In this document: piece after piece, positions 1 through 64,000 of the stretch
Numbering within the stretch: the first letter of the stretch is position 1
Layout: the number at the start of each line of letters is the position of its first letter
Made by a program: the position numbers and the translations under genes
NCBI RefSeq assembly: GCF_027942865.1
Contig: NC_134510.1
Span: 19,895,209 to 19,959,208, forward strand
Origin: Odontesthes bonariensis
Taxonomy: Eukaryota > Chordata > Actinopteri > Atheriniformes > Atherinopsidae
Length of the DNA: 64,000 nucleotides
Reading direction: 5' to 3'
Notes under the pieces: generated by a model
What the model was told of the DNA's origin: nothing
What the model saw: only the letters and a program-made list of their open reading frames with translations
The model's database searches: none

Positions 1-299
1 GCCCACCTTTAAAAGCACATTAAACATTAAATAGTAAAAAAAAAAAATTGTCGTAAAATGAAAGGTTTCTGGGACGGAAACAAAAGCTCAATAAGAAAGA
101 AAATAGACAAAAACTATAATAAAACCAGATGGAAAAACATTAGCCTTTATTTGTTTTATAGGAAATCCTGTATCGGTACCCAACATCAATCCCAGCCACT
201 GACCGGAAAGTAAACACCGGCCGTTTGCTGGAGTCTTCCACGCTGACTGTGCGCCTGTGCGTCACTGCCCCCTCTCCCGTCCCGTTTCTGCAGGTTGTG

Positions 300-3200
300 A
301 TGGCGGAGGTGGCTGAAACCGACATAATGATTAACTACCACGGTGATTTCCTAAAAACCGACAGAAAAAGCAGCCGCTACCCCTACTGCGTTGTCTGGAC
401 ACCTATTCCTATATTATCGTAAGAGGCTATAGCATTATTCCTGTTTTGGCTAGCATTAGCATCAAATGTGGCAGCTAACAGCTCGGGCGGCAGGTTGTTG
501 TTTTCAAAACAAACGAAAGCAGATTAGTACTAGTCGGTGATTTGATCTGTTTTATTACACCTTTGAGTGCATCGTTTACGTTCGACAATCAAATGTATGT
601 GAACTGACCCATGCATCCATCCTGCAGGTGGGTGCTCCCCTTTATTGGTCACATGGGCATATGCACCTCTTCTGGAATCATACGAGATTTTGCAGGATCC
701 TACTTCGTCTCGGTGAGTTTTGCAGCTGTTGCGCTGAATTCATATCCTCACCTAACAGGTTATTTCCCCTCAGCTTGAAACGCTTTAATTTAACGTCACG
801 CAGATGTGCAAAGCAGAAGCTGCCGCATTGCTAATGAGCTTACATAATTTTTGACATTTAATGTATTTTTAGAAACGAGCCGTTCAGTTTTACTGTGACC
901 TCAATCATAAGTTCACATGTATGATTTTGAAATGTTCCTTCCAGGAGGACAACATGGGGTTTGGCCAGCCAACAAAGTAGGTTTATTGGTCAAAATTCAA
1001 TCATTTGCATCATGCCCTAGTTTGTCCAGCATTAAATCTACATCCACTGATCCACTGTTAACTAATGTTGCAGGTATTGGAGGCTGGATGTGGACAAAGT
1101 ATGTGGTAATGGTGCAACAACATGGGACAAGGCAGTCCAGGATGCATCTGAGGAATACAAATGCAGGCCGGTGAGACTGTATTTAAGACTTTACATATTA
1201 ATACATGTTGTTAACTCATTACTAATACAACTGTTTCTTTCCCTTTTTCATTGAAGCACAATCTGTGCTTAGATAACTGCCATTCCCACGTTGCCATGGC
1301 CCTCAACCTTATGCGATATAACAACAGCACATCTTGGAACATGGTGAACCTGTGCATGCTGTCTCTCATTCATGGAAAACACGTCAGGTGAATATTTCAC
1401 ACTCACTCACACACATTCGGTATGGCTACATTCAAATAATATAGATCATTTTTTTCTATTTATCAAACTGGTAATCCTCTGAACTGTTTCGAGGACATTT
1501 GTGGTTATTTGACAGATAATTTCCTTCATCCAATCATAAGGTCCCCTCAAAGCATAAAAGCTTCCTCCCTTGAAGCCAAACCTCCTCATCTAACATATGA
1601 AGTCACATGTAGAACGGCTTTTGAGTGCGGTCTTGGCCTCTTTATGTTGGTTCGACATATTTATTTCAGCTCGTCTTGAATCTGACGCAACAACAAAAGG
1701 ATGGAAAAGTAAGCGATTCTAAAAAGAAACAGCTGGAGGAACATGTAGCGCCTCAATGAGTTCATTTGCAACAGGTCAATAACATGACTGGATACAAAAA
1801 GAAGCACCTAAGAGAGGCGGAGTCTCTCTGATGTAAAGATGGGCAGAGGTTCAGTCATCTGCGAAAAAAAACAACCGAGCCCACAAATTGTGGAGCGATT
1901 TCAGAAGAGTTTTCCTCCGTGTAGAACTGCGAAGATTTGGAATATTTTACCATCTACAGTATATTAGAGAAATACAACTCTGAGAATGTGGAGACATCTC
2001 TGTGCGCAAGGCCCATAGCTGAAAATCACTAGATTTAAAAACAGGCATGTCTCTGTCGTGAAATCACTAGAACCCCAACCCTCAAATTCCTAGATGAGGC
2101 AGTAATTTTCAAGAAAAGTTGTAAAATGTCTTATTTTCAACATTTAATAAGTTTTCTATGTCCTGTTGTGACTAAAATATTAGTTTATGAGACTTTCAGA
2201 TCATTGCATTTAGTTTTCGTCTACATTTTGCAGTCTCCCAACTTTTTTTGGAATTGTGGTCGTAAAAAGTGACGACTACACAAAAGGTTGCTGCTTCCTG
2301 ACTGTATTTATTCGATTTGCTCCCGCTCTGTTTTTCTTTTATGTCTTCATACCCCTTCTGTACAGCCCTTGCCTCAGTTCAAACTTTTCCGTTGTACTCT
2401 GGAAATGAACTATAGTTACTTACTGAAATACTGTAAGGAGGAATCTTCTACTTTCACCAAGACAAGATAATCATTTACGCCCTGCTCTTTAAGTACAACT
2501 GTACATTGCATCTATTTCCTGGATCGCTTGACGTTTCCTTCACACCTGTGTACATCTACAGCAGTTTTCTATTTTGATCGTCCAAGTCTTTGACAATTAA
2601 ACATGGACAGAATCAGCTGGGATCAAACTACCTACTGAGCACACAGTCCTGTCACATGACCTGTTGTGGCTTCACTGACACCAATCATCAGTGCAGTCTT
2701 GACTATAAACAATTAGATTTTCTCGTCCAGATTAGCCAGGTTATTGGTTGTTGTTTGTTTTTTTTGGCTCTGTCCTTAGCCTCTTGGGAGAACGTAAGAA
2801 GTCACGATGACAATGGAGGATTCCCTTTTCCAGGATGGACAGAAAACACACCAGTAGCTTTTGTAAAGTTACAGGCATTTTCCTTAAAACCGCTCTGCTG
2901 CTGGATTGTAGTTGCATTAGGAGACATATGGCTCAGAGAACCCCCTCATTATTCTCCGCTGACCCACATAGAGAACGCTGGCGTCACAGTTTGTGCTGCC
3001 TCTGTGCGTGCACTCCCACGGCACAGGAGTCTTTTTAAACAGATGGGCTGTCGTGTAATTCATCACTGACAGCAGCGCTCCCTTCTGTGCCACCGCTGGA
3101 GGTCACCTCTCCGCTGGGGCCCCCAGCTCCGACTGGGTGGATAGGACAGTAGGACGCAGGCCGGGGTGTGGTGCGGGATGAGAGTTGTGCGAGCACGCCT

Positions 3201-3379
3201 CACATGTCCCTGGGCTTTCCAAAAAAATACGCCGTCACCTTCACTTTCCAGATGTTGTTGGTTTCTCTAACACGCTCTTTCTGTCCCTCAGCTGGGCCGC
3301 GTTCATCAAGACCTGGCTGCCCTCCATCATGCTCTTCGGAGTCCTGGCCACATTCGTCCTGACATTCCACCTACAGTAA
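300..3379 (+). CDS. tmem222: Transmembrane protein 222
   Basis: Six coding exons were read by hand: 300-418, 628-712, 945-976, 1074-1170, 1257-1387 and 3292-3379. All junctions are GT-AG and phases close exactly, giving 183 residues; the human protein, as I recall it, has 208. The family signature is clear: SRYPYCVVWTPIPIL near the N-terminus, FIGHMGICTSSGIIRDFAG after it, then NCHSHVAMALNLMRYNNS and a C-terminal hydrophobic segment ending FHLQ. TMEM222 is a DUF778 membrane protein of poorly defined function, and human variants are linked to neurodevelopmental disease. Hydrophobic stretches lie around residues 35-60 and 160-180. The ATG at 300 is the first in frame with the conserved block. 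The last intron (1388-3291) carries a degraded Tc1/mariner-like element. Identity is secure; the exact start is likely but not proven. Confidence 0.93.
1771..2260 (+). mobile_element. Degraded, internally deleted Tc1/mariner-like DNA transposon
   Basis: This stretch in the last intron of tmem222 resembles the two ends of a common fish Tc1/mariner-type element as I remember it. The left part reads like the DNA-binding region of the transposase: GAGAGGCGGAGTCTCTC, then AAGATGGGCAGAGGTTCA, then CATCTACAGTATATTAGAG. The right part resembles the 3' end, with TTATGAGACTTTCAGATCATTGC and a terminal CCCAACTTTTTTTGGAATTG. The catalytic middle is missing and no open frame survives. I could not find a matching left terminal repeat, so the left edge is approximate. 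The family call rests on memory of the consensus. Confidence 0.55.
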
Positions 3380-4560
3380 TGCAGCAAGCAGTACAGGGCT
3401 TGGGTTGTACTTCTATTGTCACTGACGGGAATGGTGTGTTTTCACGGGATTTTTGTTGCTACAAAAAAAAAATACCAAAGGAGGGATTCCACTACGTGTT
3501 GTGATCTGTAGCAGTGTAGTGTCTGGGAGGGCAGTCAAGGGCAAACCCTCATTGTTGTTGTTTTTTTTTGTTTTTTTTACATAATTCATGTTTGAACTGT
3601 GGAATTTCTTTGTTGTTGTTGATATTTTGTTCTTTGCTGTTTTATACTGTATCAGACAGGTCCACCCCAATATCTTCAAATATTCTCCTCACACTACATG
3701 ATCTTTCACATGGCGCGGCCAGTGTTTTCTTTTTTTTGTGTGTGTTTCGTGGAACTGGTGGTACTGAGGGTGGCGATGTGCGTTGCACCACACTGAAGCA
3801 ACACATTTGAGTTGCGGGGATGTATTTTTCATGAACGTCGGTGATGAACGTGTTTCCAGGACGGCTAATGCTGATTTCAGTGATGGATCGCCACAAAGAT
3901 GGTCACAAAATCTTAATGCTGAAAGTACTCATCAATTATTTGTCCAAGAGATACGAGCCGCTACCAAAGATAGAATGACATGATGGAGGACTCGCATGTG
4001 AAAAGCCGTTTGTATTGTGCTCCCATATGAATCTGTTTTCCTCCGGCGTGTAAAGGTTATGTGTGAAATGTTTTTGTTATTATTATTTAAGCTTTTTGTT
4101 TGTCTCCAGACAGAAACTGAAAGCTCTCAAACTGTGCAACCTCATGCTAGAATGTTACTTTAACCCAGATGAAGTATAAACTGATTTGTATTTAAAGCCT
4201 GGTCCCTAAATGAGCACTATTTATAGTGTTATTTTACGTCACTCTCGGTTTGAAATACCTCATTTTGTTAGAGAATATTTGGATTTCTCCGGCGTCTCCC
4301 CTGGCACACTGTGGTGTAGGTCACAGGCTGTGGACGTTCTGATCGTCCTCTGTACCTTTAAGGGAACCACGTACCTTTTTCATCCAGCAGATTCTGTGTG
4401 ATATGAACTGCCATCAGTTTACGGGAACCCTTATTGCCACAGTGGAGCAGATGAGGAGGGACCAGTGCTGGGACGCTGCAGTGTTAGTGTGTGAGAACAG
4501 AAGGTCACATTTTTCTCTGCTGTGACTCTCTTTTCTGAACATTTTGGCTGTAGTTTTGAG
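3380..4560. other. tmem222 3' flank and spacer to the TPBG-like gene
   Basis: About 1.2 kb with no convincing exon on either strand. The first part is probably tmem222 3' UTR and includes A-rich and T-rich runs near 3461 and 3560. I found no clear AATAAA shortly after the stop, so the transcript end is unknown. The last few hundred bases would hold the promoter and 5' UTR of the next gene; no TATA box is evident. Confidence 0.5.
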
Positions 4561-6003
4561 ATGTGCATTTTTTCCGTCCTCGTGTTTTTGGGAGTTCTTT
4601 TTTTTGCACCCTACCAGTGCTTGGAGTGTCCTTTTGGCTGCGAGTGTTTCGCTGTCACGCGCACAGTGAAATGTGTTTCGAAGGCTCTCCTCAAAGTGCC
4701 ACAAGATATTCCAGAATATGCCAAGACCATCATCATCACAGAGAATGATATACACCAAATTGGACCTGATTCGTTTACAGAGCTGGGGAATGTCACAAAC
4801 ATTATTTTAAGCAATAACAGGTGAGAATGTCCTTGTTGTTTCTCTCTTTTTCAGTCATGTATATTAACCCTTATTTGGATAACTGAACTAACTTCCTTGA
4901 TGTGTACATAATAAATAAATAACGTACATATCTGTGTGTGGTTGTTATTTGTGAAATGTTTGACGTCTTTTCAATCCTGAAAATGATACGAAATGCCTGA
5001 GAGCGAGTGTTACAGTGTTAGTCATCTCCTCAGGATCACAGAGTTGGCATCCCACACCTTCTCTTCCCTCATCAACCTGCGCTTCCTGGACCTCAGTGGA
5101 AACCAGCTGGCACTCATCCATCCAGAGGCTCTCAGCATACCTGGCAGTCCCCTTCAGGAGCTCAACCTGAGTTCTTCGCTGTACAACTTCACCGCCCTGA
5201 CAGACCTCACCACGGCTCTGCGCTGGGGCCGCCTCTGGGGGCTCCTCCGCCTTGACCTCTCCGGAAACAACCTTGCCCTGCTGCCCCCCGGGATGTTCTC
5301 CCATGTTCCCAATCTGCAGCAGCTCCTCCTCACTAACAACTCTTTGATGGCTGTCTACAGCGGGACCTTCTCTGGCATGAACCATCTGGAGATGCTGGAC
5401 CTGACGCACAACACCATCCAGACATTCAGAGCTGATGCTCTGCAAGAGCTGGAGAGGCTTGGCAGCGTGAGAATCCTCCTCGGTAACAACCCGTACACCT
5501 GCTCTTGTGAGATCCATGATTTTGTCTCTTGGCTGAATAAATCAAGAGCTCAGATAGATGTGGATGCCGTCAGATGTGCCTCACCAGCGGGATTAACCAA
5601 CTCTCGGCTGCGAGGTCTCACCGTCCAGGCCATCGGCTGTGTTGCTCCAAGCCTCGCTGAGGTGACCGACCTCACCCTGCAGACGTCCTACGTCTTCCTG
5701 GGCTTGGTGCTGGGCTTGGTGGGCATGGTTTTTCTGTTGGTGCTCTACCTGAATCGCAACGGCATGAAGAAGTGGATCGTGGACACTAGAGATGCATGTC
5801 AGGACATTCTTGAAGGGTATCACTACCGCTATGAGATTGACTCTGACCCTCGGCTGAGACAACTCTCAGGAGCTGGTGGCAGGGCACAAGGGAATGTGGG
5901 TTTAGCTCTGTCACAACAGCTGCCAAATGACACCTGTATTGTCCAGGTTCCCACGGAAACGCAAGCCAAACAGGTGACAGCATCCCCGCCTCTAAATCTA
6001 TGA
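4561..6003 (+). CDS. Trophoblast glycoprotein (TPBG/5T4)-like leucine-rich repeat membrane protein
   Basis: Two coding exons, 4561-4820 and 5034-6003, join in phase (AG|G = Arg) to give 409 residues. The first ATG opens a hydrophobic signal peptide (MCIFSVLVFLGVLFFAP) followed by a cysteine cluster CPFGCECF typical of an LRR N-terminal cap. LRRs follow (NLRFLDLSGNQLALI, GLLRLDLSGNNLALL, HLEMLDLTHNTIQTF), then a C-terminal cap (NNPYTCSCE...CASP...IGC) and one transmembrane helix near residues 306-326. The cytoplasmic part, with KKWIVDTRDACQDILEGYHYRYEIDSDPRL in two adjoining pieces, is a close match to the TPBG tail, which sets it apart from other LRR proteins. TPBG proteins modulate Wnt and chemokine signalling at the cell surface. 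The tail ends PPLNL rather than the SDV of mammalian TPBG. Which fish paralogue this is cannot be decided here. Confidence 0.88.
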
Positions 6004-6267
6004 TCATCAAGCGGAGTTAATTGGCAAAAAAATGAAGTGGCTTTGACAAGATTGTGTCAGGGAATTTATACTTGATCTGTTTGGAGCTTCCTGTTCATAC
6101 TGCAGTTACAACCTATAAACCTAACCCTAAAAAGTGCCTTTGTGTTGAGGCACTGGAAACATAACCTGTAGATTAGTTTGGTGTTTTTTCTAAACTTAAC
6201 AGGAGCAGTGAGTGGAATGTTGTAGAGAATCCCGGTTTTAGTATTTACTTTTTGGGATTATTATCAT

Positions 6268-6579
6268 AGCTGGGGCCTTTCTGTGTGGACTTTGCATGTT
6301 CTCCCCGTGTATGCGTGGGTTCTCTCCGGGTACTTCGGCTTCCTCCCACATGCATGTCCAAAAACATGCATGTTAGATTAATTGGTGTCTCTAAAAAAAA
6401 TGTCCTTAGGAGTGAGTGTGAGTGTCTGTGGTTGTTTGTCTGGTTTGTCTCTGTGTGGCCCTGTGATGGACTGGCGGCCTGTCCTGGGTGTACCTCTTGA
6501 CCAATGACCTGGATAGGCTCCAGCCCCCCTGCGACCCGACCGACGGATTCAGCAGGTATAGAAAATGGATGGATGGATG
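6268..6579 (+). repeat. 5'-truncated LINE tail with target-site duplication
   Basis: The segment is a very common fish interspersed repeat (GCATGTTCTCCCCG ... GGGTACTTCGGCTTCCTCCC ... GATAGGCTCCAGCCCCCC) and ends in a GGAT simple tail. It is flanked by a perfect 12-bp direct repeat GATTATTATCAT at 6256-6267 and 6580-6591, which marks it as one retroposed unit of 312 bp. I read it as the 3' end of a non-LTR retrotransposon inserted in the + orientation. L2 or Rex1/CR1-like families are candidates, but I cannot name the family with certainty. It probably lies in the 3' UTR of the TPBG-like gene, since an AATAAA sits further on at 6770-6775. Confidence 0.75.
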
Positions 6580-6591
6580 GATTATTATCAT

Positions 6592-7846
6592 CCCTGTTAA
6601 ATATCAAGACGTATAGCTACAAGTTTTTTTTTTTATATATATATAATACTAAGTAAATGTGTATTGTGCTTGGTTGTGTTCATATTGTGATCTGTATTAG
6701 TATATTTAAAGGAGTAGACAAAATGGCTGCTGTGAGATTTAAAAAAAAAAAAAAAGTGCATTAAATATAAATAAATCATTTGCCTATCTAATGTAATTTT
6801 CGAGTACTGTGCTCTTTTGCTGTTACTGCTGTGTGGTACACCATGCTACACGAGCTCATATTTTTCTCCACATGGCGCCCATCTACTGTTTGCGTGATTA
6901 AGTGTCTCCGTGCTGTGGAAATAGGGCAGAATGACAGATACTGTTTGCAAACCCCTGCTGGCTCTGCAGCTGTGCACCCCTCTGTGCCCCACCTGGGATG
7001 TTACCAGCACGGTCTCTGTGCATGAATTAGCAAGTCGCAGATTTGTCACAGTGTAAAGTGGAAGAAAAAAAAAAATGTCTACGCTGGCGTAATTCCCCAC
7101 AAGGTGAAACTATCTGGTTGTTGAACGTTCAGAGGTGGGATGTTTTACATTATCTTACCCTCCCTCCTCTGCATGGTTTTTATATCCGCCTCGTGTGACG
7201 TCACGACTCACCTGTGGGTGGTGTTAGGCTCTGGGATTAGCTGTAGCCGCAGGTAATAGCCAAACATTGTGAGACTCTGCAACACAGGGCAGTTAGTTTT
7301 TTATTAACAGAGGAGACGCGAATGAGCTGCGCTGCGTGGTTCGGTCGAGGCGCCGGACTCCCGTCCTCAGGTTTACAAAGTCTGTTGTCTGCCGACACAC
7401 CTGGAAATCTGTGGGCTGTCGAAATCCGCCTTTCTCTCTCAGTTCGAGGCGCCAGGAGTTTTTTCTGTGAGACTTCCGCGGTTTGCTCGCAGAGCAAGTT
7501 ATCCGGGAGAAAACGCCACCACAACTGTTTCTTCTTATGCGGTAAGTGGGCGTTTTGCAGGTAAGACTAGAAGCGGTCCAATGTTGAACGGTGGCTGGGC
7601 TTCTCTGGTACCGTAGGCCCGAAATAAAATAAAGTACAACCAAGCCAGCAATCGGTGAACTCAGATGTATTTCCATGCGCAGGATTTCAGGCCAGGTTTT
7701 TTTTGTTTTGTTTTGTTTTTTCTAGATGCTTTGTGTTAGTTTGACGGGTTTCATGTTGTGAGTCTGTGTGTGACAACAAAAGACAAAAGGTTTACGCAAA
7801 GTTTTCAACATTCCTGTACCACTCCAGGTCCCAGGCATTTTGAGGC
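6592..7846. other. End of TPBG-like transcript and kdf1 promoter/5' leader region
   Basis: No coding exon is evident. An AATAAA at 6770-6775 after an A-rich run is a plausible end for the TPBG-like transcript. From about 7140 the composition becomes more promoter-like, with a TATA-like TTTTATATCC near 7178 and a CRE at 7196. A consensus donor (GCG|GTAAGTGG near 7541) and an acceptor (CACTCCAG ending at 7827) suggest a non-coding first kdf1 exon ending about 7540, spliced to the exon that carries the start codon. Confidence 0.45.
7196..7203. promoter_or_regulatory. Palindromic CRE (TGACGTCA)
   Basis: A perfect 8-bp cAMP-response element lies just downstream of a TATA-like AT-rich tract and about 340 bp before a putative first-exon donor of kdf1. 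CREB/ATF factors bind this sequence. Its promoter role is inferred from position only. Confidence 0.45.
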
Positions 7847-10228
7847 ATGCCTGGCCACAGCTCAGGGGCTCCCCAGACGTCCCGCCACCACAAACACCAC
7901 ACCTCCAGCTCCAGGGGGGACAAGTACCGACAAAATCGAACTATATCCAGGGAGAGCACGGCCAGCCAAGACTCCTACAAGGATCCTCATGGCGAACGTC
8001 TACGTGAGCACCACACTGACCACTCCCGATATTCAGAAAACAAGTACGGTCGCAGCAGAAGCCACCCACGAAATGGCACGGCTCGGGGCTCAGAGACTAT
8101 AGGGTTTATTCCAGGGACAGCAGATGGCACGCCCAGCAGCAGACCCACCTGTGGCTCCTGTGCCTCTATGGGCTGGAGTGGCTGCAAGGCTCTCATCTGC
8201 TGCGTGCTGACCTGTGGCTTTTACGGCAGCCGAGAGCCGTGTCTGCCTGTTAACGAGAGCTCCACAGACCATCCTCCCAAAGCAGGCGGTGAGCCTCACC
8301 CTCCCAATGGCCTGGCTGTGAGCAACCCCACCTGCGGCATCCCTTTGGAACCCAGCAAGTCCGCTAAAACTTCCAAGCTGCAACAGAACGAAAGCTTCCG
8401 CTACGCAGATGTGCGCATTGGAGGTCAGACGGTAAAGTATGAAGTCAACAACCCCAAACGGAGCCGTGTGCCAGTTAAAGGGGAGAGCCAGCGACCAGTC
8501 AGCAACACCAGCCTGCTATCCAATGACTATTATGACTTTGATGACCAGTGCGACAGCACAGACATTGACTCCCTTATCACCAAGAAGCTGCTGGAGCTTT
8601 ATGCCCTCCATCAGATTGACCAGCTGGCCAAGTGCACCTCTGACTCCTCTTTCTCCCGCAAGACCAATGAGATCAGTGAGCTCATCTACAGCATCGCTCA
8701 GGACTACAACCTGGAGCAGCGGGAGGCAGAGTGCAAGCTGGTGCACGGGGTCATCCGCATCAGCACCCGGAAAAGCAAGAGGAACAAGAGCCATCACTCA
8801 ACGGGGCAGCGTCCCAATGGCAGGAACGACGGGACTCTCCCCGACAGTGGCAACGAGACCATGACCAACCCCTTCATGAGCAGCGACTGTAAGCCAGCTT
8901 ATTTGATTAGCTTTTATAATCAATAACCTCTGTGTTTATTATACAATTAGAAAGCCATTTCCAGTGCCATCTGGCTGTAGCGTTCATGTCATTAGGTCTT
9001 CCCCTAATGACTCATAGTGTCTGTTGGAATGCTGCTGCTTTTGTTTGCCTTTCAGTTGTTGCATTTTGCAGGCAGTGGCCTCATAGGAATCAGTTAATCT
9101 GAGGCAAGCTGATACAAGTACACGCTGTCAACAAAAACATTGCAAAAGCTCAGAGATGACCAGCTTAAATTTAACATAAGAGCTTGTTGGAGTCTGTTGA
9201 GGCGCCCAGTCTGCCTGTGTTCATCTTGTGTGTCTTTGTTTGTTTGTTTGTTTGTTTTTTGTCTTTGCGCCCTGCTGCAGTCCCAGAGGTGAAAGTGTCC
9301 GAGCAGACGCCATCAGACGAACTGGCGAGGAAAATGAGACATTACAGCGGAAAAAGTGAGTGGGAATTTTCCATTACGCAGCGCGATCCCATGTGTACCA
9401 TCGTTTGCACTCAAAGCACAAATGAGGAATTAAGACATCATGATATTGAATTTTGCGTTAGAAGCTACAGCCTTTATTTGTCGTGGTCACTGAGGTGTAA
9501 TTATCGCTCCGGTGAGTGAGTCAGCGTGTGGGGTTCAGCCTCAGCGACCCATTGTGCCCACAGCCGCTCTAGGCATTTTCTCACCTCCTTTCTGCTTTCC
9601 ACTGGCATACCTCTCTTCAAACAGTAAAGCCCTGCATTCCGACTCTTTTCTCTGTACATTACAATCCCCGGCTCATTAGAGGCCTCCTCCCCACTTCTGC
9701 CACCCAACACCTGCCTGCCCGTCTGCCTCATTCTCTCCCCCTCCAGCTCAGCGTTCACGCAACACCACCTTCCAAAGCAGCGGATCGAGTCACATTAAGT
9801 ATATGCCTCAAAGTGTCCCCTGATTTATTATGTAATCTAAGCAAACAACTTGAATTACAGATGGATTACAGTGCAGCAGCCCCCCCCCCCCCCTTCCTTC
9901 CTCTAGCTGGTCTGTGAAGAGGCTGTTTAAAGGACAGGGTGTCCTGTTACATGCCTTTGAATGAGGGTACACCACATTGTGTTTCCACAACTTTCACACC
10001 GAGGCCTGGGAATTTATCAGCGGCCTGGCATGAAACTCAGCTGTTTTGCGTCTCACCCTCTGCGGCTGAAGTATAACATCTGCTGCTGTGCTTTGTTTCG
10101 TTTTCACGGTGTTGAATCATGTTTTCTCCTCTCTCCAAGCATGTTCCTCCAACACCACCACAGCCTACTCGGCCTACCATCACGACACTGAAACTGACTC
10201 CTCAGGCGCTCCTCTGCTGCTTATTTGA
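7847..10228 (+). CDS. kdf1: Keratinocyte differentiation factor 1
   Basis: Three coding exons, 7847-8888, 9281-9355 and 10140-10228, join in phase to give 401 residues. The best family match is the block from about residue 239: DIDSLITKKLLELYALHQID, then LAKCTSD, SELIYSIAQDYNLEQ and HGVIRISTRKS, followed by DSGNETM. The last exon ends HDTETDSSGAPLL, as in mammalian KDF1. Residues ~101-130 form a cysteine-rich hydrophobic patch (CKALICCVLTCGFYG) that could be acylated or membrane-associated. KDF1 restrains proliferation and promotes differentiation in epidermis, and human mutations cause ectodermal dysplasia. The start lies 19 nt after an acceptor, so an untranslated upstream exon is likely. 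The intron before exon 2 holds a TTTG microsatellite next to its acceptor. A good AATAAA lies at 10804-10809. Teleosts can have two copies; which one this is was not determined. Confidence 0.9.
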
Positions 10229-10809
10229 AGATCAACACAAGGGAGACGAACCTGCCCGCACTGGCAAAGCATGTAGCCAAAATGGACAAATATTACCCCT
10301 CTGCTGTCATTTCTGCTGTTACAGTCGAGCACCTTTTCACCTGGACGGTTTATACTTCTCTTTTTCATGATCAGGATGACATTTTTTTTTTTATTTCAAG
10401 GATCTTTATCTGTGTAATCCGTGACCAACGGAGGTGACTTATTTTTGTTTGTTTTCGTCCACCCAGGGACGTTAGTTTTTATGAATTTGTATGCAGTGTT
10501 TTCAGAGTGTAGAGGCTGATGGAGGGGGGAAGAACAAAAAAAAACATAGCCGTCCTCATTCTTGTTGGTTAAAAAAAGTTACTGCGCATGTTCTGTATGT
10601 ATGAGCTTATTGTCTTCTACCATTTCTTTGGACTCCTACGATTCGTTGTTTTGTTTGTTTGTTTTTTTACCTTAAAACTATGTTGTTCTAAGCCATATTT
10701 TGATGTAAATACTCTTAAGCAAATGTTACTGTGCCATTTTTTTAACATTTTTTTCTATTTTTTTTCATTTTTTTTGTTATACAATAACTTCTGTTTTTAA
10801 CAAAATAAA

Positions 10810-12587
10810 AAAAATCTCTGCTTTGTGCCTTTTTTTCTGTGTTGTTGTTTTTTTTTTTTTTTTTTTTTACGAAGGAGCTGTGTCATAACAAAAGCATTTC
10901 TGCCACCTCTTTCTCGACGCAGCTCACACAGAATGAGATATGCTGCTCTGTACTTGCAGAGCTTTCTGTCAACCTTTTGTTTTCGCTCCCAGCACGAAGA
11001 CAAAAATCCGCGAAGATCTGCACGTAACGCTCTTCGATGTGTTTCTCAGCTAAATATTCTCATATATCAAGAAGTATTCACAAAGTTCTTCTCTTTGGCA
11101 AACTTTTATTCTTTATCTCTGGGATTATTGTTGTCAGGCTCATCTCCCCGAGGTCAGTGTTGAAGCAGGCAGGCTTTTTCCGCCCTCAGCAAAAGGAGGA
11201 ACTCGTTTGGCTGGTTCTTACAGAAAGGAAATAAAATCCCGGGGTTTGTCTTTGTTATTTATTGCTAAAGGAAAAAGCCGTGCAGAGAAAACCAGCCTGC
11301 TGTGATTACTTTGGGTCATACAAACTGAGCCACAGTCCTCAATAATTTGCATTTTAGGATACCGAACACCTCAGATTTGAAGTGTTGCTCCTTGTGGTGA
11401 CAGGTCTGTTGCTTCAGCAAACAAACGTATACATTTTAAGACTTTTAAATTTAGTTGGTTATAACCTATTAATAACAGCAGGGTCTGTTTACATTGGTTT
11501 TGTGTTCAGTTGGGCATTTGGACAAAATCAGACAGGCCTCGCATCAAGAAAAATGGGGTCTTGACATTCTTGAAATGATTTGAATTTCACTGGAAGTAGA
11601 TGAAAAGATTTTTGTCGAGGAAAAAAAACAAAAAAAATTGCCGTTCAACAGAGTGTGCTGGTTTCCTGTGTAACCCCATTTCTCACTGCCCCCGCCACCA
11701 CATTCCTGTTTTACCTGTATGAGGTGTATTGCAAGGACTCAGTTTCACAACAAACACACAAAGGTGGATGAATAAGCAGGGCCTGTCCCATATAAATAAT
11801 AGCACGCTAATCGCTTGGATTTTTTTTATGGTTTACTCTATTTCTCTTTTCTTCTATGAGTCAGAAAATGTGATCATTTCCTGCTTGGTTTTCCTGTTGC
11901 TAAATGTTTTTTTTTTTTTTTAAATGCCTTAGTAAAAATCGAATCTTTGACAACTTCTTATGGAAAAATCTGGTTGAGTAAATGTTTGACTTCCACTATT
12001 TTCCATGAGAGGGAGACAAAACATAATTGTAAAAAAACTAAACAAAAACATGATTGTAATGCTTCAAAATTTGCAGTCGTATTAAAACATCTCACTGGTC
12101 TGAATTTCATACGATACTTCAGTCTGAGAAATATTCCACTAACCAGGATCACATGACACTGAGATGCATTCGTAATATCTAACTGTGCCATCTAGGCCAT
12201 GTCATGATGATATGATGAACAAATATGCTAATTATGACGTACGGCTGCTTACTAATTTAAGGTTCAGTCCTCACCTTGGATGTTATTTTGTTGCCTTTTT
12301 GCTTTTTCTCAGATATTTCACATTGTCCTTATGATTTGTTTCAAGATAAAGAACAATTCTAGATATGAGAAAATAGCAGAGGTCTTACTTTTTCTTTTTT
12401 TTTGAGGTATCCAGTTCTTTGACACATTGGCATTTTCTAGAATTTTAGAAAATATTGGTTGAACCATTCTTGAGCACAACGTGTCAGGAATGATGGATCT
12501 GTCAAATGAACTTTAGGGTTGTTGAAGGTGTTCACAACACTGAGAATGAGGCTAAACTTCTCCATTACTTCCATGTACAAAAATATA
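10810..12587. other. Spacer between converging kdf1 and nr0b2
   Basis: No exon or RNA gene was recognised in this 1.8 kb. It starts just after the kdf1 poly(A) signal with a T run of about 26 bases near 10850 and is AT-rich, with short homopolymers. It ends at the TTTATT at 12588-12593, which on the minus strand is the AATAAA for nr0b2. Confidence 0.5.
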
Positions 12588-12944
12588 TTTATTTGATGTT
12601 TTCTGTAAATGAAAACAACACCTATTTACATCAATGAAAAACAGAGAACATCTTTCACATAATATCAAGTGTGGTGACAGTAAAGCACAGTCTGTCCTCA
12701 TGTGGAAAGCCAAATCTTTCCAATTCAGTGGAGGAAATCTGCTAAAGTGACCTCAGCTTCAGTGTAAATGTAAGAAAATTTATAATCCCCTGCTCAGCAA
12801 ATAACAGTTTTTGTGAGCTTTACATCGACCCACTGGCAGGCATCTCTTCATTATATGAGAGGAGACATATAAAAAGCATGAAAAGCATCATCACTTAAAG
12901 GAGTCAACTTTTTCCATGACAGTTTGACATGAGGTCCACCGCTC

Positions 12945-13840
12945 CTATCTGCCAAAGAGCATGTCGATCAGCAGCTCCACCAGGTTAGCCTGGCCTATCA
13001 CGGGGCGGAAGAACAGTTCAGTGATGAGGCTGGGTGTGATGCCCTGCAGCATTGAGGCTGTGAGGAGGATTCGAGCAAAGCGCTCCTGATTTCCCGGGTG
13101 AAGGAGCTGGACCACCTCGCTCAGGGCGTGCTGAGCTTCCTGCTGCAAGCCCTCAACAAACAAGCTTGCTTTCAAATCTGGCACATCTGTCGATGATAAA
13201 AATTAGGAAAGCGGGGTTACACGCCTGCATAACGCATTTTTGCACAGCATCTTTTCAGTGAAGCAAATTTCTTTTCGCAAAAACTTTAATCCAACGAATA
13301 CATACCTGGATTAAATATCGTAGTCCCTTTCAGGTATGCATACTCCTTAGGGCTCAAATCCAAAATCCAAAACTTTTTGAGGCAAGACTTGAGCTTGCTG
13401 AAACCTGCCATGGTGGGCTGCTCCCTTTCTATCTCGGGGTTCTCCTGGCGGTTCAGGAGAATCTTTTTCAGCATGCTGTCAGCAGGGACGTCTGTCACCT
13501 CAAAGTCCACATGCTCCTGGGCCAGACCTAAAATGAAGAGTGGTGCCCAGCAGCTTTTCAAAAGTGCAAACTGGTCACTTGGAGGCAGCTGGTTAAAAGC
13601 AGGTAAGTTCTTCATGAAATGGATGGTTTTAACCAGGACCGCTGAAGCCTCTTTGCAGGTCTCAGTTTGCCTTTTCAAGAACACTGTTCGTCGCAGCTCA
13701 CAGTTGCATCTGTGAGGAACAGAATTGTAGCTGAAGTGGTCTTGGCTTGGTCTGCTGCTGTCCATTTGGCTTAGGATGTTGTAGAGGATAGGATTTAAAA
13801 GCCTATCGCTGTTAGACAAACAACTACATGTGTTATCCAT
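12945..13840 (-). CDS. nr0b2: Nuclear receptor subfamily 0 group B member 2 (small heterodimer partner, SHP)
   Basis: Two coding exons on the minus strand, 13840-13306 and 13186-12945, join as G|AT to give 258 residues; mammalian SHP has about 257-260. The protein has no DNA-binding zinc fingers, only a ligand-binding-type domain: RCNCELRRTVFLKR, KTIHFMKNLPAFNQLPPSDQ, LLKSCWAPLFILGLAQEHVDFEV, then PKEYAYLKGTTIFNP at the exon edge. Exon 2 ends FFRPVIGQANLVELLIDMLF, the AF-2 end. SHP is a corepressor that dimerises with LRH-1, HNF4A and other receptors to damp bile-acid and lipid genes. The single intron is where it lies in vertebrate SHP. TTTATT at 12588 supplies a poly(A) signal about 350 bp past the stop. 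The gene runs opposite to all its neighbours. Confidence 0.96.
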
Positions 13841-13935
13841 CTTTTCTGAGTAAGACTGTCTCTAGGTAAACGCGTGCGTCCTCTCGCAGGATGGGCTCTT
13901 TATGAGGCTGAGTGGTGCTGCTTCCTCTCATCTCC

Positions 13936-13977
13936 CTATATATATAAGGCCAACCCCTCCCACGGAGTGGACCTTGA
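13936..13977 (-). promoter_or_regulatory. nr0b2 core promoter: TATA box with LRH-1-type half-site
   Basis: Read on the minus strand, TTATATATATAG (about 13936-13947) is a strong TATA box roughly 100 bp before the nr0b2 start codon. About 22 bp further upstream, TCAAGGTCC (13969-13977 region) matches eight of nine positions of the LRH-1/SF-1 element YCAAGGYCA. SHP promoters in mammals are known to be driven by LRH-1, so the placement fits. Function is inferred. Confidence 0.5.
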
Positions 13978-13979
13978 AA

Positions 13980-16900
13980 TGTCAATATACTCTATGTGGA
14001 AAAACAACTGTGTGCTCTGCCAGGTGACTGCTGGAATAACCCTGGGAAACCGATAAGCTTTTCTCAATGAAAAATAGCTGCTGGAGTAATGCATGGATAT
14101 CTAGAGGGATAGGCCTTATCTTGTAGCCGGTGTCATTAACCCAGGCAGTACCAAGCTACCAAGGACTGCAGAGTTAATCAGCCCCACACTGTGTCCCTGC
14201 ACCCGCCAGCTCACACCTGTAAAGCTGGAGGAAGGCCAGGGCACAGCAAGGGCATTGACCCCTAAGTTAACTCCTCATGACAAAGAAAGGTGAAGAAATG
14301 GGACTAATCTAGAAGCAATAGTGGAATTTTGGAAGTGTGGTTTGTGGATATTTGGAACATGGGCTGTGACAAGCAGCAACTGTGCCAAGCTACATGCTAA
14401 CAGGAGCTAAATAAAATTGCCAACAAGCTTATATCAATATGGGTAAATGCAAACAACTTCACGATTTGTAGAGTGACAGAGAGGGGAAGAAACTTTCAGC
14501 CGATTCCTGTCAGTCCCAAGAACTTCCTGTAAGCACTGGAGTTCACGTAGGAGCAGGTTGAGATAAGTTGCCAACGTGTGAGTTTACGGTAAAGTCAAGA
14601 AGCATAAGGCAAGACTGGTAAGAGTTAAAGATAAAGTTAAGTTTGCATTATTACAAGTTCTCCTGAGCAGCCATGTCAAGCAGCTGTGTGGAGAGAAACT
14701 GGTGTCAGAATGGTCACAAATGTCTATGAAATACTCTAGAAATGAAACGATAAGCTTTAGTTAGATTAAATGACATTATGAGTAGCCACAAATGTGTGTA
14801 CCAGTCCACGCACAAAGAGAAAGCAAAGGTTTAAAACTGTCACACCCCAAATAAATGTCAACGTTTTGCCTTCAGATTCTTTACCTCAACGTCAGAGACC
14901 ATTTATTTCCTTTCTGAGAGCCTCGAGTGAATTCAAATTTCTTAAAAAAATATGTGTAACATTCTGACTGAGTAACTACGTTGGAAAGAGACGATGTGCA
15001 GCATCAGTTAAGTTTTGTTCAGGTTTTTATTTTTCTTTGAATACACGAGAAAGCATCACATTAGAGAAGGTAAATGAGATAGGAGGAGACAGAAAATGAA
15101 ATAAAAAGTTTATTCATACACTCGCTTGAGTTGATTTTTACCCTTTTTTTGAAAAGGAATTGATAGGTATAATAGGTGGTACAAACATCCTTTTGCAAAT
15201 CATTTCTGAAACAGCAACTTTACATTTCCAGGACACGTTGAATGAACATTTGTTTCTTCCTCTACACTTTAAATAAGGCCAATTCTTCCTGACATTGAAG
15301 AATGATCACAGTAGGCTATGCCCTGTTCAAAAATGTTTCTCTCTTACTGGGCCAATGCAACTAATGCTTGCTGGTGACCATAAATTCATTCATTACAGTC
15401 AAACATAATGAAGCTGATGACTTGGCTGCCATCTTATGATGACACTAGCCAGCTCAGTTTATTTGCTTGAAACTAGGCCATGGAAATGCGACCATTTTTC
15501 TGTTCATCAGCTTTCAAAGGTTTGCCTCTAATTCGATTCGATAATATAACCATTCTGAATTAAAGGGATTGAACAATCAATTTGGCTCGATTCTTACATC
15601 CACGTATAGTCATGTAACAGACGCTTTTATTCAAAGAAATTCACAAAGGAGAGATCCGTGAATCTCAGTCAAAACAGTTTTTAAGTTTGCAAACGAAACA
15701 GTTGTGGCTCACAACGTATCTGTATTTCTCATCTATTTAAAAAAAAAAAAACGAACTGTCAAGGATTATTTGAACAGGGCTTGCTCATTAACTGATTCTC
15801 TGTGAAACTCACAATTTCTGCGTCAAATGCAAAATGGTTATGGTTGGCTATTGAAATCAGTCCAACATGCATGCCATTTCCATAAATGCACGGTCTTTGG
15901 TAGGATGTCTTTAAGTTAGCAAATGACCTGCCAGGTGACAGTACTGATCTGTAACTTTCTTGGCCAGAAAGGACCAGAAACAACCCATGTTCTTTTTTTG
16001 TAGACAGGGCTGGGTTCCGTTTGTCTGAATTGTTGCAGCACTATGACTCTGCACAGAGCAACTACTGACTCACCAAAAACAGGGTGGAGGCAATATTTAC
16101 TAAGGAAGCTGTCATTTCTGCTGCTTGTGAGGCAGCCTCCATGGCACCGTCCTTGGGAAAGAAAAGCATCGGATGTGATGTTGACAAAAAACCCTCTGAC
16201 AAGACCATCAGCTTCTAGAGTTATGTAATGTGACTGATTGATCACTGTGAGTGGAGCAGGTTCGGCTATATCTCAAATGGACTTCAGGTCAGGTGTTTTT
16301 GTTCTGAGACAATCAAAACAAAATCAAAAGCATAGAAGTCCAGTTAAAGGTGTCTGTAACAGTTTGCTCAGTGTTCCACCATCCCAATTTGTTATCTTCT
16401 CAGTGCCTGGCACCGAGGTTTGAGACGGATAAGCAAATCACTTTATTACTCTCACACATAAACAAAGCGGTGGAATGATGAGCTAATAACATAAAACCCA
16501 GACAGCAAAAAATATTAACCATATTCTAAAGTCACAGGAGACATAATGTTTAACATAGTACAGTCTTTATTTTACGTGGGACACCTGCCAGAAAGCTTTG
16601 AAGTGTCACAGAATGGAAGATGTGAACCATCAAACTGTGGAGTCAAGGTCAGTCATGAAGTAGATGACTGCAATAAAGAGATTAGAAGCCAGACACCACT
16701 GGCAGCACCAGTCACTGAATGTTTGTTTTACCTCATCACTCTCTTGAAAGAATTGTGCAGAAAATGTTTTATAGTCTCTTTTTTCCACCTCTCATTGTGG
16801 GTAATCTCATTATGATACAGCATGATCAGTCTTACGACACACGATGTCCACTGAGGATGATTCACACAAGACTTCAAAAACACATTATCATCAAAAAAAT

Positions 16901-17596
16901 GTGAGCCTCTCAGCACAGTGGCCTACGATGTACTCAGCAGCCCTCAGGCTTCATGAAGCATGAGGACAGCTGTAAATGCCTGTGATAAGGCCTGTGTTTA
17001 TGGAGGTTAGGAGCAGGCAGAGACATGCACGGAGTACAGACGCTTATCTCTGCCAGGACAATAAAGATGAACTGTCCTTCATTCCCTAAATGGAACAACG
17101 GCAGGATCCTGGAATCAATGAAGCCAGACTGTCCACTCTCAGGTTAAACAAGAGGTAATGCTTAACATTTGAAGAATAGCAAAGTCTTCTTATTTGTAAT
17201 TCCACAGTTTGAGAGGCATGCAAACCTGAACAGTGTAAAGCAGTCATTTAAATATGACTACAAGATTAATCTCATAGATTATTGGATCATTTGATGTAGA
17301 ATTACATAATTGAACCCCACACCATCTGAAACTGTAGTCTGCTGTTCTTCCAAAGCTTCCACCTGAAGCTGGCTTCTGTTGACTTTACTTCCCGACTGTT
17401 ACAGTTTTCCCACTGGGTCACTGAACTCTCAGTGCAGCCACATGCATGAGGGTGATGGACATCATGTCAAGAGCTTGATCCTTGACCTTATTTGCGCTGC
17501 TAATACAGTGGATCTTTGCCTGGCTGCCTTTTAAAAAGGTCATCCAGGTAGGGATCAAATAGTTATCCTGGAAAATCAAACTCTTAGAATTTTATC
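13980..17596. other. Gene-poor upstream region of nr0b2
   Basis: I found no exon with recognisable protein similarity on either strand across 3.6 kb. Open frames here are short, begin at weak starts and show no family motif. Composition is ordinary AT-rich fish intergenic DNA. Regulatory elements for nr0b2 may lie here, since its 5' side faces this region, but nothing specific can be shown. Confidence 0.45.
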
Positions 17597-17655
17597 AATA
17601 CATACCTGGATTAAACATCATAGTCCCTTTCAGGTACGCATACTCCTTAGGGCTC
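17597..17655 (-). pseudogene. Fossil fragment of nr0b2 exon 1 end with its splice donor
   Basis: This 59-bp stretch matches nr0b2 13297-13355 at 56 of 59 positions, in the same orientation and exactly 4,300 bp away. It covers the last ~50 bases of nr0b2 exon 1 plus the GTATGTATT donor. Read on the minus strand it still encodes PKEYAYLKG, followed by Met-Met in place of Thr-Ile and then FNP; the third change is silent. All three differences are transitions. Similarity stops sharply at about 17655 and fades in the intron side. Exon 2 and the rest of exon 1 were not found nearby. It is a leftover of a local duplication or a gene-conversion or template-switch patch, and it is not a working gene. 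Confidence 0.85.
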
Positions 17656-18167
17656 GGATGTATGTATCTGATGGGTCAGGCTAAACATTGAGGGAATATG
17701 ACAAAAACAAACAAAAAAAATACACGTTGAATTTTATTGAACCCAGTGATAGTGTTTTATCTATTTTTCACCAGCTTGTCAACAAATACGGATTTCTTCT
17801 ACAAGCTCATTTTGGTGTGACAGACCATATTTTACTGCGTCTCCAACCAACTAATTGTTAGCTGATGAAGGGACACATTTTTTGTTAGAATTGTCTTGTT
17901 TTAGTGGCTTGTAATTCTGTTATAAGATCTGGTGTTTTGATGGATAAACTGACCCTAAACAAAAAAAGTTTGTTGATAAGTAATTCACTCCATCGAATTA
18001 GACTTAGAATCAATATGAGCACTTGTATTTATGTGTTCTTTGATGAGCTATTTGATCATTTATGTGTCACCCCCCCCTCCCCCCCCTTGCATTAAATATT
18101 TCAAAGGAGTGCCCTCCTTTGAAAGTTGAAGATTTCAGAAAAATATTTATGTAAAAAATATTATTGT

Positions 18168-18352
18168 GGGGTGGTCGGTGGCATAGTGGGTTAAGCAGCC
18201 GCCCCATGGACAGAGGCTACAGTCCTCACTGTAGCTGGCCCCGGTTCGAGTCCCGCACCGGACGGCCCTTTGCTGCATGTCTTCCCCCTCTCTCTGCCCC
18301 CTGCTTCCTGTCTCTCTCCAACTGTCCTATCATTAAAGGCATAAAAAGCCCG
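18168..18352 (+). repeat. tRNA-derived SINE with perfect target-site duplication
   Basis: The head has RNA polymerase III promoter boxes: an A-box-like TAGTGGGTTAAGC and a B box GGTTCGAGTCCC. A body typical of percomorph SINEs follows (TGCTGCATGTCTTCCCCCTC, then TCCTATCATTAAAGGC). A perfect 15-bp direct repeat AAAAAATATTATTGT flanks it at 18153-18167 and 18353-18367, so both borders are exact and the insertion is fairly young. It is not a tRNA gene: the anticodon arm does not fold properly and a non-tRNA tail follows. Confidence 0.9.
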
Positions 18353-18367
18353 AAAAAATATTATTGT

Positions 18368-19362
18368 CCACTCTTGCATGGCAAAAAAATCTGAAGCTCT
18401 TGTACTGGCAGTGATATATGAGACTTTAGGTTTAATGTTAATGCTTTAATTTGTTAAATTAAATCTCCCAAAACCAAAAACTCAAATGCAAGGATCCATG
18501 CTAGTAATGACAATACTCTTACCTTTGAAGAGATCTCTCCTCTTCCAAGCTAACAAATCATTGAGCTTATATTGAGCTTATTTCACTTATAAATATTTTG
18601 TTTTTCTTCTCTCTTTAGTGTAGATTAGTGATGTAAAGCATGGTGTACATGCTTATAAGGCAGAGCATTATTACATGTCGCTATTATAACACAGTGTTCT
18701 TATTCTTCCCTTGAAAGGCTGTTAAAAATTAAGATTACACCTACTTCTGTGGGCACCACTACACCTCTGGCTGAGATTATAGACATAAAAGTAATACTGC
18801 ATAACTCTGTATAATACGTTTGACAAGTTTATTTGAATTTCAACAAACATTTTCTCAATTGTTATCTATTCTAAAAAAAAAAAAATCCCTTTGATGATAA
18901 GAATGACTTTTTTTTTTACAAACCAGCGGGAATGTGACTAACCTATAATAATGTGTGTGATATGTGTACAATGATGTCAGAGTCCAGACGAGTTTAGTTT
19001 TACTGCCTATTACCAACAAAAATGAAAGATAAAAGGTGAGGTGAAGGCCACAGCTGGCGTTAGTCACTGGGTTAATGAACTCTGACTAGCGGGTATATTT
19101 ACATATGGATTTTTATATCCATATGAAAGAGAGAGCAAAATACTACTATATTTATAAAGATTTGAAAAGTTATCCTGAAAGACATTTTGTCATTTGTCTT
19201 GCTCGAGTTATTAGTGAAGTTTAGGCTACATGGAGTATCCGATGAAGAAGAAGAGCATAACATAAAATGAGCACTTTCTGGATTTGGTAATGTAATCTTA
19301 ATCTAGTTACTTACACTCTTTCCAGGGAAATTACTTGCTCATAATTTACGATAAAATAATAT
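18368..19362. other. Unannotated spacer before gpatch3
   Basis: About 1 kb of AT-rich sequence with no exon, RNA gene or recognised transposon. It contains short A/T homopolymers near 18874 and 18908. Nothing supports a gene here. Confidence 0.45.
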
Positions 19363-19375
19363 GATAATAATGATG

Positions 19376-19425
<50 letters not shown>

Positions 19426-19462
19426 GACAACAACAACAACAACAATAATAATAATAATAATC

Positions 19463-19493
<31 letters not shown>
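19363..19493. repeat. Compound (TAA)n/(CAA)n microsatellite
   Basis: About 130 bp of AAT/TAA triplets are interrupted by one ACG and a short run of CAA triplets at about 19424-19445, then return to AAT. The tract lies some 90-220 bp upstream of the gpatch3 start codon, close to or within its promoter. Such tracts are usually length-polymorphic. Confidence 0.93.
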
Positions 19494-19522
19494 AGGGTGT
19501 CGTGACGCTCAGGAAGCGGATA

Positions 19523-19556
19523 TGACGTCGAGGCTGGAGTTTGTTCCGATGACGTC
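19523..19556. promoter_or_regulatory. Paired ATF/CREB-type TGACGTC sites upstream of gpatch3
   Basis: Two TGACGTC motifs lie at 19523-19529 and 19550-19556, within 60 bp of the gpatch3 ATG, and a GGAAGCGG ETS-like core lies just before them. This arrangement is typical of TATA-less housekeeping promoters. Binding is inferred from motif only. Confidence 0.4.
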
Positions 19557-19580
19557 TGATGTTCGACAACATAAACAATC

Positions 19581-21981
19581 ATGGCGGACTGCGAAGCTAA
19601 CCTTGCCGTGTATCTTGCTATTAGTAATATTCCCGTTGCCTTCCGTTCGGCGAACCTGAGAAATTACTTCAGCCAATTCATAGAGAGCGGCGGTTTTCAG
19701 TGTTTTCACTACCGACATCGACCGGAGGTTCTCAGGGAGTCCGCGGGGCCTGAACCCGCCGTCTGTGGAGACGGCGAGGAGGGCAGCTCCAAATCCTCGG
19801 AACCCGACGCGTCTACTAAAAGCGGCTCGGAGTCAAAGCAGGCGGCTCGGTCGTGCTGTTGCATCGTGTCGGTTCACGCCAAAGACGCCGACAGGTTCAT
19901 CAAGATGTATGCGGGGAATCACTGGATCGACTCGAAAGGAAACTGGCTGGCCAGACGCTGCGTTATCAGAAGAATTAAAGTTTCACAAGACAAAGGTAAA
20001 GTGACACGCTGTATTTGTGGCATAATAAGGGGGCTGTCAACAATTTTACAGATGAACCGGAGTGTTACTCCGCCTGGCATCAATAGGACAGCTTGCGGCT
20101 CTACAGGGTTCCTTGTTATGCCTTATATAATGAGTTAGATAACATATAAAACATAAAGATAACACAACAACAACAGAATAGGAACGTGATGTACTACAAA
20201 CTGTAGGAACCATAGGACAGAGTTACTGTTGTCTTTCGTAAAGTGACTTTATAATGTGTTGTCACTGTATATAATTGTTGTCCCTTTTATTCTTTCAGAT
20301 GAAGACGCTTTCCCATATAAAACTAAATATGAGCAGCGGCACCGTGTTTCCCTCACCGAGCGCTTCACAGAGGCTGACCTCAGAAGCTTACCTGAGCTGA
20401 ATCCACCCGTTCTGATGCAGAACGGAAATGTGGGCACGCCGGTGAAAGTGTTCCTCCAGCTTATCCAATCCTGCCGCCTGCCTCCACGCCTCATTCGGAA
20501 GTTGGGCCTAACTTTTCCGAAGACCAGCTCCAGCCGTCGTTATGGAAACGTCCCCTTCCAGTACCGCGACACACGCACCGTTCCAGCCACAGAGGAGACC
20601 ATCGTAACAGCCACTGGACATGAAATATCAGGACCGGGCACGTGGGCTGCGCCATCGTCAAAATCAAGGCCGCTGGCTGATTGCAAAGAAACGACAGGAG
20701 CTGATGAGACGCAGGAAAAAGTGGAAGAGGAGGATGCAGAGTCAAATGCTGACGATGTGAGTTTGAGTCACTGTAAGGTCCATCGGTTCCTGTCTGTTTG
20801 TCAAAAACTGTGGTGCTTGAGTGCTGTGGACAAACCCTTATTCCTTCAATGTGGTTTTATCGACCGTCCGTGTGCTTGGTTGCAGGACGATGACTGCTGT
20901 GAGGAGTGGGAACGCCATGAAGCCTTGCATGATGATGTCACAAGCCAGGAGCGAAGCAAAGAGAGGCTGTATGAGGAGGAGATAGAGTTGAAGTGGGAAA
21001 AAGGGGGATCAGGTCTGGTGTTCTACACTGATGCTCAGTTCTGGCAGGAGGAAGAAGGAGGTATGAAAAGAGAAATCAAAACAACAACAACAACAAAAAA
21101 AAGATCATAACTGTGTGTTTTCTCAGTGAAATATTAACTATGTTTATGTTTCTGTCTGATGTTTTTCGTAGATTTTGATGAACAAACGGCAGATGACTGG
21201 GATGTCGACATGAGTGTTTACTACGATAAAGGTACCTGAGGCTTGTACAACAGCTCTGATTACACCACTTAAGTAAGGAAGTTAAACCACGTGTTATACT
21301 TGGAATGTCAGATTTATTTCCCCTCTGTCCTTCTTCTCACAGACGGAGGTGACATGGACGCTCGAGACTACGTCAGAATGCGGTATGAAACGAGGCTGAG
21401 GGAAGGTGTTGAAGATGGATCGGGGCACAATCAGGCAATTGGCAGCTTCGAGAAGTTCACTAAGGTGAGGAAGTTGTCTAAGTGTGTTACTGGTTGTAGA
21501 ACCTGGAACTTTCCTCACTTGTTTTTTTTTTTCTGGATTAGGGTTTTGGCCGACGTTTGATGGAGAAGCAGGGCTGGAAAGATGGTGAAGGACTGGGAAA
21601 CAGCCAGGTTGGGATTTCTGAAGCACTTGATAATGAAGGTCAACATCCCCACTGCAAAAGAGGCTTTGGGTGAGTGTGAACATTACAACACGACTGGCTA
21701 ATTATTTCATATAGACTATAATTGTATGTCTAGTCATGTGAGAGGGCAGAAGGCTAATGTTTTTTTGTTGTTTTTTTTTTTTTGTTTTTTTTTACAGGTA
21801 TCATGGAGAAAAACTGTTTTTAAATCCTATAAAAAAGGCCAGAAAGGACTGGGTTATAACGACAGTGTACGATGAGCCCAAAGACATAGATAGAGGCGAC
21901 ACCTTACTGAGACGCCAACCGAACACCAGCATGAAGTACCGAGGGTGGCAACCAGGTGGCAGCATTGGACCACGAAGATGA
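19581..21981 (+). CDS. gpatch3: G-patch domain-containing protein 3
   Basis: Seven coding exons, 19581-19995, 20299-20756, 20886-21060, 21172-21231, 21343-21464, 21542-21669 and 21798-21981, join in phase to give 513 residues; the human protein has about 525. The N-terminus (LAVYLAISNIPVAFRSANLR) is a conserved RRM-like fold. The centre has LPELNPPVLM and GNVGTPVKVFLQLI, and acidic linkers follow. The G-patch, with GFGRRLMEKQGWKDGEGLG, spans about residues 411-453 and the tail ends GWQPGGSIGPRR. G-patch proteins commonly bind RNA or activate DEAH helicases. Human GPATCH3 is reported to dampen RIG-I-like antiviral signalling and to be nuclear. Introns are short (77-303 bp). The ATG has A at -3 and G at +4. 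The same-strand gene gpn2 follows after 770 bp. Confidence 0.94.
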
Positions 21982-22304
21982 CTTTAATTCAGTGTTATAT
22001 ATCAAATACCCAGCTGTGAACTATTTGTTTATTTTCTATTATTAAAATTTCTCTACTAAAAATACATTTTTGATTATATTTATTTTAACTCCGTTGTTCT
22101 TCGAGATTTTGTTTCTTGTACGAAACCTAAAATTTTGCAAGAATTCACGAACGCATATCTTAACGATGTAAGAATGTTAAGCGTGAGCTAAAGGAGGATT
22201 GCATAAAGTATTTTGGTATTATCACCAAACCAGAAGTCCAGAGTTTCCGTTGCGGCTCATTGCACGTAACGGAGCGACGTTTATTGTGACAGGCAGATCG
22301 CGTA

Positions 22305-22315
22305 ACCCGGAAGTG
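22305..22315 (+). promoter_or_regulatory. ETS-family site in the gpn2 promoter
   Basis: ACCCGGAAGTG is a near-ideal ETS/GABPA motif in a TATA-less stretch about 440 bp before the gpn2 start codon. A candidate leader donor (GCG|GTAATT near 22379) lies just downstream, so this would fit a housekeeping promoter with a spliced 5' leader. Function is inferred. Confidence 0.45.
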
Positions 22316-22752
22316 ATCGGCTACCTTCGCTTGTTTGTTAGCAGCCGCTGTACGCATGCTAACTTCTAGTCGAAGTGCGGTAATTTTCCATCAGTATTAT
22401 GTTGTTGGTTTTTTTATACGAGCCCACTGTACTATCACAGAAAGGTTTATTTAGGTCAACTTCAACTTCTCTTTTGGCACCTCCAAGCTTTATAACACCT
22501 CATTTATGAAGCTGTTTAACTTCCATGAGTGTTGACACGGCAAAGATTTATTGCTTCGGCGTTTTTAATTTTGTCCGGTAATCTCAGGAAGCTGAACTGT
22601 TTCTTTCAGACTACTATTATAGAGCGTGACCGTGCAGGTAACACCACAGCTGGATGCTGACACGGTGCATGGTATCGCATGTGGCACCTCTGACACCCTG
22701 ATCCCTTCCAACGTGAGTTTCTGCACCCCCCTTTCTCTGGACTTTCAAAACT

Positions 22753-25745
22753 ATGTCCACTCAGGGAGGAGTCAAACCTCTGTGCTTCGGTCAGGTGGTC
22801 ATCGGACCCCCGGGTTCAGGTAAAACCACGTACTGCCAAGGAATGCAGGAGTTCTTGACCAGCCTCGGGCGCAAGGTGGTTGTGGTGAATATGGATCCAG
22901 CCAACGAAGGAATACCATACTCCTGTGGAGTGGACATCTCGGAGCTGGTCACCCTGGACGATGTCATGGACAGCTTGAAGCTTGGGCCCAACGGCGGGCT
23001 TCTCTACTGCATGGAGTATGTGGAGGCTAACCTGGACTGGTTGGAGAATAAACTGAAAGCACACAGAGACTGTTACTTCTTGTTTGACTGTCCAGGGCAG
23101 GTTGAGCTCTACACCCACCAGAGTTCAGTAAAGAATATTTTCTCACAGTTGGCCAAGTGGAATATCAGGGTGAGCCTCCTGACCATGGGTACATGTTATT
23201 TATCTAACATCCCCTGAGCCCCCTGAAACTCAAACCTCACCACACCACACAACCCTAATTCTGCACCGAATTAACACCATAAAGGTCCCCTTCAGACTGC
23301 ATTTAGGTGTAATTATTCTCACTCTCCCACGTTTTTTCTTCTTCTTCCTTTTAGCTGGCGGCAGTGCACCTCGTGGACTCTCATTACTGCGCTGACCCTG
23401 CCAAGTTCATCTCCGTGCTGTGCACCTCTCTCTCCACCATGCTGCACGTGGAGCTTCCCCACGTCAACATCCTCTCCAAGATGGACTTAATTGAGCAGTA
23501 TGGCAAACTTGGTAAGTGAAGGGCTCTTAGCTGTACCTCCAGCAAGTTCAATTCTTCATCCACGGCGCTGACACTCTTTGCTGTGTGTACTCGTGCAGCC
23601 TTCAACCTGGACTTCTACACAGAGGTTATGGACCTGACCTATCTTCTCGATCACTTGGCCGCAGACCCCTTCTTTAAAAAATTCCACCGTCTAAACGAAA
23701 AGTTGGCAGAAGTCATACAGGATTACAGCCTCGTCTCCTTTGTGCCTCTCAATGTACAGGTATCACTGCAGTTTTGTCTTTTTTTAAAAATAAGTTCATC
23801 TGTGTGTGGCAAAGAATGAACCTCACGGACTCAACGTGGTTCACTCTACCCCATAGGAGCTAATGTTTAGGGATGCAATGTGTTGCTCTGTGTTTGTTTG
23901 CAAGTTTCTGACTTGATAGTACTTGCATGTGTTATTTTTGTAGCAGAATTTGAATGGTTGACCAGTTTTTTTTTTTTTGTTTTTTTTTGTTCCAGGTAAA
24001 GGTTTACGCACCTCTTAGCCTAGTCGCTAGTGCTGAATTACTATTTTCATCAAATAATTAGCAACAGAGTAAATCCCATTTAAGCTGCACGTTTTCACTT
24101 GTTTTATATTTTACACCATTAAGCGAGCAGCATGAAAGTAGAATCGTACGTTGCCTTTCACGTTAAATGGTGTTTTTTCTTTTTGCTCAAAATTACCAGA
24201 AGGAACCAGAAGAAAAGTTAACATGGAGATGTTTAAACTACTATGTTCAGGCTCTTGAGCTGCGAGTTGTGTGTACGGCGGCTTGTAAGCTTCTATTGCA
24301 GCATGCATATTAACACCTATGTTGAGCTTTGATTGAAGGCCAATCTCGCAGTTAAAAGATGCATTTGTTTTTACTGTCCATTTGCTATATCCGCAGCTCA
24401 TCTCAGATTTATCCCGCTGTTGGATTTATCTAAGTTTGCTCAGAGACACTGCGTGTGCACAAAGAATCCCTTTTATTACATTACTCTACATGGGTTGTAA
24501 AATAGTTACGCGCCCACAGAGCATCCAAACTGAGTAAAAGTCATCTGAGCGTCTGAAACAAATGCACTTCAGCCCCTCTGAGAAATCCCAAGTCATATTT
24601 CATCACAAATCTCTTCTCGCTTTTGGAACTGAGGATCGGACCAGTTTTCTGTGAATAGCTACGTGAATGTTACCTCTAGATGAAGAGTGATTTGATCCCG
24701 TCCGCGTCCAGAAACAGGAGTTTAGACCACGTGCCGGCTCTGAAAATGGGACTACAGAGGCACACAAAATGCGGATAGCCTCTTGTTCTAACATGGTGAA
24801 AATCCTGATGCATTTCTACTTTCTGCTCCCCCCTGAGATAACAGCCACTTGTTACCTTGGTTAACTCATATACTTCTATATGCAGCCAGTGTGAAAAGCA
24901 AAAAAAGCAACAACACCTTTGACCCTGAAAGAGAGAAAAAAAAAAAAAAACAAACTTTGTGATAGTGAAGTTTTGGAGTTTTGTGGCTTTGAATGCATCT
25001 GTTGCTTGTCTCGCCAAGCCAAACTTTGCTCAACAAAACACAAGGCTGAGGAAGCTGTTATCCCATTTTCAAGGTTTCAGAAACTCAGAAGGCCTCCTCG
25101 TGCTGTAAATCTGCACGGCGGCGGCTCAACACACTCGATAAAGCCAGACTTGTGAAAGCCCTAATACTAATATTGACTTTGCGTGCTGCTATCGTAACTC
25201 TAGAAACCAGAAATGAGAATGTCTTTAAACAGCATATTATCAAGGTTTCAGTGAGAGTTTTTCTTTTTTTCTTCCTTACAGCAAATACTTAGCAAGTGGT
25301 TAGTTTTTTTTGAGTTTCTCCAGGGAAATCCCCAGATCACATGCTGTTCTTTGCTCTCTCCAGGACAAAGAGAGCATGATTCAGGTCTTACGCACTGTGG
25401 ACAAGGCCAATGGCTACTGCTTTGGAGACCTGGAGGAGAGGAATCTGCAAGCGATGATGTCAGCTGCTGTGGGGGCCGACTTCCAGTTCAACTCGTATCC
25501 TTTCCTAATCACTGCGGCGACTCAGTGTGACTCATCCGGTTTAAGATCAAACCTAAAGGCACTTTGAGACTCAGCAATACCCTTGATTATGTCAAAAGCT
25601 AACCTGAATCTGACAACATACACCAAACATGTGAAGGTTTTATTGTGTTTTCCTTAATATTTGACCCTCTAGTACTCTTGGGGTCCAAGAAAGGTACGTC
25701 GAAACCAGTGGAAAGAGCGTGGAGGAGGAAATGATGGAGCCGTGA
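22753..25745 (+). CDS. gpn2: GPN-loop GTPase 2
   Basis: Five coding exons, 22753-23169, 23355-23511, 23599-23759, 25364-25494 and 25673-25745, join in phase to give 312 residues; the human protein has 310. Motifs: P-loop GPPGSGKT at residues 18-25, DPANE near 48-52, the family-defining Gly-Pro-Asn loop at 78-80, DCPGQ at 112-116, and SKMDL as the guanine-specificity NKxD equivalent. The protein ends [14 protein letters not shown]...MMEP. GPN GTPases act as dimers in the cytoplasm in assembly and nuclear import of RNA polymerases, mainly Pol II. The last intron is a strong U12-type candidate (listed separately). Intron 3 (23760-25363, 1.6 kb) shows no other gene. AATAAA at 26022-26027 ends the transcript. 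Confidence 0.96.
25495..25672 (+). other. Candidate U12-type (minor spliceosome) GT-AG intron in gpn2
   Basis: The donor is GTATCCTTTC, matching the U12 consensus RTATCCTTT exactly. Near the other end, TTCCTTAAT matches the U12 branch-point consensus TTCCTTRAY; the likely branch A at 25657 lies 15 nt before the exon. No pyrimidine-rich tract of U2 type precedes the AG. The splice keeps the frame (TC|T = Ser) and restores the family sequence NSTLG. Confidence 0.9.
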
Positions 25746-28189
25746 AATGAAAAGACCAAGTCACAGGACAAAAGTGGATGCCTCCCAAGCACCAGTACAC
25801 CAGTCGAGTCTTGGCGACATCTATCTCCCTTGGCCTGAATTCATAGACTCAACAGAAAAAGGAAGGGAAAGACAGGAACTAGAACTAGGTGCTGTAAAGT
25901 AGTTGCTTTTACTAAACCTCGTCAAAATACACACTGAGGTCGACAGAGTGAAGAAAATGCTGAGATTTCCTTTCCTATATTAACGACGTGTTGTCTGAAT
26001 AATCTTGTATTTGTACTGGCAAATAAAGTTTCTTATTGACACCAATGCTGATTCTTAAGAGGTACCGAAAGCGGAGTCCCTCGTTTTCATGTTTGAAGTG
26101 ACCCGAACAAACGTTGAAACATTTTCCTTGCTTCTTATTTTAGATTATTGGTGCGCTCAAAGTGTGTTCTTTCTTCAGTGAATTGCGGTGAAGAGTTAAG
26201 AGTTTGCAGAGGACTTTTACCGTGTATGTCATCCCGTGTGCATTGCTATACGAAGTGAGAATGACGCTGGACAGGCGTCAGAAAAAAAGCATTTTTCCTC
26301 TCTTACTAAGCTTTTGAATATAAAGGAGCATGCATGGCAATGTGCGGTGCCACAGATGACCTTTTAACATTTTCAGAACCATCTGTTTGGTCAGATTGAC
26401 TTTTGTTTAACATTTAGGTCGGAATGAAACGACGTGCTATCCTATGAATTGAGAGTAATTACAGGTTACTTTATACAAACAGCTGCACCAAAACCCCTTA
26501 ACAAAGACGGTGTGAATCTAAGCCGTCAGCAACACATCATAACCGCAGTAAAAACTGCCTTGGTCAAGAACCGGTGCTCGCGCTGTATGTCGGGTCCGTT
26601 TTGACCAGCAGGTGGCGCATGCGCTCGCAAATCCTCCTCCCAGATCCACAAAAATCTGCTCCGATTCTTTCCAGCAGCCGAAGCAGAAAAATTAAGTCAG
26701 GCGGGGAGAGGAAGCCACATTAAATCTGTGTTTCTGCACAACTGGCCCTGTGTCTGGTCTTTGGGATGGAAGATCTTCTGTCTTACTGAATGCTGCAAAA
26801 AAAAAGCTCTCTACTTCCACTGTTTCCACTGCTGCCAACTGCGCTCTTTCTTCACAGTTCAAAATCTATCCTATCTGCATTTTGGTTGTACCCCTGCCAC
26901 TAAAACCGACACAATCTCAGGCCAGCATTCAGTGCGAGGCTCTGTGCGTGCACGCACTTCTGCTGTGTTGCAGTTATACTGAAATAAAAGCGTGATCCAC
27001 TTTGCGAGCTCGCGCTGATGTGGGAAATCACATTAACCCTGTGTGGTGTGATGTGGCCGCAAATTATATGTGGACAGCTTCCTGCCTGCAAAGCTCTGTG
27101 TGCATTAGGGGGGTGTGTCAGGCTGAATGTTAAATTGTGTTTCGATGTTTGTACATGTGATCAAGTATGCCTCCTCATTGGTACTTCCTGCCTTTTTTTT
27201 TCTTCCTTTAAGCCCCCTAGAGGTAGATGTGTGTGTTTGTGCGTGTGTGTGAGAGGGAGAGCATGAGATACGGTTTGTGTGCGCGCGCCTGTGTGGCAAG
27301 AGTGAGAACAGAAACCGAAAGGCAGCCTTGTCCTACTTACATGCCAAATCTGAATTTTAATCAATACCCAAATCGAACAATTAAATTCCTCATGAAGATT
27401 TTACTGCTTCAGCTTTTAATTATTTCTCTCTCTCAAACACACACACACGCACACAAAAAACTCCCTCAGTTCACCACACACACTTCATTACCATCCCACC
27501 CCTGCTCAATGCAGTGCACACACCCAGTGTGCTAAAAAAGGTCCCCTTCATTTGTCAGCGGAGAAGGGGACTCAAATGTTACATTAAAAAAAAAAAAAAG
27601 AAATGTTCTGAGACTTTAAAACTGTTCACGCTTCTTCTCTCCGGGAGATAAGGTGTCGTTTTTTCTGTTTAGTATAGTTCAGTGTTTGGAGGCTGAGAGA
27701 GAGCAGGAGCCTGTGCGCCCATCCCCCCACACTCAGCACAGAGTGTTTCTGCTGGAGTGAGATACAGACAGAGAGGAGAGGGGGTGGTAGAGGAGAGCAG
27801 AGCAGGCAGGCAGGCAGGCAGGGGAGGGAATAAGAGGGAATGTGCATTGCTAGTCTCGTTTGCTGCAAGGCTTCCTCCTTCTGCTGTGGAAAAACCTGTG
27901 TGTGTTGCCTCTCTTGTCTCAATGCCTCTCAGAGACGCTGGTGGGAAATAACCAAAACCACCAGTGCAAAAGCATATCTATGAGTTCAATATATTTAGTA
28001 AGATAAAGAAATAACCACTCTTTACTTTCTTATTTTGTTTTACCGACAATGTAACTGAATTATTTTAAGGAATTTTCATCATTCATGTAGTGAATCATCG
28101 ACGACTGTATCACTTCCATTGCTCCTTATAAACTGAATGGGTATTAATTCCTAGTCAGACTGTTGTCCATATTTGAGGAGCATGACCAA
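25746..28189. other. gpn2 3' UTR and spacer towards arid1a
   Basis: The gpn2 3' UTR runs to the AATAAA at 26022. Beyond it I see no exon. Features are a CTCF-like motif at 26605, an alternating CA/TG-rich segment between about 27225 and 27470, an A run near 27587, and a short GGCA/CAGG direct repeat near 27805. Open frames across 26728-27950 have low complexity and no family motif. Confidence 0.45.
26605..26618 (+). promoter_or_regulatory. CTCF-consensus motif between gpn2 and arid1a
   Basis: CCAGCAGGTGGCGC fits the CTCF core CCASYAGRKGGCRS at all 14 positions. It lies in a short CpG-rich patch (CATGCGCTCGC follows). CTCF binds this core in vertebrates to set loop and insulator boundaries. 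Occupancy cannot be judged from sequence. Confidence 0.5.
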
Positions 28190-28830
28190 CACGTGACACA
28201 AAATAACCACGGAGAAATGTGAAATGACCACAAACAGACCTGAATTAGACATAAAATGACCTGAAAGACACATGGACTGGCTACAAAGACATACAAAAGG
28301 GCCACAATGTAACACAAACCAATGCAAAGAGATGTAAAACAACCAAATTGACCTGAATGATAAACAAAATGGCCTCAAAGAGACACAAAATAACCTAAAT
28401 GTGACACAAAACCGCATTATAGAGTTGCAAAAAGGCCAAAATGTGATACAAACCACCGCAAAGAGATGTAAAACAACAAATTACCCTGAATGTTACACAA
28501 AATGAACTCAGACACAAAATCTCCAAAATTTGACACAAAACAGCATCATAGAGTCGCAAAAGGGCCAAAATGTGATACAAACCAACCACAGAGAAATGTG
28601 AAACAACCATATTAACCTGAATGTTCCCCAAAATGGCCTCAAAGAGCCACAAAATAACCAAAATGTGACACAAAACAGCCACAGAGAGATGTAAAACAGT
28701 CACATTTACCAGAATTTACCTCAAATTGGTCTCAAAGAGAAACAAAATTATCAAAATGTGACGCAAATATCAAATGGTCACAAAATGGCGACAAAGATGC
28801 AAAATGACCTAAATGTAGTTTGAGGCGACA
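28190..28830. repeat. Degenerate tandem repeat, higher-order period about 130 bp
   Basis: The stretch is built from short units resembling GACACAAAATAACC and CCAAAATGTGA. Larger blocks recur: GGCC..AATGT.A.ACAAACC begins at about 28300, 28434 and 28563 (steps 134 and 129), and CCTCAAAGAG-type blocks recur at about 28371 and 28635, with a shortened version in between near 28503. The copies are strongly diverged, so the array is old. Open frames read on the minus strand here are repeat translations and not genes. Confidence 0.75.
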
Positions 28831-29779
28831 GAAAGTAATGTAATGTCTGTGTTCAGTCAACCACATCATGATAAGTGCTTAAATAGTGGGCAATTTGACT
28901 GAAGAAATGTAGAAGCCTTTTGGGCGAGAGGTGAAATATATTCAAGAACTATGAGGAGAAGCTCAGTTGCCTTCTGTTTAAGCCATTAAGAAAACCCAAT
29001 TGTTACACTTAATATAATAACTGAGAGGGAAATTGGCAACAAAGAACAGCTAAATGAAATACAAATAACCACCAGACACAAAATAAACATAGAGATATTA
29101 AAGGGCAAAAACGAGACAGAAATTGAGAATTTGAAGAACTTGAAAGACAAATAGTTGGAGACAAACACACTCTCACAACAAAACCAAAAACACACACGGA
29201 GTCTGCATGATTTGAGTGCTTTGTGTGAATTTTGCACATGTGCCCAGTCTATGTGTAGGCTAATATGTACCTCACAATGCGTCCCCCTGCTTTTTTACAT
29301 GTACAACTGTGGCATCATACTCGTTGCATACAGTTGCATATTTCATTATTCAGTCAGTGCTCTCTGTTCAACTTCACCGGGCTGCACTTTCTTTGGTGAA
29401 CGCTTCTTGGTTGTTTTTCACTCGAACGCACATTAAGACTTATCATGTGCAGAAAATATTCCACCTACAGGGTAAAAGAAAAGAAAAAAAGAGACACAAC
29501 ATGAGGGTTTCAGACAAGAAAAATCCGGGCCTCCTCGGATAAGAGGCAGTCCGTGTTTTGCGGCCACCCGTGCGGCTCAGTAAAATGGCTGTATGTAGCG
29601 GAGCCTCGTGTTGGTTGGGCTAGCTCCCTGCCTCTACCCGGGCTCAGTAACACAACTCCCACAACAATTTCTGTCGCTTCTTTACGCATTGTATGGAGCC
29701 TCCATCATCTCTCAAACCCATTTACGGAGCCGGAACCGGTGGGATGGCAGCCGGATTCGGTCCGGAATAAGGGGTGGGA
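28831..29779. other. Upstream flank and CpG-rich promoter zone of arid1a
   Basis: The left two-thirds is ordinary AT-rich sequence without exons. From about 29525 the base composition shifts to GC- and CpG-rich with no TATA box, as expected for the promoter and 5' leader of a broadly expressed gene. The transcription start cannot be fixed. Confidence 0.4.
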
Positions 29780-29850
29780 ATGAATCGACACAAGGATTAA
29801 TGTTTCTAAAGAATTATTTATATTCAATGCTAGCTTTTGATTGTGACTGA
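29780..29850 (+). promoter_or_regulatory. Two overlapping upstream ORFs in the arid1a leader
   Basis: ATG at 29780 opens a 6-codon frame that stops at 29798-29800. The final A of that stop is also the A of a second ATG at 29800 (TAATG), which opens a 16-codon frame ending at 29850, 40 bp before the arid1a start. If transcription starts upstream of 29780, these would lower or regulate initiation at the main ATG. Translation of them is not shown. Confidence 0.5.
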
Positions 29851-29889
29851 CTCGCCGAGAGAGGGAGAGAGAGGTGGGGGGGGTATATC

Positions 29890-32039
29890 ATGGCCGCTCA
29901 GGTCGCCAGCGCCGCCACTCTTAACACTAGCCCGCCTTCCGAACTCAAAAAGCCGGATCGAGACCCCAAGGAAGAGTCTGTTCCCGTAGAGAAGCAGTCG
30001 GATAAAAAGCAGCCGGGTTTGGACAGCGGATCGCCGGGCCGGGTGGATCTGCAGGACGGGGCCGACGGTGGAAATGCAGGGGGAGGAGGGGAACCTGAGA
30101 TGAAGAACGGGAATGGGAACCCGCCCAGGGCTAACAATAATACCCAGAATGACTCTGTAGGACCGGAGGGAAATAACAACCCCGGTTTGGTGCATCACCA
30201 CGGCCCCGCTTTTCCTCCACCTTCGTACGGATACGGTCAGCACTACGGTCGGGCCCCTTTTCATCAACATGGCGGACAACAAAGCCCTGGCATGGCAGCT
30301 GCTGCGGGTCCGGTTGTGCAGTCGAGCAACATGATGGACCCGTATCAGCCTAATTCACACGAGCATGGCTTTTCAAACCATCAGTTTAACAATTACAACC
30401 CATTCCCGAACAGGACTCCCTATCCCGGCCAAGCATACGCCATGAACTCCCCTCGCAGTGCTCAGGCGCCGACAGCTGGGGGGCAGCCAGCTAAGCAGCA
30501 GCCGCCACCAGGAGGACCATCGGCAATGGCTGGATCTTACAGTAACCAGAGATATAACATTGGAAACCCTCAACCAACATCCACGCCGACACTCAACAAG
30601 CTCCTAACGTCCCCCAGCTCATCGCGGGGATATCCAAACTACCCGTCTAGTGACTACAGTAGCCAAGAAGGAGCTAGCAAGGGACCAGCAGACATGGGCA
30701 GTAGCGGTCAGTACGGAGGGAGCAATCCGGGTTGGCAACAAAGGAGTCATCACCCGTCGCCCATGAGCCCGGGAAGTGCTGGGCAGCCGCTAGCTAGGAG
30801 CCAGGTAAAACCAGTCTTTTACTGAAACACGGGCTTTAGCACGTCTGCTTCCCTCTGAGCTAGTTCACAACGCAGCAGGCCAGCCATTGTCTGATACTAG
30901 TTCGCAAAGACTCTAAAATGGCTGCCTCTCGTGTGTATTTTTTTTCTCTTTACACCACACCATTAAATAAGTGTTGCTTTTAATAAATGCATGAAGGCAC
31001 GTAGTCGCAGCAGAGTGTTCATTATATAAGGTATAAGTTGGTGAAATTATGTTCAGGAAGCCAAGAAGGCCTGACTTTGAAAAGGGGGCGAAAATGCAAA
31101 GCTTCGTGTTTTCACCGTGAGCTTTGCTACTCCCTTTTAATCGCGGACTTTTCAGGACTATTTGTCATAAGCAAGCTTTACTATGCGGCTCTATAACGTG
31201 CCCTCACACCGTAGTACATGGGGGTTGCTTATACCCTGATTTTTATACTGTTTCTTGCCTGGTAAGCTGTAATTTTGCGGCCATGACGGAAGGAATGTGT
31301 TTGGTGCCGAGTGAGTCCTTCACGGTTAGTTAAATGGCCTGTTTAGGTCCTGTTTTAAATTGCTTATTTGCCTCGTGAGATGTCAGGAAGAGACGCATAT
31401 TGTTAGATTTTGGCAATATATTGATTAAATGCGTTCGCTTGTGATAAAAGGATTCCGGACTTTCCACGCATGCTGCCTGTAAACAGTCAACTCTGCCTTA
31501 TGAGTGACTGAGTGCAGCCTGCAGATTGCAGTTTGCAGTGGGATTTGAATTGTGGAGGTAAAATCCGACTGTCAAAGCCAGGAGATAGTTGGTCTTGGGT
31601 TGACATGCTAGCTGAAATCTGATTGGCTCCTCATCCGCTGCTCATGGCCATTTATAATTACATGTGATGCAAGGGAACAGTTGCTGATAAGAACACACAG
31701 CATTAGCTCATCACAGGGTCACTTAGGCCATTACTGCCTCACTCCTCCACCCAGCTCCACTGTTTTACTTTTAAAAACACACACTTTAAGAGCAGCTGGG
31801 GGCACAGAAAAAAAAAACGTGGTCATGTATTTCTTCAAAAACCTCTTATTAGGCCTGATTTTTAGGTGCTGCATGGTTGCTCCACTAGAACACCAGAGAG
31901 ATCATCATGATAGCTCCAGTCTGCATCAGTGTGTGAGATTGGATTGATTTGATATATAATTCAAATTAAACTATAATAGCATTACTACAGTCGTTCAATT
32001 TTCACAACATAATGGCTTAAGATGAGATCTGTTGTCAAA

Positions 32040-32071
<32 letters not shown>

Positions 32072-35000
32072 CTATCCTTGATTTTTGCCAAGATAAATTA
32101 CAGATTACTTGTTTTGTTTTTTTGGGGGGGGGGGTATTCCAACTCATTACACAATAGCAAAAGCCAACCTTGTGCTCTGCCCAGGAGGATGTGTGTCCTG
32201 CTGCTGTATCTGGCATGCCACACAAGTTTGACTGTGTGCCTGCAAAGAATTCCCCCAATCCTCCCCCCAAGCCAATCAGAAAGCAGTCCACCATCTCTCA
32301 TCCACCACAGGAGTTTCCTCTCTGTTTTATGCAGATTAGCCATGTGCTGCTCTTATTTATTTCACCTCATTATCTTGGATCTGCAGTATGTCACATAAGG
32401 CATGGTGTATACTATTAGTAAAGGGACTGCTTTGGAGCTGAGGATGCTCCTCTCAGCAAAGTGCACATGTGGGAGATCTGATTTGAAGTAAAATCCGGGG
32501 ACAATTTTAGTTTGTACATATTTCTTTTGTTGAAACTGTTATGGGAGACCTGACCTTTTTATATATAGTGAAACACTTGTTTAAGTTAAAAACGATGAGT
32601 CAGACTTAGGACTTGTTTGCTGGGTAATGGTGTGTGCATGCTCGTACATTTTTCACTCTCTCTGGATGTTGTTAAAGTACTTCTCTCATTTCTGGTGTCA
32701 TTCATCCAAAGCCAAACTGCCTTCTCTGGGGAGAAAAAAAAGCTACTTGGACCAGGCTCAAAACAGGAGCACAGCTGGGATATGTTTAAGATTGGGCAGA
32801 CTGCCCTCCTTTCGAAAGGAGATATATATAGCTCTGTTGACTTCCGAAACTATGGCAAAGTAAGGTAAAAAAAATATCAGGGTAATGACCGTGGGAAATA
32901 AGGTAAGAGTTGGGGAAAGAAAAAAAAAAAAAAGCACAACTTCTCCATTCTCCATTCACCGAAGTTTGTTTTTATACTTTGGGTCTATGATGGTTGCACA
33001 CCGCAGCCAGGTATTTTAGGGCCTTTGAAAAACACGCTGTGATGGCATAATTGCATATGGGTGAGGAAGGCTGCTTGTAAGTTTTGACATCTGTTGATTT
33101 TTATTTCCTAACTTATTTAGTCGTTAACTGAAGTTATTGTCTCATTTTCTTGTCCAGCCACCTGTTCCCATGGATCCGATGGGAAAAATGAGAGGTCAGC
33201 CATATGGAGCAGGCAGTCCGTACAGTCAGCAGACTCAGCAGGGGCCTCCAACAGGTCCTCAGCCCGGGCCGGGGTACCCTGCCCAGGGTTACGGCCCACC
33301 AGGTCCCCAGCGATACCCAGTGGGAATGCCAGGACGTACCCCTGCAGGCATGGGTGCCATGCCCTATGGTCCACAGGTATTTGATCCTATTCTGAATGAA
33401 TGTTTTTCACTCGTGTTTTCTGCTGTCTTTCTAAAGTTGTTCTCTGTATTCTGTTTAGATGGGATCTTATGCGCAGCAGGGACCAGGAGGATATGGCTCT
33501 CAGGGCCAGGCACCTTATTACAGCCAACCTGGTCAAGCTCCTCACCCAAGTCAGCAACAAACTCCGTATTCCCAACCCACACCCGGACAACCCAGCGGGC
33601 AGTCGCCTTATCCAGGACAGCCTCACCCTCCACCAACTTCTGCTCCACTCACCCAGGGAGGACCACCCTATCAGCAGCCCCACATGCCCCAACAGTCCCA
33701 GGGGCCACTGCCAGGCCCATCCCAAGGGCCCCCACAGTCTCAGCCACCTTATTCTCAAACGTCAGCCCCCCAGCCCAGCCAGTCTCCCTACGCCCAACAG
33801 CAGGGAGCTCCCAATCAGACCCCACTGCAGCCAAGTTCCCAGGCTAGCCCTGGATCACAAGGCCAATCCAACTACCCAGGATCCACACAGGGCCCTCAGC
33901 AACCCCCTTCACAGCAACAGCAGGCACAGTCTCATCCACAGCAGCCACCGGGGCACAGCCAACACCCACAGGGCCAGCCTGCAGCATACCAGCAGAATGC
34001 TCAGCAGCAGCAAGCACAGCAGTCACCTTATCAGCGTTTTCCTCCCCCCCAGCAGCAGGTACTTCCCTCGGCCTTGTATCAAATTCGTATGTCGGACTCG
34101 TGTTTTTTTTTTTTTTCTCTCTCAGTGCTTCCATTTCATTATAGTTAAACATGTGGGTTTTTTTTGTTTTTGTTTTTTTAGGAAGTATCCCAGGACTCGT
34201 TTCAGTCCAGCGCCCCTCCCTCCACTCAGCCTAAACCTGGCCAAGAGGACAGCCAAGGCCGCCCCTCCAGTCTACCGGTCAGTAATGCCTGTTAAATCAC
34301 AGCTGGGTCGCATTCAGTGTTTTTGCTTTTCACCTTAATGAATGACAGTTAGTTCCTATCTTTGTATAGTTGTTCTCTTACAACTTCTGAGGCTAATTAC
34401 AGTACAGTTTTTTTCTGTTTTTATTATGAATGAAAGGTATTTGTGTGAACGGGTTTCTGCTACTGTTTTGTCGTACTGTGGCCGCTGCGCTTTCTGCTCC
34501 TCAGTGATTTTTGTCATTGTTTTTTCTGCTGCTGCACTTCTGTGGTTGTTGGGGCACAGCTGTGTGGCTGATGCTTGTGGAAATGAGGTGTTTTAGTTTG
34601 TGTGGATGAGAATTGTGAAGATTGAAAACCTGGCTCGCTCAAAACAAAGCATATTCATTCTTAATTCATTTATTTATTTATTTTTCAATTAAATTCCTCA
34701 GCTAAGTGAGTTATAAATTCATCCGTGCGCCGAGTGTTTGGGCAGACATCTTTTCTGGCTGCACATATTCATGTCAATAATTAGTTAATGATGGTAAGAC
34801 GTGTGCACGTGAGTACCAGAATTTAGACCTTATCAGAGAATCAAAAGCATTTTCTACTGCTTGTATCTTATGTTTACTTTCAGTTGAATAAGACCGTTTA
34901 AAAAAAAAAAAAAAAGACATGTCAGTGGCCCTGCCTGTACCTTTGTTAGAATTCACAACATGTGGACGAGTTGCTGCAGATAGTAAAAACTTACAGGTGC

Positions 35001-36467
35001 TATTCATATGCAGTAACTTCTCTGTGAGCTCTTTGTGACTCCAGGAGTACTCGCTGACCTGGGCTCAGTCACCAAACGTTGACGTTGGATAAAATCACTG
35101 AACCGGTCTAATCGGCGAGTTGTCTGTCAGACTGAAATATTTCATGTCTCGCAGACTTGGCTTGTGTCTAAAAAGTCGCACGGAATGTCAAATTGTGTGA
35201 ACTTAAAATTCATGACTTTAAGATGAATGTTTTCTTCATTCCTACCCAGGTCCAAATGTCGGTATAAAAAGGCTCTAAATCTGGGATGAAATCAAAATAA
35301 TTTGTTTGTGTAATGAAATCACATGGCGAGGCTGCTGCTTTTGCTGATTCGGCTACTTGCCTCCTACAAACCTTTGTATCCATGACAACCCATGGCTCTA
35401 GTGCACACTCATGTTCTCCATGAAAAAGATAAATAAGGACAAAGGCCTCCAGGGGATGTGTGTGCATGCTTATACTACAGCCAGTATATGAAGTAGATAC
35501 AGCACAACGGGCACCAAAAGTGAATCTTATGAAACCATGACATGACATTTTTTCCTTTGGCTGACTGTTCCTTTGTGTCTCACCGTTTGTATTTTTCAGG
35601 ATTTATCGGGGTCCATCGACGACCTGCCAACGGGTACAGAGGGCGCCCTGAGTCCCGGCGTGAGCACGTCGGGTGTGTCGAGTAGCCAAGGCGAGCAGAG
35701 TAACCCTGCCCAGTCGCCCTTCTCTCCACATACGTCTCCCCACCTGCCAGGCATCCGAGGGCCCTCACCTTCCCCAGCTGGCTCCCCTGCCAGCGCCAGC
35801 ACACCCCGCACAGGACCGCTGTCACCCGCCAACATGCCAGGTGAGCCAATACCTCACAGAGAAATGAGGCGTTTGATATGTAGCAGACTCCTGAGACACG
35901 ATACTATAAAATCGCTTTATGGATGTCAATTTTCTTTTTCAAAAGTTGTTTTCCCAAGTTACTTACGCTTTGACGCTTGAAAGCAGCAGCCTGATCTGTT
36001 TGATTTATTTAATTAAATCCATACGCACTTGATGTATTGGTGTGTGTACCCTCGCCGAGGCAAACCTGCATATATTTGCTCATTTTGGGGCTGAAAACAG
36101 TACGAATGGCAACGTTAAAGTGATGTTATGTAATCTAATTCTTCCTGAAAATCCACTGGCTGTATTTGAGCACATCCGGATGTTGATTGCTCTTTAAGAT
36201 ATATAAGTTTTGTGGGATTTCTAAAGGTGGTTGCTCACAAAATGTGTACTCGGGCTGACCGACCTGACAAAAGTCGGATCAGAAGGCTGAATGTACTGGT
36301 AGCTACAACCATAATATTATTTTATTTGTCTATCTTGTTGTTGTAAATTAATTTGTCAAACAGTATCACGCACACATTTGAAACAGTGTTTTTGTCCATC
36401 CTCTCCAGAAGGCAGTAAGTGTCAAGCACCCACGTTTCACCTTGTTTGTGCTTGAAGAGTGTGCTGC

Positions 36468-36498
<31 letters not shown>

Positions 36499-39400
36499 GA
36501 ATAAATTTGGCTCCGCTGAGGTTAAAGGCCACATTCTGTGCGGAATGATGTGTGAGAGATTGAGAATAGAAGCGCAAAGTTTCTGTTCGCTCATCTGAAA
36601 TCTGAGTTTACGGTTTTGTGATGTAACACGGCTAGTTTTAGAGGCCTTTGTGGTTTGATAGGCAGCTTTCACAAGTAATGTGGAAAGTGGAGGTCTGTAT
36701 TATACTTGGATTGAGAATAGACTTTTTCTCAGATGGGCCGCATGTTTATATCCTATAAAGTTTACTTACTTGAGTAATTGTAGACGTGTAGCTTTCACCG
36801 ATTTGCTGTTAACCGTAGCACATTTTTTTTTCAATTCATGAACGTCGTAGAATTTCTGTTCACACAGACACAAATTATCATCAAAACGGCATATTTATTT
36901 TCATGGACAAAAAAATCGTCCTTTTCCTCAAATCAGAAAATCTACTTCCCCTGACTTCAAACTAACCAAACGTTGATTTTTGTTTAGTGACCCAGATGCC
37001 TCCCAGGCCATCAAGTGTGCAGTCAGACGGGAGCCTGAATCCTGCAATGAGCCAGTCTCCTATGGCCCAGGATAGAGGTACGTAGCTGACTTAACCCAGA
37101 GTGAGTATGGGGATTAACCCGTCAAGAGTGTTAGCTATAGCATTCGATTCTGATCCCCGTCCTCTTTTCTTGTTCATTTGTGTCAGGGTTCATGCAGAGA
37201 AACCCTCAGATGCCCCCCTACGGCTCCCCCCAGTCAGCCTCTGCACTGTCACCTCGTCAGTCTTCTGGGGGACAGATGCATCCTGGGATGGCCCCGTACC
37301 AGCAGAACAACTCCATGGGTGGCTATGGGCAGCAGGGAGGACAATATGGCCCCCAAGGTTTGTACTATCAAATCGTCCCTGTTTGACTTTGACTTTACTT
37401 GAAAGCTTTTTTCTTTTTTTTCTGTTTTTGAAATACTCTCCTAATGAAAGGCTTTCAGAGATGGTTTATATGGCCCAACTTGTGATTTATAAAGATTTTC
37501 CACTTACTTTACAGTCTTTTGGTGAAATCTGCTCATGTACATATCCCTTTAGACAAACCTATGGAATATATCTCCTTGCCTCATAGGAATACCATGCTGT
37601 CGCTGGTCCCTCCCTCTGACTCTGTTGCAGCTATTTATAGCTGTGAAGCAGAGAGTCAGCTGACGTAGCCTAGCCTCCTGTCAGTAGAGCTGAAACTGTG
37701 ACAAAGGCTTGTTGCACTGGGTGCATAGTTCTGTTAGAAAGAAAGTGTGTCTCACACAGCTTTTTAGGAAAAGTGTGTTTGTCATATAACAAGACACTTT
37801 TAAATCACAAACGCAAATTAATGTCACTGCGTGGCAGTAATACATTTTTTTTATTTTTATTGTTCAGTTACAAGCAATAGATCACTTACTGTTTGTTTGC
37901 TGTTGCCCTGGCATCATCTGTAGGTTATCCCCGACAGCCTGGCTATGGCAACATGCCCAATGCAAACTACCCTGGGCCAGGCATGGGTACCGTCAACCCC
38001 ATGGCGGGACAGAGTGGAGGGCCGCCATATGCTGGCATGCCTCCAGGAAGGATGCCTCCTAATCAGATGGGGGCTCGTCCTTATGGCCCCAACATGGGCC
38101 CCAATATTGGACCTACTATGGGTCCAAACATGCCCCCTAATATGGGCAACATGCCACCCCAGGTAGGCTCAGGAATGTGTCCCCCTCCAGGAATGAACCG
38201 AAAGCCCCAGGACCCAACAGCCATGCACCACCCTGCCACCAACTCCATGCACAACAGGTTGGTTCTCCATCAGTCCTCCTGTGGATACATTTATTTACAT
38301 CGCACAGCTTTGCTTTAATATGAAATGTGTGTCCAATACTTTGTCACAGTGGTGCATATCAGATCTTCACACATTTTCTTCTTTTTCAAGGATGCCCGGT
38401 TATCCCAACATGTCTCAAGGCATGATGGGCTCTGGTCCACCCTATGGCCCACCAATGAACAACATGCCTGGAATGATGAACACACCAGGTGGATCACCTT
38501 ATCCCATGGGGCCCAACATGGCCAATAATACAAGTGGTAAGTTATACAGAGATGATTGCCTTTGGCTCTGTCCTTTTATTTTTTCTTTCTTAAATGTAGA
38601 CGCATCACAGCTAATTTCAACCCGTGTTATAGGTATGGCTCCAAGTCCAGAGATGAATAATAAGATGAATAACAAAGTAGACGGGGTTGTAACGCCCAAA
38701 CCAGAACCCAAATCTAAGGTAACATTTTTAATACAAATGTTTCTGAAATCTTTTTGGGGGGGTTCTTACTCTTTTTAAACTTTTTTTTCTTCTTCTTATT
38801 TCTCTCAAAAAACACAGAAGTCCAACTCTTCTACGACAACCAATGAAAGCATAACACGCTTGTACGAGCTTGGACCAGAGCCGGACAGGAAGTTGTGGGT
38901 TGACCGATACTTGGCTTTCATTGAAGAGAAAGCCATGAGCATGACTAACCTGCCTGCTGTAGGGCGCAAACCCCTCGACCTCTTCCGGCTATATATGTCA
39001 GTTAAAGAGATTGGAGGAATGACACAGGTTAATATGCCATTTGTAACCTACAATAATCTCCAAAGCGCATGTTTTGTTTGCTTTCTGACCTTTTTTTTTT
39101 TTTCTTTTTTTCCCCTTCTTAAATTTTGTCTCCTTTTGGGTGCGTTGTAGGTAAATAAGAGTAAGAAATGGCGTGATCTTGCTACCTCCTTAAACGTGGG
39201 TACATCCAGCAGTGCTGCCAGTTCTTTGAAGAAGCAGTACATCCAGTGTCTCTATGCCTTTGAGTGCAAAATCGAGCGTGGTGAAGACCCTCCTCCTGAG
39301 ATCTTTACAGACAACAAAAAGAACCAAGCTGCTAAGGTCCAGCCTCCCTCCCCAGGTTAGAGCCAGTCTCAGATAAAACATGTGGTTCAGTGGCTCACAT

Positions 39401-42400
39401 CTGCTCACTTTAAAAACAAACAACAACAACAAACAAAACAAGAACTTGCCTTTTTTGCAATGTCATTAAAGTCTTGTACCATGTCTGTCTGCTTCAAACT
39501 GAAGCGTCCCTCTGCTCCACAGCTGGGTCAGGCTCTCTGCAGGGCCCTCAGACACCCCAGTCCACCAGTAGCTCCATGGCTGAGGGGGGAGACCTAAAAC
39601 CTCCCACGCCGGCCTCTACTCCTCATACCCAGATGCCCCCAATGCCTCCCGGGTCCAGGTAACTGTCAAATAAGATTTTACTAATGGATCTTTGCTTATG
39701 AAAAAGCACGGTGATCAGTGCAACCGGTTTAATTCTGCCTCTTGTTCACGGTACCTCTGTCCTAGGAGCAGCGTTAACCTGCAGGACCCCTTCTCTGATG
39801 GAAGTGACCCCACTTTCCCCAGGAAGAACATGACACCCAACTCCACCTATCAGTCAGGCATGAACACACCAGACATGCAGGGTAGAATGGGACCCTACGA
39901 ACCCAACAAAGACCCCTTCGGTAACATGCGGAAAGGTAGGCGCACTGAATGTACTCATGCCATCATATAGTCCAAGTTGAAATTGGCGTTCCAGTTTGTC
40001 TCTTACGTGATGTAATTAAATTCTGAACTTGTTTCCAGTCGGGGAGCAGTTTCTTCCTACTAACCAGGGCCCTAACAGTGTCGTGGGTGACCAACAGCAG
40101 CAGCCGCCACAACAACAGCCTCCGTTCAATAGAGGACCGCCTGGGGCCATGGGCACGATGCCAATGGGGCCCCGACAGCAGTATCCTTATGGACCAGGCT
40201 ATGACAGGAGGTGAGAGACTGTAACTTTGTTTTTTTAATTGAAACTTTTCAATTCAGGAGGAGCAGGTCTAACTTTTAGTTACAGCAGAAATTAATTTCA
40301 TTTGATTTTTTTTTTTTTTTTTTTTTTTTTGTCATCTGAAGAAAAGGTATTTTATGAAAAGATGGGTGTTAAGTTTCCAATGTACTTCCATGTTTTGTTG
40401 TGGTGATCGATGATAGAATTGTATGATTTTATCTTTATCTGTTTGTCTCGTGTCGGTCGGTGACACACAGGGTGCTGATTCTGTCTTTTGAGGCAGAAAA
40501 GCGTCCATAAACAGAAATGAGACTTTTGAAAATGGAATCGTTGTACATACATTTAAAAATGCATGGTCGACTTTTTAATTTGGTCCGTTGAATTATTGGA
40601 AAAATGAAAAATCTTTGATTTAACTTGCATCAACCAAGTCACCCCTGTATTTTTTTTTATTTAACTGTGCGGAGAGCTGTTGTTTTGCAGACAAACTACA
40701 AAGCAAATCAGTCCATCAAAAATGACAGGATTTCAATTTTCATTTCTTTGAGCTTATTTTCAAACCGTCCATTACAGCTTATTACTTTGTTAAAGGTTTG
40801 TGTGAGTACCTGTAATATCCCTATTAAGCCACTTTTCTCAGTGTTTTGTCATCAAACCGGATGTTAAAAATAGCCCATCAAAGAAGCTCTTGTACCTGAT
40901 TAATGTTAGTCCCCGGCTTATGATGAAGACGGTATTTTCTTTTTTCCTTTTAATTTGTTGTGTGCTTTTTTTGGAGCTGTTGTCCTGGTGTTTTTATTTT
41001 ATTTATACGTGTCGGACATAATTTGTGTTTAGCCAAAGCACGGAAAGCAAAGAAAATGACCTCGTGTGCTTTCCCGCTTTTTCCCAGGTCGGAACAAGGA
41101 ATGGGCCCGGAGGGCAACATGGGATCCGGTGCTCCTCAGCCAAACCCTATGATGCCTGCCAACGCCGACACGGGGATGTATTCGCCAAATCGCTTCCCAC
41201 CACAGCAGCCACGGTCAGTTCACTCAACAACTGATTGGCAGACTTCTTGGCTTTAAAACTGCTGTCAGTGGAACCTGATTGTTCTTTTTTACGTAAACAA
41301 GAATATTGTCTCTGAAAGGTTTCAGTGCCGGAAATGTAATAATAAACTCTTTTTTTTTTCTTCTTTTTTTTTCTTCTTTTTTTTTCTTTTTTTTTTAAAG
41401 CAGCTGGTTTCTTCCAGTATTGCAGTCAATTTATAGGCCCAATTTTTGGTCACATCACGAACATCAGATCTTGTTGGTCATTTCTCTTGGATATCCAGTC
41501 TTTGGACATCCAGTCCAAATGTAGTTATATGTCGACAGCCTTTTGGTTTGGTCTCTTTCGTAAATGATTGTGGTGCGAGAAGCAGGTGGCTGCATTGATT
41601 GAAATGTACTATTAATTTTGAACGTGGGAATTCGATTTAAAATGGCTCGATGCTAATAATATTCACTTATACTTAGTGGTGCAGTGTACAGAGAAAGGGT
41701 TATAAAAATGACATTTTCTACTTATTTTACATTATAGATTTGAGGGGAAAAGAAGGAGATTTAAGAGACTGTTATTTATAAATTTGTCACAAACTGCATG
41801 TGTTACCACTGAGTCAGAGATGCAGAAGATTTAAATGTTCAAACTGACTAGGCTTTAATGTTTGCAGGCTTGATTCCTATGGTAATCAGTATCCTGGACA
41901 GGGAGCGCCCCCTACTGGTTCTTACCCAAATCAGCAGCCTGGAATGTACCCACAACCGGTAAATTATCCATCTGCACGACCAACTCAAACTACACTCAGT
42001 ACACTGGGATCAGATTTGAAAGTTGTACTTTTTAATTAAGTGTGTCTGTGCAGTGCCACGCTCTCTGTCATTCATTTTGAATGACAGAGAGCAGAAAAAA
42101 CAAATTGTGAGCAACTTGATTTTTCCAGAACAGTTCTGTTGATGTGTTGTGTAATTGGATGTTTCTCTGTCCGCCATTTTCTGTAGAGTTACAAGCGTCC
42201 TGTGGAAGGAGGTTACCCTCCATCTAAACGCCATGAGACTGAATACAGCGGCCCTTTTCCTGTTGGACAACAAGCACCGCAGCAACAACAGCAAGGAGGC
42301 TCCCCTGCACCAACTTCAGGACAGCAGGATTCGTACAATCAGTACGGCGGCAGCGGGCCCTACCCCGGGCCTGACCGTCGTCCACCTGGCCCCGGCAATC

Positions 42401-45251
42401 AGTTCCCGTTTCCCTTTGGTCGCGAGCGGATGCAGGGAGCTACCGGGCCCAATGCTCAGCCTAACATGCCCCCTCAGATGATGCAGTCAGGTCCTGATGG
42501 TCCTCAGGGAGGAATGTGGCAGGGACCTCGAGATATCAACTATCAGAACTACCCTAACCGACAGGGTGGCCCTGGGGGCCCACCCCAGGGACCCGGTTAT
42601 CCCGGCATGAACCGCTCGGATGATATGATGCCATCAGAACAGCGCATGAATCACGACGGTCAGTGGGGGGGTCAGATGGGCCCTCGGCAGCCTCCCTATG
42701 GTCCAGCTGGGCCTGGCCAACCTATGCCTCGTTCAGTACAGCCCAACTACCAGCCCCCTCAGGGTTTGCAGAACCACATTCCACAAGTGTCCAGCCCAGC
42801 TTCCATGCCCCGCCCCATGGAGAGCCGGACGTCGCCCAGCAAATCTCCCTATATGCACGGAGTAATGAAGATGCACAAGGCCGGCCCCCCAGTGCCTGCA
42901 TCCCACATTGTGCCCCCTCCGGTGCAGTCGCCTCTAATAAGGCGAGACATGCCTTTTCCCCCAGGCTCGATAGAAGCAACACATCCTGTGCTGAAACCCA
43001 GACGCAGACTCACCATGAAAGATATCGGTATGACTATAAATGATAAGAACTGACACCATAACCACAACAGTGTTTACTGTTAGATGTTCTCAGCTTTGTG
43101 TTATTGCACTGAAACTTCTTTGCACCCATTTAGTTTTTTTATTCCTTTCATTTTAGGAACCCCGGAGGCCTGGAGAATCATGATGTCATTAAAATCTGGT
43201 TTATTGGCTGAAAGTACATGGGCCTTAGATGCCATCAATGTTCTCCTGTATGATGACAACAGTATTTCTACCTTTGATCTCAACACGGTGAGGCTTAATA
43301 TTGATCCCTTTATTACACTTAATAGCCTTCTTAGTGGTGATCATGTCTAATGTTTTCTCTATTTGTGTTCTTTATTTAGTTGCCTGGCTTTCTGGAGCTG
43401 GTGGTTGAGTATTTCAGACGCTGCCTAATTGAAATCTTTGGCATCCTGCGGGAGTATGAAGTCGGGGACCTTGGTCAGAGGACGCTGCTTGATCCCGATG
43501 CCTTGAAACGGGATTTGGACAACACAGAAGAGGAGGAGCCACGGGTTGAGGAAATGGAACAAGAGGAAGAAGATGACGATGAGGAGGAGCGAGAAACGGT
43601 TAGGCCAGCTCATGTGAAAGAGGAGGAAGACCGAGAGCAATGCTCTCACGGTCAAGAGGAGAAGACGGATGAGGAGAGGAAGAACAAGAGTTCTTCATTT
43701 GAACAGACTGGCTCTTCGCAGGCTTTACCTGCCATTGAGCGCCCCAAACAGGCCAGCAAGTTTGACAAGTTTCCTCTGAGGGTGGTACGAAAGAAAGACC
43801 CATTTGTCGCTGCCCAAGCAAATAATCACGGCAAAGTGCAGGAGTTCGACAGTGGGTTACTTCACTGGAGTGCTGGAGGGGGTGACTCAACAGAGCATAT
43901 CCTGACCCACTTTGAGCCATGCAAAGACTTCTTGGAACCGCGAGAACGAATACTCGTTCCCCATGTTTTACTGAAGCGACGAGTCCTCGAAGAGGACATA
44001 CGGGAAAATTGTTTTCCCTTTGAGGAGGAAAAACAGAAGCATGAAGAGGAGGAAGAAAGGCAAAAACGGGCATCTTCGTCAGAGAAATCTACGGTCTCGG
44101 AGAAGGCGGGCTCCAGCGTTAGCAGTGAGGAGGAGAGGAAAACCGATGCTGACTCCAAGGCAGTAGAGAAAGCTTCTAAAAGTCACCAGGAAAATAATAG
44201 ACCAATTCTTCCACCGGGAAGTATTTTAACCCAACAGGCACAGCAGACTGGCACCATCCTAGAGGATGAGCCTCACAGTAAAGACGAAGGGCCACTCGTT
44301 GCACTGGCTGACTGGCAGGATTCATTAGCACGTCGCTGCGTCTGTGTCTCAAATATTGTCCGCAGCCTCTCCTTTGTACCAGGCAATGACCACGAGATGT
44401 CCAAACATCCAGGACTGCTGCTGTTACTTGGGCGCCTGATCCTGCTGCACCACCGGCACCCTGAGCGCAAACAGGCGCCACTCACCTACGAGAAAGATGA
44501 GGATTCAGACGAGGGAATGGGCCAAAGGGATGAGTGGTGGTGGGACTGCTTGGAGCTCCTGAGGGAGAACACGTTGGTCACCTTGGCAAACATTTCAGGC
44601 CAACTAGACCTTTCGATCTACCCAGAGAGCATCTGCTTGCCCTTGTTGGATGGTCTTCTTCACTGGGCTGTGTGCCCCTCAGCAGAGGCCCAGGACCCCT
44701 TCCCCACCCTTGGTCCCCACAGTGCTTTGTCACCTCAGAGACTGGTTCTGGAAACGCTAAGCAAACTAAGCATCCAGGATAACAATGTGGACCTTATCTT
44801 GGCCACTCCGCCATTCAGTCGGTTGGAGAAGCTATATGGGAACCTGGTGCGGTTAATTGGAGACAGGAAGGTTGCAGTCTGCAGGGAGATGGCCGTGGTC
44901 TTATTGGCCAATCTGGCCCAGGGTGACACACTGGCGGCCCGAGCAATTGCTGTTCAGAAGGGCAGTGTGGGAAACTTGCTGGGTTTCTTGGAGGACAGTC
45001 TGGCTGCCACACAGCTTCAACAGAGCCAGGGCTCTCTGCTACACCTACAGGGGATGCACTTCGAGCCCACAAGCCCTGACATGATGCGACGAGCTGCCCG
45101 GGCGCTGCATGCCTTAGCGAAGGTGGAGGAGAACCACTCAGAGTTCACACTACACGAGTCCCGACTCCTCGACCTTTCAGTATCTCCCCTAATGAACTCG
45201 CTGGTTTCTCATGTTATCTGTGATGTACTCTTTTTGATCGGCCAGTCATGA
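29890..45251 (+). CDS. arid1a: AT-rich interaction domain 1A (BAF250a), SWI/SNF subunit
   Basis: Twenty coding exons: 29890-30804, 33158-33376, 33459-34058, 34182-34277, 35600-35840, 36988-37077, 37187-37357, 37924-38257, 38391-38536, 38633-38718, 38818-39027, 39151-39355, 39523-39658, 39766-39935, 40039-40210, 41088-41213, 41868-41958, 42187-43027, 43157-43287 and 43380-45251. Phases close to 2,283 residues, against 2,285 in human with the same exon number. A long P/Q/G/S-rich N-terminal half is followed by the ARID DNA-binding domain at about residues 980-1090 ([46 protein letters not shown]). The C-terminal BAF250 domain begins near [15 protein letters not shown] and ends [19 protein letters not shown]. 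The last exon has a long acidic run ([20 protein letters not shown]). ARID1A is the core-binding subunit of canonical BAF complexes. It contains LNKLL and other LxxLL-like motifs. Whether this is the aa or ab fish copy is not resolved. Intron 1 (30805-33157) holds a 30-base T run and no gene. Confidence 0.97.
41905..41918 (-). promoter_or_regulatory. CTCF-consensus motif inside arid1a exon 17
   Basis: GCGCCCCCTACTGG is the reverse complement of a sequence that fits the CTCF core at all 14 positions. It falls in coding sequence (reading Gly-Ala-Pro-Pro-Thr-Gly), so codon use alone could produce it. It points opposite to the motifs at 26605 and 60652. Confidence 0.35.
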
Positions 45252-46887
45252 CGGCTGTAGAGAGCCGTGGCTCCACTTTTTCGGGGGGGTTTTTATCCAC
45301 AATCCCCTCCTCCCTGGTAAACCTGGCTTGTGTGTGTAAAGCAGGGCACGGAAAGTTCAAGTGACTGTCTTTTAATTTATGAAAATCCTTCAGATTACAT
45401 TATGTGAGCCCTCCACAGGCCAGCCTTGCTTGAGGAGGGTAAATGCAGAGCTGTGGTGGATTGCAAACCAGAGAGACGCCGACAAAGTGACACTACTTGC
45501 AACGCGAATGCCAACTGGATGACACGGAGCAGAGCACCATGGTTGGGAGACTGTTCTGCACTTGGTGGGGGGGAAAGTACTTTTTAATAAAGATAAATAA
45601 ATGAATAAATAAATAGCTGAAAAACAAAAACTGTAACCAAAGTTGCTGTCTCGTTTACAGTGAGTTTGGGAGACGCAGTGTGCCCTAGCTCTCCCCTCGA
45701 GGGCACAGTGAGTCTGTCACTGGTTGACGTTCAGAGGTGAAGCAGACTGACAAAGTGGCCTGCTGGTTATAGTTGGATCCTCACCAGTCAGCCCGACAGT
45801 AGACAGCGCTGTCAATAAACACCTTCACCGGGGAGGCCTGTGCAGTGTGCAGTAGATTGTAGGACATTTTCTGTACCGTACTGCTCTTGAGTGTAAGCAT
45901 TCTGTACCACACGTTTCACACAGAGGCTGATGATGCAGCTCTAGAGTTCTGAGGTCATTTTAGTTTGGTGTTGAACAGAAAATGGCTTTCTTCCCCAAAG
46001 TATCAAGAACCTACAACACCCTTACCTCCTCTTATCCCTTGATTGTATGAATACCCTTATGAAAAGAAATCACCTCTTAGGACTGGTTTTCAACTTCAAA
46101 TACAGCTTTGCTGTGGTGTATATATAATGTTGTACATTATACTTCCTTTCTCTGTGTCTGTCTCTGTCTGTGTCACTACTCTCACACTTGTCATCGGTAC
46201 GGCACGGAGGCTGACGTGAGTTTGGTCCGTGACCTCCAGTCCACACCGATCGCATCCACTCCTCTGGTTTCTCCACAGCTCCGTAGTATGACAGACACGG
46301 CTCCAACTTGTTATCTCCTGGTACAACAAGAATAAACTAGATGAAGTACACACACTCGACAAATTTTCTCTGGTCATGGATTCTGCATATTTGTATTTCA
46401 GACTATGTAGCTAAGACATCATGTAAATTCCTCCCTTTCCCTTTTTTTGGCTCAAGGAATATCATTTATTCAGTATGAAATCTTTATACTATATGTTCCA
46501 CGTGGTAAGAATAAATGTACATCAAATCTTCGTAAGCTGTTTGATGGTTTCGTTCTTTTGGAACAGTAAGCGCTCCCGGAGAAAGAAATGTGTGAATCCA
46601 CACAACGTAAGGTTAAAAAAAAAAATCTTACATTCTGTTATTTTATTTCTCAGTGTTTCACCAGTGGGTTTGTCTGACTTAACATGAGGTTACACAGCAT
46701 AAAGCTTGACATCGGGCACTCTGTCTTTTCTCTGTTGAGCTTATTAATCATCAGAGCAGTGTTTCTTTCCATTGAACGCCATATTCTGGTGTACAGAAGA
46801 GTCCACGGAGAAGCAGAAATAAGGCAGTACATCTCTTTGCATTGTCTATCTTGTAAAACTTGAACATTTTAATGGTGTTTCCAAAGA
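45252..46887. other. arid1a 3' UTR and flank
   Basis: Several poly(A) signals follow the stop: AATAAA at 45586-45591, then further AATAAA motifs near 45813, 46328 and 46508. Tandem 3' ends are therefore possible, with the first giving a UTR of about 350 nt. No exon or RNA gene was recognised in the rest. Confidence 0.5.
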
Positions 46888-48120
46888 TGCACTGTATTGC
46901 CAAAAGTATACGCTCATCTGTCTTTACACGTATATGAACTTAAGTGACATCCCATTCTTAATCCATATAGGTTTAATATGATGCTGGCCCACCTTTTGCA
47001 GCTATAACTGCTTCAACTGTTCTGGGCAAACTTTCCACAAGGTTTAGGAGTGTGTTTATGGGAATATTTGACCAGTCTTCCAGAAGCGCAGACACTTATG
47101 TTGGACCAGAAGGCCTGGCTCGCAGTCTCTGCTCTAATTCATCCCAAAGCTGTTCTATCGGGTTGAGGTCAGGAATCTGTGCAGGCCAGTCAAGTCCTTC
47201 CACACCAAGCTCGCTCATCCATGTCTTTATGGACCTTGCTTTGTGCACTGGTGCAGCAGTCATGTTGGAACAGGAAGGGGCCATCCCCTTAACTGTTTCC
47301 ACAAAGTTGGGAGCATGAAATTGTCCAAAATCTATATGCTGAAGTATTGGGAGTTCCTTTCACTGGAACTAAGGGGCTAAGCCCAGCTCCTGAAAAACAA
47401 CCCCACACCATAATCCCCCCTCCACCAAACTTTACACTTGCCACAATGCAGTCAGACAGGTAACGTTCTCCTGGCAGCCGCCAAACCCAGACTCATCCAT
47501 CAGATTAACAGATGGAGCAGCGTGATTTGTCACTCCAGAGAACGCGTCTCCACCGCTCTGGAGTCCAGCGGCGGCGTGCTTTACACCACTGCATCCGACC
47601 CTTTGCATTGCACTTGGTGATGTATGGCTTGGATGCAGCTGCTCGGCCATGGAAACCCATTCCATGAAGCTCTGTACGCGCTGTTCTTGAGCTAATCTGA
47701 AGGTCACTTGACGTTTGGAGGTCCGCGCTAAAGTCTGCAGAAAGTTGGCGACCTCTGCGCACTGTGCGCCTCAGCATCTGCTAAACCTGCTCTGTCATTT
47801 TACGTGGCCTACCACGTGGCTGAGTTGCTGTCGTTCACAATGTATTTTACTTTGTTATAATACCACCGACAGTTGACTGTGGAATATTTAGTAGCGAGGA
47901 AATTTCCCGACTGTCCTTGTTGCAGAGGTGGCATCCTATCACGGTACCACGCTGGAGTTCACTGAACTCCTGAAAGCGAGCCATTCTTTCTCAAATGTTT
48001 GAAGAAGCAGTCTGCATGTCCAGTTGCTTGAATTTATAAACCTGTGGCCATGGAAGTGATTGAAACACCTGAATTTAATGATCTGGATGGATGAGTGAAT
48101 ACTTTGGGCAACATAGTGTA
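46888..48120 (-). mobile_element. Tc1/mariner-family DNA transposon, degraded
   Basis: The 1.23 kb unit has imperfect inverted ends: TATTGCCAAAAGTATACGCT at the left and, read from the right, TGTTGCCCAAAGTATTCACT. It ends at TA dinucleotides or their decayed form. The transposase runs on the minus strand. Recognisable pieces are ELHGMGFHGRAAASKPYIT, CNAKGRMQWCKARRRWTPE with VLWSDKSR (second catalytic region), and DWPAQIPDLNPIEQLWDELE with RLRARP near the C-terminus. Frames are broken by several stops and shifts, and parts such as the DNA-binding region survive only as weak similarity, so it cannot make an active enzyme. It sits between arid1a and pigv with no effect on either coding region. 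Confidence 0.9.
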
Positions 48121-48676
48121 TGCGGATTAGCATCAGTCACAAGACGTTATGCAGCGTCTCCTACTGGAAAGAAACTTCAGTATATGAAAATTTCATAACA
48201 ACAATTGTCGCTAAATAATAGTCTCCACGCCAGCGAACGCTAAAGATATCATGGTCAATAAATGATTAATAATATGTTAAAGGAACAAAATAAAGATAAA
48301 CATTTATTGTATCGTTACGAAGAAGGCGCCAAAGCTTTTGTTTTGATTCTAGGTTTCCGCACCGGAAGTAAAAGAGCTGTTTGAAAGGAAGTTTCCTGCT
48401 TCAGGATGAGGATGTGAGGACAAAGCTTGTAGCTAAGCGACAAATAAATGCTGCTCGAAGAAGAATTCCCCTTATGGTGGAATTTTGTTTTTATTTACCA
48501 TCTCTGTATTGGATAAACTATTAAAACGTTTTAAAGCTAATTTCTAGATAATTTCCCCCCTTCTAGCTAGTTATGTTTTATGGAAAACATGTCCAATCCA
48601 GTATTGAGTGCCTCGTAGCAGCCGCAGTGCTCATGGCTGTCATAACCGGCTTTTCCACATTTTGTCCGTCTCATCA
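48121..48676. other. pigv promoter and 5' leader region
   Basis: No coding exon of another gene. An ETS motif at 48361 and the lack of a TATA box point to a housekeeping promoter for pigv. The leader extends to the start codon at 48677; no clear non-coding splice could be fixed. Confidence 0.4.
48361..48370 (+). promoter_or_regulatory. ETS-family site in the pigv promoter
   Basis: ACCGGAAGTA matches the ETS/GABPA consensus and lies about 300 bp before the pigv start. A second GGAAGT-type core (AGGAAGTTTCC) follows about 20 bp later. Role inferred from motif and position. Confidence 0.45.
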
Positions 48677-50493
48677 ATGACCATGGATGTGAAAGCAGTT
48701 CTGGAGTTTGCCATGGTAACCAGGGGTCTCTCCCTGTTTTTGCAGGTAAGTTTAAAGGCTGTTGTAATTTTGTCCACTTCGTTGATCGGCATTGTTTTCG
48801 TGTTTTGTGTTTATTATGTTTGTACCAGCCCCGTTTTCCCGTAACGTGCCTCTGCGCAGTGTAAAAGTACAACAGTCCGCATTACTCTTCCTGTACCATC
48901 AAAGTCGTTATGTGTTTATAGCTATAATGTGAAGCATTTCTTTTCAGGCTGTCTTGAATGCTGCCATTCCTGATCACGAAGCTGATGCATTCAGTCCCCC
49001 TCGGACAGAGGAGCCCCTGTATTTGGACTCTGTGGTGGAGTGGTTGTTTGGTGGCCTCTCACACTGGGATGCTGAACATTTCCTCTTCATCGCAGAGCGA
49101 GGATACCTCTATGAGCACAACTTTGCATTTTTCCCCCTGTTCCCCGTGATCCTCCGAGGCCTGGCAGAGACGCTGCTGTGGCCCCTCAGCAGCTGGCTGA
49201 GTGTGCGGGGGCGTTTGCTGGTGGCTGTGGCGCTGGGGAACAGTGCCCTCTTCCTGCTGAGTGTGGTCGCCCTGCATGCTCTCAGCAGAGCAGTTCTGCA
49301 GGACAGACGTCTTGCTCTTCTCGCCAGCCTGCTGTACTGCATCACGCCTGCCAATGTTTTCATGACTGCTGGGTACTCCGAGAGCCTGTTTGCTGCGCTC
49401 ACTTTTGGTGGACTTTTCCTCCTGGAGAAAGGGTTCACCCTCAGAGCCTGCCTGGCCCTCAGCATAGCCACTGCAGCTCGCTCAAATGGACTTGTGAACA
49501 TAGGGTTTCTGCTGTATCTCCCATCACTGCACGCCATTACCCAGATTCGTGTATATCGTACAACCACAAGAGGCCACAGTAAAGTCCTGCACTACCTCTG
49601 GGTCGTCATCTCCCTCCTGCTCACCTCCCTGTTCGGGACTGCAATTATCGCCCTTCCTTTCTGCGCATTCCAGTACTATGGCTATAGGACGTTTTGCACC
49701 CCTTCCACCTCCCTGGAACAGATCCACCCGGCTCTTCTGGCGTTGGCTGAGAGGAAGGGCTATCGGGTTCCAGATGAAAACGGTCCGCCGCCCCTCTGGT
49801 GTATGAGACCCCTCCCCCTGCTTTATTCCCACATCCAGGATGTATATTGGGATGTGGGCTTCCTCCGTTACTTCGAGCTGAAGCAGATACCAAACTTTAT
49901 TCTGGCTCTGCCCATGGCTACACTCGGCATAATGGCTGCTTATGCATATTTTCAAACTAATCCTGAACTTTGTATGAGGCTTGGACTTTGGGAGTCCGGT
50001 GCAAACAAAGGACTTGACAAACCAGCGCCAGGCTTCTTCAACCCCAGAGTGTTTGTGTACGTTGTACATTCGGCTGTACTCTTGGTGTTTGGAACGCTCT
50101 GCATGCACGTGCAGGTAAGAAAATCAAATCAATTTCTTGTGGACCGTCCAAGTCGAGCTTTGTGTAAGGGATATTTACGCTGCCCGTTTTTATCTTCACT
50201 TCCAGGTTCTGACCAGATTCATGGCCTCCTCCTCTCCTGTTCCCTTCTGGATAAGCGCTCACCTGCTCCTCCTCAACGAGCCTCTTCTTCACCGAAGGAA
50301 AACGTCAAACCCTAACGTGCAGCTGCACACCCACTCTAGAAACGGCTGCACGCACACTCCTCGAAACCCCGTCATTGCACTGCTGCCACACTTTAAATCC
50401 TGTTCTCCCACCACACAGAGCATACTGGGATACTTCCTCTCATACTGGGTACTGGGCCTTGCACTGCATTGCAACTTCTTGCCATGGACTTGA
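48677..50493 (+). CDS. pigv: GPI mannosyltransferase 2 (phosphatidylinositol glycan class V)
   Basis: Three coding exons, 48677-48745, 48948-50114 and 50206-50493, join in phase 0 to give 507 residues; human has 493. PIG-V adds the second mannose to the GPI anchor in the ER lumen. The luminal catalytic signature GGLSHWDAEHFLFIA lies near residues 58-72, with the acidic Asp64 and Glu66. Other family blocks are YEHNFAFFPLFP, SPANVF-like TPANVFMTAGYSE, ARSNGLVNIGFL, IQDVYWDVGFLRYFELKQIPN and the C-terminal GYFLSYWVLGLALHCNFLPWT. It is polytopic, with many hydrophobic helices. The first ATG has a weak context; the in-frame ATG two codons later (48683) has A at -3 and G at +4 and may be the true start. 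Introns are short (202 and 91 bp). The stop codon overlaps a poly(A) signal. Confidence 0.95.
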
Positions 50494-50498
50494 ATAAA
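50493..50498 (+). terminator. pigv poly(A) signal overlapping the stop codon
   Basis: The last base of the TGA stop is the first base of AATAAA, followed 20-30 nt on by a G/T-containing stretch. If used, the 3' UTR would be only about 20-30 nt. Other usable signals may lie further on, for example the AATAAATAAATAAAA cluster near 51042. Confidence 0.55.
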
Positions 50499-52158
50499 GA
50501 CTTTTAAGGTTTAAAGGCAGCACATCTGCGTCGGACTGGGCTGCAAACGCCTTTTTTGTCGAATTATAGATAGCAAAGTCAGACGTGTCCTTGTAGCACC
50601 TCATCAACAGAAACATTTTCTTTTCCAGTCATCATTTAGTGGTATAACATTCAGATTTAGTGTCCATGAAAGTAATTGCAAATGTCAGCAAAACCTATTA
50701 TCAGCGTCTCATTTATTTAAAACAAAAGAAAAAAAGAAAAGAGGAGCTCAGTTGTACAAAAACAAAAAATGCTGCTCCCCATGTTCCTGTGGCGCCGGCC
50801 CAGTCCTGCACAGCTTATTGTAACAAGAAAATATTTTTTTTGACGCTGATTTAAGATAAGTTTAATTTGCACATCTTCGTGTTTGTAGTTGTTCGAGTAA
50901 AGCTCAAATGTGGTTGCATGGCTGTGAAGTGAAAAAAACAAAAAATCCTTTTATTTAGAGTCTAATCCACTGCACGTTTAAGATAATTATTCCAAGTTGT
51001 AGTTTGGGACTTATAAAATGAGAATGGGAAAAAAAAAAAAGAATAAATAAATAAAAGACTCAATTTTAATTCCTCGGCTTTGATTTTCATCTGAGAGTAA
51101 ATGTTGCTCAATGCACTGATGTAAATATTCTACATTGTGTTATAAGTCTGTGCTGTCAAGTACAACATTTTGAAAAAAGCTCAGAACGTGCAGTTGCAGT
51201 GTGCTCTAAACATTTATCGTCCTGTTGTCGACTTCATCTGCGAAGCACATCTTTTACTACGGTGTAAACTACCTGTTGAGTAGTATATTACATATGTAAC
51301 ATGTGGAGGGACCTCTTTTAAAACCAGTAGAGGTCACTCATGAAACGACCTGCGGCAGCGCCGCCTCTTATACCTGAATCTTTTTTTCAGGCATCCTGGA
51401 TCGGTCGCTGCTCAAAGGGTTTCGCAGGTAAACGATTGTAATCACAGTTCTGCTCAAAGTTGAGCAATATACTTATAAATATCTTTGTAAGTCAGAACTT
51501 TAGGTGCGTAATTCTTTATAAAAAAATCTTGCAAATGAATCTGTATTTTTGATAAAGTTGCAAAGGTTACTGTTCTACAGTAACATTACAAAAAAAAACT
51601 AATACAATGGTGAAATATTACACAAATGATTAAATTACTGGCAGCTTCAGCTAAGATATGGTTAGTTTTTTTGTCTTCAAATGCATCTTTAAATCTTGAA
51701 CCCATACTACTCTGCTGGTAGTTTCTGTCCCTCTTCCACTGCAACATGTTCAAGCTCTTAAAGTTTCAGTCCATTCAGCACATTTCAGCTCTCCAAAGAC
51801 CTCTTGTTGGGATTTAAGTCGGTGCTCATCGCTAGCCAGCTGAAAAGAGTCTGTTTTGTCTGTTCGGTGTTTCCTTTTTAAGCCACTCGTGTGCTGTTTG
51901 GTGTGTTTTAGGTCACCGTACTGCTGAAAGACTAAAGACCTAAACCTCAGACATTTTCAATGTCATCTGAGCAGACTGACAGCATGATAGCACCTCCATC
52001 GTGTTTTACCTTAGATAGGCTATTCTTGCACTTCTTTCCCTTATAGCTCTGCCTTAATAAGTAAGAAGATCAAAAAAGGCTGTCACTTATCTGTAGAAGT
52101 ACTTGCAGACATTAGTCTTTTTCACCTCTTCTTTTATGATTGTGAATGCCTTCTAACA
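50499..52158. other. pigv flank, no gene seen
   Basis: AT-rich sequence with no exon. An A-rich stretch with several AATAAA motifs lies around 51035-51055 and may mark an alternative pigv end. Nothing else recognisable. Confidence 0.45.
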
Positions 52159-52166
52159 ATTGTGAA

Positions 52167-52494
52167 TAGGGATGCACTGATACCGATACTGGTATCGGGC
52201 CGATACTGTTCTAACATACTCGTACTCGTTACAGTTAACCGATTCCATGAACCAATACCAATTTATTGCATGAAGACTGCGATCAGAGGGTGGCTTATCA
52301 TTTTTGTTGTATTTTTTTAGATTGGTGGCCCGGGGAGATGTCGAGCTAATCAGGAACAGTGTGGTTAGGCTAGTGAGACCGAAACCTGTCTTCCAATTCA
52401 TTGCATTTTTTTGTGGTAGAAGTATCGGCAAGTACTCAGATCCAAGCATCGGTTTCGTATCGGTTTGAAAAAAAGTGGAATCGCTGCATCCCTA
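52167..52494. mobile_element. Small non-autonomous hAT-like DNA element (MITE)
   Basis: The 328-bp unit starts TAGGGATGCACTGATACC and ends with the inverse of TAGGGATGCAGCGATTCC, an inverted repeat of about 10-15 bp. It is flanked by 8-bp direct repeats ATTGTGAA (52159-52166) and ATTGTGTA (52495-52502), differing at one position. An 8-bp target-site duplication with short inverted ends is the mark of the hAT superfamily. The interior is rich in CGATAC/GGTATCGG motifs and has no transposase. The family is common in fish genomes as I recall. Confidence 0.8.
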
Positions 52495-52502
52495 ATTGTG
52501 TA

Positions 52503-54662
52503 TGGCCAAAAGATAAAAAGTGAAAAGACTGAACGGTTTCTATGATTTGTCATTCCATGGAAGGCACTGAATAAACTAATAAATGTGATTAAACACTTGA
52601 ACACATATGCCCCTTTCTGGTGTATGAAGGAGCCTGCATTTTCTAATGATGACAAGTGTGAAGAACAGCTGTCACGCAGACCAGTCGTCGACCTTGAATT
52701 CCATAATACATCTGAAACACTTAGTTTGTCATCTGTTATTCATCACAAGGACGAGGAGTGTTCGATATGCTGTTAAGTGCATCACAGCCTCCAAGGCTTT
52801 TTCTGCTTTTTCTCAGCAGCTCACGTGGCAATGTTCAGAGAGATTTATTACTAGTTCAAAGAAAAATAGCATAACAGCGGCTCCATTTACTACAGTGAGA
52901 AAGCTTCCAGGTGTCATGAACAAAACATGGAAGCGAAAGTGCTGGTTAAGTTTCGGTGGTGTGGTTTTGCAGAGCTTAAGCTCTTTGCAGTGATCACACG
53001 GTGACAAATCACAGATACGTCTTAGACTATCTGTAGGTAATATGTTTCATCTCTAGTGAGTAGTAAATTAACATTTTATTACGACTTTTAGAAAAAAATA
53101 ATTCGCCTTCCAATTCTCATTCAGCTCACCCAATATAACTACAACAACAAGCATCTATGCAAAGTGCTTGACAGTTGAAAGGATTTGGCATTGAAAAAGA
53201 GGGTCTGAAGTTAGTCTCTTTCTCATCTCTGAAACATGATATAGTTTATTTGCACGTCACTGAATAATGATAATGAATAATGAGCTTAAACACCTGTTCT
53301 CAGACATATAGGTCTTGAGAAACTGAATTGTCTGAAAAGTCTGTAATGCAAATCCAAATATGCCTAGGACAGAGGATCAAGCTCCGCAGAACCTCCCAAA
53401 GGAAAAGAGAGGGACCAAAGAATCGAATGTTACTTCGAAAGAAACAAAACAGTAAGAAGAAGTTTATTACGGAACCTTTTTGTTTTGTAACAATCATTGG
53501 AATGCATAGGATGATAATTAGGAAGAATAATTTGATTTGACTCATTCTGAATGCCAAATACACTCAACTTTTCAGCAAGTAAAATTCCCCTCTCAGGTTA
53601 GCAATTTTGCTAAAACTAATGTCTGTTTTTTATTTTTTATTTTTTTATGAATATTTATAAATAATGGAGTTTTTAATTCCTTTTTATTTCCAGTTAAAAT
53701 AGTGCATGGACATTTTAGGAAAGCTCCTCTTCGGTCACCAGAGAAAAGTCCTCAATTTACAGCACCAACGAAGAAAAAAACATTTGGGTTGTTGAATACT
53801 CACTGTTAAATTGATATGACCGAGTCTAAAACCTGAATATGAAAAATGCATCTTATTTGCAGTGAAAAGGGGATGTGCTTGAAGAGAACTTCTAACTTGA
53901 AATTTGGTAGCTGTGCCTATCTTTGAAATAATGTGCAGTATTTTCATTGTTTGAGTTGAAAATAATCCAACTATATTCAGATAAGACATATTTATTTCTG
54001 TAATGTAGTAATAATAATGAAAAAACATATTTTTAGATAGTAGAAATAATCTGACCCAACCCTGAATATTTGCTTTAACAAATAATTGTTGTAGGTTTCA
54101 TATGCACAGTGGAACAAGCAGCTCCTGTCCAGATTATCCCGGCTCACAAGCAAACCCCTGATTTACAAATCATCTGCGTGCATGTGATTGTAACTTTACA
54201 AATTAGCGGAACCTGCGTGACTTCATCACCGTCACGCCGTGACGTACATCGGCTGACAGGAACAGAAAAGGGGAACGTGAATTAGTGAATTGCTGCAATA
54301 AGCCGGAGCAACTGCCTGCTAGTTTGTGTTGAATCATTTATAAAAGTCGACTTTATTTATCCAAATGGGTATCGATATGTCTGTACGGGTTTAGTTTACC
54401 TACCAAAAATGCTAGTTAACTCGGAATCTACTCGTGAATGGATACAACTCGTACAAGTGACCTACGGAGAAGAATGCCTTTGTTGGTACATTAGCTAGCT
54501 GGGGTTAGCTTCAGTTTGGGCGACTGAACGCTAGCAGAACTAGTAGAAATACAGATGTCCACTCTGAATTTTGAGAGAATCGTCTCTCTAGAGTTCGGGG
54601 TATAGAGACAGTTTAGTCGGTGCCTTTGCCTGCCTCCGAACTGCGTCGACGCCGTTTACACG
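52503..54662. other. Spacer and zdhhc18 promoter region
   Basis: No exon or RNA gene was recognised in the AT-rich left part. From about 54200 the GC content rises (CACCGTCACGCCGTGACGTAC), which probably marks the zdhhc18 promoter and long 5' leader before the start at 54663. No TATA box is clear. Confidence 0.45.
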
Positions 54663-57600
54663 ATGAAGAACTGCGAGTACCAGCAGATCGACCCGCGGGC
54701 GCTATCGGTGCAGCCGCTGTCGGTGCAGAACCACACCGAGAGGAAGGCGCAGTGTTCGCAGAGAAAATGGGAAGTGTTCCCAGGGAAGAACAGGTTTTTC
54801 TGCGATGGACGGCTCATCCTAGCCAGACAGAGCGGCATCCTTCCTCTGACACTGGGCCTTATTGTTGTCACCTGTGGCCTTTTCTTTGCATTTGAGTGAG
54901 TAACTTGTTCCCGTGTACGCCTGTTTCACAGGTCCTGACTGAAACATGAGAGGGGTATGCTGGCGTGCATGTGGAAGTTGTAGAAGTCTTCTTTTTGCAG
55001 GGTTTTGTATCATATATGTGTTGATTAACGATGGTTTCTCTTCCGCAGTTGCCCGTTCCTAGTGGAGCACCTGACCGTCTTCATACCTGTGATAGGTGGG
55101 GTGCTTTTTGTGTTTGTGGTCATGTCCCTGATGAGAACCAGCTTTACAGACCCAGGCATTTTACCCAGGGCTACCCCAGATGAAGCTGCAGACATAGAGA
55201 GGCAGATAGGTAAGGCATCCCTGCTGTGGGACAGATGGATATAAGAGCTTTGCCATATGGAAGACTTGTTTGTTGTTGAACTGCAGACCCGCACCTAAGC
55301 AGATTACTCTGTCATGTCTGAGGAGCAGCAACACTAGACGTACCCCAAACGTATTTGTTTATAGAGATGTTACGGTATCACGTGTTGGCTTCTTAGGTCA
55401 AATGCTTTGATGAAATGTGGACGTGTCAGTGAGTGACTACCCCTGGTCTATTTTAAGATACCTCAGGATCATCAACATATCGCCCCCCTCCGCGCACCAG
55501 GGAGATCCTCATCAACCAGCAGGTGGTAAAGCTCAAGTACTGCTTTACTTGTAAGATGTTCCGCCCTCCTCGGACCTCCCACTGCAGTCTGTGTGACAAC
55601 TGTGTTGGTAAGGTTGTTGCAGCTGCAGAGAGTATATCATGATGCTGTTTGACAGGAGGGTGTTTTGTTTCCCCCTCCGTGAAGTTTTCCTTATGCTTTT
55701 AATTGTTGATTCCCATTTTCTTGATTGGGAATGTAAGGATTGATTGGCTGCTGTCTGATTTAATCAAACTGTGTTATGTGACCTGGAATATTCCATCTTC
55801 AGCTCATGTCAACACCAGAACTGCTAATCCCATGTTTCTAACCCCTGCCATGTGCTTTTTTTTTTTTTCTTCCCCCCTCCCATCAGAACGATTTGATCAC
55901 CACTGCCCATGGGTGGGGAACTGTGTTGGAAAGCGCAATTACCGCTTCTTCTACAGCTTCATCATCTCTCTGTCTTTTCTGACGTCTTTCATATTTGGCT
56001 GCGTCGTCACACACATCACCTTGCGTAAGTATGCGAGAGGATGGAAAGGAATGACTGTTTTAAGAGGACTGTTTCCTGATTCATCTTTTCTCTTCCAGGT
56101 TCTCAAGCAGGCAAAAGCCTTGTTCAAGCCATTCAGGAGAGCCCTGCGAGATATCCTTTGACGAGCTGGTTTTTATGCTAAGAAATGGCAGAACTTGTAG
56201 TGTGGCTGAGGCGTTTCCTACAGCTCATTTGATCGGATCAGACAGTTGGCATCATACAAAGCAGTGCTTTTAGGCAGATGGCTTTCCAGTAGCAAGTGTG
56301 CTGCCTTGGGAACTCGGAAGGCGATGTCAGTGCCTAGACGGATAAAGAAATGTAGTACTACATTTTGTTATCCACAAAGAGGTTGTGCGTTAACTTCCTC
56401 ATGGTGTGTATGACATGCAAGACATTGTTATCAGTTTCTTAGTGTCGGTGTGGGTGTATTTCTGAATTTAGAGGCATTTATTAGGTCTTTTTATTTATGA
56501 AATGTTTCTTCGGGTGATGTACCTTCAGCAACTTGTGGCATTGGGTTTCCAGTGCGAGTCAATTCATGAATCATACTTGACTTTATTGGTCATGAATTCT
56601 GAGAAAACGATTGCCTCAAGAATTTATTTGTCACGACGGGAGGACAACAAGTTCAATTTAAGTTGCTTTTGTAGCTCTGACTGCCTCATATCCTCAGTGA
56701 CCTTTGGCCTTGACTCATCCTTGTGCACTGTGGTGGAGTTGGTGATTTGTTTCTTCTCCATTTGGTCTATTCTGGGCCTCTCGGGCTTCCATACATACTT
56801 AGTGGCCTCCAATCTCACCACAAATGAAGATGTAAGTAAAGATGTTACACAATGACAAAACTGAATTTGTGATTGATGCTCGGTTTAAAATGCTTTGAAA
56901 GCCATCAACTTTTCCATGTCCATTAACAGATTAAAGGGTCTTGGTCAAGTAAAAGGGGTGCAGAGGAGTCTGGGAACCCGTACAGTTACAGCAACATTAT
57001 AACCAACTGCTGTGTGACGTTATGTGGCCCCATGCCCCCGAGGTAAGTAACAATGTCAGGAGCCTTCATGATCTCGCACATTTTTATTCCTATGATACCC
57101 CCCCCTACTGTTCATTACCAGCTAACATGCTGCATGAACTTTGCTTGTGGTCCAAATTTTTGTGCTTTGTAACAGAATCCTCTGTTCTGTTCTTTAGTCT
57201 GATTGACAGAAGAGGTTTCCTTCCTCCCAATGAAGCGGTCCCTGCTGCTTCTGCCTCGGAGGTAGAACTGCCTTCCTTCACAGCCAAGAACGACGTAAAC
57301 ATGGTAGGATGAAACAGCTTGTGGTCCCTTCCGAGTCCCGACTGCCCCGTAGCTCAAGTGCAATTTTTAGCCCTACCCACCCGCTGTGTCCTCCTACATC
57401 CTCCAGACCTCCAACTTCAGCCTCTCTAAGTAGTTGGCTACCTGAAATGCCATTAATGTCTTCCCAATGTGTCTATGTATTATCACTGAAAGTAAAAAAA
57501 AAAAAAAGGGGGAAAGGGGGGCGTGTAATTATTTCACCATTTCTGAGTGCTTTATCATCAACTTCAGTAGGCTAGTGTAAGCAGCTCAGAACTTGCACAA

Positions 57601-59526
57601 TACAAAGCAAAGTAGTCACAGCAGAACTGATTAAACAAGCTCATTAGAGATGGAAATATAGAGAAATTCTGTGAGATTTTTCTGCCAGACATGTAACAAT
57701 ATGTTACGGTCAGTGTTGAGTGACTTGGTGGCTGACAGGACGTCAGACAGCTGCAGATGTGTAGTGGTCTTATTTTTATCAGGTACACCCCTGAATCGTG
57801 GCACTTTTTGTTCTTATTGTGTTATTTGTTGGCTCAGACTTCAGGAATTCAATGCTTTGCTGTGTCATGCTCCTTGTTACCGAACTGCTGAGTCGGCTTC
57901 TATGTTGTAGTGAAGGTTTATGCAAACAAACTAGTGTTTAAATGCTGTGTTTTGTCAGCACGTGCAGGTGGAAACCCGCTGGGTCATCGGCACTGTATCG
58001 AGAAACATTTATCACACGCCTCGAATATGTTTGTCTTAATGATGTCAACATATCAAAAGTCTGTTATTTGCAATGTATGTTGCTTTATAACACATTTTTA
58101 TTTTTACATGCATACGCAGGTTTTCTTTTATTTGTTGAATAAACATTATTTTTGTATTTTGAAGGATTTGGTCTGTTTTGAGTTGAGTTTTTTTTTTTTG
58201 GAAAATGTTTGGAAGAAGTTGTGATCTGTGTTTTGCTTTTTTTTTTATTTTAATTTAATTTTTTATTCTTTCTTCAGGAATGTGTTAACGAACAGAATGA
58301 CTTATGCATCATGAACCTTACGTACGGGTGTATCTTAAAAGCTACACGAGAGATCTGACACTCAGTGTTGTGCTGTATCCATTCCCCTCTGCTAGGAGGA
58401 GAACTGTCAGGATTTTTCATTGTCCTGCACAGCCTGAAGGGCACTGCTGCATGTAGACAGTTGATGGTAAGAGTAGGGCCGAACATTAAACCAATCACAT
58501 CATCTCTTCACTCGCCATTCACTGAATCTTCTGTAGTGTTATATTTGAGGTTGTTTTTGCATTCGCTGTTAACCTGACGTTTACGTTTTCCTTTTTGCAT
58601 CCACCCAAAATTGGCTTTTTTCCTTTTTTTTGGTTTTGTTTTTAGATCTTGTGATTGGTTTGTGGCGAGGGTGTGGATCACTGTTTACATGTGACTGTGC
58701 ATGCTTCATGATCATCATTCTACTACCCATTAACATGTGTTCGCTCACTCAGCGCTGGATGAAGCTTGGTGTTGAAGGGCTGATGATCTTGTTGGATTTG
58801 CTCTCATTACAGTTGGGTGTTGTTGTGCATGCATGGTGACACAAACCAATACAAGTCTACTCTTTGAGTCAGAAACCCAGGATGAAGCAGCTTGTCAACT
58901 CATCTAACTCTCTCTGTACCCATGTTCAATATGTTTGCCTTATCTCACTGTCTGCGTCTTAACTCACCTCCTCTATGCTTCTCCATTTGAATCTGTTGAC
59001 GGTGCTGTCGTCAGGGCTCTCATTGCTTTTACTGCGATTATGAGTTCCAAACTAATCCTCTGAATCACATTGCAGAATATTTGATGCACGCTTGCCCTGT
59101 CTTACATGTTGTAATCGCTGCTTCATCTTCTCATAAAGCAGTGCGCTCAGTTTTCTTCTCTTTTCCTCTTCTTTTCCCTGCTTCCTCCTCTTCACGCAGT
59201 GCACTCAGAGCACAAAGGACATATTGGAGAGGATGGTCCACTCCTCCGACTTTCACTGCTTGTGCCCTCCAGGGACCCCAAAGACCATCCCACTGAACCA
59301 GGAGGTTCCCAGCGCCGCAGCACCAACCCCAGAGCCTTCACCCTCCGCTGGCTGCTCACGACAGCCTTTAGCTGCTCCTTGTCCCACATTCAGCAGAAGC
59401 GACAACAAGGACTCGCTGCACTCGATCAATCCAGCCTTCCGCCTGGCTTCTCCGTCACCATCGCTCAGCCGCACCGCCCTGATTCTGGGCAGTGCGCCTG
59501 ACCTTGGTTTTATCCCTTTGCAGTGA
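54663..59526 (+). CDS. zdhhc18: Palmitoyltransferase ZDHHC18
   Basis: Nine coding exons: 54663-54895, 55049-55209, 55458-55607, 55887-56024, 56099-56150, 56729-56831, 56930-57042, 57198-57303 and 59200-59526, giving 460 residues. Reading through the exon 8 donor instead gives Val-Gly-stop at 57312 and 354 residues. The start matches [13 protein letters not shown] of the family. Four transmembrane helices lie near residues 58-78, 86-106, 203-225 and 246-268. The zinc-binding cysteine-rich domain runs from about 158 ([20 protein letters not shown]) to the catalytic Asp-His-His-Cys at 185-188, and TTNE follows the last helix. The enzyme S-acylates cytosolic-face proteins at Golgi membranes; H-Ras is a known substrate of the mammalian form. 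Exon 5 is followed by an AT-AC intron. ZDHHC14 and ZDHHC18 are close relatives, but the N-terminus, the RGF end and pigv linkage favour 18. Confidence 0.94.
56151..56728 (+). other. Candidate U12-type AT-AC intron in zdhhc18
   Basis: The intron begins ATATCCTTTG, an exact match to the U12 AT-AC donor, and ends CTTGTGCAC with terminal AC. GCCTTGACT fits the U12 branch-point consensus, with the branch A at 56713, 15 nt before the next exon. No GT-AG alternative restores the family sequence [13 protein letters not shown], while this splice does so exactly (AG|T = Ser). Confidence 0.93.
57304..59199 (+). other. zdhhc18 last intron, or 3' UTR of the short form
   Basis: For the long form this is an intron with donor GTAGGA and acceptor TTCACGCAG. 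For the short form it is the last two codons, a stop and a 3' UTR of about 830-850 nt ending after the AATAAA at 58138-58143, which is followed by a TTTGGTCTGTTTTGAG G/T-rich element. No other gene was found inside. Confidence 0.6.
58138..58143 (+). terminator. Poly(A) signal for the short zdhhc18 transcript
   Basis: A canonical AATAAA with a downstream G/U-rich stretch lies inside the last intron of the long form. It offers a 3' end for a transcript that reads through the exon 8 donor to the stop at 57312. Use is inferred. Confidence 0.55.
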
Positions 59527-60950
59527 GCGCTCCCGGTGACCATATGAGTGGGAGTCGGTGTGGACTGCTCCGGCTGCACGCGGTGGTTGTGGCTACACAG
59601 AAACCTCTTCCTTGTGGTGGTCACGATGCATGTTGAAATGTGGTCTCTCAAGATGTCATTGTAAGAGTTGATTCAGTTTTATCACCAGTATACTATTGAA
59701 TGAAGGGGAATCTTAGTAACACTTGGAAGCACAAAGATTTTTTTTCAACACCTTTCTTTGAGACACTAATTAAGCCTCCACACCTTCTGCAGAACCTCAG
59801 TGTTTAAGTTCCTGCTAATATCTTATGCAAGCAAATGTTTAAATTGGGGAATGCTGAGTTTATGAGTGTAAATGCACAAAGTGCGGAGACAAAAGTTGGA
59901 TTTTTACCGAATGGGCATTCTCTGGATAGTAAGCCATTTTAAGTTTATCAACTCAAGAGTTGGCCTAATGCCCTGTCATTTCACTTCTCACCATCAGCAT
60001 CATCTAAGTGTCATTAGGTGGGTGTGATTTAACAGTCTGGAGAGGAATTGGTTATCTGAAGGGGAGCGTAATGTGCAGCTCAATTTTTCATTTCAGTTCT
60101 TCTGTGAAGGTTTGTGCGGCTGGATTTTTGTAACCACTTCTGCATGTCAGGTCTTAGAAAAGTGAATGTCATCTCTTTTTTTTTTTTTTTTTTTTTATGA
60201 AGTATTACGTTAGGAAGCTTTTTGGGAAGGGAGATTTTAAAATGGAACGAGTTTGTTCAAATTTTTCCATGTGTGACCAAGTGAAACGTGTAGCATTTCA
60301 GAAAAGAGCATCTCCGTGTTTCATAATGAACTCCTTTACTCCTCCTCCAATATCTTGGACCTCAAAAACAAAAATACTGAAGTCACAATTGCTGCTAATT
60401 AATTTTTTTCAGGACTTGGTTAGCAGTATTCATCAGTGGCGCACTGTTTACTTTTTCTATAAACTGCTGGGATCCTTCTTAGTTTCTGCTTTTTCTTTGT
60501 CAAAAAGGCACATTAGGCTCAATGTGAAGAGGTTCTCCGGCATGTCGCTGCGGCCTCTTTCATGTTTGTGACCTTTTACTGATCTTAAAGCATGAAACCT
60601 GTCATGATGGTGAACAGTTTCATTTATTTTTTTCTTTGTGAGAGTATTGTACCACTAGATGGCAGGATGTGAATATTTAGTCATGTGGAGAGCAATAGAA
60701 GAAATGCCTTTTTATGTTATTTATTTTTTTGTAACTGAACTTTGAAGCTGTAAATAGGTTGTGAGTTTGTGCAGAGCCCCTCTGCTGTAGTCAGTGGGGG
60801 GTCTCTCATTTATTAGTCTGCAGCAAGACTCATAGGTTGGCTAGATGATTACAAGCAGTGCTTGTACGAACAAACTTTGTTTGAATTTTGTAGTGTAGCA
60901 GTGGAACTGTAACATTTGGTCAATAAATATAAGTTTTGTGGACTTTGGAC
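59527..60950 (+). other. 3' UTR of the long zdhhc18 transcript
   Basis: About 1.4 kb follow the long-form stop and lead to an AATAAA at 60922-60927 with a T/G-rich stretch after it. The stretch includes a T run of about 20 near 60177 and a CTCF-like motif at 60652. No other coding exon was seen. A UTR of this length is plausible. Confidence 0.55.
60652..60665 (+). promoter_or_regulatory. CTCF-consensus motif in the zdhhc18 3' UTR
   Basis: CCACTAGATGGCAG fits the CTCF core CCASYAGRKGGCRS at every position and points in the same direction as the motif at 26605. A single 14-base degenerate match can occur by chance; occupancy is unknown. Confidence 0.4.
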
Positions 60951-63900
60951 TATTATTTCTCCCCCTGAAGGTTCTCTAATTTTTTTTTTTTTTCAGATTT
61001 TTGAGAGCTGGAAAAAAAAAAATATACAGACTTGATTTTATCGTCTTAACCTAATTTTCTGTTGGCATACTCAAACAGATGTCAAATTCTTATGTGGTGT
61101 AAGCGGGGTTTGCTCCTCCTGGCAGCTCCCTGTTGGAAACTGAGCTGCACGTCGACCACATGTGCTAAGAGAGGAATACGTACAGTGATTAAAATGTGTG
61201 GGGACGACAGCTGACACGAATCTGCACTAAAAGAGTGAGGAATTCATGGGTGACTCCGTTGGGTTAGATCCGGACATCAGTAGTGGGTCATATGCCACAA
61301 GGTTCTAATGCACCGGGTTATGTGTAATATGCTAAAAGACCATAAATAACTGGAAATAAAATATGCTTCTCCTCTCCTCTCCTCGGATTCACTTCCACCA
61401 GCTCTGATTCAGCATAATCGTATAAAGCCACAAAATGCTATCTCTCAGAGAGTAATGAATTATTCCTGTCCATTGCTCATGACAAGATGTTTATATAATG
61501 TTCAGTGTTGTGCTTTTGAAGGAGCCTGCAATTAATCGAGAAAGGAAAATGTAGAACAATAGCCAGAAGGCTGGTGCATACAAATGGATGGACCATGGGA
61601 GCCAAGGCTGTCTGCTCTCAGCTGTGTACAAAAAAAAGTAAGAATGTTGCTTTAAGGTTCTCCACAAATTACCTTTTTAGTTTTTAATATAATCTTGAGA
61701 GGATATTCGCATGTGACAGTTGATTTCTCTGTTACGACAGCAGGAAAGCTGTGACGTCTACAAAAATCTTAATTATCTTAATTCCTTTTTTTTACTTGGA
61801 GTGGCCGGTAAAAGAGAGAGGCAGGCCATACTAAAAATAAAAAGATGGCCCAGGACGCAAATTCGCCCTTAAACTCAAGCTGGATTCAAATAGAAGATGT
61901 CAGGGTACAGACAAAACAGCACATTTACTTTGAAATGAGATAACCCAAACAGATCACTTTGGGTTTTCTATGTACTCACACAACCTTATTTGGCTTCACA
62001 AAACTGAAGCACATCAGTACGGCAACTTGTATATTTTGAGCAAACGTAACACAGATGTTCAGAATTTCGTCTCAGTGTCTCATAGAAGGAAAAAGCCAAA
62101 GAGTCCCCGCTTCAGCAGCTGTGTTGGATAACATTCACGCCCCTTCATTGCAGAGAAGACTAAAAAATTGTTTGAAGAGGATGAACAAAAAAATCTAAAG
62201 ATGCATTTGAAAATTGTGTTCGACAAAGCCAGTAATTGTACCTAATTGTAACTAATTGTGTAGTTTGTTAGAGTGTAGTACAAGGTTTATTAAGAAGTGT
62301 TGGCATAAAGAATACTTCAGTACTTGCTGGCAGCAGATGATCATAATCTTAAACCCCAGCTGGTGTGGTACAGAGCCCTGTTTATCTGCTGGTTTTCAGA
62401 TTGAGGGCCTGCATTTGGCTTACTTTTGCATCATGGTGGTAATTATTTAAGGGAGGAGAGACTTAAAAAATCCTTCCAGTGGAATGCACATTTTGGGACT
62501 GGGCTTTGAAGCTTTGCATCTATTGTTTTCAGCAGATATGTGACATTTATAAAGACACAAAACCTCCCTTTTCAGTCCGAGTATTCTTTCTCTTTAGCTT
62601 AGAAATGCATGGCACTGGATCCAAACATCAGGGAAAGCCAACTCTTTCTTTTAAAACAAATAAATTCCAGCTCGTCAAAGAAGTAATCCACCACCAATTT
62701 ACCTCTGGCTGTCATACATTATGTGACTCATTGTGCCTCGTTCCTCTTGGCTGAGCCCTGTTTGGCGGTGCTGTCATGTGTGCAGCCGTGTGTCACGCTC
62801 TCACAAGTCTTTTTCTCATCGCTCGCTGGTCTGAGGAGGACAGAAGCGAAGCACCTCTGTGAACTAAACAGGTGACTCACAGTCAGAGCTGCAGTCAGCG
62901 TCACCGCTGAGCTAAAAGTGCGCCTCTCTGCTGGGCAGTGAGGCTGGATATAATTAACCCTGTACTGAGCAGAACAAACCAGCCTGCAGGAGAGGACAGC
63001 TGCCAGCGAGCACAGTTTGTTGCCGCTTCCAATGAAACACAAAACGACTGAAATACTGTGGGCGACTTGGACATGGCGGTTAAAATTACAGAATCCTGAA
63101 TGTAGAGCTGGAACACAGCAGAGTGATATCCTTGCATACTTTTGTGTAGAAAAGTGTACAATATGCTAGACATAAGTTCTGACACTAAATGCCTTAAAGA
63201 TTTCCTTGTATTATATTCCCTGTTTCTATTTTTGGTTTGAGTTTGCACATTTGTGCTCTGCTTTTCTAGGAATTTCTCTGGGTGTGACATGGGTGTACAT
63301 GATTATCTATCTGTTTGAGCATAGCGACTCGAGTCAGCTTCACCCGAGAGCCTTGTTTAAAGAAAAGAGAAGGGTCACACAGTGTATAGTTACAGCTCTG
63401 ACTGGACAGCTTATCTCATATTGAAATAGTGAGTGAGATAAGGATGCTTTATTTATTGCATTTTGTAGTAGCAGACACTGATACAGTTATAGTTGTTTGC
63501 TTGCAAAAATCCTTGGTCTCATGGTGTCATAATATGAATCCTTGTCCTCATATCTCACAAATAATCATGAGAATCAACTCATTGTTTGATGTTTTAAACC
63601 TCAAAGTTGGATTTTTTTGGGGGGGGGGCTTTTTTGGAGCAAACAGTTTATATTAATAAAAAGCTCAAAAGATGTGACGTATAAGCAGTCCCTGCAGTGG
63701 AAACACGTTGGCTGTGTGTGGTTAAATTGAAAGAGCTCGCCATGGAAACCTGAATATGTGCCATGGAGTTGGATTAGTGTACCACGATACCACAGGATCA
63801 GACCTTATCACAGCAACCGTTATCATGAAGCCTGTTTGATGTGGTCTCAATCAATCTGTGGAAAATGCTTCGGTTGCTTCCAAGTCTTTTTTTTCTCCTC

Positions 63901-64000
63901 AATATCAGGGATCACCTGTCAACAGATACACCTGTTTTTTTTATTTATTTCTAAAACCTGTACTGATGAGTCATCCTCATATCCACACGTAACACGGAAG
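60951..64000. other. Apparent intergenic sequence to the window end
   Basis: Three kilobases with no exon, RNA gene or transposon that I can support on either strand. Open frames are short and carry no motif. Small features are a CTCTC simple tract near 61372, A runs near 61011, and a T/G homopolymer pair near 63611-63635. The next gene must lie beyond the window or have exons too short to see. Confidence 0.45.

Follow-up and report, generated by a model that had tools for sequence, protein, structure and literature searches.

Intron 5 of a zdhhc18 gene in Odontesthes bonariensis reads as a U12-type AT-AC intron

Agreement of the donor, the branch element, their spacing, the C at position +5, the reading frame and homology makes a U12-type AT-AC intron the best reading of intron 5 in a zdhhc18 gene of Odontesthes bonariensis. 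It lies within the 64,000-nt stretch of DNA analysed here (the window). The earlier note had described a minor-class AT-AC intron at these coordinates, pointing to the donor, a CCTTGAC 15 nt from the end and a terminal AC; the letters are as it gave them, with complete matches of 9/9 and 7/7 to the U12-type consensus, and its class assignment is supported by all the features just named. The intron is almost certainly an ordinary, functional member of its class, and we infer from the sequence that the minor spliceosome removes it in the animal.

The gene and its fifth intron

The coding region was modelled from homology and splice consensus, with boundaries placed by eye. Its parts, and the elements of intron 5, are as follows.

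54663..59526, + strand: zdhhc18 coding region, nine exons, 460 aa
54663-54895, 55049-55209 and 55458-55607, + strand: exons 1-3
55887-56024, 56099-56150 and 56729-56831, + strand: exons 4-6
56930-57042, 57198-57303 and 59200-59526, + strand: exons 7-9
56099..56150, + strand: exon 5, 52 nt, ending ...IQESPA(S)
56151..56728, + strand: intron 5, 578 nt, phase 2, AT-AC, read as U12-type from sequence and the homology-based join
56151..56159, + strand: putative U12-type 5' splice site ATATCCTTT, 9/9 to RTATCCTTT
56708..56714, + strand: putative U12-type branch element CCTTGAC, 7/7 to CCTTRAY, with branch A at 56713
56727..56728, + strand: 3' splice site AC (GTGCAC/TGTGG, the slash marking the cut)
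56729..56831, + strand: exon 6, 103 nt, opening with (S) and encoding the last helix

The product contains a DHHC palmitoyltransferase domain (124.2 bits to Pfam DHHC, for which the cut-off is 28.7), and human ZDHHC9 is the best match among eight solved relatives (425.5 bits over residues 33-332). The upstream neighbours are an exon with a BAF250_C domain (arid1a) and then a PIG-V gene. We prefer the name zdhhc18 to zdhhc14 or zdhhc9 mainly because this arrangement matches the human 1p36 order, which we take to be ARID1A-PIGV-ZDHHC18. By gene order, the nine-exon gene is thus probably zdhhc18. No relative of the part spanning exons 4-8 was encoded in the 39 genome and 10 viral pattern-matched contigs.

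Exon 5 ends in GCGAG at 56150 and intron 5 starts with ATATCCTTTG at 56151. The intron ends in GGCCTTGACTCATCCTTGTGCAC, its last letters GTGCAC reaching 56728, and exon 6 starts with TGTGG at 56729, so that the codon for Ser245 is split as AG/T. The branch A at 56713 lies 15 nt before the last base of the intron, slightly above the optimal distance of 11-13 nt between branch A and 3' end (PMC6717393). The base preceding CCTTGAC is G, against the T of TCCTTRAY. The last 20 bases include 14 pyrimidines, within the range of 11-18 seen in 11 major-class introns here, and no long polypyrimidine run before the 3' end is visible by eye.

The donor of intron 5 matches the major-class hexamer GTRAGT at 2/6 positions. 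The seven other zdhhc18 introns are all GT-AG, with 4-6/6 matches to GTRAGT and at most 5/9 to the U12-type donor. Across 14 modelled introns of gpn2, pigv and zdhhc18, the U12-type donor is complete (9/9) in two, zdhhc18 intron 5 and the last gpn2 intron, and reaches at most 6/9 in the other 12.

A near-copy of the U12-type donor, ATATCCTC, occurs within intron 5 at 56688-56695 (+ strand), 20 nt before the branch element. It is probably there by chance; a role as an enhancer-like second U11 site was considered and dropped, with no support for it beyond the letters. At gathering thresholds nothing in the window matched Rfam, and a scan of intron 5 for bacterial-type promoters and terminators, which are irrelevant here, found none.

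Homology and the choice of splice pair

Across both strands of the window, the 9-base donor ATATCCTTT is present at a single site, which is on the + strand. We nevertheless gave up motif rarity as an argument. An AT-AC composite, defined as a 9-base AT donor, CCTTRAY and an AC at 9-20 nt with a spacing of 60-5000 nt, appeared in 65/400 single 64-kb strands simulated with a Markov model, and in 169/400 when an 8-base donor was allowed. U12-type motifs by themselves are thus not rare, because simulated strands often hold such a composite. Judged from the letters, the strength of the case is that homology fixes the junction on which the motifs land. The alignment to human ZDHHC9 runs gap-free across the exon 5-6 junction and fixes the join to within a few bases. 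The chance of meeting the donor at one homology-fixed position is about 5e-6, and that of meeting a branch element within the 12 permitted positions is about 0.004; their product is about 2e-8.

All AT-AC, GT-AG and GC-AG pairs leading from exon 5 to exon 6 were listed and tested (n=2410). The interval holds 777, 811 and 822 such pairs, respectively, of which 23, 11 and 44 leave the frame open; only 56151-56728 retains both the frame and the family length. Scored against human ZDHHC9, this join reaches 704, followed by 689 for the next AT-AC pair, 674 for the best GT-AG pair and 694 for the best GC-AG pair, in which junction residues are lost and replaced. The claim of the earlier note that only this splice joins the family sequence therefore holds among standard ends (1/2410) but not beyond them: six joins with non-standard ends, slid by 1-6 bases, score 705-714, because a Thr then falls where ZDHHC9 has Thr. 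Their ends (CG-GT, GA-CA, AG-GC, GA-TG, GC-TG and TG-TT) are not standard splice ends. The same six came out on top whether non-standard pairs were limited to ≤60 nt of the length of intron 5 or all were run.

A competing major-class path alongside U12-type removal of intron 5, whether through a twintron or through another isoform that stays in frame, is very unlikely. Introns with both kinds of site are known from fly prospero and CG3294 (PMC2831892, Table 2), and 55/1633 GT-AG and GC-AG pairs here leave an open frame; however, twelve top-scoring joins viewed by eye, six drawn from GT-AG and GC-AG pairs together and six from GT-AG pairs, include none that combines a strong major-class donor with a strong acceptor.

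AT-AC ends alone leave the class undecided, because AT-AC introns spliced by the major machinery exist as well (PMC2831892, PMC6717393). The sodium-channel introns of this kind all carry G at +5 (PMC2831892), and position +5 of intron 5 is C, not G. Even less probable than a second path, and rejected after all GT-AG and GC-AG pairs had been tested, is removal of intron 5 by the major spliceosome through a nearby GT-AG or GC-AG pair, with the AT-AC motifs a coincidence: the frequency of the composite in simulated strands and the open frame kept by 11/811 GT-AG and 44/822 GC-AG pairs speak for it, but family length is kept by 0/55 of these open-frame pairs, length changes run from 13 to 32 residues in the six top GT-AG joins and from 1 to 19 in the six top GC-AG joins, which also have junction residues replaced or broken up, and neither type reaches the 704 of the AT-AC join.

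Proposed splicing and its consequences for the protein

In U12-type introns the donor pairs first with U11 and later with U6atac, and the branch element pairs with U12. If intron 5 is removed as a U12-type AT-AC intron, U11 and subsequently U6atac would pair with its ATATCCTTT donor, and U12 would pair with CCTTGAC, the A at 56713 being bulged out. A cut after the AC at 56728 would then join the two parts of the Ser245 codon in frame. A transcript that keeps intron 5 would probably be degraded, so that the full-length enzyme would need minor splicing.

A hydropathy scan of the product finds hydrophobic segments at residues 51-111, 202-227 and 242-267, with the DHHC motif at 185. We read segment 51-111 as a merged TM1 and TM2 and segment 202-227 as TM3. 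Codon 245, which intron 5 interrupts, falls on the border of the final hydrophobic segment, the last helix, and TM3 with the loop that follows it sits between the DHHC motif and the intron. In DHHC enzymes the loop before the last helix is lumenal. Since intron 5 comes after TM3 and its loop, the nearest loop would be the lumenal one, and not the second cytosolic loop that the earlier note put on the other side of the intron from the last helix.

Retention of intron 5 adds ten foreign residues before a stop, giving 254 aa in place of 460 aa and removing the C-terminal tail. Skipping of exon 5 or exon 6 breaks the frame and leaves products of 232 and 268 aa, respectively. The last helix is lost in all three cases. 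Decay of the retained or skipped transcripts is expected because their stops precede later exon junctions. From this frame analysis the enzyme is predicted to depend on the minor spliceosome; full-length ZDHHC18 would be tied to that machinery and would serve as a readout in minor-spliceosome mutants.

Relation to other U12-type introns

Intron 5 resembles vertebrate AT-AC U12-type introns in its donor, branch element and ends, and in being one minor intron amid major ones. The only difference found among the properties tested is that its branch A is slightly far from the 3' end. The earlier note had called AT-AC introns a small minority of the U12-type class; the IAOD table refines this to 22% in zebrafish and 26% in human (PMC7367187). 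For zebrafish, a total of 662 U12-type introns is given, spread over 612 genes, and zrsr2 mutants retain 218 of these introns (PMC9501576). The median length given there is 451 nt for retained and 1398 nt for non-retained introns, and intron 5, with 578 nt, is near the former. Palmitoylation appears among the functions of the zrsr2-affected genes, in a statement that leaves the gene unnamed (PMC9501576).

ZDHHC8, like zdhhc18, encodes a DHHC palmitoyltransferase and has a U12-type intron, which is listed for human and fly CG32705 in an entry that also names ananassae and Anopheles (PMC2831892, Table 2); fly CG34449 is entered as the ZDHHC8 U12 gene elsewhere (PMC2952598, Table 1). As listed, the ZDHHC8 intron is GT-AG, in contrast to the AT-AC of zdhhc18 intron 5. 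ZDHHC16 is mentioned in an SF3B1 setting, and the final ZDHHC8 intron is reported as retained in tumours (PMC4863743, PMC10705125). The zdhhc18 and ZDHHC8 introns might share their codon position and go back to a single ancestral intron that predates the split of the enzyme groups, with a later change of subtype between AT-AC and GT-AG, but we consider this rather unlikely. If true, dependence on the minor spliceosome would be ancient in this branch of palmitoyltransferases.

In a literature search whose reach stopped short of supplementary tables, U12DB, IAOD and MIDB, neither ZDHHC18 nor ZDHHC14 was found with 'minor intron', and ZDHHC18 with 'U12' matched only papers that seem unrelated by title. 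Intron 5 may already be present in intron databases. We regard it as sound but ordinary, because AT-AC ends account for 22% of the class in zebrafish and the ZDHHC8 case is in print; features of this kind are well known, and zdhhc18 is a further gene that carries one.

A second candidate lies in the same window, in a gene with a Pfam ATP_bind_1 domain that we take to be gpn2.

22753-23169, 23355-23511, 23599-23759, 25364-25494 and 25673-25745, + strand: gpn2 exons (Pfam ATP_bind_1)
25495-25672, + strand: last gpn2 intron, 178 nt, phase 2, GT-AG, with U12-type motifs

The intron has the donor GTATCCTTT (9/9) and the branch element CCTTAAT (7/7), and looks like a U12-type intron of the GT-AG subtype. 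Its case rests on the junction, because a GT-AG composite with an 8-base donor occurs in 159/400 simulated strands of the same length. Among 160 GT-AG pairs tried, two place both flanking motifs in one frame, and the second of these, starting at 25525, inserts ten residues. The gpn2 intron shares with zdhhc18 intron 5 a U12-type donor, a branch element and phase 2; it differs in its GT-AG ends, its length of 178 nt and its gene. With one intron of each kind, the window would hold both U12-type subtypes. GPN2 was not named among the literature matches listed.

Some further elements were seen in the window. A donor-like motif, GTATCCTT, at 40181-40188 (+ strand) is off any junction, within an apparent coding exon of arid1a. 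Between arid1a and pigv, a Tc1/mariner-like element spans about 46890-48122, with inverted ends recognised by eye; positions 47096-47359 match DDE_3 on the - strand, and its transposase is seemingly split over several frames, again by eye. An ATA microsatellite of about 48 copies occupies 19351-19492, upstream of an open frame that resembles gpatch3.
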